Positions 1-64,000 of a stretch of DNA of 64,000 nt are shown in pieces. The notes below the pieces were generated by a model. That model was given only the letters and a program-made list of their open reading frames with translations, did not search any database and was not told the DNA's origin. Location: positions 4,830,506 through 4,894,505 of the forward strand of contig OX638316.1 in assembly GCA_951812525.1 (NCBI GenBank), read 5' to 3'. The position numbers and the translations under genes were made by a program. This stretch comes from an uncultured Poribacteria bacterium (GTDB taxonomy: Bacteria; Poribacteria; WGA-4E; WGA-3G). Position 1 is the first letter of the stretch. Each line of letters opens with the position of its first letter.

Positions 1-612
1 GGGGTCACACAGGCACTTATGTTGCCGCTATTCCAACTCGGCAGCAACCCTTATACGAAGGTTCAAGTTGAGAACGTTACCCTGGATCTGAAAATAGAAG
101 ATAAGCGTCGAACAGCGAGGATTCAGAGCCTTCGGATGGACAAACTCCGCTATCGCCCTGGGGACACTGTGGATGTGGAAATAACTTTGCAACCCTATCT
201 TGAAACACCCATAACACAGACAGGAACAATCACAATTCCGAAGGATACGCCAGATGGGCTTGTCATGCTCCTCGCCGGAAATGGGAATTTTCATGAGGCA
301 TGGCAGCGTTCGCGGGCACCGCTGAACTTTCGCCACAAAAACATCAATCAACTGATCGAATTGCTCCAACGTGAAGAACGTAATACTGATATTATTATGG
401 AGCTTTTTGTGCCTGAACCCGGACTTACCGTTCAAGGTGAAGAATTCGAGCATTTGCCACCTTCAGTGATGTCTGTAATGAACACCGCAAAACAGGTTGG
501 CAATAGCGGGTACACTGCAGGGACAACGCTGCATATCGACAGAACCTCTACAGACTACGTTATCTACGGTAGTGGCATCATTCGATTTGTTGTTGACAGA
601 AACGCCGAATAG
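1..612 (+). CDS. C-terminal part of a probable secreted or peptidase-associated protein
   Basis: The frame is open from base 1, so the first Met codon at 19 is probably internal and the gene begins outside the window. The visible 204 residues contain a beta-rich stretch with the run RYRPGDTVDVEITLQPYLE, followed by a TITIPKDTPDG turn. In my memory of the family this arrangement resembles the C-terminal domain of SpoIVB-type (S55) peptidase proteins, where a PGDxVxVxVxLxPY pattern is common. No catalytic region is visible here, so that name is an inference. The gene stands alone, and a gap of about 190 bases separates it from the next gene. Confidence 0.6.
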   Translation, partial: GVTQALMLPLFQLGSNPYTKVQVENVTLDLKIEDKRRTARIQSLRMDKLRYRPGDTVDVEITLQPYLETPITQTGTITIPKDTPDGLVMLLAGNGNFHEAWQRSRAPLNFRHKNINQLIELLQREERNTDIIMELFVPEPGLTVQGEEFEHLPPSVMSVMNTAKQVGNSGYTAGTTLHIDRTSTDYVIYGSGIIRFVVDRNAE

Positions 613-798
613 CGAAACACAAAACAGGGCGGAGACAGGTAATTTTCTGCCTACCACACTCGGATAGTAGGATAGACGGACGAAAACTTGCTCCGACATG
701 CCGAAGAAAGCTAAATCATATACAAAAACTTAAATTTGGCAGCTTGCAACACCATTTTTCAAGTTCCGTCCAAATAACCCTATAGGAGGGTATTTTCA

Positions 799-2937
799 AT
801 GCGCTGTGTCATCTCCTTTTGGAGTCTTATTTTACCCGTTTTTATTTTCGCGAATGCCGGATTCGCAGTCCAAACCTCGCTGTGGCAACAGCAACATCAC
901 GCCGATTTTGAGGCAGGCAAGCCGAAAGATCTTTCAATGACAAGCAACGGCGATGTTATGTTGTCTCCCAAAATTGAGTCCTTCACAAAATTGAAGGAGA
1001 CCCAAGTCTGGGCAGTTGTTGAAGATTCCGCAGGTAATCTCTATGTTGGGACTGGTAACGAAGGGAAAATCTACAAGATTAGTGCAGATGGCGACACTGC
1101 CGAACTCTACTATAACTCACCCGAAGTTACGATTTATAGTCTCGCGATCGGACCCGACGATGCCCTTTACGCTGGCACAGGACCTGACGGTCTGATTTAC
1201 AAAATTACGGATGCTACAACACCGCCGACAACTATCCTCAATGAAGGCGATAAATACGTATGGGCGTTGCAATTTGATGCTGAAGGCAATCTCTACGCTG
1301 CAACAGGCACCAATGGTAAGATTTATAAAATAACATCCGAAGGCGAATCCAGCGTCCTCTTTGATGCTGAAGAGAAAAATATCATGACGTTGCTGGCACA
1401 AGAAGACGGTTTCTATGCGGGCAGCAGCGAAAACGGTATCATCTATCATGTTATGAACGACGGCACGGCGAAGGTTATCTACCAAGCGAAAGAAAAAGAG
1501 GTTCGCGCCCTTGCCATGGATAGCCAAAGCAACCTCTATGCGGCAGTCGTTACATCGGCACCCGCTGAACCCTCAAGAGGTCGGCGCGGTGCAAATGGAC
1601 CTCCGACCCCGAGTGGTCCTCCACCTCCTGGCGGCGGTGCGCCTCAAGAAAATACATCTAACATCTACAAAATTCGCCCTGACGGCACTGCTGTACCGAT
1701 TTGGAATTCGCCGGAGCCACTCATCTTGGCGATCGTTATTGAAAGCGACACCCAAATTCTTGTGGGGACCGGAGATGATGGGAAACTCTACCGCATCAAC
1801 CCAATGACTGGAGACCACATTGAAGTCGGAAAGTGTTCAGCGAACCAAGTCATCGCGATACACCAAAAAGAGATGGAAGGAAGTACGCGAACACTTCTCG
1901 CCACCGGTAACCCAGGTAAACTCTTCACGCTTACAGCGAATTACGTTGAAGAAGGCACGCTTGAGTCAACAGTCCACGACGCAAAAAGCCTTTCCCGCTG
2001 GGGTAAACTCTCCTGGGAAGGCGAAATGGCAGAAGGGACGGTTATCTCCTTCTCAACCCGTACCGGCAATACTAAAAAGCCGGACGATACGTGGAATGAC
2101 TGGTCAGACGAACTCACAACAGCAGAAGGTTCTCAGGTCCCAAACGCAGACGCGCAGTATATTCAATGGCGCGCCAAGTTCACTACCAGCGATACGACGC
2201 AAACACCCGTTTTAAAGAAAGTCACACTTGCTTCCGTGCAGACTAATGTTGAGCCTCGGTTTACCAGCATCAAGGTAGATGATGGTAGTAGTAGTGGGAA
2301 CAGGGAGCAAGGCAGGCGTCCGTCTGGTGGATTGGCACCGCCCAGTGCACGTGGCAGCGATAGTGGTCGATCCAGCGGTGGCAACAGCGCCCCCACTAAA
2401 AACTGGAAAGTTAGTTGGAACGTGGAAGACGCGAATAGTGATACGTTGCAGTATACTCTCTACTACAAAGCAGTTAGTGAAACCAACTGGCGGCTTCTGA
2501 AAAAAGAGTTGTCCAAAGCAGAATATGAATGGGACATCACCACTGTGCCAGATGGACGCTATACCGTGAAAGCAGTTGCGACCGACAAACTCAGCAACCC
2601 GGTTGGCTGGGCGAAATCTGTTGAGAAGGTTAGTATGCCGTTTGAGATAGATAATACGCAACCCTCTATCGGTGCGATTCAAGTCACTGCGAACGGTAAT
2701 GGCACCTATAAAATTGCCTGTGACGTTATGGATGCGACGACACCGATCCAGAAAGCCGTCTATAAAATTGACAGTGATGAACACTGGAAAGCGATCTTCC
2801 CTGAAGATGGGATATTTGATTCCAAGCAGGAGAACCTTTTACTGGAAACAGGTGAGCTGCCTGAAGGGGCACACACTATTATCATTCAGGTAACAGACAG
2901 GGCTCAGAACACAGCAGTGAGCCGTGCAGGTTTCTAA
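799..2937 (+). CDS. Secreted beta-propeller protein with C-terminal Ig/Y_Y_Y-like domain
   Basis: The 712-residue product starts with a signal peptide (about residues 1-23, hydrophobic core ILPVFIFANAGFA), so it is exported. Residues about 60-370 contain repeated blades of the kind NLYVGTGNEGKIYKI and ALYAGTGPDGLIYKI, which point to an NHL/SMP-30-like or ligand-binding-type propeller. A Pro/Gly-rich linker near residues 255-285 interrupts the blades. After a second Ser/Gly-rich linker near residues 500-530, a beta-sandwich module follows (WNVEDANSDTLQYTLYYK), resembling Fn3 or Y_Y_Y domains. AGGAGGG lies 9 bases before the ATG. The substrate is unknown. A strong terminator follows, so the gene is probably monocistronic. 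Confidence 0.85.
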   Translation: MRCVISFWSLILPVFIFANAGFAVQTSLWQQQHHADFEAGKPKDLSMTSNGDVMLSPKIESFTKLKETQVWAVVEDSAGNLYVGTGNEGKIYKISADGDTAELYYNSPEVTIYSLAIGPDDALYAGTGPDGLIYKITDATTPPTTILNEGDKYVWALQFDAEGNLYAATGTNGKIYKITSEGESSVLFDAEEKNIMTLLAQEDGFYAGSSENGIIYHVMNDGTAKVIYQAKEKEVRALAMDSQSNLYAAVVTSAPAEPSRGRRGANGPPTPSGPPPPGGGAPQENTSNIYKIRPDGTAVPIWNSPEPLILAIVIESDTQILVGTGDDGKLYRINPMTGDHIEVGKCSANQVIAIHQKEMEGSTRTLLATGNPGKLFTLTANYVEEGTLESTVHDAKSLSRWGKLSWEGEMAEGTVISFSTRTGNTKKPDDTWNDWSDELTTAEGSQVPNADAQYIQWRAKFTTSDTTQTPVLKKVTLASVQTNVEPRFTSIKVDDGSSSGNREQGRRPSGGLAPPSARGSDSGRSSGGNSAPTKNWKVSWNVEDANSDTLQYTLYYKAVSETNWRLLKKELSKAEYEWDITTVPDGRYTVKAVATDKLSNPVGWAKSVEKVSMPFEIDNTQPSIGAIQVTANGNGTYKIACDVMDATTPIQKAVYKIDSDEHWKAIFPEDGIFDSKQENLLLETGELPEGAHTIIIQVTDRAQNTAVSRAGF

Positions 2938-2954
2938 CAGATACTAACGAATCG

Positions 2955-2986
2955 TAGGGCGGGTTTCAAACCCGCCCTATTTTTTT
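2955..2986 (+). terminator. Rho-independent terminator
   Basis: Perfect 12-bp inverted repeat TAGGGCGGGTTT / AAACCCGCCCTA separated by a single base, followed directly by seven T residues. It sits 18 bases after the stop of the propeller gene. Confidence 0.9.
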
Positions 2987-3062
2987 GCAATAGGTAATTT
3001 TGGGCTTGAAAATTAGTGTACCGGTGATGTTGAAATAATTGAAAAGATAGAAAACAGAAAAA

Positions 3063-3230
3063 ATGAGCAGATCGAAACCCATTTCTAAATCCAACGTTTT
3101 TGTCTTTTTGTATAACTCAATCTCAGATATTCCTTTGGAAACGCTCTACAGTGAACTTCTAAAACGTGGATACAACCCCAGAGATCTAAGCGAGAACGCG
3201 CCGGCTACGGAGGTTGTCAAAATCTCATAA
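3063..3230 (+). CDS. Small ORF of unknown function (55 aa)
   Basis: An ATG-to-TAA frame encodes a small protein beginning MSRSKPISKSNVFVFL and ending EVVKIS. It lies between the terminator and the PhyH-like gene, in the same direction. No convincing ribosome binding site precedes it, and no family is recognised. It may be a remnant of a longer gene (the LETLYSELLKRGYNPRDL stretch looks protein-like) or chance. Confidence 0.25.
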   Translation: MSRSKPISKSNVFVFLYNSISDIPLETLYSELLKRGYNPRDLSENAPATEVVKIS

Positions 3231-3263
3231 ACAGCTTGAATTTCCACATCAAAGGAGGCGTGA

Positions 3264-4394
3264 ATGGATACCTTATCTACGCATAACTGTTCCCCGGAAA
3301 ACCGTGTGGACGATCTGTTACGATCGGAAGTGCTTCAGGCGTTTGATCGTGCTACGTTTGAGCGCGATGGATATTGGGTGTGGGAAGGGATACTAACGGA
3401 CACTGCCCGTAAACGGTGGACAGCCAGCTTGCAGAGGTTACAGCAGATGAACGATGCGATCCTCATGGATACGGAGTGGAGTACTATCGATTTTCAGGCG
3501 CGGGGATTTCCGCCGCCTTTGCCGGAAGAAATCACACCGGAGTTTTTGGCAGCGTGCTGTGGCGGTTCAGAGCAAATGCCGGGTTTCCTCAGAACCGCGG
3601 AGTTGCGTCGATATATGCACACCCACGGGCTATTCGGACCGGGAGCGGCGTTAGTTACACATGGATTCGAGTCGCAAGGCGTTATGCCGGAATACTTCCC
3701 CGCCGGATATGACGACTTTATCATGGATGTGACCAGTGCTCACCCGCAAATGATGGCACTCTTCAGGAAACTTTTCGGGGACAGATTCATACTTGACCAC
3801 TGTTTTATGCTCAACCGGGCGGTCGGTTCAAAAGGGCGTCGATGGCATGCACATCAGTATCGCGATGGGCAGTACGAAGTTGAGGACCCCATTGGGACTG
3901 GAAACGCCCTTACCACTGAGTTTCTAAAACGACAGTGTATTCGGACGCTCTGCTATCCAGAAGGGGCAACCATCGAAGAGGGTGGAGAACTCGCAATTAT
4001 TCCCGGAGCGCATCTGTATCGGATTCCGTACAAATGGAGCACAGAACGCCCGGATGATGACGCTGCGATGAAAGCAGGATGGTTGAAGGGTAAGATCCAC
4101 GCCTTTACAGGGAAACCCTTAGAAATCGTACACCTCTCGCTACCGCCCGGAAGCATGGTGTCCTTCGTCCATCACATGCCCCATTATGTTGGGTATCGAA
4201 AGCCGGGGACGACAACTCGGTGGGGACTCCTTATGGCGTATCGAACGCCCGACCCGGATGCGGAACCGGAAAAATGGACGAATGGTATTCCCACCCATTG
4301 GGTAGAACAGACCGCAGCCCAAGGAAAACTGTCTGCTGGGGCGCAGCGTCTGTTTGAGGCTGATAACCCCATCGACAAGCATCTACAGAACTGA
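3264..4394 (+). CDS. Phytanoyl-CoA dioxygenase (PhyH)-like protein
   Basis: 376 residues. PhyH-family proteins are Fe(II)/2-oxoglutarate-dependent oxygenases with a double-stranded beta-helix fold. Family-like features are the central WHAHQYRDG segment (position of the first metal ligand), GGELAIIPGAHLYRIP (residues about 235-250) and the distal HHMPHYVGYR with a following Arg for 2-oxoglutarate. The canonical HxD pair is not obvious; the central segment reads His-Ala-His, so the metal site may be altered. AAAGGAGGCG is ideally spaced before the ATG. No neighbour explains the substrate. Large PhyH expansions are typical of sponge-associated lineages. Confidence 0.75.
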   Translation: MDTLSTHNCSPENRVDDLLRSEVLQAFDRATFERDGYWVWEGILTDTARKRWTASLQRLQQMNDAILMDTEWSTIDFQARGFPPPLPEEITPEFLAACCGGSEQMPGFLRTAELRRYMHTHGLFGPGAALVTHGFESQGVMPEYFPAGYDDFIMDVTSAHPQMMALFRKLFGDRFILDHCFMLNRAVGSKGRRWHAHQYRDGQYEVEDPIGTGNALTTEFLKRQCIRTLCYPEGATIEEGGELAIIPGAHLYRIPYKWSTERPDDDAAMKAGWLKGKIHAFTGKPLEIVHLSLPPGSMVSFVHHMPHYVGYRKPGTTTRWGLLMAYRTPDPDAEPEKWTNGIPTHWVEQTAAQGKLSAGAQRLFEADNPIDKHLQN

Positions 4395-4639
4395 ATCATT
4401 TGGCGATATATGCAGGCGTAGAATCTCAGCGATGGGTCGTTGGAACCCAATAATTTGGCATAAGCGTGTTAGGGCTATTCAGTTCTCCTAATGAGTTTTG
4501 ACCTTCAAGTACGGAAAACCTACTTACGGAATAGAGGTTCAGGACGCGCCCCCAGTTAATGTAACGAAAATAGACTTGGGTTATCTTTGTAATGTGGTTT
4601 CGAGACTATACATCAAAAACGCATCAAGTCGTCAGTACA

Positions 4640-4771
4640 TCAGAAAGTGTTATATTTGGGATCCGTTTTCAGTGCTGCCCAAGTGATAGCGATTTTTCCG
4701 GCACTTTCGACAGCTACCCCGATGGTTGCTAGCTTTTTGATTTCATCGGTGTTGAGTGTGAGATTATAAAT
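4640..4771 (-). pseudogene. C-terminal remnant of a LamG-type secreted protein
   Basis: A 43-codon frame after a stop encodes a tail ending GKIAITWAALK plus about nine residues. Intact LamG proteins elsewhere in this window end in the same way (GKLATTWARIKRAK at 38.7 kb, GKLTTTWGRIK at 40.8 kb). No upstream part of the gene is present, so this is a fragment. The surrounding stretches 4395-4639 and 4772-5032 hold no gene that I can support. Confidence 0.5.
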
Positions 4772-5032
4772 TCATCACTTCGTCGATTAACCCTTGGAAG
4801 TATCTCGCACAACAGCATTCATTCCAACCGAATTTTAGGTTCATGACTGTCTGTTGAATACGATCAATCTCATTCTCAGTAGTTTCAAGTGTGTCTGTGG
4901 CTGCGTGATAAACCTAGCTCGTTGCATTCTCAGGTTGAATGGCTATCGCGACAAAAGCCCATTCGTCTTGCGGAACTTCTGGGGCTCCATTATATTTCCC
5001 TTGTTGCGAATTCGCAACCTCCAGAAGTCCGA

Positions 5033-5602
5033 CTACTTGAGAATCAGCATGCGTCGCGTGGCGGTGAAATCGCCAGCGGTCAACTTATAGAAGTAAACAC
5101 CACTCGCCACGGGTTCACCCAACGCATTTCTGCCATCCCAATACGCCGCACGGCTCCGGCTGGTATAGAAGCCTGCGGATTGGAAACCGAGTGGGATTCT
5201 ACGCACAATAACGCCTTGGGTATCGTATATCGTGATTGTTGCCTCGCTGTCCGTTGATAGTTGATACGGTATCCATGTCTCCGGGCTAAACGGATTTGGA
5301 TAGTTGGGTAACAACGCGGTCTCTACAGGTGCTAAGGGTTGAGTGGACGCACTATAAGCGCTATTGGCGTTATCTATTGCTGTGGCAACAAGAACTAAAT
5401 CGTTTACGTCAACTTTGCCACTGCGGTCAACGTCCGGGTTAGGGTTCGGACTCCCTGTAATTGTTTCTCCGTATCTTGCCGCGACAATTACCAAGTCAAC
5501 GATATTCACAATCCCGTCGGCATTAACGTCTGTATAACTTGTGTCCTCTGTAGAATCGGTGTCGTAGGTGTTGTCGGATTCTATAGACGGGGTTTCACTC
5601 AA
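5033..5602 (-). CDS. Dockerin-like and C-terminal sorting domain, separated half of the metalloprotease
   Basis: The frame contains two EF-hand/dockerin-type repeats (DVNADGIVNIVDLVIVAARYG and DVDRSGKVDVNDLVLVATAI) and then a FlgD/T9SS-like C-terminal module beginning LLPNYPNPFSPETWIPY and ending with the basic MLILK tail. Such modules usually end long secreted enzymes. The only available start is a TTG that overlaps the stop of the upstream metalloprotease. The same frame stays open upstream for about 18 codons (TCDHFIFANARLLSE), so this half most likely belonged to the metalloprotease before a one-base shift near 5640-5660. Confidence 0.75.
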   Translation of the reverse strand: MSETPSIESDNTYDTDSTEDTSYTDVNADGIVNIVDLVIVAARYGETITGSPNPNPDVDRSGKVDVNDLVLVATAIDNANSAYSASTQPLAPVETALLPNYPNPFSPETWIPYQLSTDSEATITIYDTQGVIVRRIPLGFQSAGFYTSRSRAAYWDGRNALGEPVASGVYFYKLTAGDFTATRRMLILK

Positions 5603-6462
5603 TAACCGGGCATTTGCAAAAATGAAGTGGTCACATGTAATTCCGTCGCCTCCGTTTCACTATTTCCGCTGAGTCGCGTCCAATCGAGAACGCAGTGATC
5701 GCTGTCTCGAAACAACTGTGCCTGATACAAGCCTTGTCCGGCGGTTATGTTTGTGGAAAATCTAACGGTCTCCTCCCGTATCATTTCGGGAGGTTTCGGG
5801 GTTGCTATCCGGGGAGGTGGTCTGACTATGTGATTATTAGTATTGAAATATCGGCTTTTATTCAATAAGCGTGCCTCGTAAAAGTCTAATTTCCCAGCGT
5901 GCCACATCAGAAGGGTTGCGCCTTGTTTGCCTGCGAGGTTGTGATATAGACCGAATGCGTGTCCGAGTTCATGAGCAACTGTAGATTCAGTGAAGTCTCC
6001 GCTTTTGTCTGCGACGGCTGCCCAACCTCTACATGCGCCACAGTTGTGTTCAAAAAAGCCCGCACCTTGCCCGTTCCACCCGCCTGCTACACCTTGTAAA
6101 TTACCGATAAATGATAGCAAAATATCATTCTGGTTCTTCATATTCGCCGGTAGTTCAGCGAGTAGGTTTTCTTGCGTTCTATTGAAGAAGTTATTGGCTG
6201 TGTACCTGCTTTTGATATGGTGAACGACAATCTCACCGGTGGTGTCCCGTTCCAACCTAAACGTTTTCCGACCGAATTTATGTCGTTCCATTTCGTCTGC
6301 GTAGAATTTTTGAGTCTGTTCCACAGCGTTCCGAATTTTAGCATCTGGGACTACTGCGGGAGCGTCTGTAGGCTGGAAGTATATGACGCGGACGGTGAAA
6401 TCTGCGTAGCCGGTAATAACAACAAAAACACATAGAAACATGGAAATCAATAGAGTTCGCAT
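5599..6462 (-). CDS. Secreted zinc metalloprotease (metzincin-like), N-terminal half of a split gene
   Basis: The product is 287 residues. I chose the internal ATG at 6462 because AAGGAGA lies 10 bases upstream and the protein then opens with a signal peptide (MRTLLISMFLCVFVVITGYA). The active site is HELGHAFGLYH, a complete HExxHxxGxxH zinc site of the metzincin type, preceded by the Cys pair CGACRGW. The frame ends 25 codons after LSGNSETEATE in a tail that looks out of frame, while the next reading frame continues into dockerin and sorting domains. The gene therefore seems frameshifted; see the downstream half. The protease probably acts outside the cell. Confidence 0.8.
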   Translation of the reverse strand: MRTLLISMFLCVFVVITGYADFTVRVIYFQPTDAPAVVPDAKIRNAVEQTQKFYADEMERHKFGRKTFRLERDTTGEIVVHHIKSRYTANNFFNRTQENLLAELPANMKNQNDILLSFIGNLQGVAGGWNGQGAGFFEHNCGACRGWAAVADKSGDFTESTVAHELGHAFGLYHNLAGKQGATLLMWHAGKLDFYEARLLNKSRYFNTNNHIVRPPPRIATPKPPEMIREETVRFSTNITAGQGLYQAQLFRDSDHCVLDWTRLSGNSETEATELHVTTSFLQMPGY

Positions 6463-6699
6463 TATAAAGGTCTCCTTAGAAATTGTCAAGATTGGATGAC
6501 ATACGCCCGACAAAATCAACGCACCAACACCCGCGAGCACGAGAAATATATCTTTTGCCGACACTAATCCTGAATACCGACCACTTTCCTTTGCGAGAGC
6601 TTTCTCGACGACACGCAACCTCTCATCTATCTTGTCCAACTTCTCATTGAGACCCTCGATCGATTTGATGAGAACAGATAACAGCTCTTGACTTTCCAC
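6463..6699 (-). CDS. Small coiled-coil plus membrane-segment protein, stop lost into next gene
   Basis: From a GTG at 6699 (eight bases after TAGGAG) the frame encodes ESQELLSVLIKSIEGLNEKL, a heptad-rich helix to about residue 40, then a hydrophobic segment (IFLVLAGVGALILSGV). It runs without a stop into the metalloprotease start at 6462, so its own stop may have been lost, or the reading through is accidental. The order HTH gene, then this gene, with an 11-base gap suggests one operon. A second partial copy of its first 23 codons is at 7505-7574. Function unknown; holin-like or membrane-anchor roles are possible by size only. Confidence 0.45.
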
Positions 6700-6710
6700 A
6701 GCATGCACTC

Positions 6711-7081
6711 CTAAAAGATGATATGAAAATCCTTACAGAACGACTCAACATCTTGCATCTCGACAAAAAGATGATCATGCGGATCCGAATAATACTCAGA
6801 CGAGAGTTGTTGAGCCGTCTTCAACACGTCGTCTTTATCAAGATGCGACATAGACATCGCCCTAAAATAATCGCATTCTTCCTTTGTCGTTCTTCTTCTA
6901 ACGGTACAGTCATAAAAATATACTCCACAGAATCCACCATAGCCCGGTAGGTACGGAGATTCATGATCCTATTCACAGTCTCCCGATGAATACCCAAACG
7001 CTTCCCGATATTCTCTTGGGACTCGCCCCGAAGCCTTGCAATAATAATCGCTTGAATGTTTTCAGTTGTTGCGTCTTTCAT
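6711..7081 (-). pseudogene. HTH-domain protein with a probable frameshift
   Basis: The first frame (from 7081) opens MKDATTENIQAIIIARLRG and carries a helix-turn-helix motif (NIGKRLGIHRETVNRIM), so it should bind DNA. It stops at 6821 after an unlikely Arg/Cys tail. Another frame overlapping it (…ECDYFRAMSMSHLDKDD…) continues the helical, acidic character to a stop at 6711. A one-base change near 6870 would join them into one protein of about 120 residues. It precedes the coiled-coil/membrane gene. Either a real pseudogene or an assembly indel. Confidence 0.45.
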
Positions 7082-7206
7082 ACCAATATTATACCGCCTT
7101 CATCATAGTGGACACAATTAAAAATAGTCATTTTGTCGATTTTTTTATGACTCAAAGTGACAATATATGCTATGATACTAAAAACTTTTCTCACGAGGTA
7201 TTGAAA

Positions 7207-7566
7207 ATGAAACGAGGTATTTCCAATATTTTGATTGTCCTACTACTCGCATGCGCCATTATGCCTGCCCTATCCACTGAAGAAAAAATCGCTCAACATA
7301 TATTAGATGCCCTACGCGACGCTGAGGCAGATATAAACAAAAATCAATGGCTATCATTAGGTTGCTTTTGTGGTCCAATGGCATACGCAGCGTCATTAAC
7401 AAGAACACCGGCAGTCCCTACAGAAAGGTTGGTAGGAAAATCGTCAGAATATCTGGATGTATATTCTGAAGAATATCGTCGAAAAAGAAAGGCATTGCAA
7501 GTCGTCTTGTTCAACTTCTCATTGAGACCCTCAATCGTTTTGATGAGAACAGATAACAGCTCTTGA
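7207..7566 (+). pseudogene. Truncated small secreted protein
   Basis: From the ATG at 7207 (GAGG about 10 bases upstream) the product begins with a signal peptide (MKRGISNILIVLLLACAIMPALS). A compact domain follows with a GCFCGP motif and GKSSEYLDVYSEEYRRKRK. The last 20 codons come from sequence copied, in antisense, from the coiled-coil gene at 6.6 kb, so the natural C-terminus has been replaced. Related intact proteins in this type of genome, as I recall them, continue with another Gly-Cys segment after the Arg/Lys stretch. Function unknown. Confidence 0.45.
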
Positions 7567-7590
7567 CTTTCCATCAGGTACCCCTAAAAT
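7505..7590 (-). repeat. Duplicated 5' fragment of the coiled-coil gene
   Basis: About 70 bases are nearly identical to 6638-6705 (three to four differences), covering the start codon and codons 1-23 (ESQELLSVLIKTIEGLNEKL). Homology continues a little into the ribosome-binding region (TTTTAGGGGT here, TTTTAGGAGT there). The fragment ends abruptly at about 7505, where it is joined to the truncated secreted-protein gene, marking a rearrangement breakpoint. Confidence 0.7.
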
Positions 7591-7630
7591 CCGTTTTTCT
7601 TAACACAGAATGACGAGGCTTGCTATAGAT

Positions 7631-7654
7631 AACGTGAGTTTGAAAAAAGTTTTT
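7631..7654 (-). mobile_element. Solitary end of the IS982-family element
   Basis: The 24 bases beginning AACGTGAGTTTGAAAAAAG match the right end of the complete IS982-type element at 9253-10272, read in reverse. No transposase is attached, so this is a remnant end or scar. Confidence 0.55.
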
Positions 7655-7743
7655 GTTAAGAGATTTATCCGTATCGATTCCTCGTCTGGTTATTGGGTTT
7701 AAACATTCCGATTTTTCTGGTTTTAAGTCAGTTTTTTTAGCGT

Positions 7744-8016
7744 GAGAGGTCGATTGAGTGGACATTGGCAAGTAGCGCAGGCTTGTTCTACCAAGGATGG
7801 ATTGTCACAGGTTTCTGCTTTCTAGTGTTGACATGGGTGTTAAGAAAATACAAGGCGAGTAAACTGGTGGTATTTTCTTTTCTGATGCCGGTGTGCGGTG
7901 TGTTGTTTAGCAACCTGTTCTTAGGCGATGAACTAACCATCAGTGTATTCGTAGGCACTGGATTGGTAACAGCAGGGATTTATTTTGTTAACCTGCAACA
8001 TAAAAAAGTAAAGTGA
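7744..8016 (+). pseudogene. C-terminal fragment of an EamA/DMT-family transporter
   Basis: The frame opens after a stop at about 7741 and lacks a plausible start. It encodes roughly 90 residues with three hydrophobic helices; GLFYQGWIVTGFCFLVLTW and LMPVCGVLFSNLFLGDELT resemble the last helices of EamA (drug/metabolite transporter superfamily) proteins, which export small metabolites across the inner membrane and are normally about 300 residues long. The first two thirds are absent. An IS982 end scar lies about 90 bases upstream and may mark the deletion. Confidence 0.65.
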
Positions 8017-8031
8017 AAGGGATTACAGATA

Positions 8032-8868
8032 ATGCCTCGAAAAGGAATCACCTGTATCTTGGTTGTTGGTATCTTCTTAAATTATGGCATGCAAGAGAAT
8101 TCTTGGGCGGATGAGGGTGTTGATGGCATGGTGTTAATCCCCGCGGGCGAGTTTGACATGGGGCGCGAGGATGGACCTTCCGATGAGCATCCAACCCATA
8201 CCGTCTACGTAGACGCATTTTACATGGATGTCTACGAGGTGACGAATGCAGAATATAAGGCGTTCATTGATGCGAATCCACAGTGGCAAAAGGATCGCAT
8301 TGAACCAAGATTGCATGATAGCACCTACCTTAGACTTTGGAACGGCAACAACTATCCGCTAGACAAAGGCGATCATCCGGTTAATTATGTCAGTTGGTAT
8401 GCCGCAATGGCTTACGCCAAATGGGCAGGAAAACGTCTACCAACAGAAGCAGAATGGGAAAAAGCGGCGCGAGGTGGTTTAGTCGGTAAAGGATATCCTT
8501 GGGGAGATACAATTAATGCCGCAGACGCAAACCATGGCAGATATATCAATGATACGAACCCTGTTGGACAGTATGCGCCAAACGGATACGGTTTATACGA
8601 TATGGCAGGGAATGTGTGGGAGTGGTGTTTGGATAAATATGATTCGGATTTCTACAGGGCATCTCCGAAGAGAAATCCATTCTCTGGTGGCACACTTACT
8701 GAGGTAATAAATGATTTCATAAACATCGATACACCTCGGGTGTTTCGGGGCGGCGACTGGGCGACCCAGGGTCTGTTCGTGCGAGTGGACAACCGCGATG
8801 CTGGCATCCCGATGTACGCCAGCGTCTTCGTCGGATTCCGTTGTGTGAAGACTGTTTCGCATAAATAG
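8032..8868 (+). CDS. SUMF1/formylglycine-generating-enzyme-like domain protein
   Basis: 278 residues with a likely N-terminal signal (GITCILVVGIFLNYGMQ). The fold is recognised from MVLIPAGEFDMG, YMDVYEVTNAEYKAFI, RLPTEAEWEKAARGG, YPWGD, YDMAGNVWEWC and the final FVGFRCV. Genuine formylglycine-generating enzymes keep two cysteines just after the GGS stretch; here the equivalent GGDWATQGLFVRVDNR has none, so sulfatase activation is unlikely and a binding or other sulfatase-modifying-factor-type role is more probable. GGGATTACAGATA precedes the ATG. It follows the transporter fragment by 15 bases. Confidence 0.85.
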   Translation: MPRKGITCILVVGIFLNYGMQENSWADEGVDGMVLIPAGEFDMGREDGPSDEHPTHTVYVDAFYMDVYEVTNAEYKAFIDANPQWQKDRIEPRLHDSTYLRLWNGNNYPLDKGDHPVNYVSWYAAMAYAKWAGKRLPTEAEWEKAARGGLVGKGYPWGDTINAADANHGRYINDTNPVGQYAPNGYGLYDMAGNVWEWCLDKYDSDFYRASPKRNPFSGGTLTEVINDFINIDTPRVFRGGDWATQGLFVRVDNRDAGIPMYASVFVGFRCVKTVSHK

Positions 8869-8905
8869 GACGCGCTTGATGGGTTCGCAGAAGTACCACA
8901 AATCT

Positions 8906-9143
8906 ATGGAGTATATCAAAAGAAGAACCACAATATTAGCGTTAGTGTTGATAATCGTTGTTTTGACTGTAGGATCCTCTGCCTGCGACCGGGTTTCTGA
9001 AATCATCCGACCTGCTACACCTCAGATGCAAGAGCTTCGTATGGAGATTTCCATGGTAAGTTCTCATTTAACACTGACGGTGATGCCATTTATGCCCCAT
9101 CATTCTGATCGTCAACAACGGAAAATTTGAGGTGTTTGAATAG
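8906..9143 (+). pseudogene. Collapsed substrate-binding lipoprotein of an amino-acid-type ABC transporter
   Basis: The 5' part encodes a lipoprotein signal with lipobox (LTVGSSAC) followed by DRVSEIIRPATPQ. After about 20 more codons a different frame encodes KFSFNTDGDAIYAP and, after another one-base shift, ILIVNNGKFEVFE and a stop. The latter is the usual end of periplasmic branched-chain-amino-acid-binding-type lipoproteins, which are about 400 residues long. About 300-350 residues between the two ends are gone. The match to that family rests on memory of its ends. Confidence 0.55.
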
Positions 9144-9150
9144 AGAATAA

Positions 9151-9249
9151 CGCGACACCCAGTTGGCACAAATTAACATCCCTGAACCTACTCGACCTCC
9201 ACCTGCTATCCGCCCATGGCAAAGAACGGGATACGTTTCTCCATCCTAA
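9151..9249 (+). pseudogene. Possible proline-rich C-terminal fragment
   Basis: An open stretch after a stop encodes 32 residues, DTQLAQINIPEPTRPPPAI and RPWQRTGYVSPS, ending three bases before the IS982-type element. There is no start codon. It looks like the tail of a lost gene, but it is short and could be chance. Confidence 0.25.
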
Positions 9250-9283
9250 TATAACGTGAGTTTGATAAATAACTCATATATTT

Positions 9284-9312
9284 TTGTATAAAGAGAACCC
9301 CTTTGGTATAAT
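9284..9312 (+). promoter_or_regulatory. Promoter of the IS982 transposase
   Basis: TTGTAT and TATAAT hexamers separated by 17 bases, 36 bases before the transposase ATG; AAAGGAG lies just before the start. Confidence 0.55.
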
Positions 9313-9347
9313 GAAGTATCCAAGCTTCAACCCAAAGGAGTTCTCCA

Positions 9348-10244
9348 ATGAGTATTGTATCACTTTTCTGCGAAATACACGATTTTTTTATGATGTATGA
9401 AACACATCTATCAACACATTGTCTTCCAAGTAAGACGACATCTGAAAGACGCGGACATCGGCGAAGTCTACACGCCAGCGAAGTGATGACGCTTCTCGTC
9501 GCCTTCCATCAAAGCAACTATCGGACGTTGAAGCACTTTTATGAAAAACATGTCTGCGTCTACTGGCATTCGGAGTTCCCAAACCTCGTCAGCTACGCTC
9601 GGTTCGTGCAGCTTCAACAAGAAGCCTTGCCCCTTTTGACGCTTTATCTTTATACGCGCTTGGGAACATGCAGTGGCATCTCCTTCGTGGATTCGACGCC
9701 ACTACGCGTCTGCGATAACCGACGTATCTCAAGGCATCGTGTTTTTATGGCAAACGCTGAACGTGGGAAAAACTCTATGGGATGGTTCTATGGATTTAAA
9801 CTCCATATCGTCATCAGCGATGCCGGTGAACTTCTGTCGTTTGTTTTCACACCTGGCAATACTGATGACCGGCAGCCCCTGACGAAGCTGCGCTCCGCAG
9901 GCGTATCTGGCAATCTCTACGCAGATAGAGGCTATATCTCAAAAGAACTACGCCAGATACTCAGCAAGCAAGGGATCAACTTGGTTTACAAAGTTCGCAA
10001 GAACATGAAACCGCTGCCTTTATCAGTTTCCCATGAGGTGATACTGAAAAAACGTGTTATCATTGAATCGGTTATCAAAGAACTCAAGACCCAGACGCAA
10101 CTCGAACATACTCGGCATAGAAGTCTGCGAAACTTCCAAGTCAACGCGATTGCTGCGTTGATTGCTTACACCTATTTGCTGAAGAAACCGACGCTGAAAC
10201 TGCGAAAACTTCAGGACGTAAAAGATTTACCTATGTCTTTTTAA
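9348..10244 (+). CDS. IS982-family transposase
   Basis: 298 residues, full length for the family. DDE-type core motifs are visible: FVDSTPLRVCDNRR (first Asp), GWFYGFKLH, the GNTDDRQPL stretch, LYADRGYIS (second Asp) and KKRVIIESVIKELK (Glu), then HTRHRSLRNFQVNAIAALIAY. It catalyses cut-and-paste or copy-paste movement of its element. The reading frame is uninterrupted, so the element may be active; solitary ends elsewhere in the window show past activity. Confidence 0.92.
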   Translation: MSIVSLFCEIHDFFMMYETHLSTHCLPSKTTSERRGHRRSLHASEVMTLLVAFHQSNYRTLKHFYEKHVCVYWHSEFPNLVSYARFVQLQQEALPLLTLYLYTRLGTCSGISFVDSTPLRVCDNRRISRHRVFMANAERGKNSMGWFYGFKLHIVISDAGELLSFVFTPGNTDDRQPLTKLRSAGVSGNLYADRGYISKELRQILSKQGINLVYKVRKNMKPLPLSVSHEVILKKRVIIESVIKELKTQTQLEHTRHRSLRNFQVNAIAALIAYTYLLKKPTLKLRKLQDVKDLPMSF

Positions 10245-10300
10245 TCCCTAAAACTTTTTTCAAACTCACGTTTAAATACTTAGATCACACTTATGCTCAA

Positions 10301-11320
10301 TTAAAACAAGCAACATCCAGAGGATACTCCAGGAATATAATTCCGGGAATAAAAGAGACCTATCGTCACAGGCATCATATCTTGGTTTGGTAATGAGAAA
10401 AGGGGTCTATCCACTCGTAATTCCAACTTCAAGCGATTCGTAGAAAGACGTAACATTTCTATACCACCGATGATATAGGCACCCAAGCCACTATCCTCTT
10501 CTGAATGGTAATCGTCGTAGGACTCCCACTCATCACTGAACCACCCTCTTCTGTGTTGTGTTATGACCCTTTCATAGTTAGCACTGACTAAGGCTAGCCC
10601 ACCCCCTATATAGGGCGAAATATTCTGTTTGTTGAAGAAGTAGCGTCCACCAATCGACCAAGAACTAAATATGAACCTATCACCCCCAGGTTCTTCCCCA
10701 CCGGTGAACCGAAACTCAGTTTCCACGGCATAGGTGGGTCTCTCATAAGACAAACCTACCTCAAAGCCGAGTTCGGCATTGAGATTTGTACCTGGGATCG
10801 AAGTACCGAAAAGTCCCATAGTCCAAAGGGATTCACCGGTTATCTTTCTTGACACAGGGGTGTCTTCCTCAACCACATTCTCGATGTCAGCTGTAGAAGT
10901 CATGGGTTTGTTATGAACAAGCGCATCAACGAGTCTGGGAGCCGCCACAACCATCTCTTCAATATCAGCAATCAAAAGTTGCCGTTCAATAACAATTGTT
11001 CCGACTGGCGTTTCTTGACTCAGATGAACCAAAATCTTTTCACCCAAGCGGTTAAAACTAACACGGTACAGATTCGCCGAGGTAGGTGCTTCATAGACGG
11101 GATCACTAACAGAAACACCCAATTTACGTAATTCCAAAGCTATTAACAATGCTGCACTCCGCGCGTCTACTTCATCTATACCCTGATAATCCCCAATCAA
11201 TAAAACAGCACTTGGAATTCCGGCTCTTGGTTCTTGTTGTGCTAGAATGTCAAAAGGTGGGTTGAACATCAGCACTGCTATAAAAAAGACTAAGACGCGA
11301 AATGTTAATATTGTTTTCAC
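10301..11320 (-). CDS. Probable outer-membrane beta-barrel protein
   Basis: I prefer the GTG at 11320 (AAAGGG about 10 bases upstream), giving 339 residues and a signal peptide (ILTFRVLVFFIAVLMF). The N-terminal half (SAVLLIGDYQG, ELRKLGVSVSDPVYE) looks like a soluble, possibly CsgG/TolB-like nucleotide-response or regulator domain. From about residue 160 alternating polar/hydrophobic strands (YERPTYAVETEFRF, SWSIGGRYFFN, SPYIGGGLALVSANYE) and a terminal aromatic-rich strand suggest a small beta-barrel. The C-terminus GCCLF is unusual for a barrel, which normally ends in an aromatic strand. Function unknown. Confidence 0.65.
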   Translation of the reverse strand: MKTILTFRVLVFFIAVLMFNPPFDILAQQEPRAGIPSAVLLIGDYQGIDEVDARSAALLIALELRKLGVSVSDPVYEAPTSANLYRVSFNRLGEKILVHLSQETPVGTIVIERQLLIADIEEMVVAAPRLVDALVHNKPMTSTADIENVVEEDTPVSRKITGESLWTMGLFGTSIPGTNLNAELGFEVGLSYERPTYAVETEFRFTGGEEPGGDRFIFSSWSIGGRYFFNKQNISPYIGGGLALVSANYERVITQHRRGWFSDEWESYDDYHSEEDSGLGAYIIGGIEMLRLSTNRLKLELRVDRPLFSLPNQDMMPVTIGLFYSRNYIPGVSSGCCLF

Positions 11321-11655
11321 TTGTATTTTCCCTTTATGGATTGGGGTGTTCCTCAATAAATAACGACTTCTAATGACAGTTTATTTATCGCAAAGCAACA
11401 TTTTTGTTCAAGCCTCAAGAATGTCAGTTTTTTGGGCCAATGTATTTATTTAAGTGTATCTGACGGGAATTTCAGATATATCCGATCAACTTGACGTACT
11501 TCATCGCAGATGTGCTTTGAATTGAAAAGCATTCTATAAAATTTAGAGCAAGTAGTAAGGAAAATTCAATTTACCGGATCTTGACAATTTCTACGGTTTT
11601 TCTCGCGGATAGAAGCAAAGCTATCGACTTGCGGAGATTTCCGATGGTGTACCCA
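11321..11655. other. Intergenic stretch without a supported gene
   Basis: 335 AT-rich bases between two convergent-unrelated minus-strand genes. No conserved frame, RNA gene or clear terminator seen; it presumably carries the promoter of the barrel-protein gene. Confidence 0.4.
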
Positions 11656-11907
11656 TCAGATCCGCCTCTCGTATTCGGCATGCGTTCCAATCCAAAACCA
11701 GATGAAATTCCCTTCTTCTTCACGGGCTAAAGCCCTGTAACCTCTACTAACCCTAATTGCCCAAAGTTCACCGACTTTTTTTAGACGGAGGGAAGGATGC
11801 CTGGGATTTTGCCGAAGGAACCGAAATTTCTGAGGAAAGCGTCTTTGGACATTTGACGGAATTTCTGCGAAAAACTCCCAAAAATCGTCGTCAAGAATAT
11901 GTTGCAT
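11656..11907 (-). CDS. RelE/ParE-family toxin
   Basis: 83 residues, typical for ribosome-dependent or gyrase-targeting toxins of the RelE/ParE superfamily. Characteristic features are the helical N-terminus with FWEFFAEIPSNVQRRFPQKF, the strand-turn PSLRLKKVGELWAIRVSRGYRAL and the terminal WFWIGTHAEYERRI. The final strand with His and Tyr is typical of RelE-like proteins. The gene starts one base after the stop of the putative antitoxin (TAG-T-ATG), indicating translational coupling, with antitoxin first. Confidence 0.82.
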   Translation of the reverse strand: MQHILDDDFWEFFAEIPSNVQRRFPQKFRFLRQNPRHPSLRLKKVGELWAIRVSRGYRALAREEEGNFIWFWIGTHAEYERRI

Positions 11908-11908
11908 A

Positions 11909-12232
11909 CTATAGGAGTTTCTGGAGTTCTTCTATACTACGATACTTACCGTCTCGGTAATTTTTGACTGCTTTCTCGGCGAGATGATCCAGCCGTCCTG
12001 CTTTCACATCTGCCTCAAACTTTTTTTCCCATGCCTCTTCTTCGGCTACTAAGGCTTCATGAAGCTTGTTTTCGAGGGTTTTCAGCAGGGCTTTTTCCGT
12101 TGGTTCCTCGCATTTGACTTTCGGAACCTCTGGAATCCACCCAAGCCAACTCCTTCCGTTTTTTTCGACATGGGCGGTATAGGTCTCCTCAAAGATCTTG
12201 TCATGAATTTCGATCGTCTTTATTTTTTCCAT
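11909..12232 (-). CDS. Antitoxin partner of the RelE/ParE-like toxin
   Basis: 107 residues from the ATG at 12232. The N-terminus (YTAHVEKNGRSWLGWIPEVPKV) resembles a HicB-type partial RNase-H-like strand pattern; the C-terminal helices (KKFEADVKAGRLDHLAEKAV, YRDGKYRSIEELQKLL) would wrap the toxin. Only six bases separate the start from the end of an IS3-type remnant (12238), and no ribosome binding site is visible, so the IS has replaced the native leader. A longer frame starting in IS sequence at 12274 exists but is less likely. Confidence 0.75.
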   Translation of the reverse strand: MEKIKTIEIHDKIFEETYTAHVEKNGRSWLGWIPEVPKVKCEEPTEKALLKTLENKLHEALVAEEEAWEKKFEADVKAGRLDHLAEKAVKNYRDGKYRSIEELQKLL

Positions 12233-12237
12233 GAGTT

Positions 12238-12821
12238 TGAAGTGCCCCCTTTTATTTGGACCACAATTTAGCAAAGTTAAGAGAAGGTTCGTCTTTGAAA
12301 TTCGACAGGTGTCAGATACCCTAACGCCGAATGTGGGCGTTTCTGATGATACACCTGTGTGATAAACTGCCCCATGCGTTCTCGAGCCTCGGTAATATCC
12401 TCGTAGTCATTGAGGTGAACTTCTTCTTCCTTGAGGGTTCGGATCAACCTTTCGGAAACCTACCCGTTCTCCCAAGGACATCCTCTGTGTGCTAATGAAA
12501 TCTCAATACCGTGTTCTTTGAGCGTCAAGAGATAAGCGGTTGAAAGATATTGCACGCTTTGATCGGAATGATGTATCTCCGGAGACCCACTTTCAAACAC
12601 TGCTTCTTGTAGCGGTTTCAACGTCAGAGATGTGTTCAAATGGTAGCTGACCTGCCATCCTCTGATCATTCGGGTGAAGATGTCCATGAGCAGAGCGACA
12701 TAGATGAAACGTCCCTTGAGACGGACGTAGGTAATATCGCCAACCCAGACTTGATCCTCTAGATTGCCATTGTAGCACAATCTTATATTAGAGAGTGGTC
12801 TAAATTTCCGGTGGCAGTACA
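12238..12821 (-). mobile_element. IS3-type element with internal deletion and broken transposase
   Basis: The ends are TGTACTGCCA (12812-12821, left end) and TGAAGTGCCC (12238, right end), 584 bp in all, about half the expected length. The transposase remnant (12277-12780) shows the rve core: VWVGDITYVRLKGRFIYVALLMD, IHHSDQSVQY and, after an in-frame TAG in the motif PWENG-stop-VSERLIRTLKEEEV, the tail RPHSALGYLTPVEFQ. OrfA and the start of OrfB are deleted and the left-end leader is fused directly to the core. The element is dead. Confidence 0.75.
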
Positions 12822-13089
12822 GTTTTTATACCTCGCCTTTTTATTTATCCGAAGGAAAACGGGAGGCATCAGACGGAATCCGTTATTTTTTTTGACATCC
12901 CATTGGCAATCCTCTCTCAACGAATCGTTTTGACCGCTCCTTTGTTTTCTGCTATACTCTACCAAAGCTCATGGACAGGAGTTCTAACTTGGTGCTTCCC
13001 GCGCCAAGTCCTGTCCTCCACCTTTAGAACAGTGTTAGCGGCAGACGAGCGATACCTCGTTTAACATATTGAACACATGGAAATAACCT

Positions 13090-13287
13090 AATGACCGGAT
13101 AGATTATGCCTCAATGACTATGAGGATATTACTGAAGCCAGAACACGGATCGGGCATTTTATCACACAGGTGTATAATCAGAAACGCCCTCACTCAGCGT
13201 TAGAGTATCTGATACCTATAGAATTTCAACGACAAAACTTAGCTTAACTTTGCTAATTTTCGGTCAAAAATTAAAGTTGGCACTTCA
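13090..13287 (+). mobile_element. Right-end remnant of a second IS3-type element
   Basis: In plus orientation, 13110-13247 encodes LNDYEDITEARTRIGHFITQ and QKRPHSALEYLIPIEFQ then stop, a diverged copy of the transposase tail at 12.3 kb. Downstream CTTAACTTTGCTAATTT and the terminal TGGCACTTCA (13278-13287) match the right end of that element. The rest is missing. Bases 12822-13089 hold no gene. Confidence 0.7.
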
Positions 13288-13380
13288 GCACTTCACATTA
13301 TCAGGTTACATGTATGCTAAAATTCTGTCAATTTCCTATGTCCGAAACTACTTATTGCGAAAACTTATAGGAGGCAAGGA

Positions 13381-14400
13381 ATGGAATCAATTAAAGATAT
13401 TATTCAAGAAATAGAGTCAAAAGCATCACATTATCCAGCCATCTATAGAGGCGAATCCAAGTGTCACCGTCTTATATCATCAAGCCTTTATAGAGCATAC
13501 GAGAAATATCTAAATTCAATAATAACTACGGAGAATTTTGATTTTAAAACACTCGAAAATATAATCTTGGCTGAATATAGGGACAATATTATAGGTGATT
13601 CAAATAAAATAGACTCTGATTTGCGTTTAAAAATACTGTCTGAGATACAGCATTATGAAGGTAAAACTACCTTTATTGATTTCTCATACAGCTATTTTGT
13701 AGCGATGTTTTTTGCTTCCACACATAATTTAGGTAAAGAGGGACGTGTTATTATCTTAAATAAGAATAAGGTCAATGATATACTTTATGAACCCGCAAAA
13801 ACTAACAATAGAGTTGTCGCACAAAAAAGCATTTTCGTTACACCAGAAACAGGTGTCATCCCTGGTAATTATGTTGATATAGTAAAAATTCCAGCGAAAC
13901 TGAAAATGCCAATATTAAATTACTTACGTAAATATCATAATATAAGTAAAGGGTCTATCTATAATGATACGATTGGTTTTGTTCAACAGCAAGATATGTT
14001 TTTAGATGCATGGCATTACTATTATCAGGGAAATGCATATTTATCTACTAATCCTGATAAATCACTTGAAATGTATAATAAAGCTTTAGAAATAAATCCC
14101 CATTTTGATATTGCATATACCCAACGAGGAGAGATTTTTTTACAATTGGGACAGTTAAAAAACGCCATAGAGGATTTTAAAACATCTATAGATATTTCCC
14201 CTCAATTTAGTAATCCTTACTTCGGAATTAGCAAAGTTTATTATAGGCGGTGTGATTTTGAGATAGCTCTTGATTATTCTAAACAAGCATTAGAAATACA
14301 GTCTAAAATTTTAAAAGATCCGACACAGGAATCACTCTATAAAGACATGAAAAAACACCATCAAAAAATCCGTCGCGAAATAGAAAAAAGCACTAAGTAG
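13381..14400 (+). CDS. FRG-domain protein with C-terminal TPR repeats
   Basis: 339 residues. The N-terminal ~180 residues carry the FRG pattern: YRGESKCHRLISSSLYR, then EIQHYEGKTTFIDFSYSYFVAMFFAS (usual form QHyGxPTrLLDwTxS.xVAlyFA). Residues about 225-330 form TPR-type helices (ALEINPHFDIAYTQRGEIFL, AIEDFKTSIDISPQFSNPY). FRG proteins are found in phage-defence loci, where the domain is thought to act as effector; the activity is not settled in my knowledge. Base composition is much more AT-rich than neighbours, indicating recent transfer. GGAGG lies 5 bases before the ATG. IS3 remnants flank the block. Confidence 0.82.
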   Translation: MESIKDIIQEIESKASHYPAIYRGESKCHRLISSSLYRAYEKYLNSIITTENFDFKTLENIILAEYRDNIIGDSNKIDSDLRLKILSEIQHYEGKTTFIDFSYSYFVAMFFASTHNLGKEGRVIILNKNKVNDILYEPAKTNNRVVAQKSIFVTPETGVIPGNYVDIVKIPAKLKMPILNYLRKYHNISKGSIYNDTIGFVQQQDMFLDAWHYYYQGNAYLSTNPDKSLEMYNKALEINPHFDIAYTQRGEIFLQLGQLKNAIEDFKTSIDISPQFSNPYFGISKVYYRRCDFEIALDYSKQALEIQSKILKDPTQESLYKDMKKHHQKIRREIEKSTK

Positions 14401-14401
14401 T

Positions 14402-14986
14402 TTATTTTATGTGTATAAATTCCAAACCCAAAACTACTAATTGCGAATACTTTTGCGTTGTCGCGATGCTCTTGTTTCCTAACATTTCTTGCGCGGCGAA
14501 AACATCACCTGTCTGCTCATAAAGCCGTTGCGCAAAGGATTTGCGTAGGGAATGGGTGGCGAGGTGCCCGTTGAGTCCAGCCATCTCAAAAGCGGCTTTT
14601 AGGACATCGTGCGCCGTTCTCCTGGACATCCGCTGCGTGCCCTGTCCGTTTCGCGAGAGAAAGAGCGGACGGCTTTTGTGCGTGGTCCCGTATTTCTCCC
14701 AGTGCAATGCGATTAGGTCCTCAATGGCACGCTGACCGTCCGAATTCACCGGCACGGCTCTGGATACCTCACCACCCTTGACGATGGATTTGTCGAAAAG
14801 TAAATCGGTTACCGGCTTCTCGTTCTGGTACACGTCCCCGATGCGGAGCGATAGCAACTCACTGATGCGTCCGCCAGTACTCACACCGAGCAGGAATAGT
14901 GAGCGATTGCGTACTTGGTACGTACCGGTGAAAGCGGCGGATACACGCCTGATCTCGTCGTTGTCAAGCGGTCTAGTGCCTTTCAT
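14402..14986 (-). CDS. Short tyrosine recombinase (FimB/FimE-size integrase)
   Basis: About 194 residues from the ATG at 14986 (an upstream GTG at 15019 would add 11). Only the catalytic domain is present. Visible residues: Arg in TGGRISELLSLR, Lys in DKSIVKGG, HSLRKSF (His-x-x-Arg) and the nucleophile Tyr in TTQKYSQL. The usual second His/Trp is replaced (LGNKSIATTQ instead of LGHK). Such short recombinases invert or excise small DNA segments. It starts 10 bases after the DUF262 gene stop, so the two are probably one transcript. Confidence 0.85.
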   Translation of the reverse strand: MKGTRPLDNDEIRRVSAAFTGTYQVRNRSLFLLGVSTGGRISELLSLRIGDVYQNEKPVTDLLFDKSIVKGGEVSRAVPVNSDGQRAIEDLIALHWEKYGTTHKSRPLFLSRNGQGTQRMSRRTAHDVLKAAFEMAGLNGHLATHSLRKSFAQRLYEQTGDVFAAQEMLGNKSIATTQKYSQLVVLGLEFIHIK

Positions 14987-14996
14987 AGTTTCAGGT

Positions 14997-16736
14997 CTAC
15001 ATAGTCTCCTTATTTTCACCCATTGCTTTCTGGATTACACGGAATAATGCTTCTTTGCGGGCTTCAAAGAAACCCCAGAAATCATCAGCTCGCAGAGCGT
15101 CGGCAGAGATGAGGTGAGCGGCAAGTCTCTCATCCATTTTAGCATTGTCTATCTCTGCTTCATTTTGTATTCTTTGCAAATACTCTGAAGGGGCTCGCCC
15201 ACCTATCTGTTGATTCGTGCGTGCTGAGATTGCTGTTTTATTGATAATACTATTATAGTCATAGGGTGCGATTCCTTTACTCTCGCACCAAGCTCTGGGA
15301 AATATGTGATGGATGTCAATCCTATCGTCAAAGAATATCTTCTCATCAATGGGGTACCCAGTGCGAAAATCGCTTGCACCTCTGTCGTGCATAATCAATG
15401 CATGGATTCCCTTATACAGGGCACTATTACGGGTTCGGAGTTCAAGTAAACGCTTCTTTTGGAAATCTGCTTCCTTGATTGTTGTTGGTTCCTTTCCACT
15501 TTCTTTTATCCAAGCAGTCACTTCAGAGAAATCCCTAGCTGCTTGAGTATCAGTAGCACCCGCATACATCTCACCAAGCACACCGCACCAATACCAACGC
15601 GCAATTTTCTGTTGAACTCCTTCTGTTTCACTCAGATCCCCTAAATCCGTTAGAATCGCTGCCAGCGGGACAAGTTGAGCTGAATAGGGTATGTCTCTTG
15701 CATGAAATATCTTCTGTCCGTGCAAAAAGCGGGCTGCCTTCATAAACCCAGCCTCGATTTGATCTGCCCATTTTTCATAACGCTTGCGATCCAACTCCAG
15801 GATTTCCTTACGCTTGCAACTCACTGCCGCGCCTTTGTTATTGGTGGCGACCAGTGTAAGTGCTTGTAGAAAATTGATACCATCAAGTTTTTGAAGCACC
15901 TTATGCTCTGTGAGACGTTTTTCTCTAAGTTCCCAATCATCACGCAATTGGAAGTTTTCTGCAGCGAGGGATGCCGTGAGAAGTTCAAACACAGTGAGCG
16001 TTATCCCCCCGGTGTTTACTTTCTCAAATACCAAGCAAACGGCCTCTTTCGGGGCATCACCTAACTCAATAACTGGGACATTGTATCGATTAAAGGGTTC
16101 AATTATCTTAGTCTCAAATGTGAAGAGCAAGTCAATTTTCTCAGCGTCCGGATTCCAATGTTTCATGTATCCCTGCCTCCAACCAGCAGAGTCGAAAATC
16201 TTGTGCACTGGAAACATGTGGTTTTCATACTGATCTTGGGTTGATGAGAGATAAATAGGTTCTGCTTTTCCATTGGATGTTGACACTTGCAAACGATGAT
16301 CTTCTCCACAAGAAACGACAGCCTCCTCGCGCTCCGTTTCATTTCCGAGACACACTTTCATATCCAAATAATAATATAAACGCCTAGTCCTACCTCGAGA
16401 GTTCCTCGTAGAAACCCCGTTTTTCGACATTAAGGTTTGAAACAGCGCGGTAAGCCGTTGTTGTCCATCAAGTATGAGAGTCTCAGGTTCTTTATGAACA
16501 CCGGCAATATTAACGCCCTCAATGAGTCTTGTTTTGAAACGGATATCTGTGTCTTTGGCTTTGAGGGTAAGCACAGAGCCAATGGGAAATTGCCTAGATA
16601 CGCTAGCGATAAGGCTTCGGATACGGTCATTGTCCCATACCCAACCCCGCTGGAAATCAGGTAATTGTATCTTTCCACTTTCTATTTCTTTCAGCAAATC
16701 TTGAAGGAAAGGTTGGCCAATACCAAAAATACTCAT
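14997..16736 (-). CDS. DUF262/DUF1524 (GmrSD-like) protein
   Basis: 579 residues. The N-terminal DUF262 domain (ParB-like nucleoside-triphosphate hydrolase fold) shows IQLPDFQRGWVWDNDRIRSL (residues about 23-42) and LILDGQQRLTALFQ (about 87-100). The C-terminal DUF1524 domain of the HNH type is seen at about 473: IDIHHIFPRAW, followed by SIINKTAISARTNQQIG. In characterised relatives (GmrSD, SspE, BrxU) these proteins cut modified or foreign phage DNA. A strong GAGGAGATAAAC site precedes the ATG. It is followed by the recombinase gene and preceded by an IS3 remnant. A second family member remains only as a fragment at 17.3 kb. Confidence 0.88.
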   Translation of the reverse strand: MSIFGIGQPFLQDLLKEIESGKIQLPDFQRGWVWDNDRIRSLIASVSRQFPIGSVLTLKAKDTDIRFKTRLIEGVNIAGVHKEPETLILDGQQRLTALFQTLMSKNGVSTRNSRGRTRRLYYYLDMKVCLGNETEREEAVVSCGEDHRLQVSTSNGKAEPIYLSSTQDQYENHMFPVHKIFDSAGWRQGYMKHWNPDAEKIDLLFTFETKIIEPFNRYNVPVIELGDAPKEAVCLVFEKVNTGGITLTVFELLTASLAAENFQLRDDWELREKRLTEHKVLQKLDGINFLQALTLVATNNKGAAVSCKRKEILELDRKRYEKWADQIEAGFMKAARFLHGQKIFHARDIPYSAQLVPLAAILTDLGDLSETEGVQQKIARWYWCGVLGEMYAGATDTQAARDFSEVTAWIKESGKEPTTIKEADFQKKRLLELRTRNSALYKGIHALIMHDRGASDFRTGYPIDEKIFFDDRIDIHHIFPRAWCESKGIAPYDYNSIINKTAISARTNQQIGGRAPSEYLQRIQNEAEIDNAKMDERLAAHLISADALRADDFWGFFEARKEALFRVIQKAMGENKETM

Positions 16737-16770
16737 GTTTATCTCCTCGGTTTATAACGTCTTACATAAA

Positions 16771-16909
16771 TCAGCTACCAAGCACCTCTACCAATTCGAC
16801 CTTTAGGCGTGAATCTTCTGCGTTCGCCATTGGATACTCCTTTCAAATAGATTGTCATTGTAGCACAATCTTATCTTAGAGAGTGGTCTAAATTTCCGAT
16901 GGCAGTACA
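16771..16909 (-). mobile_element. Left-end remnant of an IS3-type element with start of orfA
   Basis: Bases 16845-16909 match the left end at 12762-12821 (ending TGTACTGCCA). Reading inward, AAAGGAG and ATG (16830) open a 19-codon frame MANAEDSRLKVELVEVLGS. One neighbouring frame spells RRRFTPK, the usual start of IS3-family OrfA, so the fragment is an OrfA beginning with small indels. Nothing of the rest remains. Confidence 0.6.
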
Positions 16910-16977
16910 CACCCTCAGCAGAGTCAAGACTCTGAAGATGATGATAACTAAAAATAAGTCGAAAACTCGGTAAGAAA

Positions 16978-17007
16978 TTGGACAAGTCCCAGGAAATGTA
17001 GTATAAT
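16978..17007 (+). promoter_or_regulatory. Sigma70-type promoter of the tRNA-like RNA locus
   Basis: TTGGAC and TATAAT hexamers separated by 18 bases. The -10 overlaps the left arm of a long inverted repeat. No protein-coding frame starts downstream before 17280, which suggests an RNA product. Confidence 0.5.
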
Positions 17008-17064
17008 ATTAGGCGTAGGACAGTTTTGTTTTGAAGTTATCTAATGCCCTACGCTAATATTATG
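17002..17064 (+). repeat. Long interrupted inverted repeat in front of the tRNA-like RNA
   Basis: Arms AATATTA(G)GCGTAGG (17005-17019) and CCTACGCTAATATT (17048-17061) pair perfectly over 14 bp with one bulged G, extendable by two or three pairs outward. The 28-base loop contains GTTATC (17036-17041). Confidence 0.7.
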
Positions 17065-17131
17065 GGTGTGCTCCGGGGGAGCAATGGAGGCTGATAACCT
17101 CTGTTTTCGGGTTCGACTCCCGACACCTCCA
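17064..17131 (+). ncRNA. tRNA-like structured RNA with GAU anticodon-type loop
   Basis: The stretch folds as a small cloverleaf. The T arm is canonical (TCGGG, loop TTCGACT, CCCGA; 17107-17123). The anticodon-like arm is GGAGG/CCTCT with loop CTGATAA (GAU, as in tRNA-Ile; 17086-17102). The D arm is a tight GCTCC-GGG-GGAGC hairpin (17070-17082), too short for a normal D loop. The acceptor GGGTGTG pairs with CACCTCC with one mismatch and one G-T pair, no bases 8-9 remain, and no CCA is encoded. It could be a degenerate tRNA-Ile, a tmRNA-end fragment left as an integration site, or a regulatory tRNA mimic. Confidence 0.45.
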
Positions 17132-17135
17132 ATAA

Positions 17136-17162
17136 AGAGGGTAGAATACTATTCTGCCCTCT
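17136..17162 (+). terminator. Hairpin terminator after the tRNA-like RNA
   Basis: 12-bp arms AGAGGGTAGAAT / ATTCTGCCCTCT with one G-T pair and a three-base loop, five bases after the tRNA-like 3' end. There is no T tract, so termination is inferred from position and strength. Confidence 0.5.
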
Positions 17163-17279
17163 CTAAGGCATAACCTCTATACATAACATATCCCGCCCCC
17201 CAACCCACGATAAACAAAAAATCAAAAAAATTGTAGAATCAACCGAAAAATCAACGAATTACGTGCATCCCAAATCTAC

Positions 17280-17537
17280 TTGTTGCGTAATATAAAAGCA
17301 TGGAGTGATCAACTCGCGTTTGATTTTGACGTGGACGACGCGGTAGCAATCAAGACGGTCACGATGAAAGCCAAACTCGATTCTCACCTTATTCCTATTG
17401 ATGCTTTTCTGGCTGATAATTTTGAGGAGTTCTTGGAAAAACGCAAAGAAGCTCTGCTAAAAAAAATTGAAGCAGTTATGGGCAAACCAATAAACCGTGA
17501 AGAGGAAGATTCATCCGGTGAAGAATTCGGTTATTGA
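17280..17537 (+). pseudogene. C-terminal remnant of a second DUF262/DUF1524 protein
   Basis: The 85-codon frame has no good start or ribosome site. Its segment KLDSHLIPIDAFLADNFEEF and LEKRKEALLKKIEAVMG lines up with the end of the DUF262 protein at 15 kb (DERLAAHLISADALRADDFW, EARKEALFRVIQKAMG). It therefore derives from a related gene on the opposite strand whose first 85 percent is lost. The tail (EEEDSSGEEFGY) is acidic. Confidence 0.7.
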
Positions 17538-17672
17538 GGGATAAGTTTTTGTTTCTTCCGTTCTGAGCGAGGGCAGTAAAATTACGTAAAGGCGATATGT
17601 TACATTTAAAAACACTGCTATAGGCTATGCAGGGACAACAAAACAATCTGCTTTTAGGAAGGAGCGTCCGAA

Positions 17673-17915
17673 ATGAGTTTGATGAAACCAGAAGAAGGTG
17701 CCCAAGAATCTCTTATACAGGATTTCAGCCTGCCGGTGTTGGGTATTTTGACAGCATTCGCTGACGACATCATTGCTGACTTGGCGCGTTACCGAAAGCC
17801 TGCCGTGCTTGATACACACCAGATAGGTCTCCTCGCCGCTACCCACAACGAGATCGCCAAACATGTTGACACGCGCCAAGACCTTGCTATAAAGCCCGTC
17901 CCCGCGTTGGGATAA
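17673..17915 (+). CDS. Small protein of unknown function (80 aa)
   Basis: Chosen over the antisense frame because AGGAAGGAG lies 9 bases before its ATG. The product is mildly acidic and helical (LPVLGILTAFADDIIADLARY), with no family I recognise. The stretch after it (17916-18161) is non-coding on this strand. An antisense frame over 17.9-18.06 kb looks protein-like (SDAEILEHLIKDGPAVSYEG), so the area may hold overlapping gene remnants. Confidence 0.4.
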   Translation: MSLMKPEEGAQESLIQDFSLPVLGILTAFADDIIADLARYRKPAVLDTHQIGLLAATHNEIAKHVDTRQDLAIKPVPALG

Positions 17916-18161
17916 GCGAACCAATGGTAACCGAGTAGGTGTTGCCCCTCATAACTGACGGCGGGTCCGTCTTTGATGAGATGTTCAAGGATTTCAGCAT
18001 CGGAGAGGTTATCGACACAGAAAAGATAGAATTGATGAGTGTTCTCAGTCCTGTTTCAAAAATGCATTGATCATAAAAAATGCCGAAGCGAAAATCGCAA
18101 AAAAGGCGTTTTTTGACTAAGACATATCCGATACTTTTACCTGTAATTGTGCCGGAATCAC

Positions 18162-18857
18162 CTATAGTTTTAAATTAATTAAATTTAAAGCGTGCTTGAT
18201 TGAATAAGCAGTTATAATACCAGAATTGTCTCTATAATAACCAATTGGTTTTATCCCATTCCCACCATCATTATGTGCTTGCAGCTTTGTTTCATATACG
18301 GGTTTTACTTCCTCTTCACGGTTAGCTATAACTGCTGCAACAGAGTACAAATCACTTCCATTCGGTTTAAAAACAACTGGTGAGCCAGAGAATCCTGTGT
18401 TTCCGTGAGCATCTATCAAAATAAAATCATCATGCATCCAAGATACAATCCCTTGTCTCACAATCGGCAACGGAAAATTTCTGTTCAATTTAAGAAATGA
18501 TGGTGATGTTTTTTTTCTTTTTACCACCACACCTGGAAATCCAACAAACCAAACATCTTGAGATAAAGCGAAATCTCCTTTACGTGCGGGAAAAGGATGG
18601 TCAACTGAAAAAGACAAATCGCCTGTTAAAACAGATATATCAATACTTCCAGTAGCGTGTCCAATCAAATTAACTCTCACATCTTCCCATTCGTTATTAT
18701 GTTCAATTTGGACAATATCGGGATTTTTAATGTTTTCAACTATATGTTTAGCAGTAATTAGATACCTGTGACCGCTCTCATCAATAGTAAAACATGTTCC
18801 AGGTCTGTCACCATATTTGATTCTATAAATTCTGTGGATAACATTTGATGTAATCAT
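18162..18857 (-). CDS. Trypsin-like serine protease
   Basis: 231 residues with the chymotrypsin-fold triad: His in YLITAKHIVEN (about residue 38), Asp in GSIDISVLTG (about 74) and Ser in GNTGFSGSPVVF (about 157, GxSGSP). There is no signal peptide, so it is likely cytoplasmic. Stand-alone trypsin-2-domain proteins of this kind occur in defence and signalling loci as effectors. AT-rich like the FRG gene. It follows the PIN-like gene on the same strand with an 83-base gap, so the two may be one unit. Confidence 0.82.
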   Translation of the reverse strand: MITSNVIHRIYRIKYGDRPGTCFTIDESGHRYLITAKHIVENIKNPDIVQIEHNNEWEDVRVNLIGHATGSIDISVLTGDLSFSVDHPFPARKGDFALSQDVWFVGFPGVVVKRKKTSPSFLKLNRNFPLPIVRQGIVSWMHDDFILIDAHGNTGFSGSPVVFKPNGSDLYSVAAVIANREEEVKPVYETKLQAHNDGGNGIKPIGYYRDNSGIITAYSIKHALNLINLKL

Positions 18858-18940
18858 AGTTATTTTATCTTCCTTAAATCATCATATTTCAAAGTATAGA
18901 TATACGCAATAAGTAGTTTTGAGCTTGAATAAATTGCTGA

Positions 18941-19786
18941 TTATCTGATTTCATAATGTAGATGCTTTCTAAAAGTTTGAAAATCTCTTATTTTAGGTTT
19001 TATATCACGAAAATATAATGCATTTAATCCTTCAATATGCTGAAAGTAATCTATGATTTTTAGCAGATTTTTATCATTAGAAACGAAAATATTACAAAAA
19101 GGAATGAAAAACAGATAATGAAAATCGTTAGGTATTGATTGATCGAAACCTTCACATTTACATGAATATCCAATGTGAAGTATGGCAAGTAAATAGGAGT
19201 AATATAAAATGAGAGTAATATTGTGTGGGCTTTTTTCTTCGATTGGATAGCAACTCGGATCTACATAAAAAAAATGATATAGTGAGTCAGTTACCGCTCC
19301 AACTGATTGATTTGAAAATAGTCGATTAAAAACACTCGTCAAAGTATTTAAGGGAGAATGTTCTGTTAAAATACCAAAATTGTGTAGCATGTCTGATAAC
19401 CCTAAATCCTCAAACGATTTACCATATCTATCAAGCAAATCTCTTATATCAGTAAAATTGTAATGGTTAATTATCTTTTGGGTTTCGACTTCTATAAAGG
19501 AAAAAGGCAACTCTTTTTCCATAAGAGAATTCTTGACTATTTCCAGCAAACTTAAGGGCTTTATTTGTTGTTTGGCATGTAATAATTTCCCTGGTGACAT
19601 AACATGTTTCAACTGTTCTATTTTTTGGCGAAGCCTAAATCTATCTGATTTTTTTGGATTTAAACATTCTGCCAGAAAAATCCAAGGACACACAACAGAG
19701 TATTTTTGATCTACCGCCTTAATTTCAATTGCACTTAATGATTCAAAAGATGATCTGTCTAATAAAATGAGTATTGGGTCATTCAC
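18941..19786 (-). CDS. PIN-like domain protein
   Basis: 281 residues, AT-rich. The ends carry spaced acidic residues in a PIN-like order: ILILLDRSSFESL at the start, CPWIFLAECLN, and near the C-terminus DFHYLFFIPFCNIFVSNDKNLLKI, the usual last strand where the final Asp of the metal site sits. PIN domains cleave single-stranded RNA. The middle 150 residues (helical, with LSDMLHNFGIL) match nothing I recognise. Its neighbour is a trypsin-like protease, a pairing worth attention. The nuclease call rests on pattern only. Confidence 0.6.
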   Translation of the reverse strand: MNDPILILLDRSSFESLSAIEIKAVDQKYSVVCPWIFLAECLNPKKSDRFRLRQKIEQLKHVMSPGKLLHAKQQIKPLSLLEIVKNSLMEKELPFSFIEVETQKIINHYNFTDIRDLLDRYGKSFEDLGLSDMLHNFGILTEHSPLNTLTSVFNRLFSNQSVGAVTDSLYHFFYVDPSCYPIEEKSPHNITLILYYSYLLAILHIGYSCKCEGFDQSIPNDFHYLFFIPFCNIFVSNDKNLLKIIDYFQHIEGLNALYFRDIKPKIRDFQTFRKHLHYEIR

Positions 19787-19816
19787 TTTTGTAATAAACC
19801 TCTTTAGTCTTGAATT

Positions 19817-19978
19817 TCAACTCTTGTTCAGTCTTGAGATGAGATATTCCTGTCCTCGATCCGCCTTGATTCTATTGCAGTTGCCACAGATTGGTAGGTA
19901 CCGGTATACATCAACACAATACGAAACGTTGTTATCGTAAATACCCCGTTCTTGAAAAAATCTACCTTTTTTGCATTG
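19817..19978 (-). pseudogene. Fragment of an HNH-type or zinc-finger nuclease-like protein
   Basis: A 53-codon frame after a stop encodes QCKKGRFFQERGIYDNN and YLPICGNCNRIKADRGQEYL before its stop. The CxxC with NRIKADRG is typical of the HNH endonuclease zinc-ribbon region. There is no start codon. It probably is the tail of a lost nuclease gene; the remaining 240 bases to 20221 show no supported gene. Confidence 0.4.
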
Positions 19979-20221
19979 TTAGATAAGGTGGGGTCGGAAA
20001 ACTGCAGAAGTGAGTCATGCAGAGACGTCCCACGTCGCTTTTTGGATTCGCGGGGCTATCGCGCGCCAACGAGCCAGAGCAGCCAGTTAGAAGATTTCAG
20101 TTTATCGTCTGCTGGTGGCATGAGAGCACTTTTCTTCTTTTTCCGCAAACACGCAGACAATAAAAAGAAAAATCGTTTCATAGCCGGGTGTTTCGTAAGG
20201 AGTCGCCTTGTTCAACTACAT

Positions 20222-20500
20222 TCAGGATGTCGGGAAAAAGATTCTGTGGAACAGTATCCTATATTCAAGATAAATATAATAGAGCGAGGCGCGCCATTCA
20301 CGCTTTTGATATTCAAGATTTTCGTTCAAAACCACCTCGCCATCTTCCTTTTCAACATCACTTGACCAACCTTTTCCTATAATTCTGAAGTTCATGTTAT
20401 CTAAAAACTTTTCAGCTTGGTTAATAATTACGCTTGCTCTGTTGCTACCGAAGTTGCTTTTTACCCAAGCAACGCCTTTGCCGGTTCCTTCTCTGTTCAT
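20222..20500 (-). CDS. Hypothetical protein (92 aa)
   Basis: Starting at the ATG at 20500 (TGAGG seven bases upstream) gives MNREGTGKGVAWVKSNFGSN and an acidic-basic body (WSSDVEKEDGEVVLNENLEY). The last 25 residues (LYYIYLEYRILFHRIFFP) are aromatic and may be out of frame, because another frame over the same bases continues as DILNVVEQGDSLRNTRL. Family not recognised; a frameshift near 20270 is possible. Confidence 0.4.
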   Translation of the reverse strand: MNREGTGKGVAWVKSNFGSNRASVIINQAEKFLDNMNFRIIGKGWSSDVEKEDGEVVLNENLEYQKREWRASLYYIYLEYRILFHRIFFPTS

Positions 20501-20593
20501 AAGAATCCTCAATTTTAGTGTGGAGTAGGGTATTTCCGCCTTCAATGGATGGTACGCCTTCCAAGACGGCAACCGAAATTATCAATAATGTGC

Positions 20594-21016
20594 CTAATCT
20601 GATGGCTTAGTCGGTGTATCCCGCTCATCGGCATACCCTATAAATTCTTTCATCAGTGAGGGTCTCATCAAAATGCTATTATCGTCTATCAAAGGCTCAG
20701 TTGAAAGCACAATGTCTAGTCCTGGAATGTATCCATGTTCAAGAAGATGGTCAATATCTTCTTCTGTGAGTAGATAGAGAGAAGGCGGACGCGGCGGAGA
20801 ATCATCACGGAATTGATTATGGAACTCAATCTTCTCATCATGAATGCTATGTTCAAATTCAATAAGCCTATCAAGTTGAGCCCGCATTTCCTCTTTAGAG
20901 CCGTGCATAATTTCTATGACCTGCCCGTTGTTCATCGCTCGTAACTGATGTTTTCGTCTTTCCAAAGCTCGTTCATCTTCATACATTTCGGGTTCATTCC
21001 ACCATTCTGTGTGCAT
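20594..21016 (-). CDS. Hypothetical acidic protein (140 aa)
   Basis: AAAGGAG lies 8 bases before the ATG and supports translation. The product is rich in charged residues (EMYEDERALERRKHQLRAMN, EEMRAQLDRLIEFEHSIHDE), probably helical in the first half, with a Pro-rich turn (SPPRPPSLYLLTEEDIDHLL) and no signal or membrane segment. No family recognised. It precedes the 92-aa gene on the same strand by 93 bases. Confidence 0.55.
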   Translation of the reverse strand: MHTEWWNEPEMYEDERALERRKHQLRAMNNGQVIEIMHGSKEEMRAQLDRLIEFEHSIHDEKIEFHNQFRDDSPPRPPSLYLLTEEDIDHLLEHGYIPGLDIVLSTEPLIDDNSILMRPSLMKEFIGYADERDTPTKPSD

Positions 21017-21124
21017 TGTCGAATCTCCTTTCTGGTTAGACGGTTTTTAGATTAAAACTACAAGGGGTCTAATGGTTCAAAGAACTACCGCCGCTGGACA
21101 CTTAAGACATGGGTGGTGCTGTCT

Positions 21125-21522
21125 TTATTCCACAGTTTGTCCGTACAATTCGCCAGCTCGGACAACACTGATAAGGTCTTTTTTGTAGAGGAACGCGTAC
21201 CGCTCTTTGCTTCCGCGCCCAACCGCAGGGCTGAACTGGTATTGATACGTCTTGCCCATCTGCGCGAGGATTTTCTGTGTCCGGTTCAAAATGGCTTCAT
21301 CTCGCAACTCCACAATCGCAATGAAATCATAGTCAGCAAGGGTTTTCGCATTTGTTTTAACTCGGTATCTGTTCGGCTCTTATCGCTCATAATACGAATG
21401 TTCCAAGCAGCCAACCGCAATCCCATCGGCTCGGAAACATCAACCTCCGAGATACACCCGAAAAGTGCTAAGATAAAAACCAACCCAAAGATACCAGACG
21501 AAAATCTACGAATACCAATCAT
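21125..21522 (-). pseudogene. Frameshifted, truncated endonuclease/exonuclease/phosphatase-family lipoprotein
   Basis: The 5' half encodes a lipoprotein signal (GLVFILALFGC) and the EEP strand LRLAAWNIRIMSD. At about 21356 the frame changes: the continuation AKTLADYDFIAIVELRD (with the metal-binding Glu) and QFSPAVGRGSKERYAFLY lies in another frame. A single missing T in AAAT-GCG explains it. The fold should be about 250 residues; this copy ends at 130 with GELYGQTVE, so it is also truncated. DNase-I-like hydrolases of this type cut nucleic acid or phosphoesters. Confidence 0.75.
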
Positions 21523-21794
21523 AATTCCTCGCTGAAAAGATTAGCACATAGTGCCAAATCACTTTTTATTTCACTAACAAAGTGGATATTCCAGTCCCAG
21601 TCCTTTCCCCTTGCTACAGTGGGAGGGTGGCAGAGAACGGCATTAGGTTACCGTCTCGTAGCAATGCCACCCAAAACTGGATTTATAGAGTGTATCAGAT
21701 AGTCGAAAAATAGGCAAGTTGCTACGAAAAAGTGTTGCGAGAATCTCCTAAAACGCATTTCAGAGACATCTACTGTGTTGCAACACTCCCTACT

Positions 21795-22017
21795 TCAGGC
21801 GATCGGTGGGATACCATGGCTCCTGAATAACATGTTCAGCCCGTCGCGTAGCAGCTGGTCTTGGCTCTTTTCTTCCTCTACAGCGAGAAGTCGCAACTGC
21901 TTTTTGGCATCACGGGAAACCCACGTTTCAAGTCGAGATTTGCCTTGTCGCGAAGGCGGTAGATCGGATTGTGTGACCGTTCTAGCCGTAGATGTAGCAA
22001 CTTGTGTTGGCTTTCCT
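21795..22017 (-). pseudogene. Ribbon-helix-helix-like DNA-binding protein without a start codon
   Basis: A frame following a TAA encodes GKPTQVATSTARTVTQSDLP, then LETWVSRDAKKQLRLLAVEE and SQDQLLRDGLNMLFRSHGIP before the stop. This has the form of a basic linker followed by an RHH domain (strand LETWV, two helices), as in small partition or antitoxin-type proteins. No ATG, GTG or TTG is suitably placed; ATAAGG may be a decayed ATG-G. No partner gene is adjacent. Confidence 0.5.
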
Positions 22018-22088
22018 TATGCCAGTCGCAGTGTTTTAAAGCCTTTTTTCAAGTCCAAAACTATTTATTTCTTCCCATCGGTGTTTGG

Positions 22089-22400
22089 CTATTCAGGGGA
22101 GTCAAGTTTTTCAAATTGCTCATTCAGACGTGCGAGCGTAACTCCGAGCTCTCTCATATACCCTGATTGCATTCGATGCTCTGGTGTCTGAATAGGCAAC
22201 GCCATCCTCTGCGGTCCTTCCTGTGAGCAGTGGAGTGTAACCTGATAGCGTTGCTCATCCTCGTAGGCACCATTATAGACGACTTCTGTGACACGAAAAT
22301 ACGAACCCTTTGGGAACTCGATGCCGTCGTCTCGTTTGATTGGATTTAGGGATTTGAAGTGCATCCCGATGCTGATGTCCTCAAGTGTCAAGTCTTCCAT
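22089..22400 (-). CDS. Hypothetical protein (103 aa)
   Basis: The ATG at 22400 is preferred because GGGAGGC lies six bases before it. The product begins MEDLTLEDISIGMHFKSL and contains FPKGSYFRVTEVVYNG and VTLHCSQEGPQRM; a small beta-rich cytoplasmic protein is suggested. Family not recognised. It lies upstream of the start-less RHH frame on the same strand, with about 70 bases between. Confidence 0.5.
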   Translation of the reverse strand: MEDLTLEDISIGMHFKSLNPIKRDDGIEFPKGSYFRVTEVVYNGAYEDEQRYQVTLHCSQEGPQRMALPIQTPEHRMQSGYMRELGVTLARLNEQFEKLDSPE

Positions 22401-22510
22401 GTTTGCCTCCCAAAAACGCACCATTAGATGAATCACTTATTGCCTCTTACCGCTATATGAATAAGCCGTCTGCCATGCCAATAAGTGGCAGGCGTTGTGT
22501 TGTGAAAGGA

Positions 22511-23179
22511 CTACTGCGAGGAAAGTCGCCATAGGAAAAGTCTGCCATCTGAAGATTCACTGACCAGCGTCTTGCCATCCGGCGAAAAACGGACTGTTGT
22601 GACTGTGACGGGGTGTGCGTTGCGTTTGGTGATGTTGCTTATGGGTTTTGCTGTCTCTGCGTCCCAGAGATAAACCGAGCCGTCCGACCCACCAGTCGCA
22701 AGCATACGCCCATCCGGAGAATAGGCAAGCCCCCAGATGCGCTGGTTCTCTGCGCTGATGCTTGTTGTCTCCCGCGTGATAGGCACGCCGCCGATTTTGC
22801 TTCGGAGTTTTGCTGTTTCCGTGTCCCAGAGATAAACGCTACGCTCTGAACTGACACAGGCAAGCGTCTTGCCATCAGGTGAATAGGCAAGCTTGCGGGC
22901 GCCACCGGTATGTCCATCAAGACGTGCGACTTCTTGACCGCTTGCCGTATCATAGACAATAATCCTGCCCTGCACGCTCCCACAGACAAGCCGCTTGCCA
23001 TCAGGAGCATACGCAAAACGCCAGACGTTATCTGTTTTTAAAATAGGCACGTCTTGGGAATCGATGCTCATCGGATTCAACGTCGTGACATCGGGAGCTG
23101 CTGTATCTTCGGTGACACTTTGCGGTAAACCCATAAGCATGATAAAAAACGGCATCCAGAGATAAATATACTTTCTCAT
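22511..23179 (-). CDS. Secreted WD40-repeat protein
   Basis: 222 residues with a signal peptide (YLWMPFFIMLMGLPQSVT). Four WD40 blades are visible by the repeated form LAYSPDGKTLA and VYLWDTETAK (also RFAYAPDGKRLV, GLAYSPDGRMLA, VRFSPDGKTLV). Seven blades are usual, so the propeller is incomplete or dimeric. Function unknown; such short WD40 proteins are numerous in this type of genome. Confidence 0.85.
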   Translation of the reverse strand: MRKYIYLWMPFFIMLMGLPQSVTEDTAAPDVTTLNPMSIDSQDVPILKTDNVWRFAYAPDGKRLVCGSVQGRIIVYDTASGQEVARLDGHTGGARKLAYSPDGKTLACVSSERSVYLWDTETAKLRSKIGGVPITRETTSISAENQRIWGLAYSPDGRMLATGGSDGSVYLWDAETAKPISNITKRNAHPVTVTTVRFSPDGKTLVSESSDGRLFLWRLSSQ

Positions 23180-23510
23180 GCTTTACTCATTTCTCCAAAC
23201 TTTGGGTATTCATTAAATCCGTGATTGCATTCCTATCCATCCGATACTCTGAGTATACCGATTTTTCGAGAAAAATGCCACTTGTTTCCTGTAAACGCTA
23301 ACATCTTCTGCCCAGAACTGTTCAGTAATTGAACACTGAAGAATGACATATTCGGGCAATATCGGTGTAAAACCGCTTTTTATCGGCAGATAGAAGGTGA
23401 TTTGCTATTGGCATGAAAATTGCAATATATTCAATATGCTGCCAAACCCATTAGGAGAGAGTCCTCTAACGTTGTTTGTTATATCTGAACATAAATATGG
23501 AAGGTATCTC

Positions 23511-24182
23511 ATGAAAGCGGATATGAATCTTTTAGGTCGAAGTTTGCGGGTTTCGTATATGATCCTTATCAGCATTTTCTATTTTTCTGGTGTTGCGTTT
23601 GCGCTTAAACCTATCGGCAAGCTCGGAGAACCGCTTGTCGATCAGCATGCTTTCCTTTCCAATAAAACGATCTTACGCGTGCTTTACAGCCACATTGAAG
23701 TCGTTGATGCGGATACAGGTGTGGTTATAGATATCTTCGGCGATCGAAACTATGTCAGCGAGGTGATCTTGAGTCCGACTGCCTCGCATCTGGCGATTCT
23801 CAATTATTCTAGTGATTTAAAGACAACGACCGTAGACATTTGGGACACCCATGCTCGGCAGCAGACATCGCAATGGGAGATGGCAGGTCCCGTCAGACTC
23901 GCAGCATTCAGTCGAATCGGTTCCCTGTTCGCCGTCTCTTTTGCTGATGAGATCACCCTCCATAACTATCAGACTGGAACGTTTATAGCAAAGATGCGGG
24001 GCGATCGTCGTCCTTGGGAGCAGTGCCATACTGATAGGGATGGTAGCAGGAGTTGTTCGTCGCGTAGAAACGATCACGCTCTGGTTTTCACACCAGACGA
24101 TCGTTATCTCATTGTCGCCTCAGAACGTCCAGACATGGAAAAGAGTCTACCAATCCATGCTCAAAATGTCAATAACTTCTAA
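23511..24182 (+). CDS. Secreted WD40-like protein, probably truncated
   Basis: From the ATG at 23511 the product has a signal segment (YMILISIFYFSGVAFA) and propeller strands (IEVVDADTGVVIDIFG, TVDIWDTHARQQTSQW, ITLHNYQTGTFIAKMRG, ALVFTPDDRYLIVAS). It stops after IVASERPDMEKSL, whereas a neighbouring frame continues NVQTWKRV, the expected next strand, for about 55 codons. A one-base shift near 24135 therefore probably shortens the protein. It is convergent with bioA. Confidence 0.6.
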   Translation: MKADMNLLGRSLRVSYMILISIFYFSGVAFALKPIGKLGEPLVDQHAFLSNKTILRVLYSHIEVVDADTGVVIDIFGDRNYVSEVILSPTASHLAILNYSSDLKTTTVDIWDTHARQQTSQWEMAGPVRLAAFSRIGSLFAVSFADEITLHNYQTGTFIAKMRGDRRPWEQCHTDRDGSRSCSSRRNDHALVFTPDDRYLIVASERPDMEKSLPIHAQNVNNF

Positions 24183-24262
24183 ATGTAAACACTACCTAGA
24201 TAAAGACAGAGACATCCTTATCCTTTTTCCTCGACTGCATGACACCAGCCGTAACTTCACAC

Positions 24263-25600
24263 CTATTCCGTCCCCGTCGCAATTGATTTATAAACGATGT
24301 CCAGTAAGGTATCCAGCTCGGAAATCGAGATTTGCAATGGTGGCATCAGGACAATGGTATTGACGAGCGGACGGAGTATCGCCCCACGGGTAAGTGCCTC
24401 TTTGCAAACCCGGATACCGACCTTTTCCTCAAAAGGATAAGGCGTGTTGGTGTCTGGATTTTTCATTAACTCTACACCTGCAGCAAGCCCACACACACGT
24501 ACATCGCCAACATGCGGAAGTTTTCTGAATTCTTGGAGTCGATTTCTGAAGTGTTCAATGGTAGGTTGGAGTCGAGAAAGGAGATCCTCACGCTCGAAAA
24601 TAGCGATATTTTCTAAGGCGACAGCACACGCTAAGGGGTTGCCGGTGAAAGTGTGACCGTGGAAAAAGGTCTTGAGGTCTTTATATTCGCCAAGGAAGGC
24701 GTTATAAACCTCATCCGTGGTTAATGTTGCGGCGAGAGGTAGGTAGCCTGCGGCGAGTCCTTTTGCGGTGCATAAGAGATCGGGTGTGACTGTTTCGTGT
24801 TCACATGCCCACATCTTACCCGTGCGTCCCATGCCAGTCATCACTTCATCAACGATGAGGAGTGTCTCTGACCGTTTTGCCAACACAGCAAGTTCTTTCA
24901 AAAATCCCTGAGGCGAGATAAGCATACCACCTGCGCCCTGAATGAGTGGCTCTAAAATGATGCCTGCAACCTGCCCAGTATACTCCGAGAGCTTACTCTC
25001 CACCGCCTTGAGCCATTGCACTTTAACGGCAGGATTATTGGAACGATAGGGTTCAGGAGCAGACACACGGATACCTTTGAAAAGGAGGGAATCAAAGGTT
25101 GTGTGGAAACTATCAATACCACCGACACTCATAGCCCCGATTGTGTCACCGTGGTATGCCTTATCAAAATGAATAAACAGTTTCCGTTGGGGTTCTCCCC
25201 TGTGTTGCCAGTACTGATACGCCATCTTCAAGGCGATTTCGACAGCGGTTGAACCGTTATCGGAATAGAACACCTTATTGAGCCCTACTGGTGTGAGCTC
25301 TACCAATTTTCTTGCGAGTTCGATGGCTGGAATATTGCTGTAGCCAAGCAGTGTGGTATGCGCAACTTTATCAATCTGTGTTTTGAGTGCGGCATTCAAC
25401 TCAGGATGATTGTGTCCATGAACATTTGTCCACATAGAAGCCACACCATCAATATACCGATTTCCGGCAATATCAATGAGGTAACATCCATCGCCACGCT
25501 CAATAATGACTGGCTCCTCTGCCAGCCAATCCTGCATCTGAGTGAACGGGTGCCAGAGGTAACGCTTATCCCAAGCGACAAGCGTCTCTTTATCAACCAT
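24263..25600 (-). CDS. bioA: Adenosylmethionine-8-amino-7-oxononanoate aminotransferase
   Basis: 445 residues, normal length. It transfers an amino group from S-adenosylmethionine to KAPA to make DAPA in biotin synthesis, in the cytoplasm, with PLP. Diagnostic motifs: LWHPFTQMQDW near the N-terminus (BioA-specific), SMWTNVHGHNHPELN, FYSDNGSTAVEIALKMA, HGDTIGAMSVGG, LIVDEVMTGMGRTG and the PLP lysine in LLCTAKGLAAGYLPLAA. No other biotin genes are adjacent, so the pathway is dispersed. A convergent WD40 gene lies 80 bases beyond its stop. Confidence 0.95.
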   Translation of the reverse strand: MVDKETLVAWDKRYLWHPFTQMQDWLAEEPVIIERGDGCYLIDIAGNRYIDGVASMWTNVHGHNHPELNAALKTQIDKVAHTTLLGYSNIPAIELARKLVELTPVGLNKVFYSDNGSTAVEIALKMAYQYWQHRGEPQRKLFIHFDKAYHGDTIGAMSVGGIDSFHTTFDSLLFKGIRVSAPEPYRSNNPAVKVQWLKAVESKLSEYTGQVAGIILEPLIQGAGGMLISPQGFLKELAVLAKRSETLLIVDEVMTGMGRTGKMWACEHETVTPDLLCTAKGLAAGYLPLAATLTTDEVYNAFLGEYKDLKTFFHGHTFTGNPLACAVALENIAIFEREDLLSRLQPTIEHFRNRLQEFRKLPHVGDVRVCGLAAGVELMKNPDTNTPYPFEEKVGIRVCKEALTRGAILRPLVNTIVLMPPLQISISELDTLLDIVYKSIATGTE

Positions 25601-25621
25601 AGCCTAGACTTACAGGTTGCG

Positions 25622-26881
25622 CTATCCCTTCAGTTTTGCGTAATGGACTGTCGGTTCAAGTCCAAGTGTTCCACAGTTGCCACTTTTGGCAACGATAATT
25701 GTTAACACCTTATTCCGATAAGTCGCGTGAAAATCCTCCGGTTGCCCTGAGATCGGCAGGATATTTGTGAAGCCGTTTGGGAATGAACTTGCACGTCCCA
25801 AGACGGAAGCGAACCTCGGATCCTCCAACTGCGTCTGAACAGTTAAAACACTTCCAGGGGCAGGCGTTTCACCAGGTACATACGGTGAACTGAGATTGAC
25901 CTCATAGTTGTAGTCTGGCATTAGATCGGGAAGATTGTTCTCTTTTTTAGCAACGGAACTAGGCACCCACCTTGGGAACTCAATTTCAACTTCGTAGTGG
26001 TTCGTCTTTTCTGTAACGCGATTCACCATGCCGTAGCGTCTGTAACGTTCGCGTACGTCATCGGAATAGACAGGAGCACCGGTATCCACGGATCCGGGGA
26101 CTGTCATACGTTCCTCTCTCGGTGTAGCAACGAGGGCAGAACGCAAGCCAATTAGCATCGGGGTAGCAACTAACGATGGGATCCAACCGTAGAACGCCGC
26201 CCCGTAGCGCGGTTGCTCCACTGTCGAACCGAATTCGTCTTTAAACCGGTAAATACCCTCAGCGATTGCAATAACTATCCCCAAAAAGATCATCAGGTTG
26301 CCTTCGCTCGAGAAAATGCCAGCATTTTCGCCACGCACAGCGATTAAGAAAAGGACAAGCGGATAGAGCGTTATGTTGATTAGACTGTTGATAGCTGTTG
26401 ATATGCCTGCACTAAAGACAGTGGAATTTCCAGCCATCTCTTCCAGTCGTGCTTTAAAGTTCGCTGAAAAGGCACCGAGAATAGGCTGCATAAGCATTGT
26501 TAAAAGACCAAATGGTGCTCGAAGCCTCGAGTCGGGGACCTCAGGTATTTGTGCGAATTCTTCGGGTATTCCCTGTTCCTTCCCTCTTCCAGTCGTTCCT
26601 GCCTCGCCATCCGCGGCATCCGCTTTTTCGGGTTTAACAAAAGTCTCAAAAAATTTACTATTTATCTCAATAAAGGGTTGCCACTCGGCAGGAACGTCAC
26701 TCTCCATTGAGATCGCGTCAACAGGACAGGCGGGTTCACATGCGGCACAGTCAATACATTCATCGGGGTTGATATAAAGCTGGTTTTCGCCATCCGTGGT
26801 ATGTATACAGTCAACGGGACAGACATCAACACAGGCGGTATCCATTACGTCAACGCAGGGTTCACAAATTATGTAAGCCAT
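25622..26881 (-). CDS. Ferredoxin fused to a membrane region and a beta-rich C-terminal domain
   Basis: AAGGAGG before the ATG at 26881 sets the start. Residues 1-70 are a 7Fe-8S/FdxA-type ferredoxin (YIICEPCVDVMDTACVDVCP and DECIDCAACEPACPVDAI). After an acidic linker, hydrophobic helices at about 140-235 (LINITLYPLVLFLIAVRG, LMIFLGIVIAIAEGIYRF, WIPSLVATPMLIGL) suggest membrane anchoring. The last ~140 residues (YEVEIEFPRWVPSSVAKKEN … KVLTIIVAKSG) resemble an HSP20/CS-like sandwich. Free FdxA is only about 100 residues, so this is a fusion. It ends 22 bases upstream of bioA's start and may be co-transcribed with it. Confidence 0.8.
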   Translation of the reverse strand: MAYIICEPCVDVMDTACVDVCPVDCIHTTDGENQLYINPDECIDCAACEPACPVDAISMESDVPAEWQPFIEINSKFFETFVKPEKADAADGEAGTTGRGKEQGIPEEFAQIPEVPDSRLRAPFGLLTMLMQPILGAFSANFKARLEEMAGNSTVFSAGISTAINSLINITLYPLVLFLIAVRGENAGIFSSEGNLMIFLGIVIAIAEGIYRFKDEFGSTVEQPRYGAAFYGWIPSLVATPMLIGLRSALVATPREERMTVPGSVDTGAPVYSDDVRERYRRYGMVNRVTEKTNHYEVEIEFPRWVPSSVAKKENNLPDLMPDYNYEVNLSSPYVPGETPAPGSVLTVQTQLEDPRFASVLGRASSFPNGFTNILPISGQPEDFHATYRNKVLTIIVAKSGNCGTLGLEPTVHYAKLKG

Positions 26882-26964
26882 TTCTCCCTCCTTTTCGTAG
26901 ATACTTTGGTATATTAAGTATATCACAATTATTTGGATATGGCAAGCAAATTTGTTCCTTTATT

Positions 26965-27187
26965 AGGGTCATTCAGTTCTCCAATAATTTATATCCGGAC
27001 GCCCGGATTTAGTCTGGGAGTAGACGAAATTTTGCCCACACGCGGCAAAATTTGTCTTTGCTTTACATTTCCATTCCTTGTATTACATTCTTGTTCGGGA
27101 CAAGGCACGTAACCCAAATAAATTCGGGCATCCATCAACAGAAATCCTTCGCATAAGTAAACCTATTTCTTAAAACTAAATGACCCT
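26965..27187. repeat. MITE-like element, copy 1 (223 bp)
   Basis: Begins AGGGTCATTCAGTTCT and ends AAAACTAAATGACCCT, giving 16-bp imperfect terminal inverted repeats. Nearly the same 223 bp occur at 37469-37691 (about 90 percent identity by eye). No ORF. Target repeats are not evident for this copy. Confidence 0.8.
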
Positions 27188-27206
27188 ACAGAAAGTATCC
27201 TTCCAT

Positions 27207-27235
27207 TTGACAAACCGGGCGAAAGCACCTATAAT
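27207..27235 (+). promoter_or_regulatory. Consensus sigma70 promoter for truD
   Basis: TTGACA and TATAAT, both perfect, separated by 17 bases; 60 bases upstream of the truD start. Confidence 0.8.
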
Positions 27236-27294
27236 GGAACAGAAACTACAGCATATCCCATAAACGCGATGACCTTAGGTAGAAGGACAAAAAT

Positions 27295-28395
27295 TTGATA
27301 GGAACCCCACCAAAAACAAGCACAACGTTCAAAATAGAACCAGAAGACTTCATTGTTGAAGAATTACCTCTCTATGAACCCTCGTGCGCAGGCACACATA
27401 CATTTTTTGCTATTCGGAAAAGGAATCTGAGTACATTAGAGGCTATTAACCGAATTGCGCGGGAACTACAAGTACCTACACGAGATTTCGGGTACGCTGG
27501 ATTGAAAGATAAGCATGCGGTCACAACACAAGTCCTGTCTGTGGAAGGCATCCCACCTGAACAGGTTTTGAGGATTCAGGTGCCTGCTATTGAAGTTTTG
27601 TGGGCAGAGCGACACGCCCATAAATTGAGAGTAGGTCATCTCCGCGGCAACCGGTTTGAGATAACGGTCGGCAATGTCGCCCAAAGCCGTCACGCAACGA
27701 TTAAATCAATCATGGAGCGATTGACAACTGAAGGCGTACCGAATCGATTCGGCGTGCAGAGATTTGGAAACAGAAACGATTCACATCTGATCGGCAAGGC
27801 ATTAATGAAATCAGATTGGGAAAGGGTCGTTCATATCATGCTCGCAGATAATGCTTCACAAACTAACGATGTTGCACGACGCATGGAGCGAGAATTAGCG
27901 CGTAAATCCGCTGAGAAAGCGGTTATATGTATTCCGCATCGGCTCCGGAAGCTATTTTTGTCGGCGTATCAGGCATACCTGTTCAATTGCATACTGGAGA
28001 AACGCCTCCCGCATTTAGGCAAGCTCCTTGACGGCGACATAGCGGTAAAACACAGCAACGGTGCCCCTTTTCTTGTTACGAACGCAACCCTCGAACAACA
28101 GCGTGCAGATGCGCTTGAAATCAGTCCATCAGGCCCAATTTTCGGACATAAGATGCGCCTACCAGCCAACGACGTGTTAGCGATGGAGACATCACTCCTT
28201 GCAGATGAACGGATTGATCTGAAAACGTTTCGCAAGGTTGCTGGTATCCGGTTACCGGGGGCGCGTAGACCGTTGCGAATGTCTATGACCTGTCAAGAAG
28301 TTTCAACGGTCGGTACTGCAGACATTCACTTTAAATTTACATTGCCTGCTGGTGGTTATGCGACAGTCGTGTTGGAGGAGGTGCTGTCTGCGTAG
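27295..28395 (+). CDS. truD: tRNA pseudouridine(13) synthase TruD
   Basis: 366 residues from a TTG start with AGAAGGA nine bases upstream. TruD isomerises uridine 13 in tRNA. Motifs: FKIEPEDFIVEELPLYEPS at the N-terminus, FGYAGLKDKHAVTTQ containing the catalytic Asp, RGNRFEITV, and GVPNRFGVQRFG, typical of the family, plus the TruD insertion domain (residues about 190-300). The end RLPGARRPLRM and GGYATVVLEEVL is the normal C-terminal strand. A consensus promoter drives it; the gene stands alone next to a MITE. Confidence 0.95.
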   Translation: MIGTPPKTSTTFKIEPEDFIVEELPLYEPSCAGTHTFFAIRKRNLSTLEAINRIARELQVPTRDFGYAGLKDKHAVTTQVLSVEGIPPEQVLRIQVPAIEVLWAERHAHKLRVGHLRGNRFEITVGNVAQSRHATIKSIMERLTTEGVPNRFGVQRFGNRNDSHLIGKALMKSDWERVVHIMLADNASQTNDVARRMERELARKSAEKAVICIPHRLRKLFLSAYQAYLFNCILEKRLPHLGKLLDGDIAVKHSNGAPFLVTNATLEQQRADALEISPSGPIFGHKMRLPANDVLAMETSLLADERIDLKTFRKVAGIRLPGARRPLRMSMTCQEVSTVGTADIHFKFTLPAGGYATVVLEEVLSA

Positions 28396-28483
28396 AATTT
28401 AGGGATTTTAAGCATATTGGGCACGAAAATTCCTCTCTAACAGTAAGGAAATGGACAAAACCCATACAAGACTTACTTTTTTC

Positions 28484-28513
28484 TTGACATATTATGTAAA
28501 TATGCGGTAAAAT
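28484..28513 (+). promoter_or_regulatory. Sigma70-type promoter upstream of the ECF sigma operon
   Basis: TTGACA and TAAAAT with 18 bases between; about 155 bases before the ECF sigma start, leaving an AT-rich leader (28514-28670) with no evident RNA motif. Confidence 0.6.
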
Positions 28514-28670
28514 TATGATAACTTTTTTCTTAAAATGTTCATTGCACGTTAATTCTCCATGGCGTGCCATTGCCCTTAATTTTTTACATATTTTGAAACG
28601 CAATTGAGTACATCTACGTTATATCATTTAGCCTGCTATATGGATTTTATAGGTAAAGGAGCAGATAGTA

Positions 28671-29285
28671 ATGGCGCGCCAAGTATCAAATGACTTATCT
28701 GCTGTCGAAGATACCTATCTCGCGACGCAAGCGAAGGCGGGTAATGACGCTGCGTTTAGGCAATTGTTCGACAAGCACTATAAGTGGGTTTATAATAAAG
28801 CTCACCGGATGCTTGGGAACTACCAGGATGCGGAAGAAGTAGCCTCAGATGTGTTTATCAAGGTCTGGCAAAAACTGGGCAAATGGGACACGGAACAAGG
28901 CAGTTTTCAAGCATGGCTAAATACGGTGGCCCGAAATACAATCATCGATGCGATACGGAAGCGAGATCGGATTCGAGAGCGTCCGCTGAGCGGCTTGCCC
29001 GACGAGGATGAGCAGCCGTTGAGTCAATACGAGGACCCACGCCCGGGACCTGATCAAGAATTTGAAGCTGAGGAAGCACAAAGAATCTTGGAAGGTGCTC
29101 TTGAACTGGTAACGAAACCGAACCATCGTATTGCTTGGATGCTGCGACATTTGGAAGGCTACAGTATTGCCGAGATCGCCCGCATTCTCAACCGTAAAGA
29201 TGGCACTGTAAAGATTTGGATCTTTCGGTGTACGGAGGAATTGCGTAAAATTTTGATTGCTAAAGGTATTCAGTGGATATACTAA
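28671..29285 (+). CDS. ECF-type RNA polymerase sigma factor
   Basis: 204 residues. Region 2: AAFRQLFDKHYKWVYNKAHR, DAEEVASDVFIKVWQKL (core binding and -10 recognition). Region 4 HTH: YSIAEIARILNRKDGTVKIW, for the -35. A charged linker of about 40 residues joins them. AAAGGAGC precedes the ATG. The next gene follows after 22 bases and encodes an FHA protein, so regulation is likely by phosphopeptide binding rather than by a classic membrane anti-sigma. The target regulon is unknown. Confidence 0.92.
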   Translation: MARQVSNDLSAVEDTYLATQAKAGNDAAFRQLFDKHYKWVYNKAHRMLGNYQDAEEVASDVFIKVWQKLGKWDTEQGSFQAWLNTVARNTIIDAIRKRDRIRERPLSGLPDEDEQPLSQYEDPRPGPDQEFEAEEAQRILEGALELVTKPNHRIAWMLRHLEGYSIAEIARILNRKDGTVKIWIFRCTEELRKILIAKGIQWIY

Positions 29286-29307
29286 TTTTTTTGGAGGATT
29301 AACCGCT

Positions 29308-29958
29308 ATGCGTTTTTGGAAGAGATCGCGGAGGCTCGACATCTCAGCAGATGATCTGAAAAAAGCAGAGTTATTAGAGGCCTATACGCGATGGTTAAAA
29401 AACGAAAGATTATCACGCAAACAGAAACGTCTTTTGAAGGATGTTAATAGTTTGACGGAGCTTCAACCCTTGAAACAGTTGATCGACTTCGCACACTATC
29501 GCTTCGAAGAACGAGAAAATATTATGCCGCGACCTGGGGCAGAAGAACGGGCAAGAGCACGTGTGATGGCTGAAATTCGGGGTGATGCACCGGAAACATT
29601 CACCGCTGACGGACTGGAACCACAGCTTGGTTATAGTCCACAAGGTATGGGTAGTGAGACAACCGAAATCATGCAGGTTGATGCCTCTTTACCCGACCCA
29701 GATGAAATACAGCGTTGGGACACTGAACAGCGAAATACCTCTCCAGAGGATTTGAAACGTTACGATACACTTCAGACGCTTTCCCGATTGCACGTCCGAT
29801 TTGAACAAAAAGACGAAGATGTGTACGTCACAGATTTAGGTAGTTCCGACGCAACTTATGTTGATAATGAGCGTGTTGAAAAGGAAACCCGCGTTCAACC
29901 CGGTTCTACCGTAAAATGTGGAAAAGTTAGCTTTAAAGTGGTCAATATAAAAAATTAA
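29308..29958 (+). CDS. FHA-domain protein, possible sigma-factor partner
   Basis: 216 residues; the ATG at 29308 has TTGGAGGA upstream. The first 80 residues are basic and helical (DLKKAELLEAYTRWLKNERL), with LIDFAHYRFEERE. The C-terminal ~70 residues are a shortened FHA domain (LSRLHVRFEQKDEDVYVTDL, GSSDATYVDNERVEK, PGSTVKCGKVSFKVV); the usual SR.HA site reads LSRLHV. Position 22 bases behind an ECF sigma gene suggests it modulates that sigma factor. No membrane segment. Confidence 0.75.
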   Translation: MRFWKRSRRLDISADDLKKAELLEAYTRWLKNERLSRKQKRLLKDVNSLTELQPLKQLIDFAHYRFEERENIMPRPGAEERARARVMAEIRGDAPETFTADGLEPQLGYSPQGMGSETTEIMQVDASLPDPDEIQRWDTEQRNTSPEDLKRYDTLQTLSRLHVRFEQKDEDVYVTDLGSSDATYVDNERVEKETRVQPGSTVKCGKVSFKVVNIKN

Positions 29959-29979
29959 TAGGCATGTAGGAGAAGGATT

Positions 29980-31071
29980 GTGCTGTGCATTGGGGACGCA
30001 CACTTCAATGCACTTCCATTCCTTAAAGAGGCAGTGTACTTAAACCAATCCAGTTCACTGGCACTATCACATTTTCAACAAGCAACGCTCAGCTACGGGC
30101 AATCCTGCTACGTTGAAGCTATTCAACACTACCTCGCTGGCTTGAAATTAGGTGCAGCACAGCATCACTATATCTATGCGGATCTCGCGAAAGCATACGA
30201 AATGGTCGGGCAGTGGGACAAGGCGTTGGCATGCCTCGACATGGCACTACGATTATGTCCGGATTCACCGACAGCTTTGAGACGCAAAGCACGTATTCTT
30301 GATGAAAAAGCGTGTTATGCCACATTGCTTTGTTATGATGATTTCCGTAAACCACCTCCCCAAGAATTCCTCGAAGGGTTGGAAGAAGATAGCACAACAC
30401 CCTCTAAACAGGTTATAAATTCGGAATTCTTCAATCTCACCTGCTATTCCTCAATGACCCCGCAGACTGTGTGGAACATTTATCGACTCATTCACCAAAC
30501 CCGTTCTGAACTTGGTGTAATACTTGGATGTTACCCCATCACACCGGTGCCTATCTCAATTGTAAATACGAATGGTATGGCTAGTTCACAAAGTTCCCTC
30601 CCGAAGTGGGCAAGCGGCTGTTATGATGGAAGCATTCAGGTGGCATACTGCGCAGCCGGTGAACCCGTGCTGAATATCCTATACGCACTGCTACGACACG
30701 AGTGGGTTCATCTGTTGGTCCATTACTTAACACGCGGCTATTGTCCCGTATGGCTCAACGAAGGACTTGCACAAATCATGGCACGCCCGATGTTCCAGTC
30801 TGAACGGTTTGAGTTAGCGCACGCCATTGAGAAACAGAGTTTGCTCTCCTTTGATGTATTGAACAAACCGTTTAGCAAACTTCCTGCGAGATCCCGGAAA
30901 TTAGCCTATATTCAATCCACTGCGATAACAGAATATCTCATCCAGCAATTCGGTTTCCCAAAAATACGCGAGCTGCTTTACGAACTAAGCGAGGGTACCC
31001 AGACAGAGGACGCCATTGAACATGTCTTTGCGCAGACGCTGTCGGAAATACCGTTAGCAGGTGCGCTCTAA
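29980..31071 (+). CDS. TPR protein with gluzincin-type peptidase domain
   Basis: 363 residues from GTG (AGGAGAAGG upstream). Residues 20-110 form TPR helices (GQSCYVEAIQHYLAGLKLGA, MVGQWDKALACLDMALRLCP). Residues about 225-270 contain LLRHEWVHLLVHYLT and then WLNEGLAQ: HExxH with the third ligand Glu as in peptidase MA-like gluzincins. No signal peptide is visible. It lies third in the ECF sigma - FHA cluster and may be part of the same transcript; the substrate is unknown. Confidence 0.8.
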   Translation: MLCIGDAHFNALPFLKEAVYLNQSSSLALSHFQQATLSYGQSCYVEAIQHYLAGLKLGAAQHHYIYADLAKAYEMVGQWDKALACLDMALRLCPDSPTALRRKARILDEKACYATLLCYDDFRKPPPQEFLEGLEEDSTTPSKQVINSEFFNLTCYSSMTPQTVWNIYRLIHQTRSELGVILGCYPITPVPISIVNTNGMASSQSSLPKWASGCYDGSIQVAYCAAGEPVLNILYALLRHEWVHLLVHYLTRGYCPVWLNEGLAQIMARPMFQSERFELAHAIEKQSLLSFDVLNKPFSKLPARSRKLAYIQSTAITEYLIQQFGFPKIRELLYELSEGTQTEDAIEHVFAQTLSEIPLAGAL

Positions 31072-31107
31072 GGGATACCCCAAATTTCCCATATCGCAAA
31101 ATACAAT

Positions 31108-31602
31108 ATGACAATATTAGATATCGGTATCCTCATTCTTGTCGCATTAGCCGGGTGGAGTTGCTATCGGGGTGGTTTTACACGGGCAGGTTGGGGGATA
31201 TTATCGCTCGGAACGGGTTTCGCGATTGCATCTCAATTTTGGCCTTCCGTTGCGGCATTCCTCCAAAAATTTATAGAAAACCCAACTTTCTCGAAATGGG
31301 CAAGCATTATCGCGCTTATTATCGTCACCACTATTATAATCGATAAAATTTTTGATCGTATGCAGCGCGTTGTTGAAAAAGGGGTTTTGGGTTGGGTAAA
31401 TCGCCTTCTTGGGCTGTGCTTTGGGATTGTTTCAGGCGGACTTTTAATCGCTCTCGCTCTCATCCTTCTGAATACTTATGCTGGTGATGGTTTCAAAAAG
31501 GAGATTGCGAATTCTCGTTTTGCCCCACAACTCTTAGAGATCGGTAATCGCGTTTGGACAGTTAGCAAAGAGCATGTAGAAAAACAACTCGACCTCGAAT
31601 GA
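31108..31602 (+). CDS. CvpA-family membrane protein
   Basis: 164 residues with four hydrophobic helices (ILDIGILILVALAGWS, WASIIALIIVTTIIID, LLGLCFGIVSGGLLIALALI). The start pattern LDIGILILVALAGWSCYRGG and the family-like GWVNRLLGLCFGIVSG fit CvpA (colicin V production-type) proteins, inner-membrane proteins of unclear function. The last four bases overlap the next start (ATGA), so it is coupled to the TPR membrane protein. Confidence 0.85.
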   Translation: MTILDIGILILVALAGWSCYRGGFTRAGWGILSLGTGFAIASQFWPSVAAFLQKFIENPTFSKWASIIALIIVTTIIIDKIFDRMQRVVEKGVLGWVNRLLGLCFGIVSGGLLIALALILLNTYAGDGFKKEIANSRFAPQLLEIGNRVWTVSKEHVEKQLDLE

Positions 31603-32516
31603 AAACCTTTCTCTCTATCCCCGCTCTGATTTTCTTATGTTTGCTCGCAATACCTGTGTCAGCACAGGTATCTGATTTTGCAGATTCGCTCTTCCAAGAA
31701 GGTGATTACCTCAATGCTGCTCACGAGTATAAACGGATCCTCTTTCTACATCCTAATGCCCCGCGTATCGATTTTATAGCCTTCCGCGTTGCTGCATCAT
31801 ACCAGAATTCGGGACAATTAGAACAAGCAATCCGTGCTTACCAGTTCCTGATTGATACCTATCCGAACAGTCTCCTTGTTGAACGCTCCACAAACAATAT
31901 TGCCCAATGCCACATCTTGTTAGGTGCCAGAGAGCGAGGGATCGCCTCGTTGGAAAATTTCCTCACCCAGCACAAAAGAAGCGATTTAGCACCGCTGGCG
32001 CACTTCACGATTGGAATGCTTCATATAGATAAAAATGAATGGACAGAGGCGAGTCAGGTCTGGAACGATGTCTCCTCAGTCTATCCGGACAGTCCCTTTG
32101 CCGAAATGAGCACGAGGTTAGCACGCATCGTAAAATCCGCTGACACGCTGCCGCATCGCTCGCCGACGGTTGCTGGTGTCCTTTCAGCATTGGTGCCGGG
32201 GAGTGGGCAAATTTACAGCGGGAAGACTGTAGATGGACTGTCCGCCTTTATGAGCGTAGCAGTATTCGGTAGCGCGAGTGTGTATTATACCAATAAAGAA
32301 CGCTATGAAGTTGCCGTCCCTGTCGCAGTTCTTGGCGTGTTCTTCTATGGAAATAGTATCTATCAGAGTATCCGAGCAGCAGAGACATTCAATCTACAGC
32401 AGGAAGAGCATTTTCAGCGTCGGATTCAACAGGAAATTAGGGATTCAGGATTATTTGGGACAAGATCAACGCCAAAAGACAATACAAAACTGGTGTTGTG
32501 GCAGTCGAGGTTTTAG
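31599..32516 (+). CDS. TPR protein with C-terminal membrane (PGSGQIY) domain, paralogue 1
   Basis: 305 residues. A signal peptide (IPALIFLCLLAIPVSAQ) is followed by TPR helices over about 25-175 (DYLNAAHEYKRILFLHPNAP, QLEQAIRAYQFLIDTYPNSL). Residues about 185-265 carry ALVPGSGQIYSGKTVDGL and two hydrophobic helices, as in DUF5683-like modules. Overlaps the cvpA-like stop by four bases. Likely envelope-located scaffold. The next gene is a paralogue with the same layout. Confidence 0.8.
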   Translation: MKTFLSIPALIFLCLLAIPVSAQVSDFADSLFQEGDYLNAAHEYKRILFLHPNAPRIDFIAFRVAASYQNSGQLEQAIRAYQFLIDTYPNSLLVERSTNNIAQCHILLGARERGIASLENFLTQHKRSDLAPLAHFTIGMLHIDKNEWTEASQVWNDVSSVYPDSPFAEMSTRLARIVKSADTLPHRSPTVAGVLSALVPGSGQIYSGKTVDGLSAFMSVAVFGSASVYYTNKERYEVAVPVAVLGVFFYGNSIYQSIRAAETFNLQQEEHFQRRIQQEIRDSGLFGTRSTPKDNTKLVLWQSRF

Positions 32517-32518
32517 AC

Positions 32519-33385
32519 ATGACAGGAGTGTCTGCTTTTTTCGCTATCATAGTCTTCGCATTGAGTAGTGTCCCTGACGATGAAAACCGGCAGCAGCGTT
32601 ACGCAGCGGCACTTTTTGAGTTAGGCGATTACCAAGCCGCAAGGCGTGAATATAAACGGCTCCTGTTCTATCACCGGAATACGCAACTCAGAGATATGGC
32701 GGATTATCGGATTGCCCAGAGCTATTACCGTCAGAACCGTTCTGAAAAGGCTGAATCACTATTTCGAGAATTTTCAACGACCTATCCGAATTCACCGTTT
32801 CGGTTTCAGAGCCAGTTGATGCTCGGGCAGCTTCACTTCGACGCAGAGAGATATTCACTGGCACGGACAACGCTCTTTGAACTCCTGCACGCCAGTGATG
32901 ACGTAGATGTTGTCGCAGCGGCACACTATTTACGCGGTTGGTGCTACATTCACACGTCCGATTGGAATAAGGCAATCGCGGAATTTCGGCAAGTTAACAC
33001 ACCCGAGTCAGATGTGCTCGAAAAAGAAAGCGCGCGTCAATTGGCGGACACGCTCCTCAACGAAACACCACTACCTTTCAAATCGCCGGAAACGGCTGGG
33101 TTGCTCTCCACAATTGTTCCAGGGAGTGGGCAGCTTTACGTAGGGAACGTTAAAGAGGGACTTCTCGTAGCTGCAGTGAGCGGAGTGTTCGTTTACCTTG
33201 CGGCAGATGCGGTTCGTGAACGTCGATATATCGATTGCGCCGGTATCTCTTTAGTCGGGTTGTCCTTCTACTGGGGCAACAGGACCAACGCTCGACGGCT
33301 CGCTTCCGAATATAATGCTCAACACGAACAGGAATTCATCGAAACTTTAAAGCGTCAGGCTGACGGAATTGTGTCGCAACAATAA
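32519..33385 (+). CDS. TPR protein with C-terminal membrane (PGSGQLY) domain, paralogue 2
   Basis: 288 residues from the ATG at 32519, two bases after the previous stop (GAGG upstream). N-terminal signal (SAFFAIIVFALSS), TPR helices (DYQAARREYKRLLFYHRNTQ, SEKAESLFREFSTTYPNSPF) and TIVPGSGQLYVGNVKEGLLV with membrane helices near residue 225. It matches paralogue 1 in domain order and motif, so the pair arose by tandem duplication. Tight spacing implies one transcript with cvpA-like. Confidence 0.8.
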   Translation: MTGVSAFFAIIVFALSSVPDDENRQQRYAAALFELGDYQAARREYKRLLFYHRNTQLRDMADYRIAQSYYRQNRSEKAESLFREFSTTYPNSPFRFQSQLMLGQLHFDAERYSLARTTLFELLHASDDVDVVAAAHYLRGWCYIHTSDWNKAIAEFRQVNTPESDVLEKESARQLADTLLNETPLPFKSPETAGLLSTIVPGSGQLYVGNVKEGLLVAAVSGVFVYLAADAVRERRYIDCAGISLVGLSFYWGNRTNARRLASEYNAQHEQEFIETLKRQADGIVSQQ

Positions 33386-33435
33386 ATTCCCATTCTTTGT
33401 CCGAAACTACACCGAACCGTATCTGTGGTGTCAGT

Positions 33436-34071
33436 TTACCACGCTGCCTGTTTGAGGAACTCCAATGCCATCAAGGTATGCCCTTCGGCGTTTGGATGCA
33501 CACCGTCTTGGGTTGTCCAGAGGGCACCCGGACGAGCGGCAACAGCAAGGTCAAAAGCGGCATTTGTCGAAATCAGCCGTGCATCAAATTCCTCTGCAAG
33601 CCTGTGAATGCTCTCGTTGTAGGCATCAACAGCCAACGGACGCGGCATATCAACATCTTCTTCGATATAGAAAATTTCAAACAGAAAGAGCGAGGCATCC
33701 AATTCAGTTTTTGCACGGGTGAGAATCCGTCGATAGCAGGCTTCCCAAATCGGTAGATACGCCTCCGTAGAAATACCTTCCGCATGTTGCCGACTGGCAT
33801 TGTTAATACCAATTTTCACCGAAAGCCATTTCGGTTTTTCGTCAATTACATCAATGTCCCATCGACTTTCTAAACCTTCAACGATGTCTCCACCAATGCC
33901 TTTGTTGACATAGCTGATGTCTCGTTCAGGGTATTTCGCGGTGATAAGTTCTGTTATTTTGCGGACGTAGCCGTGTCCGAGTGGTGCGTGTGCGTCTCGT
34001 CGACCACAATCTGTAATACTATCCCCGATAAAAAGCACTTTATCTCCAAATTGAAACAACAAATTGTTCAC
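33436..34071 (-). CDS. SGNH/GDSL-family hydrolase
   Basis: 211 residues. Catalytic blocks: FIGDSITDCGRR (Ser), NKGIGGD (Gly of the oxyanion hole), VKIGINNA (Asn; note Lys-Ile-Gly-Ile-Asn) and DGVHPNAEGH (Asp/His pair). This is an ester hydrolase of the lysophospholipase/acetylesterase type. No signal peptide, so intracellular or non-classically exported. It is convergent with the paralogous TPR genes. Confidence 0.9.
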   Translation of the reverse strand: MNNLLFQFGDKVLFIGDSITDCGRRDAHAPLGHGYVRKITELITAKYPERDISYVNKGIGGDIVEGLESRWDIDVIDEKPKWLSVKIGINNASRQHAEGISTEAYLPIWEACYRRILTRAKTELDASLFLFEIFYIEEDVDMPRPLAVDAYNESIHRLAEEFDARLISTNAAFDLAVAARPGALWTTQDGVHPNAEGHTLMALEFLKQAAW

Positions 34072-34162
34072 AAAGCAGCTCCTAAATGTGATATACTTAT
34101 TAATTGTCAGTACTCAGTTGTCAGTTGTCAGAAAGACAAGCCTTCTTCTTACCAACACCGAC

Positions 34163-34453
34163 AACTATGGAAAACCTACAAATAAATGGACATCTTTGTA
34201 GCATAAACTTTTAGTTTGTGACAGTGTGAATGCTCATTAGTGGTATTCACACTCTTTAAGAATCCAGGGTCATTTAGTTTATATATTTAGTTTATATCTG
34301 TGAATATTTTTCGTCCTTTTTTACCCGTTCAACCCGGTAGGCACGGTTTCCTAACCGTGCCGGAAACGAGAAAAAAGGTGTCAAACTCCATATATTCTTA
34401 AAACTAAATGCCCCTATTTAAGAATCTCCAATTAATTCTAATATCTACCATAT
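34163..34453. repeat. Repeat B copy 1, interrupted by a MITE
   Basis: 34163-34265 and 34416-34453 together match 58607-58735 (about 85 to 90 percent by eye: AACTATGG, GGACATCTTTGTAGCATAAA, ATTCACACTCTTTAAG, CCAATTAATTCTAATATC). In this copy 150 bp of a MITE are inserted between them. Confidence 0.75.
34266..34415. repeat. MITE-like element, copy 2 (150 bp)
   Basis: Starts AGGGTCATTTAGTTTA and ends AAAACTAAATGCCCCT. It is flanked by direct repeats TTTAAGAATC (10 bp) on both sides, indicating insertion with target duplication. Internal sequence differs from copies 1 and 3 and contains an inverted GCACGGTTTCCTAACCGTGC. Confidence 0.8.
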
Positions 34454-34485
34454 ATAATCTATCAGATTTTGAGTAACATTCCAAC

Positions 34486-35115
34486 ATGAAAAATATTGGT
34501 GTTCTTCACATTATCACGGATACGACGCTGCAATCTCGGTTCACACACGCAGAACTCGCGGAACTGGCGATCCAAGGCGGTGCCGATACGGTGCAATTTC
34601 GGCAAAAACAGGGGACGACCCGCGAATTAGTGGCAACAGCACAAGCGATGCAGTCGGTATGCGAGGCGCACAAGGTTCCATTGATTGTGAACGATAGAGC
34701 CGATATCGCGCTGGCTGTCGGGGCAACAGGTGCGCATTTCGGACAGGACGACATGCCGGTCTCCATCGGAAGAAGGATTCTGCCTGCAGAAACTATCATT
34801 GGCGCATCGGCGAGAACCGAGGAGAAGATACTCGAAGCAATTACAGAAGGTGCTGATTACATTGGATTCGGTCCCATCTATGGCACCACTTCAAAAGCAG
34901 ATGCTGAAACGGCTAAGGGATTAGAACGCCTGCGGCGGATGTGCGACATCGCTGCGTGTCCAGTTATTGCTATTGGTGGCATTGGTATCGAAACTGCTGG
35001 TGATGTGATTCGGGCAGGCGCACACGGTATCGCTGTGATTTCTGCTGTTTGCGCGCATCCTGAACCACAGACCGCAACACAAGCACTCCTGAACGAAATC
35101 CAGGCAGCAAAGTAA
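34486..35115 (+). CDS. thiE: Thiamine-phosphate synthase
   Basis: 209 residues, normal length. It joins HMP-pyrophosphate and HET-phosphate to make thiamine phosphate. Motifs: GGADTVQFRQK, VPLIVNDRADIALAVGATG, AHFGQDDMP, GADYIGFGPIYGTTSK and PVIAIGGIG, in the standard barrel order. No TPP riboswitch is visible in the 70 bases between the repeat-B tail and the start. Other thiamine genes are not in the window. Confidence 0.92.
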   Translation: MKNIGVLHIITDTTLQSRFTHAELAELAIQGGADTVQFRQKQGTTRELVATAQAMQSVCEAHKVPLIVNDRADIALAVGATGAHFGQDDMPVSIGRRILPAETIIGASARTEEKILEAITEGADYIGFGPIYGTTSKADAETAKGLERLRRMCDIAACPVIAIGGIGIETAGDVIRAGAHGIAVISAVCAHPEPQTATQALLNEIQAAK

Positions 35116-35143
35116 GTCGAAACAGACGAAAACACACACATAT

Positions 35144-36604
35144 ATGAATGATATAATTCAAAGCGAACATCCCTTTAAACCATTCAGAGAAATCAATGAG
35201 ACTTACAAGCCAGATCTGGATAAAATGGACGAGGCTTACGTTCAGAATTTGTGGCACGAGCAGCGTTTTTTCGACACCAATATGGGGGCAATTGATGGAC
35301 GCACAATTCGTGTGCTAAAACCTGGTATCTGGAACCATAATGAAGGTCCTGATTTCATGCATGCCGAGATTGAGATTGATGGTAAGCTCTATGTCGGCGA
35401 TGTTGAAATCCATGTCCAAGCCTCGGAATGGTATGCGCACCAACATCACCTTAATTCCAGATACAATCGCGTTATACTGCATGCTGTGTATTTTGACGAT
35501 GCCATCAATCTTCGGACGCGGCTTCAGAACGGCAAACGTATCCCAACCTTAGAACTACTGAAATTGGTTGCGGCAGATACCGGTGACCTGTATGACGACA
35601 TCCAAAATACGGGGACAGAAGATGGTATCTGCCGAATTACAGGGAAGCACCTGAACATGGAGGTGCTGAAAGGTGTTTTTGAATCGTTAGGACGTGAACG
35701 CTTCCTTGAAAAGGCGGAGTCAATGCGTCTGCTAAGGACGCGGTTGGATTTCGAGCAACTCCTTTATGAAGGTATCATGGAGGCACTCGGATATGCCCGC
35801 AATAGCAAGGCGATGCGTGAGTTGGCGCAGCACGTTCCTTTCAAGGATCTCGATCAGAAATCTGAGTCGGAGATCCAATCTGTCCTTTTTGGCGTAGCCG
35901 GACTCCTGCCATCACAACGTGAGAAAGCCCTATCAACTGAGGTAACAAACGACCCAAACATTGTAGCATTAGAAGAATCATGGCGCGTTTCTGAGTATGC
36001 TGAACTTCCGGTGCGGATGACGGAGGCGCGTTGGAGTTTCACAAGTAGACCTGTTAACCACCCTGCTCGACGTATCGCTGCAATGAGTCAGTTAATTCAT
36101 CAGTGTCAGGGCAGTCTAATGATGTACTTTCTATCGGCGTGTGAAAAGGCTGCAGCTGCGGATACACTAAGGTCGTTACAAACTATCGGTAAAGAACTCC
36201 GTACGCTGCTGATGCTTGAACCGACAGGTTACTGGGAAACACATTTTAGCTTTGGAATTAACAACCCTCGGAAAGAAGCTCTGATTGGAAGTGGAAGGGC
36301 TGTGGATATTATCACCAACAAAATCCTACCGGTTGCCTACATTTGGGCAGTGGAAGCAGGAAGTCAGAAACTTCAGGAGGCTGTTCTAAGACTGTACAGT
36401 GTTACGCTGAAGTCATCTGGCAACAAGATTATCGATGAAATTGATAAACAAATTTTTTCCGAAACGCAACAGATGCGAGACCTAAAACCGACAGCCAAAA
36501 TTGAGCAAGGCATTATCCGTCTTTATAAAAACTACTGTGCTGATCGGCTCTGTGATCTCTGTCCTATTCTTGAACACGATGCCGTTCTGCTGAAGGAAAG
36601 TTAG
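35144..36604 (+). CDS. DUF2851-family protein
   Basis: 486 residues. The segment VLKPGIWNHNEGPDFMHAEI, GDVEIHVQASEWYAHQHH and NRVILHAVYFDD is the family hallmark (DUF2851, function unknown, common in Bacteroidetes and related phyla). Near the C-terminus YCADRLCDLCPIL contains Cys residues that might bind metal. The product appears soluble. It ends one base before the methyltransferase start, suggesting translational coupling. Confidence 0.88.
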   Translation: MNDIIQSEHPFKPFREINETYKPDLDKMDEAYVQNLWHEQRFFDTNMGAIDGRTIRVLKPGIWNHNEGPDFMHAEIEIDGKLYVGDVEIHVQASEWYAHQHHLNSRYNRVILHAVYFDDAINLRTRLQNGKRIPTLELLKLVAADTGDLYDDIQNTGTEDGICRITGKHLNMEVLKGVFESLGRERFLEKAESMRLLRTRLDFEQLLYEGIMEALGYARNSKAMRELAQHVPFKDLDQKSESEIQSVLFGVAGLLPSQREKALSTEVTNDPNIVALEESWRVSEYAELPVRMTEARWSFTSRPVNHPARRIAAMSQLIHQCQGSLMMYFLSACEKAAAADTLRSLQTIGKELRTLLMLEPTGYWETHFSFGINNPRKEALIGSGRAVDIITNKILPVAYIWAVEAGSQKLQEAVLRLYSVTLKSSGNKIIDEIDKQIFSETQQMRDLKPTAKIEQGIIRLYKNYCADRLCDLCPILEHDAVLLKES

Positions 36605-36605
36605 T

Positions 36606-37409
36606 ATGGATTCACAAGTTACACCGTTGACGGATGAATCCTATTGGACGACACTCTGGGACGGGCAACAGCACAAGGTGCGACACCTACGGTGGGCTTA
36701 TGTAGCGAATCGCCAACTCGCGAAACTGTTTCACCGTGGGCTTGCGGGATTTAAGCAACCAACACTTATTGAATTGGGATGTGCCGATTCGCTGTGGCTT
36801 CCCTATCTTGCTCAAAATTATGAGAGCGATTGCTATGGTGTTGATTTTTCTCAATTGGGGTGTCAACTTGCCCAACGCAACCTCGCACTTGCGGGTGTGA
36901 AAGGCACAATCATCTGTGAAGATCTGTTCACGTTTGTCAAAAAGCAGTGCGAGACGTTTGATTTTGTTTATTCAATGGGGTTAATCGAACATTTCAGTTC
37001 ACCACAGGCGATTTTAGAGGAGATGTACACTCTTCTCAAACCCGGTGGAACAATGCTTACAATAACGCCGAACCTGCGCGGTATGTATACACCGATAGCC
37101 CGCGTGGCGAGTCCGAAACTCCTGGCGACACACAAAGTAATTCCACCAGCACGCCTCGCTGCGGCATTGCGGGATGTTGGGTTTGAGGTCACGGAATATG
37201 GATATACAGGTGGTCCTTTAAAGTTGAGTGTGGTTGACTATTCACCTTGGCGGGCAGTCATTGGCAGATGGGGGCATGAAGTGCTTTGCAAGTGTGTTAA
37301 TCTAACAGATATTGCTGTTGGTAACTTACTGGTGACGCTTCGCGTGCCAAATCAACAGTTGACATCTCCGTATGTGTATGCGCTTTGTAGAAAACCAAAT
37401 GAGATGTAA
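36606..37409 (+). CDS. Class I SAM-dependent methyltransferase
   Basis: 267 residues. SAM-binding motif I is LIELGCADSLWLPYLA, motif II DCYGVDFSQLGC, motif III FVYSMGLIEHFSSPQAILEE, then LLKPGGTMLTITPN. Substrate unknown. It starts directly behind the DUF2851 gene. After it, an imperfect GGGGTT-ACA-AACCCC hairpin at 37418-37432 may act as a weak terminator. Confidence 0.85.
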   Translation: MDSQVTPLTDESYWTTLWDGQQHKVRHLRWAYVANRQLAKLFHRGLAGFKQPTLIELGCADSLWLPYLAQNYESDCYGVDFSQLGCQLAQRNLALAGVKGTIICEDLFTFVKKQCETFDFVYSMGLIEHFSSPQAILEEMYTLLKPGGTMLTITPNLRGMYTPIARVASPKLLATHKVIPPARLAAALRDVGFEVTEYGYTGGPLKLSVVDYSPWRAVIGRWGHEVLCKCVNLTDIAVGNLLVTLRVPNQQLTSPYVYALCRKPNEM

Positions 37410-37468
37410 GAAAAGTTGGGGTTACAAACCCCTTCTACAGTAGAATCGCATGCTTCCATTCTGAGTTT

Positions 37469-37691
37469 AGGGTCATTCAGTTTCACAATAATTTATATCC
37501 GGACGCCCGGATTTCGTCTGTGAATAGACTAAATTTTGCCCACACGTGGCAAAATTTGTCTTTGCTTTACATTTTCATTCCTTGTATCACATTCTTGTTC
37601 GGGACAGAGCGCGTAACTCGAATAAATTCGGGCATCTATCAACAGAAATCCTTCACATAGGTAAACTTATTTCTTAAAACTAAATGACCCT
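37469..37691. repeat. MITE-like element, copy 3 (223 bp)
   Basis: Begins AGGGTCATTCAGTTTC and ends AAAACTAAATGACCCT, nearly identical in length and sequence to copy 1 at 26965. Copy 4 follows after 12 bases. Confidence 0.82.
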
Positions 37692-37703
37692 AGTTGTCAG
37701 TCA

Positions 37704-37843
37704 AGGGCATTCAGTTTTCCAATAATTTATATCCGGACGCCCGAACTTGTTCGGGACAGAGCGCGTAACTCGAATAAATTCAGGCATCTATCAACAGAAA
37801 TCCTTCACATAGGTAAACTTATTTCTTAAAACTAAATGACCCT
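37704..37843. repeat. MITE-like element, copy 4 (140 bp, deletion derivative)
   Basis: AGGGCATTCAGTTTTCCAAT to AAAACTAAATGACCCT. It is copy 3 lacking about 83 internal bases (from GGACGCCCG directly to TTCGGGACAGAGCG). Copies 3 and 4 as a unit are flanked by ATTCTGAGTT (37459-37468) and ATTCTAAGTC (37844-37853), an 8/10 direct repeat. Confidence 0.8.
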
Positions 37844-37979
37844 ATTCTAAGTCCACTTAGCATGGCACAAACTAACAGTTTGTGCTACAATACATAGGCA
37901 GAAATCAATGATATAGTTCATGTCTGTGGTGTGGGCAAAAGTTTAATCCGATAACTTAACCTAAATAGGAGAAAGTCTC

Positions 37980-38699
37980 ATGAAAATTCTGTATCTTTTG
38001 ACGATTACATTGCTTTGTGTCTCTGTTGCTATGGCAGAGGAGACCTTCTTTTCTGCGTTAGAGAGCAAAGCAGAAGTTGAAAAAGAAGGCGGCACCGTTG
38101 ATGGTGGTAGCTTCGCCCCTGGGAAATGGGGTAATGGTTTTGTCAGCGAACAAGTCGGCGATGTTATTCATTACCCAGTGGAAGACCGTTTCGTTAACCT
38201 TGACGAAGGGTCAGTTGAGTTGTGGATAACAATGGGACTGGATGCCAGCGACGTTAAGGGTGAACTTTTTATGTTCATGACCTATAAACGCGGTACTGAT
38301 GCAGTATTCGTACAGTTCAACACCGGCGGGATCGCAATGATGCGTATTAAAAGTGCCGGGTCATGGCATAATGCCAACAGTGCTGCACTCAACTGGAAAA
38401 CGGGAGAACACCACCACATGGCAGGGACATGGGGACCTGACGGGTTGAAACTCTACTTAGACGGTAAACTTGAAGGCGAAGCCCCGTTCAAAAAGGGACC
38501 GACCGTCTTCGCGGAAACCTTCGAAATTAACAATGCTTCTCCACCCGATCCAAAATTTCCAACAAATTGTGTTGTTGATAGTTTGCGACTCTCTGACCAT
38601 CAGAAGGACCCCGATGAATTTGTGATGGACGATCCGGCGGATGTACAACCGATTGGAAAACTCGCAACAACGTGGGCACGGATTAAGCGCGCCAAGTAA
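37980..38699 (+). CDS. Secreted LamG-domain protein
   Basis: 239 residues. Signal peptide (ILYLLTITLLCVSVAMA), then a single concanavalin-like LamG domain (residues about 40-205) with VELWITMGLDAS, HHMAGTWGPDGLKLYLDGK and DSLRLSDHQ. The short C-terminal tail GKLATTWARIKRAK is shared with other window proteins and may be a surface or sorting tail. ATAGGAGA precedes the ATG. LamG domains bind carbohydrates or matrix proteins. Confidence 0.85.
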   Translation: MKILYLLTITLLCVSVAMAEETFFSALESKAEVEKEGGTVDGGSFAPGKWGNGFVSEQVGDVIHYPVEDRFVNLDEGSVELWITMGLDASDVKGELFMFMTYKRGTDAVFVQFNTGGIAMMRIKSAGSWHNANSAALNWKTGEHHHMAGTWGPDGLKLYLDGKLEGEAPFKKGPTVFAETFEINNASPPDPKFPTNCVVDSLRLSDHQKDPDEFVMDDPADVQPIGKLATTWARIKRAK

Positions 38700-38757
38700 C
38701 AATCATCGTGGGGATGGGTGTCCCTAACATCCACCCCCAACAATGGAGACTATAAGC

Positions 38758-39825
38758 ATGCGCAAAACAGAGAGTCCGCTTTTTACGGCAGGGACAGAAG
38801 GGTATCATACATTCCGGATTCCTGCGCTTGTTCGATCAAACGCCGGAACGCTGCTGGCGTTTTGCGAGGGTAGGCGAACAGGAGGTGGGGACTCAGGGAA
38901 TATTGACCTTGTTTTGAAACGGAGCTTCGACAACGGTAAGAGTTGGCAACCGATGCAAGTCGCTGTCTCTACAGGGAGCGATACGGATGGTAACCCTGCC
39001 CCGGTCGTTGATCGCGATTCAGGCACAATCTGGCTCGTTTTTTGCAAGAATCTCGCCGATGGCGCGGAAGGGAAAATTGTTGCGGGTGAAGCACCGCGCA
39101 CTGTCTGGGTAACCTTCAGTAACGATGATGGAGAAACTTGGGCAGAACCGAGAGAAATCACAGCCACGACGAAAGATGGCGAGTGGACGTGGTATGCGAC
39201 GGGTCCCTGTCACGGGATCCAACTGGCAAACGGCAGATTTGTGATTCCGTGTGACCATGTGCTTGGGAATAGTCGAAATTACGCTGAACACGGTTACTCA
39301 CACCTGATTGTCAGCGATGATCATGGTGAGACGTGGCGGATCGGTGGTAAGGCGCAACCCGGTACGAATGAATCGGTTGTCGTTGAGACAGTGGACGGTG
39401 GACTCTACTTCAACTGTCGGAACTACGTTGCACCGAAACGGCGTGCTTATGCGAGAAGTAGCGATAGCGGCGATACATTCACGGAATTTGGTTATGAGGA
39501 AGACCTCGTCGAACCGATTTGTCAGGCGAGTATGTTACGGTATACGGATGCGAATCAACACGACAAGAATCGCGTCTTGTTCTCGAATCCTGCCAGCACA
39601 AGTCGTGAGCGGATGACGATCCGCATCAGTTACGACGAGTGTCAAAGCTGGAGCAGTGGTAAAGTCTTACATGCGGGTCCTGCTGCGTATTCGGATCTCT
39701 GTATCGCTTCGGATATGGAGATATGTTGTCTCTATGAGCGTGGCGAGAATGGTGCCTATGAGACTTTGTCGTTTGCGAAGTTCGACTTGGCGTGGTTGAC
39801 GGATGCGGAAGATGCGTTGGGGTGA
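38758..39825 (+). CDS. Exo-alpha-sialidase-family protein (BNR repeats)
   Basis: From ATG 38758 (GGAG 10 bases upstream) 355 residues. The start has FRIPALV, equivalent to the FRIP arginine motif of GH33 sialidases. Asp boxes: SFDNGKSW, SNDDGETW, SDDHGETW and SYDECQSW. Other conserved pieces are LLAFCEGRR and PICQASMLRY. No signal peptide is present, which is unusual for a secreted sialidase. It removes terminal sialic acids or acts on related glycans. It follows the LamG gene by 58 bases and may be in one unit with it. Confidence 0.85.
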   Translation: MRKTESPLFTAGTEGYHTFRIPALVRSNAGTLLAFCEGRRTGGGDSGNIDLVLKRSFDNGKSWQPMQVAVSTGSDTDGNPAPVVDRDSGTIWLVFCKNLADGAEGKIVAGEAPRTVWVTFSNDDGETWAEPREITATTKDGEWTWYATGPCHGIQLANGRFVIPCDHVLGNSRNYAEHGYSHLIVSDDHGETWRIGGKAQPGTNESVVVETVDGGLYFNCRNYVAPKRRAYARSSDSGDTFTEFGYEEDLVEPICQASMLRYTDANQHDKNRVLFSNPASTSRERMTIRISYDECQSWSSGKVLHAGPAAYSDLCIASDMEICCLYERGENGAYETLSFAKFDLAWLTDAEDALG

Positions 39826-39931
39826 TGCAGGATTTCAACCAACAACTATCTGTACACCTACACATGGGATTATCGACAATACAAAGGACGGGCACAGGGA
39901 CCCGTCCCTACATAAGGTTAATTGGAAATCT

Positions 39932-40783
39932 CTAGCGTAAATATTCCTCTCCACGATGCTCTGCAATCCACGTCTTCAACGGTACGTCTGCATCTGTAGG
40001 TTGCCACCACCCCTTAATGTCCACGCCATCACCTAAGAGTTGCCGCCGAATTGGGTCGCACTTCTCAAGGAGTTCAGGCGGCATAAGATTGTAATCCAAA
40101 CCGCGCAGCCAACGATAGCTATATCCCATAAACAAGACTTTACGCGTTGCATCGGAGAAATTCCAACCGCGTGAATGCCACATCCGTCTATCGAAGAGGA
40201 CGGCTGTGCCGCGTTTAACGAGGAGGTCTATCGCCCCTTCTGGATCGCCGTCAGGATCATTTTCTCTGTTTGGTGGTCGCGTGTCCAGTTTGTGACTACA
40301 GGGAACAATGCGCATTGCGCCCTTGTCGCGGTCAGTCACATCGCTTAGCCAGTAGCTGACCTTAAGAGAGAGCCGAGGGTGTGGACGCTCCATCTCAGGG
40401 ACAGGTCTGCCGCCGTCTTGATGCCAATGTGCGCCTTTGCGAATCCGTGGCTTATCGGGAGGCTCAGGCGGATACATGATGAGGTGCGAGATGTAAAGTT
40501 GGATGTTCCATCCCAGAATATCCCAGAGCAGCGGGAAAACCTTCTTGTTATCAAGTAATTCCAATAGGACATCGTCTTCAATGACGGTACGGAACTTTGA
40601 TAACAATTTGTGGGGTTCTACCCCGGTTTTGGAGCGTTCTTCGGCATCAAGTCGATCCGCAACTCCCTCCAAAGCATCAGTCATTTCAGGGCTTATAGCG
40701 TCCTCGACAATGAGATAACCGGTGTCATTGAACGCCTTGAGTTGTTCTTCCGTAGCACAGTATTCAAGCCAACTTGTGTCCAT
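39932..40783 (-). CDS. Phytanoyl-CoA dioxygenase (PhyH)-family protein
   Basis: 283 residues from ATG 40783 (GGAGGGGATAACG upstream). A canonical iron site is present: HWHQDGG (His and Asp), distal His in FDRRMWHSRGWN, and Arg for 2-oxoglutarate in DATRKVLFMGYSYRW. N-terminal FNDTGYLIVEDAISPEMTD is family-typical. It oxidises an unknown substrate. It lies 18 bases beyond the start of nothing else but is followed by the LamG gene transcribed upstream in the same direction. Confidence 0.88.
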   Translation of the reverse strand: MDTSWLEYCATEEQLKAFNDTGYLIVEDAISPEMTDALEGVADRLDAEERSKTGVEPHKLLSKFRTVIEDDVLLELLDNKKVFPLLWDILGWNIQLYISHLIMYPPEPPDKPRIRKGAHWHQDGGRPVPEMERPHPRLSLKVSYWLSDVTDRDKGAMRIVPCSHKLDTRPPNRENDPDGDPEGAIDLLVKRGTAVLFDRRMWHSRGWNFSDATRKVLFMGYSYRWLRGLDYNLMPPELLEKCDPIRRQLLGDGVDIKGWWQPTDADVPLKTWIAEHRGEEYLR

Positions 40784-40801
40784 CGTTATCCCCTCCATCT
40801 A

Positions 40802-41560
40802 CTAACGGTGGGTTTCAGATTTAATCCGTCCCCATGTTGTTGTGAGTTTTCCGGTCACTTCAACAGCAAACGCTATACCTTCCATATCCTCCTGAATCTG
40901 CTCTTCCGAGATAGCGACATTGAGAATCCGGACTTCATCCAATATTCCATCGAGCCAGATGTTCTCATTCGCTTTCTTACCGATCCAGACAGAGGCATCA
41001 TTTTCGTTGATGTCCCCTTTTCGATCAACCTGTCCATCCTGTTCACCATCAAGATAGATGCGCACCTCTGAGCCATCGTAGACCATAGCAACATGGTACC
41101 AGGTGTCTGATTTCATCTGTGTCGCGCCCTGCGCGACGGCAGCGGCACCGGGTGCGGTATAGACGAACCCGCGAATTTGACCGCCCGGTGTATCAAAACC
41201 CCAACCACTTTCAGCGACAGAACCTTTTCTTGCAATCGGTGGGTGTCCTGCCGGAAACGAATTCGGTTTAAACCACGCTTCGATTGTCAACTCATCACCG
41301 CCTGGACTAAGACTATCGTGGTGTGGTACTTCAATAAGGGTGCTGGCACCATCAAAAACCAGCGCGCCCCCATTTTTCCCATCCTCTGTCCATTCAGCGT
41401 CAACGATTTCGCCATGGTTCTCAAGTTCGGATAGGTCTGTTGCTTCATCGCCTGTCTCTTCATCGAAGAGATATAATAACACAGTTTCCTCTTCAAAGGC
41501 AGCGAAACTGCTCATTGTAACACACAGCAAAAGTGTAAAGACTGTTAGCATCCGAGTCAT
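40802..41560 (-). CDS. Secreted LamG-domain protein
   Basis: 252 residues from ATG 41560 (AAGGAGGCGTTT upstream). Signal peptide (MLTVFTLLLCVTMSSFAA), one LamG domain (LTIEAWFKPNSFPAGHPPI, YHVAMVYDGSEVRIYLDG, LDEVRILNVAISEEQIQED) and the shared tail GKLTTTWGRIK. The PhyH gene starts 18 bases after its stop, so both are likely one transcript. Carbohydrate binding is probable. Confidence 0.87.
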   Translation of the reverse strand: MTRMLTVFTLLLCVTMSSFAAFEEETVLLYLFDEETGDEATDLSELENHGEIVDAEWTEDGKNGGALVFDGASTLIEVPHHDSLSPGGDELTIEAWFKPNSFPAGHPPIARKGSVAESGWGFDTPGGQIRGFVYTAPGAAAVAQGATQMKSDTWYHVAMVYDGSEVRIYLDGEQDGQVDRKGDINENDASVWIGKKANENIWLDGILDEVRILNVAISEEQIQEDMEGIAFAVEVTGKLTTTWGRIKSETHR

Positions 41561-41677
41561 TTGAAACGCCTCCTTACATAGCACTCCGCCGGAGTGATGG
41601 AGTTCATCGGGCACCAAATTTGCCATAGACGTAATTGTATAGGATTTCTTTAAGTCTTCAAGTTAAACTGACGTTAT

Positions 41678-42889
41678 TTAATCCTCCACCCGTTCAATAA
41701 TCTGTCCAGTTTCACGATCTCTGAAGATGCGCTTCATTCTTCCATCAGGCATCCGTTCATCTTTGAGATGGGCATACCGCTCATCAGCATCGGATTGTGT
41801 GGTTTGTGCATCGGTGGTCTCTGCTGTGCCACGCCAATCCTGAATTTCAACGGCTTCCCACAGCTTGGATTTTGCGGATTTATAGCAGGCATCTATGATA
41901 GCGTTCACGACGTAGCCATCGTAGAAGGTTTCCATGGGTTCGCGCCCTTCATCAATAGCGTTGAACATATCAAGGAACATATCCCGATAGCCGAGTTCGG
42001 CGACCTCATCGCCGACGGGGAAGAGCCAACCTGTGTCACTTTCTGCTTTTTCAGCGACATAGCCGCCCTGCCCAACAGCAGTGAACATCTCATAGCCTGT
42101 ACGGAGCCAGTGGTTGAGCCAGATCGTGCCCTCACTACCGGAAACTTCATCGCGTAAATCCATGCCGCCTCGGAATGCCCATCCTACCTCAAACTGACCC
42201 ATTGCGCCGCTTTCAAATCGGATGAGTGCAATGCCGTGATCTTCTGCATCAATGGGATGAACGAGCGTGTCTGCCCAGCACATGACCTCAACGGGTTTGT
42301 TGTTTTTCCCGACGAAGTTTCGGATAATCTCGATGCAGTGGCATCCCATATCGACAATGGCACCACCGCCTGCTTGCTCTAAGTCCCAGAACCAGTCGCT
42401 GTGGGGACCCGGATGTGTTTCGCGGGAACGCACCCACAGAATTTTACCGAGGGCACCGTTCTGCACAGACTCCAACGCTTTGAGTGTTTTCGGCGGATAA
42501 ACGAGGTCCTCAAGATACCCACCAAACACACCTGCGTTTTCAACGATGTCGAGCATCGCTTTCGCCTCTTCAGCGGTACGTCCAAGCGGCTTTGTGCAGA
42601 GAATAGCTTTGCCAGCTGCCGCAGCGAGTTCGACCGTCTTGAGATGCAAGTTGTTGGGTAACCCGATGACGACAGTATCCGTTTCAGGATGATTGATGGC
42701 TTCCGCCAAATCGGTTGTTGAGTGAGGGATGTTCCACTCTTCGGCGAACGCCGTTGCGCGTTCTTCACGTCGAGAATAGACGATGTTGACGCGGTCTGCG
42801 CCGCGTTGGTTGTGGAGCGTCATCGTGTAGAACATTCCGATGAGTCCAGTGCCGAGCATCGTGACCTTATGGCTCTTCAGTTCTGACAT
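41678..42889 (-). CDS. Gfo/Idh/MocA-family NAD(P)-dependent oxidoreductase
   Basis: 403 residues from ATG 42889. The Rossmann motif is [20 protein letters not shown], followed by [19 protein letters not shown] with the EKP-like lysine, and [20 protein letters not shown] with the catalytic His region. The domain order is N-terminal NAD-binding, C-terminal alpha/beta dimer domain. These enzymes oxidise sugars, inositols or related compounds. It fits the sugar-catabolic surroundings (sialidase, LamG, sulfatase). Confidence 0.9.
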
Positions 42890-43064
42890 TGCTGTTCCTG
42901 TGTCTCCAGAAATTGCACTGAGAAAGTTGGGTTTTACTACGTTCAACCCAACCTACAGTAATTTTCTTGTAGGCATAGCCATCAGCAGTCGGCAATCGGG
43001 GTTACAAACCCCTCCCACATCGTTAGACATTGGAAGCCGATAGCTGATAGCCGATAGCCATTAA

Positions 43065-44225
43065 TTATTGTGCTTTGTACCCTGCAATTACACCCCAATC
43101 GTTAATTGTCCAACAGTTGTTCTGATCAGTTGCATGAACACCCTTGAGGTTTGCGGCTCCCGGTATATTCGATACCGTCCATGTCTTACCGCCATCGGTG
43201 GTGTGCAAAACCGAGTTGAAACCGCCGACCGCCCAACCGACCATGGAATCAACGAAGGTAATATCGTGGAGATCGTCATAGGATTCGGTTTCCTGCTGAT
43301 TCCACGTTTCACCACCATCTGCGGTATGAAGGATTAACCCTTCCTGTCCAGAAATCCAACCCGTGTTTTCGTCAAGGAAGTGGATACCGAAGAGGTTATT
43401 ATCGAACCCAGGATTCCGTTTCTCCCACGTTTCACCACCATCCGTCGTCTGCATGAGCGTCCCGAATGAGCCGATAACCCAACCCGTCGTAGGTGAAACG
43501 AACCAAATACCTTCAAGGTTGTTCCGGGTTTCGCCGACGCGTGCGCGCTCTGAGCTGCCCACCCAAGTTTCACCACCATCGGTTGTTTTAAGAATCGTGT
43601 TTTCCGATCCGGCGATGAAACCGGTTGTTTCGCTAATCATCTGGATACCCATCAAATTGGCGCGCATGCGTCCTGGTCTTCCATCACGTCCAGGGGTATC
43701 ACTCATTGCCCTTTTCCGAGCCCAAGTTTTGCCACCGTCTTCAGTCTTCATGATCGTGGCTCTACCACCGATGATATAGCCGACGCTTTCATTTACAAAA
43801 TAGATATGATAGAACGGAGGGGGACCACCACCACCGAACATACCAGCTGGAGGGCCACCTTCACCCGGAGGACCGCCTCCAGCACCAGGGGGTCCACCTT
43901 CACCCGGAGGACCACCACCAGCTCCAGGAGGTCTACCGGCAGCTCCGGGACGTCCGCCTGCTCTTTGTCCTGCACCGGGGGGACGCATCGTCGTATCAAT
44001 TCTCCCCCAGGTCGTGCCACCATCCGTTGTCACCAGTATTAAACCGTTATCCCCAACGACTAAACCGTGTTGGTTATCTGTGAAATAGACATCGTGTAAC
44101 ATGCCGTCAATGCCGTCGCCGCGGAGGATATCGTCTTCGCGGAGGACGGTCCATTCTGCATCAGCAACTGTCGCGAACGAGAAAAGGAGTGCGACTCCGA
44201 AAAGGCTGATAATTGTTCTAATCAT
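43065..44225 (-). CDS. Secreted YCF48-like beta-propeller with a Gly/Pro-rich insert
   Basis: 386 residues from ATG 44225 (AAGGAGATTATC upstream). Signal peptide (IISLFGVALLFSFATVADA). YCF48/BNR-type blades: GLILVTTDGGTTW, ATIMKTEDGGKTW, NTILKTTDGGETW, GTLMQTTDGGETW, GLILHTADGGETW and SVLHTTDGGKTW. Between blades one and two is a collagen-like PPGAGGGPPGEGG insert of about 55 residues coded by tandem 39-bp units. The role of the insert is unknown; a flexible spacer or interaction surface is plausible. Confidence 0.85.
   Translation of the reverse strand: MIRTIISLFGVALLFSFATVADAEWTVLREDDILRGDGIDGMLHDVYFTDNQHGLVVGDNGLILVTTDGGTTWGRIDTTMRPPGAGQRAGGRPGAAGRPPGAGGGPPGEGGPPGAGGGPPGEGGPPAGMFGGGGPPPFYHIYFVNESVGYIIGGRATIMKTEDGGKTWARKRAMSDTPGRDGRPGRMRANLMGIQMISETTGFIAGSENTILKTTDGGETWVGSSERARVGETRNNLEGIWFVSPTTGWVIGSFGTLMQTTDGGETWEKRNPGFDNNLFGIHFLDENTGWISGQEGLILHTADGGETWNQQETESYDDLHDITFVDSMVGWAVGGFNSVLHTTDGGKTWTVSNIPGAANLKGVHATDQNNCWTINDWGVIAGYKAQ
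43855..43932. repeat. Tandem 39-bp repeat inside the YCF48-like gene
   Basis: Two adjacent 39-bp units with the core TCACCCGGAGGACC, differing at a few bases, encode GGPPGEGGPPGAG twice. Flanking sequence shows further degraded units, so the number may vary between strains. Confidence 0.65.
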
Positions 44226-44276
44226 GATAATCTCCTTCTTATGGGTAAACGGCACAGCGGAGCGTGCCTATTACCT

Positions 44277-46463
44277 TTAATCCGACTGAAATGCGTCATA
44301 AATCTGTCGTGCTCTGTTTTCAACATCCCTTAAGTAATTTTGACCTATTTGTAGGGTGTAAAGTTCGGTTAAATCTCCACTCGCCTCGCCGAAGACTTTA
44401 GCAAATTTTTGACACTCCCCTTTATCACTACCAGAAGCGTAGGCTTTGGTCTTCGCATCTGTACCAGATTTTCGGATTTCAACGCACTTGTCACGAAATT
44501 TGAGAAAACTCCCGTCACCGACGAATCGGACATCCTCAAGTGCCGTGAAATCAAGACTCGGCAAAGCATCTGAAAGGATAGCGCGTGCCTGTTCTATGTC
44601 TATTTTCTTCTCCCGGACTGCAATGGCGATCCCAAGGAAAAACAGGTCGTTTTTGTCGCGTTTCGCTTCACCTTCCAACTTTGCTGCCCTAAGTTTTTCT
44701 GGATTCGGTTCAGACTCGTTGTAATATGTGATGTCCTCTCTGACATCGCAGGTTGCAGTGATTTGACTTTCGGCAAAAACAGCAGCAAGGTAATCAGACA
44801 GCGGTATATTTGCCTGTTTACAATGTGCAGCGAGTGCGGTAACGAGTACCATAGATTCGCCTGCCGACTTCTCACGCATCGCAATAGCGGTGCGACCGCC
44901 TTGACTTTGGATGAGTACTTCAGGACCGGTAATCATCCCACCACTCTCCTCACCAGCGAAAATCAACCTCGGTTGTACGCCGAGCGAAATCGTTTCGCCG
45001 TAGACATCTTGAATAACCACTGGGTCGTCTGGGGCATCAGCAATCTGCCGTTCAATTTTCTTCATAATTGCGGCAATTTCTTTGAAACCGACCGGCACGT
45101 TAATAACACTGACGTTGTTCGCAGCACCCCACTGATCCCAAGCCAATGCAGAAGGCGTTGTTTTAATCATGAACCGCGGATGATTTTTCCAGCATCCAGA
45201 GGTTTTGAGTTGCTTAGCATAGAAGTCCATCAACATGAGAAACGCTTGATTCGGTGTGTAAATCGTCAAGAGTCGGTTATCACCGAGATCAAGGAAATCA
45301 ATGCCGAGGTGCTCTAATGTTTCAGCTCGCGAGGTGTCTTCTATCTCACAGACGACAAGTCGATCACCATCCGGATCGGTCGCTTCAATAACAGTACCGA
45401 TGGGTTGCGATTTGAGTTTTGCCGCATAATCCGTGGATTTGACGACATCAAGAATACTGAAATCGCATCCGAGATCATAAAATTCAGCCTCACCAGTTTT
45501 CGGGTTCCGATCCAGCTTTCCTATATTGTGATAAAGCGGATCCGCCTCAACGTGGAGCCAACGGACAGAGTTAGCAATACCTAACCGCTCGAAGATGGCA
45601 CGCATCGGACGATACATACACCCACCAACACAATCGACGACTATCAAGGGTTTCACCTTTCGGATGAGGTTGAGATTCGCATCTGCGGCGACTCCACCCT
45701 TGAGATAACCGACATAAAGTTGCACGCCGTCGTGGAGTTCATCCAACCTCTCAAAATCGATGTGCTCGTCGGTATCTGAACTGAACTGAATAGGATAGCC
45801 TTCCGTTTCAGCGGTTTTGAGAATTTCTTCAATCTTGCTGACGAACCGCATGGATTCCTCGGGCAGGTATTGACTGCCTTGATTGTTAAGATCTTTGGTG
45901 GCGTTTTTAGTACTGACGGAGTGGCTTGATGTTACATGCTCGCCACCGTCTAAATCCAGCATGAAAATCAGGAAAGATGCCATCCAGATGGGCAACGTAC
46001 CAAAGCCCTTCGGCACGTACGTCCGAATGCCTTGAGCAGCCTGGATCCGAGCGATGTACTCGACGTATTTCTGCGAGTTGTAACGGACTTCGCACCCTGC
46101 AATTTTCTCAACCGACTTTCCGTCTGCGGTTTCGTTGGTGACGAGGCTTTTTCCGAGCGTCGCCAAGATAATCCCGATCTGGTTAATCGGGAAGCGGGTA
46201 TCCCACGGATATAAAATATTCTGTGGACCACGGATACCGGCAGTCGAGACCTGTGCTTCCTTGGCATAGTTGCGAAACCAATCCCAGAGATTCAAACGCT
46301 CAATTAGCTCCTTATCGAGATGGAATGTGAATGCGGCTGACTCGTCTTGTGGAAAAAGGGGTGTTTTGACAAAATCCGGTGTATTCTCTTCAACGACTGC
46401 GAAAAGCTGCTGTTCGGTGCGATCCCTTTTATAGCGATAGCTATCGTCAACTCTGATAATCAT
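44277..46463 (-). CDS. Large phosphohexomutase (phosphoglucomutase/phosphomannomutase) family protein
   Basis: 728 residues from ATG 46463 (AGGAGGGCG upstream), longer than the usual 450-580. Metal-binding loop ATDPDGDRLVV (residues about 360-370) is clear. The active-serine loop appears as HVTSSHSVSTKN. Sugar-binding loop region: IFAGEESGGMITGP. Last domain: FVGDGSFLKFRDKCVEIRKS with GTDAK. It isomerises sugar phosphates between C1 and C6. The N-terminal 150 residues and an insertion account for extra length. Confidence 0.82.
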   Translation of the reverse strand: MIIRVDDSYRYKRDRTEQQLFAVVEENTPDFVKTPLFPQDESAAFTFHLDKELIERLNLWDWFRNYAKEAQVSTAGIRGPQNILYPWDTRFPINQIGIILATLGKSLVTNETADGKSVEKIAGCEVRYNSQKYVEYIARIQAAQGIRTYVPKGFGTLPIWMASFLIFMLDLDGGEHVTSSHSVSTKNATKDLNNQGSQYLPEESMRFVSKIEEILKTAETEGYPIQFSSDTDEHIDFERLDELHDGVQLYVGYLKGGVAADANLNLIRKVKPLIVVDCVGGCMYRPMRAIFERLGIANSVRWLHVEADPLYHNIGKLDRNPKTGEAEFYDLGCDFSILDVVKSTDYAAKLKSQPIGTVIEATDPDGDRLVVCEIEDTSRAETLEHLGIDFLDLGDNRLLTIYTPNQAFLMLMDFYAKQLKTSGCWKNHPRFMIKTTPSALAWDQWGAANNVSVINVPVGFKEIAAIMKKIERQIADAPDDPVVIQDVYGETISLGVQPRLIFAGEESGGMITGPEVLIQSQGGRTAIAMREKSAGESMVLVTALAAHCKQANIPLSDYLAAVFAESQITATCDVREDITYYNESEPNPEKLRAAKLEGEAKRDKNDLFFLGIAIAVREKKIDIEQARAILSDALPSLDFTALEDVRFVGDGSFLKFRDKCVEIRKSGTDAKTKAYASGSDKGECQKFAKVFGEASGDLTELYTLQIGQNYLRDVENRARQIYDAFQSD

Positions 46464-46595
46464 CAACGCCCTCCTTGTAGGTTTAGACTTTTTTACATTC
46501 TATCATATCTTCATATTTTTTGGGAAAAAAAGAGAATTCGGAATTCTTTGGTTTCCAAAGAGATAGTTGATTTTCTCTGTGGTTTGTGTATAATT

Positions 46596-46608
46596 AACGT
46601 GAGTTCGA
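46596..46608. mobile_element. IS982-type end scar
   Basis: AACGTGAGTTCGA matches the 13-base terminal repeat of the IS982-type element at 9.25 kb with one mismatch. No adjoining transposase. Confidence 0.3.
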
Positions 46609-46624
46609 GAATAAAAATTCAAGT

Positions 46625-46706
46625 GTGATCGTAGGTTGGGTTGAGCCGCAAATGACCAAAACCCACCAGTTTATCAGAAAAATCTGAATCTTCAATAACA
46701 CATTTA
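46625..46706. repeat. Repeat C copy 1 (about 82 bp)
   Basis: GTGATCGTAGGTTGGGTTGA at the start; shared over its length with 61115-61201 (ACCAAAACCC, TTTAT-AGAAAAATCTGAA, TTCAATAACAC). A non-coding dispersed repeat. The remaining 46467-46951 holds no gene that I can support. Confidence 0.6.
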
Positions 46707-46951
46707 GGCAAATAGATGTAGCGAAACCCAACAAGAAAACGCTGCACCTGAGAATGTATCAGGTTATCGAACTCAGAATAATTTAAATTATGCACCTTTT
46801 TCGTCTCCAAATTGTGTCATTAATAAGTGTAAAGTGAGTCATTTTGGCATGAAAGACTCTGAAAAATCGGAACTTATACAAAAAACAGATCCGTAAATCA
46901 CACGTACCACTATAGACCCTATATATCGCCTCACTTGCAAGGAGACTTTCC

Positions 46952-47971
46952 ATGAAATATAAAAGCCGCTTCTCACTTTTTGTAGTAAGCATAATCGGAC
47001 TGTGTGCGAGCATTTCTCTTGTTTTTGCCAAAGCACCTGCCACTGCGAAAATCGTGTTTACCTCGGCGCGTGATGACAACCGCGAAATTTATATCATGAA
47101 CCCGGATGGAAGTGGACAGGAGAGACTTACCCACAACCGTGCTGATGATGCCATACCTACTTGGTCTCCGACGGGTGAAAAAATTCTATTTGCCTCTGAT
47201 CGGGATCGGTTCCCGCTAAGCCGAGACCTGTATTTAATGGAGCCTGATGGCAGAAACGTGCGGCGAGTGTTTGGCAAGTCGAAGGATAGATCTGGTGCGG
47301 CTTGGTCCCCAGATGGAAAACAAATTGCTTATAGAAGACGAGAACGGGATGTATCCTATATTTACATCGGTACAATAGATGGCAAAAAAGAGGAACGCGT
47401 GGCAGTTGGAGCCGCTCCGGCGTGGTCGCCTGACGGGACTGAAATAGCCTTTCTGGCTGGTTATGGGAGTGGTCTCGTACAAATCAATATATATAACCTG
47501 CGCACTAAAAAGCAGGAGACCATCTTCCCCCGAAACGTAGATTCATCGTGGATAAGCGGAGACTTAGATTGGTCTCCAACAGCAGATAAGATTGCTTTTT
47601 CTTGGAACCGGGAACCGCTTAGGAAAGACATTGACCTTGAGGCACTCTATACTATCAACAGCGATGGCACTGGTCTTCAACAGATTACAAGTGACGCTGC
47701 ACCGAGAGAAACTTCGCCGGTTTGGTCACCTCAAGGAGACGCACTCCTTTATGATAAGACTGATAGGGATAATCGCCTGCAAATCTTCAAAATAACATTG
47801 GGGAGCGATGTATCAGAACAACTCACAAATACCTTTATACCACCAGTATTTGGAAATTTTTTTCAAGCAAATAGTCCGGGGGATTGGTTTGATCCGGCGT
47901 ATGCATTGCCTGTTTCACCGCAACCACACTTGTTAACAACATCGTGGGGAGAAGTGAAAAGCAAAGACTGA
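46952..47971 (+). CDS. Secreted TolB-like (PD40) propeller protein, paralogue 1
   Basis: 339 residues. GCAAGGAGACTTTCC precedes the ATG. Signal peptide (FVVSIIGLCASISLVFA). PD40 blades: REIYIMNPDGSGQERLT, PTWSPTGEKILFASDRD, AAWSPDGKQIAYRR, PAWSPDGTEIAFLAG, PVWSPQGDALLYD. Terminal GDWFDPAYALPVSPQPHL is shared with the next protein. It probably acts in the periplasm or outside; function unknown. Confidence 0.87.
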   Translation: MKYKSRFSLFVVSIIGLCASISLVFAKAPATAKIVFTSARDDNREIYIMNPDGSGQERLTHNRADDAIPTWSPTGEKILFASDRDRFPLSRDLYLMEPDGRNVRRVFGKSKDRSGAAWSPDGKQIAYRRRERDVSYIYIGTIDGKKEERVAVGAAPAWSPDGTEIAFLAGYGSGLVQINIYNLRTKKQETIFPRNVDSSWISGDLDWSPTADKIAFSWNREPLRKDIDLEALYTINSDGTGLQQITSDAAPRETSPVWSPQGDALLYDKTDRDNRLQIFKITLGSDVSEQLTNTFIPPVFGNFFQANSPGDWFDPAYALPVSPQPHLLTTSWGEVKSKD

Positions 47972-47995
47972 ATTTGGAGGTCAAGGCTAATATCT

Positions 47996-49012
47996 ATGCT
48001 TTCAACGGGATTATTCATGAACCACAGATTTTTATTTTTCCTGTGCCTGCTTAGCTGTGTCCTAATAGGTATGTGTGCTTTCCCTATACTGGCAAAGGCA
48101 CCGAAGACTGCCAAAATTGTCTTTGCAGCAAATAGGACTGGCAATCGTGAAATTTATCTGATGAATCCAGATGGAAGCGAACAGGTAAACATCACACGAA
48201 ATAAAGCTGACGATGTCTCACCTGCTTGGTCCCCGACGGGTGAGTCTATCGCGTTTAGTTCCAACCGGGATGGCATTCGGGACTTGTATCTCATGGACGC
48301 AGATGGACGGAATGTTAGGAGAATGTTTGGAAAGCCTGCACAAAGGGCAAGTCCAGCATGGTCGCCTGATGGAAAACAGATTGCTTATAGGAGGTATGAA
48401 CAGGGTAAGCGGTTTATCTATATTGGGACAATAGAGAGCGAAAAAGAAGAACGTATGGCGATTGGCAGCGGTCCAGACTGGGCACCCGATGGGACTGAGA
48501 TCGCTTTTCTTACCGGATTTCCCGAACGTGTGCAAATCAGCATTCTTAACGTCAGCACACGTAAACAGAAAGTGCTCTTTCCTAAACCAGCGAGACCTTC
48601 GTGGATGGGAGGCGGTGTTGCTTGGTCTCCCTCAGGAAAGAAACTGGCATTTTCTTGGCTGCATAGGGTCCCGCTGAAGGATTTCATTGAAACGGAAACT
48701 ATCTATACCGTGAATCGAGATGGCACGGGACTCCAACAGATTCTTCCCGAAATAGGTCCTAGAGTTACTTCACCTGTCTGGTCACCACAGGGAGACGAAT
48801 TTCTTTACATCCAAGCGGACGATGTCCATGTGGCGCGTCCGATCAATTTGCAGATCTTCAAAATTGGAGTGAACGGTGGTGAACCGACGCAACTGACGCA
48901 TATTGGTTTGGGACACCATTTAGGTGGATGGTTTGATCCGGCGTATGCATTGCCTGTTTCACCGCAACCGAATTTACTAACGACGGTGTGGGGGCAAATG
49001 AAACAGAAATGA
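47996..49012 (+). CDS. Secreted TolB-like (PD40) propeller protein, paralogue 2
   Basis: 338 residues (or 331 from the ATG at 48017, which gives a cleaner signal peptide: RFLFFLCLLSCVLIG). Blades REIYLMNPDGSEQVNIT, PAWSPTGESIAFSSNRD, PAWSPDGKQIAYRR and PVWSPQGDEFLYI parallel those of the preceding gene, as does the end GGWFDPAYALPVSPQPNL. GGAGG is found at about 20 bases before the first ATG. It lies 24 bases after paralogue 1; a tandem duplication in one operon. Confidence 0.87.
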   Translation: MLSTGLFMNHRFLFFLCLLSCVLIGMCAFPILAKAPKTAKIVFAANRTGNREIYLMNPDGSEQVNITRNKADDVSPAWSPTGESIAFSSNRDGIRDLYLMDADGRNVRRMFGKPAQRASPAWSPDGKQIAYRRYEQGKRFIYIGTIESEKEERMAIGSGPDWAPDGTEIAFLTGFPERVQISILNVSTRKQKVLFPKPARPSWMGGGVAWSPSGKKLAFSWLHRVPLKDFIETETIYTVNRDGTGLQQILPEIGPRVTSPVWSPQGDEFLYIQADDVHVARPINLQIFKIGVNGGEPTQLTHIGLGHHLGGWFDPAYALPVSPQPNLLTTVWGQMKQK

Positions 49013-49057
49013 TATGTCCTGCTATCAATTACCACAAGAGAACTAACGTATGTAAAA

Positions 49058-50494
49058 CTACCGCTCCCGTCCTGAGATAAGCAAGTCAAACGAATTGCTC
49101 TGCCACCCACCATCCATAACGATGTTATCTCTCGTTTCACGCAGGCGATCGACCATACGCGCTTTCATGCGACGGAGGACATGCTTGTAGCCGAGATGAT
49201 TGGCTAAGTTATGGAGTTCGTGAGGATCGCTCTTCATGTCGTAGAGTTCGTCTTCGCTGTACGGGTTGTAGACGTACTTCCACGAATCCGTTCGGACCAT
49301 CCTAACAGAAGCAAGCGTCGGTTCGTATCCGTGAAATTCGGCGAACACATCATCTGGCCAATCCTCCACAGTTTCCCCTTGCAACAGTGACACAATTGAT
49401 CTGCCATCAATATTCTCAGGCATCGCTGCGTTGCCGAGTTCCAAAAATGTGGGCATCAAATCAACGAGGTTCACAAATTCATCACACGTTGTTCCGGGTG
49501 ATGTAGCACCTGGCCATCGGATCACGAGAGGAATGTGGTGCGTCTCCTCGTACATGTGAAAGCCTTTGTTGAAAAGTCGATGGCTGCCGAGCATATCACC
49601 ATGGTCGGTTGAATAGATAATAATAGTATTATCCGCCAAACCGTTTACTTCAAGGCAGTCGAAAATTCGTCGGACCTGGTCATCAATGAAGGTGCAGAAT
49701 CCCCAGTAGGCGGCGATGACTTTCTGCCAATCGGGCCATGTTAGGTGGCTGGCGTTCCATCGAAGCATCTCCTTCTGTTGGATGAGCGGTTTGTTAATGA
49801 ATTGCTCATCAAAGTTACCCCACCGTTCAACGGTATCCGGATCGTACATCGTGTCGTAAGGTGCTGGCACGGCGTACGGGAAATGAGGACCGAAGAAATT
49901 CGCAGCGATCATAAACGGTTGCTCGGAACCCGTATAACCGTTGATTAATTCAATCGTTTTATCTGCTGTCCACGCTTCCATCGTGCGTTCAGCAGGAAGT
50001 GGGAGTCTTCCATAGAAAGGTGCCTCGCCTCCCCACTCAAAGGGTTGGACAGCGTCCCTATCAATTCGGAAATCGATTCCGTCGTCGCGGAGCCACTGAT
50101 GCCATTCGCGATACGGATGCCACTTGTCGTAACCCCAGAACTCCGTGTCACCTTCTTTGGCGAGATGCCACTTACCCACACAACTCACCTGATAGCCTGC
50201 CTCCCCCAAGAGTTTTGGATATGCGGGTTTGTCGAGGATCTGGTTTGCAAACACGCCGTTGAAATTCCCCATGTTTGAAAGCTGCCCATGATTATGTGGA
50301 TAGAGTCCGGTGAGCAGTGACCCGCGTGCGGGTGAACAGAGCGCGATAGGGGTATAGGCGTTCGTAAATCGCATGCCTGTTGCGGCGATTTCGTCAACAG
50401 CAGGCGTTCTGCAAATTGGTGCGCCATTGCAGCCGAGCGAATCAAAACGCTGTTGGTCGGTGAGTAAGAAGAGGATATTAGGGGATTGTGCCAT
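49058..50494 (-). CDS. Type I sulfatase
   Basis: 478 residues. It hydrolyses sulfate esters. The formylglycine motif CSPARGSLLTG has its Cys at residue 53; the metal site starts NILFLLTDQQRFD and continues IIIYSTDHGDMLGSH. No signal peptide, so cytoplasmic or exported otherwise. To work, Cys53 must be converted to formylglycine; no functional FGE or anSME gene is seen in the window. It is convergent with the TolB-like pair. Sulfatases are expected in consumers of sponge or algal polysaccharides. Confidence 0.93.
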   Translation of the reverse strand: MAQSPNILFLLTDQQRFDSLGCNGAPICRTPAVDEIAATGMRFTNAYTPIALCSPARGSLLTGLYPHNHGQLSNMGNFNGVFANQILDKPAYPKLLGEAGYQVSCVGKWHLAKEGDTEFWGYDKWHPYREWHQWLRDDGIDFRIDRDAVQPFEWGGEAPFYGRLPLPAERTMEAWTADKTIELINGYTGSEQPFMIAANFFGPHFPYAVPAPYDTMYDPDTVERWGNFDEQFINKPLIQQKEMLRWNASHLTWPDWQKVIAAYWGFCTFIDDQVRRIFDCLEVNGLADNTIIIYSTDHGDMLGSHRLFNKGFHMYEETHHIPLVIRWPGATSPGTTCDEFVNLVDLMPTFLELGNAAMPENIDGRSIVSLLQGETVEDWPDDVFAEFHGYEPTLASVRMVRTDSWKYVYNPYSEDELYDMKSDPHELHNLANHLGYKHVLRRMKARMVDRLRETRDNIVMDGGWQSNSFDLLISGRER

Positions 50495-50545
50495 AATTCA
50501 TCCTTTTGTAGTTACCGGAAAACTGGTTGGGTATCTGCCTTAAGG

Positions 50546-51031
50546 TTAAGCGGGTTCGGATACGATAGCGATATTTTTCGGTCCCTTGAAGTCGAGTTCA
50601 ATTCGTTCAAACCGGACGGAATGTTGTCGATAGTAATCTTCAATTGCTGTCAACAACTCATACTGTCCGCGCCGCTGTTCGTCCCAGAAGTTACAGCACG
50701 GAATTATTACGGCGGGTCGAACAAGGGCTGCATCTCCCAATTCACGAAGAGCACCATCTGGATGGAGCCCAACCAACAGGTCATAATAGTCCGCCATATC
50801 GGGATCAAATTGTTCAGGTCGATGCTCAATACCTTTGAGTACAGTGCAACGTGGGTCAATGAGTTCGCATGCGAAATTTTTCTTTTTTTCGAGAAGGCGG
50901 GTCAATATTCCCTTTCCACCGGCGACATCAGCAATAGCGTGGACTGTACTGGTATATCGCTCGGCAATGAAATCGGCGAGGACCTCAAATCGCTGGGGAT
51001 CACCGTATACTGGGTGTTGATTTCTGCTCAT
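50546..51031 (-). CDS. Small methyltransferase-like protein
   Basis: 161 residues from ATG 51031. The glycine motif IADVAGGKGILTRLLEKK followed by ACELIDPRC fits SAM binding, and VRPAVIIPCCNFWDEQRRG is a distinct PCCNF stretch. The start overlaps the M29 gene stop by four bases (coupled). A longer upstream frame would overlap that gene fully, so the short form is preferred. Substrate unknown. Confidence 0.7.
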   Translation of the reverse strand: MSRNQHPVYGDPQRFEVLADFIAERYTSTVHAIADVAGGKGILTRLLEKKKNFACELIDPRCTVLKGIEHRPEQFDPDMADYYDLLVGLHPDGALRELGDAALVRPAVIIPCCNFWDEQRRGQYELLTAIEDYYRQHSVRFERIELDFKGPKNIAIVSEPA

Positions 51032-52140
51032 TTCAAGTTCTCCGGATTTAACGCCTCCAATGCTGGGTGGACAAATCGTCCGTCCTTGCGAATAAGGTTT
51101 CCGTCGAAATACATTTCTCCTCCGCCGTGCTCTGGCGTTTGAATCATTACCATATCCCAATGGACAGCCGATCGGACAGTGTTATCTGCCTCTTCGTAAG
51201 CTTGACCCGGTGTGAAGTGAAACGATCCAGCGATCTTCTCATCGAACAGGATATCGAGCATCGGATTTGTGATGTATGGGTTGAACGCAATCGAAAACTC
51301 ACCGATATAACGTGCCCCTTCATCTGTATCAAGAATGGCGTTCAGTCTTTCGCTATTATTCGCCGCTGCCTCGACGATTTTGCCGTTTTCAAAGCGGAGC
51401 CGGATGTCAGTAAATGTCGTTCCCTGATAGATAGTGGGAGTATTGAAACGGATAGTGCCGCTGACCGAATCTCGCACAGGTGCAGTGAAGCATTCGCCAT
51501 CAGGAATATTCTTCTCGCCAGCGCATGGGATAACCGGAATGTCCTTGATACTGAATCGCAGATCGGTATCCTCACCGAGGATGTGTACCTCATCCGTTTC
51601 CTCCATGAGAGATTTGAGCGGAACCATGGCGCGTTCCATTCGGCTGTAGTCGAGCGTGCAAACATCGAAATAGTAGTCCTCGAACGCCTCTGTGCTCATC
51701 TGTGCCTGCTGTGCCATCGCTGGGTAGGGCCAGCGTAGGACAACCCACTTCGTGTGTGGGACACGATAATCATTGAGTGGTCGTATCCAATACTTTTGAT
51801 AGCGCTGCATTGCCTCAGACGGAACATCAGACAACTCTGTGATGTTGTGGCTGCCGCGGATGCCGATGTAAGCCTGCACCTTTTTCATCCGATACGTTTC
51901 ATACTCGCCAATGAGTTTTATTCCGGCATCGTCTCCGCCGAGAATGATCTCACGTTGAATACGGTTCTGCTTGAGTTCAACAAGCGGAATCCCACCCGCC
52001 TTCCGAACGGATCGAATAAGGGCAATGACCATCTCCTGTGGGATGTCGATGCCTTCAATGAGCACAAATTCTCCGGGTTGGACTGTTGTGGAATGGTTCG
52101 TGAGAACGTCTGCGAGTTTATCAAGTCGTGGATCGTGCAT
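51028..52140 (-). CDS. Aminopeptidase of the M29 family
   Basis: 370 residues. M29 (thermophilic metalloaminopeptidase) proteins remove N-terminal residues with two metal ions. Signature elements: LTNHSTTVQPGEFVLIEGID, GEKNIPDGECFTAPVRDSVS (metal-binding Glu), GEFSIAFNPYI, DILFDEKIAGSFHFTPGQAY with His, and SAVHWDMVM. The length is near-normal (about 400). It is translationally coupled to the small methyltransferase-like gene downstream. Confidence 0.9.
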   Translation of the reverse strand: MHDPRLDKLADVLTNHSTTVQPGEFVLIEGIDIPQEMVIALIRSVRKAGGIPLVELKQNRIQREIILGGDDAGIKLIGEYETYRMKKVQAYIGIRGSHNITELSDVPSEAMQRYQKYWIRPLNDYRVPHTKWVVLRWPYPAMAQQAQMSTEAFEDYYFDVCTLDYSRMERAMVPLKSLMEETDEVHILGEDTDLRFSIKDIPVIPCAGEKNIPDGECFTAPVRDSVSGTIRFNTPTIYQGTTFTDIRLRFENGKIVEAAANNSERLNAILDTDEGARYIGEFSIAFNPYITNPMLDILFDEKIAGSFHFTPGQAYEEADNTVRSAVHWDMVMIQTPEHGGGEMYFDGNLIRKDGRFVHPALEALNPENLK

Positions 52141-52180
52141 ATTTACCTCAAAAGTAGTTTAGTTGGATAGAAAAATTTAC

Positions 52181-52786
52181 CTAAAAATTCAGAACCAAGG
52201 CATTTTCAGTGAGCGATGCCCACCATCCACTACTATCCGCCCGGACGCGTAATAGATGTGTGTTGCCCGGTGCATCGGTTGCGCCTAAACCGGGTTCGAT
52301 AACCTCTGTGTGTGGATCGCCTTCGAGTTGTCTAGCAATTTTATATTCTAAACGCTCAGGAGAACGGATAGCCAAGATATTTATAAGTTCTGCCGATTGT
52401 AGATCCAAGAGAAAATCGATGTTCCAGTGTAAAGTTTTACCATGTTTTGGCAATAGGTCGCGAGGTCCTAAACCACATTCGATAAACCGATTTATCATTT
52501 TTTCTCGGATGGTATGTGGTGGTTTATCACCTGTTCGGGTTGCATGTCGCATAAGCCGTCGCGACAGTGAAGTGGCACCTTTTTCCGAAAGTGCAGAGCC
52601 GATGTAAACATAATCACCCGCGGGTAGCGAAATAAGTTTTCCTTTCTTAAAGCGTCCGAATTGTAGGGCGGTGTCTTGCTTAAGGCGAATCCGTAAGATG
52701 TATGTTCCAGCTTGCGAGTCATCGCCGATAATAACGATGCTTGGGTGATACTTAAGCCGTGGCAGATAGTCATTTTTCAATATCAT
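52181..52786 (-). CDS. DUF123 (GIY-YIG-type) protein
   Basis: 201 residues. The N-terminal YILRIRLKQD and PAGDYVYIGSALSEKGATSLS RR-type pattern marks the GIY-YIG/DUF123 fold, with RLMRHATRTGDKPP and LHWNIDFLLD typical of DUF123. Members are predicted nucleases, some fused to endonuclease III. There is no signal. It lies upstream of the M29 gene, 40 bases apart, in the same direction. Confidence 0.85.
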   Translation of the reverse strand: MILKNDYLPRLKYHPSIVIIGDDSQAGTYILRIRLKQDTALQFGRFKKGKLISLPAGDYVYIGSALSEKGATSLSRRLMRHATRTGDKPPHTIREKMINRFIECGLGPRDLLPKHGKTLHWNIDFLLDLQSAELINILAIRSPERLEYKIARQLEGDPHTEVIEPGLGATDAPGNTHLLRVRADSSGWWASLTENALVLNF

Positions 52787-52854
52787 ACATAGCGACCTTC
52801 AGAGTAGTCTATCACAATTCAGAATAGATAGCAAGTATTGGCTTAGAAGCGACC

Positions 52855-52970
52855 AGGGGCATTTAGTTTTACATTTCAGGACTCTTCTGTAGGAGGGATT
52901 TCCCAATCCCGACGTATTCTCGCAGATGCCTAATGTATACGTAATTCTAAAATTTATCATAAATGACCCT
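52855..52970. repeat. MITE-like element, copy 5 (116 bp)
   Basis: AGGGGCATTTAGTTTTACAT to ATAAATGACCCT, with a diverged interior (contains AGGAGGGATTTCCCAATCCC). Flanks TTAGAAGCGA and TTATAAGCGA match 9 of 10, indicating target duplication. Confidence 0.7.
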
Positions 52971-52998
52971 TTATAAGCGATAGCGAAGCCACGCAAAA

Positions 52999-53018
52999 TT
53001 TTGTATCTTGATACAAAA
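52999..53018. promoter_or_regulatory. Perfect palindrome upstream of a membrane-protein gene
   Basis: TTTTGTATC-TT-GATACAAAA, 9-bp arms, about 72 bases before the start at 53090. It may be an operator for a dimeric regulator or a short hairpin; no flanking T tract favours termination. Confidence 0.4.
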
Positions 53019-53089
53019 ACAAAAATTGATTAGAATAAGACTCAGGCAGGATTGGAAAGACAAACGTACATTGGTGAGGTTGCAGCAAA

Positions 53090-55225
53090 ATGAAAATAGG
53101 TCGATTGTCTATCGGATATGTTATCGTTATTGTGTTGCTGGTGATGCACCTTCTGCCGGTCTGGGGTTTCAAGTATTTTCCGACTCAAGACGGGGCAAGC
53201 CATATCTACAACTCTTATGTAGTGAAGGAGTACCACAACCACGAAAACTATCGGCTACGCGAAGTTTACGAACTGAACGCTACTATCTTCCCTAACTGGA
53301 CATCCCATGCACTATTATTATTGTTGTTGTACGTTTTTCCGCCCCTTATTTGTGAACAGATAGTGCTGACACTCTGCATCGGTCTCCTTCCGCTTTCCCT
53401 CTTTTATTTTCTCAATAGCATTGCAAAAAGAAATATGGTCTTCGGACTGCTTGGGTTTATCTTTGCCTACAACTACCTGCTTCATATGGGATTCTATAAC
53501 TTTGTCCTCAGTATGTCCCTATTTTTCTTCACGATGGGTTACTGGTGGAGAGTTAAGGATAAAATCCGATTGACAAACATCATTGTCATATATGTATTGT
53601 CGTTGGTGACCTACTTCACTCATTATCACTCTTATGCGCTGCTTATCATGTCCCTGACATTTTTCCCTCTCTACTTATCGGCTTATGATGTGTTAAATCG
53701 GGTATGGGGCAATAAAGAGACATCACAGCCACTCATGCACCGAATTAAGGAGAGTGTAGCGACACACAAACCTACACTGACTTTCATAGGTAGCCTTATA
53801 CCTGCTTACTTTATCCTGTTCTCCTACTACTTCTACCTTACCAACAACCACGGGGGTAATAGCAACCATAAGGGCATTGAATGGTTAAACGACTACTTCT
53901 TCGGCATGAAATCCTTGGTTTCTTTCCAAGATGATCAAATGCTCATCGGACGTGTGCTACTGGTCTTTTTGGCTATCGCCTTTGTACTCACAGTTATTAA
54001 TAGAATCTGGCAGTGGTATCAATTCCGTGCCTCAGAGGCATGGAAAGAGACCGGCGAACGGCTCTGGACACGTGCTGTGACACAAATGGACGGATTTCTG
54101 ATCATGTCAATCCTTATCACTGTGATGTTTTACATAGCTCCTTGGTCTGGTTACAGTGGCGGTTGGATAAATGACCGGTTTCATCTGTACATATTCCTAA
54201 TTTTGATTCCATTCTTTGCCGTCAACCTGCATAGATATATAAACTACGCCGTGGCAGGAATTATTATCGCCCTATCCTTATGGCATCTCGGTTACCATGT
54301 TCACACTTACCGTCTGTTGAACCGAGACATCGCCAATGTGCTCTCGTTGGAGGGTATGGACGAGAAAGATACGATCCTCACCAGTGAACCCGGGGAATGG
54401 GGCGGTTTTTCAGATTCTCTCGGTTTTGAACCGAAATACGTTGAACCGTTCGGTCACCTTGAGTGCCTGCTGGCGGTGCATAAAGGGATCGCCTACCTCG
54501 ATAACTATGAGGCAGGAACAGACCATTTTCCGCTACGCTATAAGGAAAAAGAGGAGAGGGAAGAGAAATATTCTGCCGATTATGCTATTATCTGGCGGAC
54601 AGAATACGGTGATGTCAGCGGTTTGGAAGAAGAGTATGACCTCATCGATTCCAACGACTATAATCGACTCTATCGGCGCAAACGTACGCCACCCGATCCA
54701 GAGATGTGGGGTAGCGAATCCGTTATCTCCTTTGACATGCAGCCCGAAGATAGTCAGACAGCACCCGGACATATCCCTGTGTATCTGGATACAACTTACA
54801 CTGATGGAAAATACGGTTGGCTAACAGTGTCAGAGCGTATAAACTCACTCAACAAATTAGGGGTTGCCCAACCTTATACAGATAGTATTTTGGGGCAAGA
54901 AGATGCAGTTTTCCGTGTGGCACTGCCTAATGGAACATACGAAGTGATATGCTACTTTAGCACAAATATAGCAGATGAAGAGGATAGAGCTGAACCGTTA
55001 GAGGTAAACCTTATCGCGAATGGTGAGAAGCGGATTCAGCGATTGCAGGTGCCTGTAGGAAATGAGACGATTGACAGGCGTTACAATATTACGATTACGG
55101 ATGAACATTTAACGCAAGTGATATATACCCATGAAAAAAGCAGATACCAAAGATGGGTTTGGAGCGGTTTTACCATTCGATCAACTGATGGAGGACCGAA
55201 CTTTCGTCTTTCGGGACAAAATTGA
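53090..55225 (+). CDS. Large multi-spanning membrane protein, GT-C-like layout
   Basis: 711 residues. About 11 hydrophobic helices between 7 and 435 (VIVIVLLVMHLLPVWG, ALLLLLLYVFPPLICEQIVL, VFGLLGFIFAYNYLL, FLIMSILITVMFYIAP). The first loop after helix 1 contains FPTQDGASHIYNSYVV, an acidic segment in the place GT-C glycosyltransferases keep their catalytic Asp. The last 190 residues are a soluble beta-rich domain (VFRVALPNGTYEVICYFS) that may bind carbohydrate. The family is uncertain. Confidence 0.7.
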   Translation: MKIGRLSIGYVIVIVLLVMHLLPVWGFKYFPTQDGASHIYNSYVVKEYHNHENYRLREVYELNATIFPNWTSHALLLLLLYVFPPLICEQIVLTLCIGLLPLSLFYFLNSIAKRNMVFGLLGFIFAYNYLLHMGFYNFVLSMSLFFFTMGYWWRVKDKIRLTNIIVIYVLSLVTYFTHYHSYALLIMSLTFFPLYLSAYDVLNRVWGNKETSQPLMHRIKESVATHKPTLTFIGSLIPAYFILFSYYFYLTNNHGGNSNHKGIEWLNDYFFGMKSLVSFQDDQMLIGRVLLVFLAIAFVLTVINRIWQWYQFRASEAWKETGERLWTRAVTQMDGFLIMSILITVMFYIAPWSGYSGGWINDRFHLYIFLILIPFFAVNLHRYINYAVAGIIIALSLWHLGYHVHTYRLLNRDIANVLSLEGMDEKDTILTSEPGEWGGFSDSLGFEPKYVEPFGHLECLLAVHKGIAYLDNYEAGTDHFPLRYKEKEEREEKYSADYAIIWRTEYGDVSGLEEEYDLIDSNDYNRLYRRKRTPPDPEMWGSESVISFDMQPEDSQTAPGHIPVYLDTTYTDGKYGWLTVSERINSLNKLGVAQPYTDSILGQEDAVFRVALPNGTYEVICYFSTNIADEEDRAEPLEVNLIANGEKRIQRLQVPVGNETIDRRYNITITDEHLTQVIYTHEKSRYQRWVWSGFTIRSTDGGPNFRLSGQN

Positions 55226-55307
55226 CCGATGTTAGGATAATTGTGTTTCCAACAATAAATGCGAGATTTCTATCTTCCTCCCGCCTATCGAAATCGCACA
55301 AGTTGAC

Positions 55308-56180
55308 TCATGGTGTCCATAACGCGTCAATCTTTCCCATGATTGACGCTACTCTTTCCTGCTGGTTATGTTCGAGAACATAGAGTAAGTCCGGAAACGG
55401 GGCGGTACGGCGGTAAAAAGCACAGCGAGAATGCCATCCATCGTCAATAATGCCATCGTAGTAAGGTCTCAAATCGCCAACATCTTCTGCCGGATCACCA
55501 ACCGTGCAAGTTCCCCAATCAATAATTCCAGTAACGGTTTCTGTATCGACATCAACCAGAATGTTGTGTGAATAAAAATCTTGGTGAATAAACACCGGGG
55601 TGAAGGAAAAGATAGACGGATTTGCCAGCACCTGCTCAAAATAGGTGGTAACTTCTTCTTGCTGTCGGCGAGTAAGCCTTGGAAAGATGCAGGTTCGTAT
55701 TTTTCCCCACATCTTGGTTATCCCTTCCTGCCATGCCTGTGATGTCGTATAAACATCAGACTCAAATAAGGCTTGCACACGGTCTATAGGAAAGCGATGC
55801 AGTGCGGTGAGAAAAGCTCCTAACGGCGGTTGCCACCACGTTGCCGATTGTACTTGTGGTGAACACTGATTCAGCGGTGTTCCGTTAATGAAGGCATATC
55901 CGCCAAACACGAATGGGTAATGTTGTGTGGATTGCCCATGGTAGAGATACTGCGGAATAGGCAAGGGAACGGTAGGGGCAAGTTCGGTTAGTAAACGTAT
56001 CTCACGTACCAAGTCGCGCGCTGCGACCTGATGTTTGGGGAAACGAAAAACTATCCGTTGGTTAACCAGAAACGTCCGATTCGCCCAACCTTCGGAGAGC
56101 GGTTCCCATGTTTCAATCGGTAACTGAGGGAAGTTTTCAGTAATCGCTGCGTGGTAGTTATTCTCAGTCAGTTGGCGCAT
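55308..56180 (-). CDS. Aminoglycoside-phosphotransferase-family kinase
   Basis: 290 residues with APH/choline-kinase fold: phosphate-binding FRFPKHQVAARDLVREIRLL, catalytic loop FIHQDFYSHNILVDVDTETV and DFG-equivalent IIDWGTCTVGDPAEDVG. It could phosphorylate a small hydroxylated compound or antibiotic. GAGG lies just before the ATG. It follows the operon of methyltransferase, GNAT and ankyrin genes in the same direction. Confidence 0.9.
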   Translation of the reverse strand: MRQLTENNYHAAITENFPQLPIETWEPLSEGWANRTFLVNQRIVFRFPKHQVAARDLVREIRLLTELAPTVPLPIPQYLYHGQSTQHYPFVFGGYAFINGTPLNQCSPQVQSATWWQPPLGAFLTALHRFPIDRVQALFESDVYTTSQAWQEGITKMWGKIRTCIFPRLTRRQQEEVTTYFEQVLANPSIFSFTPVFIHQDFYSHNILVDVDTETVTGIIDWGTCTVGDPAEDVGDLRPYYDGIIDDGWHSRCAFYRRTAPFPDLLYVLEHNQQERVASIMGKIDALWTP

Positions 56181-56226
56181 ATTCCTCCATTATCAGTACC
56201 CGGTATTAAATACTAAACTCCTTATT

Positions 56227-57021
56227 CTATATCAGTGGCTTTCCCCAACTAATTCTTGCTTCTAATTGGAAACTGAGGAACCCTTCATCATCAACAAAAT
56301 CAGATAGGACATGCGATAGTTTGGTGTCAAATGCTTTGACGTTTTCGGCTCCCATGTGTTCCCTGGACATGCTTTCTCTGGAATGAAAGGACTGAACATA
56401 ATCCGTAAGCGACTGCGAGAAACTCACCGGTGTTGTTAGTTTATCTCCAAACACGTCCAGATGCCCTCTATTCACGAGTTCTTGGATTAGATCAATCCGT
56501 TCATGGTGTCTGTTGGTGGAATACTTGTGGATCAGTGAAAGTTCGGCATCCTGCCAAGGTGATTCAAGAGGTCGATCTCCATCAATGATTACGAGATAAC
56601 CATCTGTTGTTAGCACATCTTTGAATCTTGGAAAAACCACACTCCATTCCATCCAATGAATACTGGCTCCAGCTGTTATCATGTCGTAGGGTGGATACAA
56701 CTGCACTTTCTCGACAGGTCCGTGAATCCACTGGAGGTTTGGATGATTACCGTTGATGAGTGATTTCCCCGCTCGGATCATTTCCTGCGAGAAGTCAACC
56801 GCATCAACACCATCCACGTGATCAACGAGTGATCGTGCTATTTTGCCTGGACCACATCCGATGTCTAAAACTTTCCCCCGCTCATGTCCCAGTAAAGTTA
56901 GCAGGACCTCATACGTTTCATTTGGGTAGGGAGGTCGTAATTCGTATAATTCCGCTAAACTTCGGTTCTTGAATCGAGATGCGTAATCGTCCCAGTATTG
57001 TCGTGGTCTTGTGGTTTTCAT
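56227..57021 (-). CDS. Class I SAM-dependent methyltransferase
   Basis: 264 residues. Motif I: VLDIGCGPGKIARSLVD; motif II: GVDAVDFSQEMI; DMITAGASIHWMEWSVVF near residue 115 is typical of small-molecule methyltransferases. It starts four bases before the end of the upstream GNAT gene (ATGA overlap), thus coupled translation. Substrate unknown. Confidence 0.88.
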   Translation of the reverse strand: MKTTRPRQYWDDYASRFKNRSLAELYELRPPYPNETYEVLLTLLGHERGKVLDIGCGPGKIARSLVDHVDGVDAVDFSQEMIRAGKSLINGNHPNLQWIHGPVEKVQLYPPYDMITAGASIHWMEWSVVFPRFKDVLTTDGYLVIIDGDRPLESPWQDAELSLIHKYSTNRHHERIDLIQELVNRGHLDVFGDKLTTPVSFSQSLTDYVQSFHSRESMSREHMGAENVKAFDTKLSHVLSDFVDDEGFLSFQLEARISWGKPLI

Positions 57022-57890
57022 GTTTTTTCGATGGACGAGAAATCTAATTCCAACGCATCCCCTATAGGGACATAACCTATTTTCATGTATATACTATTGG
57101 AGGTCGGATTTGCTAAATCGGTATATAGGCTACAAAATGAATAGCTTTCCGAGAGGAGTTTTTTTGTAAGCAACAAAACACATGAAGTTGCATATCCTTT
57201 ACCGCGGTGCTCAGGTGGCGTGTACACAGGACCGACTGTCGTGCCATTTCTCATTCGACGGGCAACACCAGCGACAGACACCGGACCGTCGTGATCCCAT
57301 ACGTATAATTGCTGATCCTTGATGCGTTTTTCGACATGGCTTCTGGCATCCTCAAGATTGAGAGACTCACCCATTATCTCCGAAAAGGTGACGATCCACT
57401 TCGTCATGAGCCGGTGGTCATCTATATCAGCTAAACGCAACTTTCCCGGTGAAAGTGGAAGATCGGCAACATTTCTTGCTTCAAACACACGCATTTGCCT
57501 GCTTAGCTTGGCTGATACATCAGGCATGCCTTCAACCCAACAATCAGCAAAAGCCTGGGCTTCTCCTGCGGGTCCAACAGTGCCCGGTATTTGGACATCA
57601 ATTCGGCGCAGGTAGCGTACAAGATGGACCACAGCTGCTTGGATATCCGTGTCAACTCTGCTCAAAACGATCCTCTTAGGCGGTGTCATTACTACGACCC
57701 CAACGACCTTCCCCTTTTCCAAAATACTTAGGAGAAGCGGCAACTCCGGTCCGTAATAGTATGGATCTTCAGCGAGCCTATACGCTAAACCAATCGGCAA
57801 ATTGTTTTCACACTCGTTCTGTTCCAGATAGTGACTTGAAAGTGAAATAAGTTCGCTGGCATGGTCATGAGCTATTATTTCAATCGTCAT
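57018..57890 (-). CDS. GNAT-family N-acetyltransferase
   Basis: 290 residues, the GNAT fold in the second half. The CoA-binding motif is GPVYTPPEHRGKGYATSCVL and the usual C-terminal Tyr-rich helix is FCSLYTDLANPTSNSIYMKI. The first half (SLSSHYLEQNECENNLPIGL) is family-typical for the larger GNAT variants. Overlaps the ankyrin gene by four bases at its start and the methyltransferase start at its end. Confidence 0.9.
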   Translation of the reverse strand: MTIEIIAHDHASELISLSSHYLEQNECENNLPIGLAYRLAEDPYYYGPELPLLLSILEKGKVVGVVVMTPPKRIVLSRVDTDIQAAVVHLVRYLRRIDVQIPGTVGPAGEAQAFADCWVEGMPDVSAKLSRQMRVFEARNVADLPLSPGKLRLADIDDHRLMTKWIVTFSEIMGESLNLEDARSHVEKRIKDQQLYVWDHDGPVSVAGVARRMRNGTTVGPVYTPPEHRGKGYATSCVLLLTKKLLSESYSFCSLYTDLANPTSNSIYMKIGYVPIGDALELDFSSIEKT

Positions 57891-58573
57891 CTTTCTAACA
57901 CATCCAGACAGGATTTCAAGCGACGGTCATGATCGGCAAATTGTTTTAGCCACTCAACGACCGTTTTGCCATCCCCGAGTGTAGCTTGCAAATCGGCACC
58001 ATGTTCTACCAGATACTGCGTCGTTTCTACATGTCCATGACCCGCTGCGCAGTACAGCGGAAAATGCCCGTGATCTGATGTTAGATTGACATCTGCACCG
58101 CTGCCGACCAACTGTTCTACAATTTCCAGATCACCGTTTCGAGCAGCATGGTGCAAGGCTGTATCACCACGGGCATAACGCTCCTGTACTAACTTTGAGT
58201 TGTCCCGGAGCATTGCGTTGACCCGCTGCACATTGGCTAAGAAAACGGCGTATATAAACTGGCGGGCGGCTTCGCTCGATGGTTCGGCATGCGCATCCAA
58301 GCCACCATACGCAATGAGTAATGATACGACTTCCTTATTGTCTGGCACTTCTCCAGCATAGTGAATCGCATAGCCATCATGGGCTGCCAAATCCGCCCCA
58401 CAGTCTATTAGGTATCTAACAACATCATAGTGCCGTCTTAATCCGGCATGAAATATAGGACGCCATTCGTGTCTGTCGTCCTGGTTGACCAGAAGCGGAT
58501 CCTGTTCAAGGATTTTCTTCACGGCATCGAGGTCTCCGTTGGCTGCTGCGTCATGAATTGAACTCAGTTTCAT
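57887..58573 (-). CDS. Ankyrin-repeat protein
   Basis: 228 residues with about five ankyrin repeats: IHDAAANGDLDAVKKILEQD, RHYDVVRYLIDCGADLAAHD, TALHHAARNGDLEIVEQLVG, PLYCAAGHGHVETTQYLVEH. No signal peptide or membrane helix. It mediates protein-protein contacts. First gene of the three-gene overlapping operon (ankyrin, GNAT, methyltransferase). Bases 58574-58777 hold repeat B copy 2. Confidence 0.9.
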   Translation of the reverse strand: MKLSSIHDAAANGDLDAVKKILEQDPLLVNQDDRHEWRPIFHAGLRRHYDVVRYLIDCGADLAAHDGYAIHYAGEVPDNKEVVSLLIAYGGLDAHAEPSSEAARQFIYAVFLANVQRVNAMLRDNSKLVQERYARGDTALHHAARNGDLEIVEQLVGSGADVNLTSDHGHFPLYCAAGHGHVETTQYLVEHGADLQATLGDGKTVVEWLKQFADHDRRLKSCLDVLER

Positions 58574-58606
58574 ATCTATTCTCCATGTGTTAGGTTAAGC
58601 GTTTTC

Positions 58607-58735
58607 AACTATGGTAAACCTAGAAATAATTGGACATCTTTGTAGCATAAACTGTTAGTTTGTGCCTGTCTGAATGCGCATGAGTGGCATTCACACTCTT
58701 TAAGTAATATCCAATTAATTCTAATATCTACCATA
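58607..58735. repeat. Repeat B copy 2 (uninterrupted)
   Basis: Matches 34163-34265 plus 34416-34453 without the intervening MITE, thus an empty site. Contains TAGCATAAACTGTTAGTTTG and GCATTCACACTCTTTAAG. Confidence 0.75.
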
Positions 58736-58777
58736 ATTCTATTAAAGGACGTGGGAAAATTCAGTTCGCGATTTCAA

Positions 58778-59776
58778 TTACCATGCATACAGATGGGGTT
58801 CTTTTTCCCGAATCCACTCCTTCACCTGCGTCGATTCGATTTGCCGGACAATCTCTTGGCTGCCCATGAAATTGCGCCATTCTGTATCGGGAAGGAAATC
58901 CATTTTGTAAAGGATTTCCCGAATTGATTGACATATAGTGAAGATGATCTCGCCGCGCGTTTCATGATTGTTTGCTGAATCGAGTTTCTTGAGAGATGGT
59001 TCTATAATGTCTATCCATTTCGGGAGGCTTTGGGTCTGCCAGTGCAGCCATTTCCAGTATACCGGAAAACGCTGATTGAGCAGACATAGAAGCCTTAGCG
59101 TGCCTTCGACAAAAGCTCCCTGACCGATGAGCAAACCTATACCGTCCCCGCGTTTAGCTAAACGATAGGATGAATTGTAGTCGCCATTGTGCCAAATTCC
59201 CCATAGATCACTCGCGATCTTCCACTTCCAGATGTCTGCCGGGTAGTATGCCGCTTGAAAAGCGGATATGCGTTCGCTAAGGGCATTAGAAGGGTCGTAG
59301 AGAACAAAACCAGAGGACGCGTAGCAGAGGTCGTTGTCATCAGCGGCAGCCCATTCCTCGATCGTCACCGGTGGATAGGCAGATTCGTGAAAATTACGAT
59401 AGACTTCGTCAATGGTGCTTATCCGTATTGTCTTAGGTCCCAATTTAGCGGTGTCAATTCCTAAGAACTCATCTGGAATAGCCATCTCCAGCACCTGAGA
59501 AATAGAAGCACCATATTCTGCAATATCCTGTTCCGACAGCAGTAGTTGGCACTTACTCGGTCCCCAGTCATGATCGCGTGACAATTCATCATCGGCACCA
59601 AGAACGTCAGATCCTAGTCCGATGACTCCAGCACTGAGACGGAGCAGGACATCTGGAAAACGTTCTTTTAAGACGGGCAGAAAGACTTCATCAAATAAAA
59701 TTTTACAGTATACATGCCCCTTCAGCGGTAACTCATAGTTTTCAGGATTGAATTGCAAAGCGTCTTGTTCCTTCAT
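58778..59776 (-). CDS. DUF4037-type nucleotidyltransferase-like protein
   Basis: 332 residues from the second Met. Visible motif: GLGSDVLGADDELSRDHDWG (GS and paired Asp), which fits the nucleotidyltransferase fold assigned to DUF4037. The rest is helical (FQAAYYPADIWKWKIASDLW). A substrate is not known; members sometimes accompany antibiotic-resistance-like modules, and here kinase, GNAT and methyltransferase genes lie nearby. Confidence 0.82.
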   Translation of the reverse strand: MKEQDALQFNPENYELPLKGHVYCKILFDEVFLPVLKERFPDVLLRLSAGVIGLGSDVLGADDELSRDHDWGPSKCQLLLSEQDIAEYGASISQVLEMAIPDEFLGIDTAKLGPKTIRISTIDEVYRNFHESAYPPVTIEEWAAADDNDLCYASSGFVLYDPSNALSERISAFQAAYYPADIWKWKIASDLWGIWHNGDYNSSYRLAKRGDGIGLLIGQGAFVEGTLRLLCLLNQRFPVYWKWLHWQTQSLPKWIDIIEPSLKKLDSANNHETRGEIIFTICQSIREILYKMDFLPDTEWRNFMGSQEIVRQIESTQVKEWIREKEPHLYAW

Positions 59777-59843
59777 CAACTTCCTCTTAGATATGCGCTG
59801 TGTACCTTAAGCCAACTAACTGCGAAATCCACGATAAAAAATA

Positions 59844-60908
59844 TCAGCCGAGCGTATTCACCACGGCATCGCCTACTTGTGAGGTAGTCGATTGACCACC
59901 CAGGTCGGGTGGGAGGATTTTTCCGCCTTCGACTACCTTTAGCACAGCTGCATCTATCGTTTCCGCTGCTTCCACCTCACCGATAAAGCGCAACATCATC
60001 GAACCAGAAATAATTGCAGCCAACGGATTCGCGATGCCCATCCCCACGATGTCTGGTGCACTCCCATGAACAGGCTCGAACATGGATGGGAACCGACGTT
60101 GGGGGTCGATATTGCCGCTGGGAGCCAACCCCATGCTGCCTGTGATAATTGCGCCGATGTCCGTGAGGATATCCCCAAACAGGTTACTGGCGACTACGAC
60201 ATCAAAATCTTCTGGTCTTCGCACGAAATCCATACATGCTGCGTCCACAAGCAACGATTCCGTTTCTATGTCGGGATACTTTGCAGCGACTCGTTCAAAG
60301 GCTGTATCCCATACAATCATGCCGTAGCCTTGAGCGTTCGATTTGGTAATCGAAGTGACTTTTCGCTTTTTATCTCGTGCCCGCGCTTGCTCGAAAGCAT
60401 AAGTGATAATACGCTCGCAGCCGTGGCGCGTAAATACGCCAACCTGCACACCGACCTCTTCGGGAAATCCTTGGTACTGAAAGCCGCCAACGTTGGCATA
60501 CTCGCCTTCTGTGTTCTCTCTTATCACCACCAAATCAATATCCCAAGCCTCTTTGTCCTTGAGCGGTGTGTTAATGCCGGGATAGAGGACACTTGGGCGC
60601 TCACAGACGTATTGATCGAATCTACGTCGGATAGGGAGCAGAAGCCCATTGAGCGTAATGTGGTCTTGTATATCTGGGTGTCCAACTGCGCCAAGATAAA
60701 TCTGGTCGAACTCCGCCAGGGTATCAAGAGCATCCGCCGGCATCATGTGCCCATGCTTGAAATAGTAGTCTGAGCCCCAGGGGAACTCCACAAAGTCCCA
60801 TTTGATGTTATACCTGTCGCCGATAGCGTTGAGGACTTTGATGCTCTCCTCCATCACTTCTACCCCAATCCCGTCTCCTCGAATAACCGCAATCTTGTAT
60901 TCAGCCAT
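59844..60908 (-). CDS. Tartrate/D-malate dehydrogenase-type enzyme (isopropylmalate dehydrogenase family)
   Basis: 354 residues, normal length. NAD-dependent oxidative decarboxylation of a beta-hydroxy acid. Motifs: IAVIRGDGIGVEVMEESIKV, VVIRENTEGEYANVGG (substrate Arg-Glu), DAACMDFVRRPEDFDVVVAS with NLFGDILTDIGAIITGSMGL, and EPVHGSAPDIVGMGIANPLA. The GDYYFKHG-type N-terminal (GSDYYFKHGHMMP) and Glu-Gly pattern fit tartrate/D-malate dehydrogenase more than LeuB. Alone in orientation. Confidence 0.9.
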   Translation of the reverse strand: MAEYKIAVIRGDGIGVEVMEESIKVLNAIGDRYNIKWDFVEFPWGSDYYFKHGHMMPADALDTLAEFDQIYLGAVGHPDIQDHITLNGLLLPIRRRFDQYVCERPSVLYPGINTPLKDKEAWDIDLVVIRENTEGEYANVGGFQYQGFPEEVGVQVGVFTRHGCERIITYAFEQARARDKKRKVTSITKSNAQGYGMIVWDTAFERVAAKYPDIETESLLVDAACMDFVRRPEDFDVVVASNLFGDILTDIGAIITGSMGLAPSGNIDPQRRFPSMFEPVHGSAPDIVGMGIANPLAAIISGSMMLRFIGEVEAAETIDAAVLKVVEGGKILPPDLGGQSTTSQVGDAVVNTLG

Positions 60909-61114
60909 ATTTTTCCTTTTTAAAATTCCTGACCTAAAGTGTCGCCTATTGCTCTGTTAGATATGTACTTGATTCGCTGCTTGAATAGAATATTTTAACC
61001 GAATTTCTCCGATAATTCAACCGATAAAACTCCAGCTAAAGGGCATTTAGTTTCTTCACATTTTCTTGACAAGTATGTTATCATTTTGGCAAATGCGTAC
61101 TGATACGTCTATTA

Positions 61115-61201
61115 GTGATCGTAGGTTGGGTTGAGCGGCAAAACACCAAAACCCGCCTGTTTATAGCAAAATCTGAAACTTCAATGACACGTTGCTGAAT
61201 A
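61115..61201. repeat. Repeat C copy 2
   Basis: Matches 46625-46706 (GTGATCGTAGGTTGGGTTGA at the start). Upstream at 61037 GGGCATTTAGTTTCTT resembles a single MITE end. 60909-61380 has no supported gene. Confidence 0.55.
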
Positions 61202-61214
61202 GTTGTCTGAATCG

Positions 61215-61246
61215 CAGATTACACAGATTACGCAGATTACACGGAT
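61215..61246. repeat. Short tandem repeat of about 10 bases
   Basis: Three units of CAGATTACAC / CAGATTACGC / CAGATTACAC in tandem, then GGAT. No coding meaning. Confidence 0.7.
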
Positions 61247-61380
61247 GATGTGGATTATATTGCTGTGAGACTGCGTTACATTAGAAGTTGTCTAAGATGA
61301 GATTTTGTGCTATGCTCTAAGGCAGAGTGGAAAATAGGGAAACCAGATTAGCTTCTAACGAACAAGCAAAGGAAAGACCG

Positions 61381-62994
61381 ATGCCAAACACTCAAGAAAT
61401 TAGTTGGAACGCTGTTAGTAAAACGGGAGCTGTTGCCGCCGGTGGTGCAAAGGCAGTTGCAGCGGGGATCGAGATTCTGGAAGCCGGAGGAAACGCAGCA
61501 GACGCAGCGGCAGGAACAATTCTCGCGCTTAACGTTACAGACCACGGTGCGTGTTCGATTGGTGGTGAGGTGCCGCTCCTCATCTTTGACGCAGAAAAAC
61601 AGGAAGTGAAATCACTCTCTGGGCAGGGACGTGCACCGCTTTCACAAGACGCTACCGATTGGTATATGGAAAACGATATTCCGAATGGCGACATTAAAAT
61701 GGCACCAGTACCGTCGGTTGTGGATCTCTGTACGACCACGCTCAAACTATATGGGACGATGACGTTTGAGGAGATCGTCGCACCCACACTGGCACTCCTT
61801 GATGCTGGCGAGGCGGACTGGCACCCTAACTTGGCGACCACGCTCCGTCGTATGGTCGAGGAAGAACGTGGAACATCGGGAAGTCGTGAAGAAAAAGTCC
61901 AAGCCGCAAGCGATCGGTTTTACGGACGGAACGGTGTTAACAGCGATATTGCTGATGCGTTAGAAAATTCTTACATCGAAAAAGGTGGGTTCCTTCGTAA
62001 GTCGGACCTCACTGCCCACGTTACACTTGTTGAAGATCCTGTATCGGTAGAATATCGTGGGTATACGGTGTACAAGTGTGGCACTTGGACCCAAGGTCCT
62101 TATCTCTGTCAGGCACTGCGTTTACTGGAAGGCTTCGATCTTAAAGCTATGGGCAACTGCTCAACGGACTATGTGCATGCTGTTACAGAAGCTCTCAAAT
62201 TGGCGATGGCTGATCGTGATGCATATTACGGTGACCCGGAATTCGTGGATGTGCCGTTATCTGTCCTGCTCTCCGATGCTTATACCGATATTCGTCGACC
62301 ACTCATTGATATGCAAAAAGCCTCACACGAAGCACGACCGGGTGATGTAGAGAACATGCAGCCATTAAAAGCGGGTGGTGTATTCAGACCTGGAACCGGT
62401 GGAACGACGACTTGCGCCGTTGCCGATCGGTGGGGGAATGTCGTCTCTGCTACGCCCAGTGCAAACGTCTATCACGCAGGCGGTATGCTCGGTCCGACAG
62501 GCGTTAGTTACGGTAACCGCTTACGGAGTCTCAACACAACCGCAGGGCATCCGAACTGTATCCAGCCCGGAAAGCGTCCGAGAATTACCCTTACGCCTAC
62601 ACTAGTTCTTAAGGATGGGTCTCCGATTTTAGCCATTAGTGTTGCAGGCGGAGATTTACAAGACCAAGCGACGATGAACTTGTTGCTCGATTTCGTCGAA
62701 TTTGACATGCTACCGCAAGACGCTGTGATAGCACCGCGTTTCGCTACGTCGCATCACGAGGATTCGTTCGATCCGAACCCCAATCGTGCACAGACTTTTG
62801 GACAGGCAGGATCGTTGACTATCAATAACAGTGTGGGTGAAAGCGTTCAGCAAGAACTTGCTAAGCGCGGTCATCAAATCAGAGGACACGGAGGTGCTAT
62901 CGCTGCGCCAGTCATGGTCTATATCAACAAAGATGATGGGACATTCTATGCTGCTGGAGATCCGGGTGCGGGGAGGCATGCGGCGGGGCTGTAA
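61381..62994 (+). CDS. Gamma-glutamyltransferase-family protein
   Basis: 537 residues from ATG 61381 (AAAGGAAAGACCG upstream; the frame also extends upstream without a site). Motifs: VAAGIEILEAGGNAADAAAG, DHGACSIGGEVPLLIFD, and GGTTTCAVADRWGNVVSAT where Thr342 is the expected autocleavage nucleophile, then PGKRPRITLTPTLVLKDG. The proenzyme is split into two subunits by autoprocessing; it transfers or hydrolyses gamma-glutamyl groups. No signal peptide, so probably cytoplasmic and possibly a non-GSH acylase relative. Confidence 0.9.
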   Translation: MPNTQEISWNAVSKTGAVAAGGAKAVAAGIEILEAGGNAADAAAGTILALNVTDHGACSIGGEVPLLIFDAEKQEVKSLSGQGRAPLSQDATDWYMENDIPNGDIKMAPVPSVVDLCTTTLKLYGTMTFEEIVAPTLALLDAGEADWHPNLATTLRRMVEEERGTSGSREEKVQAASDRFYGRNGVNSDIADALENSYIEKGGFLRKSDLTAHVTLVEDPVSVEYRGYTVYKCGTWTQGPYLCQALRLLEGFDLKAMGNCSTDYVHAVTEALKLAMADRDAYYGDPEFVDVPLSVLLSDAYTDIRRPLIDMQKASHEARPGDVENMQPLKAGGVFRPGTGGTTTCAVADRWGNVVSATPSANVYHAGGMLGPTGVSYGNRLRSLNTTAGHPNCIQPGKRPRITLTPTLVLKDGSPILAISVAGGDLQDQATMNLLLDFVEFDMLPQDAVIAPRFATSHHEDSFDPNPNRAQTFGQAGSLTINNSVGESVQQELAKRGHQIRGHGGAIAAPVMVYINKDDGTFYAAGDPGAGRHAAGL

Positions 62995-63013
62995 TGAAAA
63001 TTAGGCTATGCAG

Positions 63014-63610
63014 TCAAGTTTCCATCTGTTGCCAAATTCTAAATTGTCGCTGCAGTGCTGTTAAAAATCTGCGAATAGATGTATCACTTTGTTTCAGACG
63101 CTGAAGATCCATTGCATTGACCAGTTCTTCCACACGTTCAATACCATCTATGGGCGGAGTCATAGTTGCCTGATAAATCGCATTTAGCAACATATTCTTG
63201 TAGCGATCTCTCTCACATTTTTGATCTGGCTGCTGACATCCTTTGCCAAATACTACTTTAAACGCTTCTGAATCGAGCAGCAGCCATCGCTCAATATGAG
63301 GTTCGGGAATCATGCTAATGACGACACCAGTTAAATTGGAGGTTACCTGATCAATCTCCTTTTCGCGTTCCGAAAGTCCCTTGCAATTGCTGTCTGTTCC
63401 AACAATGACGAGATCCGGTAAATCTTCTCTGTTGTGTTGTAAATCTCGCAGATATTGTCTCAATTCCGTAATAACCGTTCCATGCCCACCCCTAACACTG
63501 GAGGCTTTGATATTAATCTCGGCGTTGTACTCGTCAGCAAGCCGCTGAATCAATGCTGTGAGAAAATCTTCATGCGCGACATCTTCAACAAATAGATTGA
63601 TATTACGCAT
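63014..63610 (-). CDS. TOPRIM/DUF4276-like (RloB/AbiLii-like) protein
   Basis: 198 residues from ATG 63610. The start INLFVEDVAHEDFLTALIQRL has the acidic strand of TOPRIM-type or DUF4276 domains, followed by LPDLVIVGTDSNCKGLSEREKEI and VVISMIPEPHIERWLLLDSE (PEPHIERW is typical of DUF4276/RloB). Such proteins pair with an AAA ATPase in abortive-infection or restriction-linked systems. The start overlaps the ATPase stop by eight bases. Confidence 0.72.
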   Translation of the reverse strand: MRNINLFVEDVAHEDFLTALIQRLADEYNAEINIKASSVRGGHGTVITELRQYLRDLQHNREDLPDLVIVGTDSNCKGLSEREKEIDQVTSNLTGVVISMIPEPHIERWLLLDSEAFKVVFGKGCQQPDQKCERDRYKNMLLNAIYQATMTPPIDGIERVEELVNAMDLQRLKQSDTSIRRFLTALQRQFRIWQQMET

Positions 63611-64000
63611 CAAAGTCCCCCCGCAAGATACGCTCGGAAGGGGATAAGGCATCTTCGTCCTCCAGTGCCACCTCAATATCTGACTTTTTCCACAGAGGCC
63701 CCACATGCATCATATTGAAAGGCTCAATTTCTGTGTTCCCATTAACCTTGCGGCAAACATATAACGATTTAAGAGGAACGAGGTCGGGCAAAAGCGATGA
63801 ATGCGTTGTCACAATGAATTGGATATCCTCAAGAATCATACGAGTTTCCAAAAACCGAGCAATGCGCCGAATTCTACGAGGGTGAATGCCATTTTCCGGT
63901 TCTTCAAATCCTATCAACGCAGGAGGCTCTTCGGCACCAACGAGTGCTAAGAGCCCCAAAATTCGGAGTGTGCCCTCCGATAAGAGGCGGGCAGAAATAC
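63603..64000 (-). CDS. AAA ATPase (AAA_21/RloA-like), 5' end outside the window
   Basis: Partial: about 132 C-terminal residues; the frame is open to base 64000. Visible motifs: LLSEGTLRILGLLAL (ABC/SMC-type signature), Walker B LIGFEEPENGIHP, and IQFIVTTHSSLLPDL (switch His). These ATPases sense invasion or DNA ends and gate an effector. Eight-base overlap with the TOPRIM-like gene shows coupled expression. Confidence 0.85.
   Translation of the reverse strand, partial: ISARLLSEGTLRILGLLALVGAEEPPALIGFEEPENGIHPRRIRRIARFLETRMILEDIQFIVTTHSSLLPDLVPLKSLYVCRKVNGNTEIEPFNMMHVGPLWKKSDIEVALEDEDALSPSERILRGDFDA

Follow-up and report, generated by a model that had tools for sequence, protein, structure and literature searches.

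Introduction

Dual-identity tRNAs are already known, and the Poribacterial cassettes described below resemble them. The tRNA-ProX molecules of Streptomyces and Kitasatospora (tRNA-ProA, ProN and ProT) likewise join the identity of one amino acid to the anticodon of another: they have proline identity, an anticodon that begins with A34 and a dedicated synthetase, ProRSx, encoded together with them (PMC11415595). For alanine, the G3.U70 pair is sufficient for recognition by AlaRS (PMC11415595). A short RNA with a tmRNA-like acceptor and T arm and no tag reading frame, the TLD-only tmRNA, is known from phage DS6A and some plastids (PMC4131195, PMC11915505), and a molecule like that of phage DS6A was reported to interfere with tmRNA (PMC4131195). 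Fragments of tRNA genes left by integration are tRNA-like sequences in mosaic regions with low tRNA scores (PMC9897764), and a reduced D arm or D loop is found in D-armless mitochondrial tRNAs and in tRNA-Sec with a 4-base D loop (PMC7609411).

Here we analysed a stretch of 64,000 nucleotides (G000:C1:4830506-4894505; hereafter the window) within a 5.06-Mb single-contig genome, in which a preliminary description had proposed a promoter-driven tRNA-like RNA. We hold with moderate confidence that this element is an orphan alanine-type tRNA-like gene, probably horizontally acquired and probably decaying, related to a population of units with non-alanine anticodons in Candidatus Poribacteria.

The tRNA-like unit and its surroundings

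ARAGORN called a single tRNA in the window, a tRNA-Ile(GAT/GAU) at 17061-17132, and made no call when the 64 kb were dinucleotide-shuffled 40 times. The transcript region folded more stably than all 200 of its shuffles (z-score -4.1). The tRNA-like unit is real, and the proposed promoter-driven tRNA-like RNA is supported at the level of sequence. Its claimed layout, a cloverleaf with a canonical T arm, a GAU anticodon arm and a minimal D arm, was borne out as well, with 5 of 5 pairs in both the T arm and the anticodon arm (Table 1). The anticodon loop is that of a canonical tRNA (7 nt, U33, a purine at position 37, closed by a 5-bp stem). The unit as a whole is not: the check by covariance model, as proposed earlier, gave a match to the Rfam tRNA model (RF00005) at 17075-17131, but at 25.9 bits, under the gathering score of 29, and with the D arm skipped in the best alignment, and the 7-bp acceptor stem is not intact. 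The tmRNA model, proposed likewise, failed to recognise the unit (23.3 bits; threshold 47), and the tmRNA D-loop motif GGATTCGACG is absent, while the elements of alanine identity found in tmRNA and TLD-only tmRNA, G3.U70 together with A73, are present.

Table 1. Features of the locus, numbered from the first letter of the window
Feature	Position	Strand	Remarks
sigma70-type promoter TGGACA-17 nt-TATAAT	16979..17007	+	boxes at 16979-16984 and 17002-17007; perfect -10; 11/12 consensus matches
interrupted inverted repeat	17003..17062	.	arms 17003-17019 and 17047-17062; overlaps -10 box
tRNA-like body, 68 nt	17064..17131	+	discriminator A17131 (A73); CCA not encoded; ARAGORN
5' acceptor strand GGGTGTG	17064..17070	+	partner CACCTCC 17124-17130; folding
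miniature D arm CTCC-GGG-GGAG	17071..17081	+	folding probability 0.97-0.99
anticodon arm GGAGG-CTGATAA-CCTCT	17086..17102	+	anticodon GAU 17093-17095
T arm TCGGG-TTCGACT-CCCGA	17107..17123	+	
3' acceptor strand CACCTCC	17124..17130	+	
3' hairpin, 12 bp, without T-run	17136..17162	+	folding
GmrSD-type gene	14997..16736	-	divergent neighbour; Pfam PF03235; without link to the tRNA-like unit in relatives
second GmrSD-type gene, C-terminal fragment	17280..17537	+	
dispersed repeat, left side	16805..16921	.	part of it copied again at 12760-12821
dispersed repeat, right side	17229..17298	.	common to several congeners

The acceptor stem can be drawn in two registers, both of which keep the G.U pair at 3.70 (with U17128). 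The 64-130 register contains a U4.C69 mismatch (-22.3 kcal/mol), and the energetically favoured one has two terminal mismatches (-27.0 kcal/mol for the body). We first assumed that one G-to-T change at acceptor position 4 separates the window copy from its relatives; alignment and folding suggest rather that two leading Gs were lost, and both readings are given here. With this damage, efficient charging of the window copy is doubtful.

The sigma70 promoter of the preliminary description is well founded: among 120-nt stretches drawn at random from the window, 0.2% and no more scored equally well with a perfect -10 box. The inverted repeat described there is also genuine, its 9+9 core occurring once in the window where 0.00 occurrences are expected by chance. 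No second copy of it was detected in the window or in its own genome, and a dispersed repeat family formed by the leader arms was ruled out, as their matches stayed at control level. The inner part of the repeat would form a 5' leader hairpin (17014-17053; predicted probability 0.9-1.0). As to the terminator hairpin claimed at the 3' side, its 12 pairs are present but it lacks a T-run and is not an intrinsic terminator, and no intrinsic terminator was found at the locus.

The unit lies between dispersed repeats, and no synthetase was found among the neighbouring ORFs that were examined. At 14402-15019, on the minus strand, we observed a truncated gene for a tyrosine recombinase, which consists of the catalytic domain without the N-terminal part and overlaps the GmrSD gene at that gene's end.

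Relatives in Candidatus Poribacteria

Searching with R1, a covariance model built from the window body, brought up look-alikes in a second genus of the same family. Their scores (32-40 bits) are not separated from those of ordinary tRNAs, so that the case for homology of the window unit is one of sequence likeness and common layout and not of a decisive score. On contig G077:C50 (L089), seven of the look-alikes form an array next to CRISPR-like repeats, and another two lie on the opposite strand; L068 and L070 are solitary units with TATAAT promoters. A DNA search with L068 led to further dispersed copies, and a search with R3, which models the complete cassette and for which the canonical tRNA background extends up to about 48 bits, added more cassettes, among them L128 from the genus of the window itself. 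The population is known here from two Poribacteria genera. A mixed model (R2) was built and left unused because it included ordinary-looking tRNAs. In the array contig, the units at L089:7200-8560 come directly after the CRISPR-like repeats, and the two on the other strand (5097-5257) adjoin a transposase-like ORF (IS1595 type by eye).

In global alignments, the window unit was most similar to three of the array units, which share 55, 54 and 54 identical positions with it and reach scores of 30.0, 28.5 and 28.5, followed by L068 and L070, and all of these ranked above the 44 canonical tRNAs of its own genome (best 21.0). The signal comes mostly from the T arm and 3' acceptor; when these are left out, the 5' part is no nearer to the relatives than to canonical tRNAs. 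Window unit and relatives also share the TATAAT promoter, a tiny D arm with a GG loop, and ends of the form TATGGGkGTG...CACCTCCA. Of 84,980 species genomes scanned with an exact pattern, only three have the window layout, and all three are Candidatus Poribacteria. Closest resemblance, tiny D arm and G3.U70 place the window unit next to the array type, but it has G34 and A37 where that type has U34 and C37. Further points against membership in the family are the absent outer helix of the cassettes and an R3 score of 34 bits, which lies in the canonical-tRNA background. The 37 congeners searched yielded no copy of the unit, and DNA searches of relatives, phages and plasmids, together with exact-pattern searches of viral and species genomes, revealed no close copy.

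In 12 solitary cassettes a helix of 14-15 bp encloses the tRNA body, and a T-run stands at the end in most copies; the outer helix looks like an intrinsic terminator that carries a tRNA in its loop. Across these cassettes 92% of cells are paired and 17 of 31 pairs show compensatory changes, with a covariation score above all 500 shuffles and all slid controls; an unfitted alignment of eight cassettes still gave compensatory changes in 15 of 31 pairs. Judged by these patterns, the relatives resemble genuine genes for RNA.

All 12 cassettes have G.U at position 3.70, while covariation is seen at 5.68 and 6.67. When the array is counted, 20 of 21 units have G3.U70, compared with three of the 44 canonical tRNAs, all three tRNA-Ala. 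The acceptor types of the units match those of the host tRNA-Ala(CGC) and tRNA-Ala(UGC), host tRNA-Ala acceptors reading GGGGCAG/CTGCTCC or GGGGGTG/CATCTCC. The anticodon is non-alanine in 19 of 21 units; U34 is present in 20 and C37 in 19 of them, whereas position 37 is a purine in all 44 canonical tRNAs of the window genome. Altogether, the anticodon loops of the 21 units follow N-U-U-N-N-C-A. An anticodon register shifted by one base, considered as an explanation of C37, was rejected, with 38% of cells paired compared with 85% in the normal register. Decoding by the family RNAs is therefore uncertain, given that C37 is not rescued by the shift. One cassette (L156:99-224, on G072:C8) has the loop CTTCACA; the resulting anticodon, UCA, would correspond to the stop codon UGA. 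In the literature searched (open-licence papers), no description of such Poribacterial cassettes was found.

Short relatives of tmRNA were observed as well. Units of 84-88 nt are present in L072, L073, L076, L077 and L086 (at about 1501-1586) and in G067, G072, G073, G076-G079 and G081-G083, and one at G056:C185:7792-7896 measures 105 nt. They have the D-loop motif and the acceptor but no tag reading frame, and the tmRNA model, whose threshold is 47, gives them 64-70 bits. Full-length tmRNA was seen by the same search in seven of ten genomes with short tmRNA relatives, and G065 apparently has two full-length tmRNA genes (G065:C1:113568-113916 and G065:C2:662686-663039). A TLD-only tmRNA-like RNA of 69 nt with an encoded CCA (L095:3523-3591, minus strand, in IMGVR_UViG_3300008517_001140; 52 bits with the tmRNA model) lies on a contig that appears phage-like, with terminase- and portal-like ORFs by eye.

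Proposed mechanism

At the window locus, a transcript of about 150 nt would start near 17014 and could be trimmed by RNase P and RNase Z. CCA would be added afterwards; it is likewise missing from the host genes for tRNA-Ile and tmRNA. AlaRS would then recognise the G3.U70/A73 end, as in tRNA-Ala and tmRNA. Intact relatives would in this way yield an RNA that carries alanine yet is distinct from both tRNA-Ala and tmRNA, and the charged RNA might serve in mistranslation, as for tRNA-ProX, as a non-ribosomal donor of alanine, or in interference with tmRNA or AlaRS.

A bolder proposal, which we regard as speculative and rather improbable, is that Poribacteria carry mobile alanine-accepting tRNAs with their own promoter, a terminator-like helix and the anticodons of other amino acids (in one case UCA), which place alanine at those codons or supply it outside ordinary translation, the window unit being a member that has strayed and partly decayed. 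Taken by itself, the window copy is of minor interest, and the family that it resembles is of more: the G3.U70 pair is kept throughout the cassettes while its neighbours covary, despite anticodons that are mostly not those of alanine, and C37, nearly constant in the family, occurs in none of the canonical tRNAs. Should the family RNAs be charged, they would be tRNAs that mistranslate naturally or that serve as dedicated donors of alanine.

Alternative explanations

The window unit may instead be a functionless relic, that is, a decayed tRNA pseudogene brought by a phage or another element into a mosaic region and without any RNA role. The damaged acceptor, the single copy with none in congeners, the repeats and gene fragments on its flanks and the scores under the tRNA and tmRNA gathering thresholds would all fit; but the strong promoter is still intact, the T and anticodon arms are fully paired, the D arm is intact, and the fold is more stable than in shuffled sequence. 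We consider this explanation unlikely, though one to be taken seriously.

It is improbable that the unit is a working, divergent tRNA-Ile(GAU), an extra tRNA charged by IleRS through its anticodon. The ARAGORN call names this tRNA, and the loop CTGATAA is identical to that of the genome's own tRNA-Ile, but that regular tRNA-Ile is already there, the acceptor is damaged and no D loop could hold G18-G19, while editing by IleRS was reported to depend on D-loop elements (PMC11415595). An earlier suggestion, a degenerate tRNA-Ile, thus comes near to the preferred reading in the words 'degenerate tRNA', but isoleucine fits the anticodon only; the acceptor end resembles that of alanine-type units.

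A tmRNA-like decoy, which would titrate SmpB or AlaRS and damp trans-translation, has a precedent in phage DS6A, where a molecule similar to its TLD-only tmRNA inhibits tmRNA (PMC4131195, PMC11915505). The acceptor and T arm of tmRNA type agree with such a role, as do the TLD-only RNAs of 84-88 nt in ten Poribacteria genomes. The window unit, however, has an anticodon arm, lacks the motif GGATTCGACG and scores below the tmRNA threshold, and we find this role quite improbable.

Also proposed earlier was an attachment site derived from tmRNA. A complete tmRNA gene and a normal tRNA-Ile(GAU) gene do exist elsewhere in the same genome, but the 3' end of the tmRNA is not an exact match: the last 22 nt of the window unit differ from it at two positions, and nothing else in the genome lies within three mismatches, so that the unit is not a recent att fragment and is not identical to the 3' end of any gene of the genome. 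The truncated tyrosine recombinase gene nearby and the tmRNA-like T arm could be read as traces of integration into a tmRNA or tRNA gene. However, the likeness to tmRNA is limited to the T arm and acceptor, there is no third copy, and the unit has its own promoter and its own 5' half, with 5' acceptor, D arm and anticodon arm; such an origin is very improbable.

The first proposal was of a regulated RNA whose leader masks the anticodon and which is tied to GmrSD defence. GTTATC in the leader is indeed an exact complement of GATAAC, but shuffling the leader produces a 6-mer complementary to the anticodon arm in 8% of trials, or in 21% when the whole body is considered, and the pairing has a probability of 0.0 in the predicted transcript and a duplex energy of only -3.8 kcal/mol. 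Apart from this chance-level 6-mer, nothing speaks for a pseudoknot or masking switch. GmrSD and FRG genes are adjacent to the unit, but ARAGORN found no tRNA-like unit beside GmrSD homologues of 78-82% protein identity in three congeners or in any other GmrSD homologue locus scanned, and DNA similarity to the GmrSD loci of congeners ends before the unit; the defence link is unsupported because these close homologues lack it, and an association with GmrSD was rejected. With neither part upheld, this proposal is barely credible.

Comparison with known systems

The orphan alanine-type tRNA-like gene that we favour differs from each of the described systems. D-armless mitochondrial tRNAs and tRNA-Sec (PMC7609411) belong to unrelated lineages and have unrelated roles. 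Compared with tRNA-gene fragments left by integration (PMC9897764), the window unit retains both halves and a promoter and has no matching donor gene in the genome. In comparison with TLD-only tmRNA, an anticodon arm and a mini D hairpin take the place of the tmRNA D-loop motif, and the tmRNA score is sub-threshold. Unlike tRNA-ProX, with its proline identity, A34 and ProRSx, the Poribacterial units, the alanine-type window acceptor among them, have the alanine pair G3.U70, many different anticodons and no co-encoded synthetase in the loci read. With tRNA-Ala they share G3.U70, A73 and near-identical acceptor stems, and they differ from it in their non-alanine anticodon, reduced D arm and own promoter, to which the relatives add the terminator-like helix and C37.
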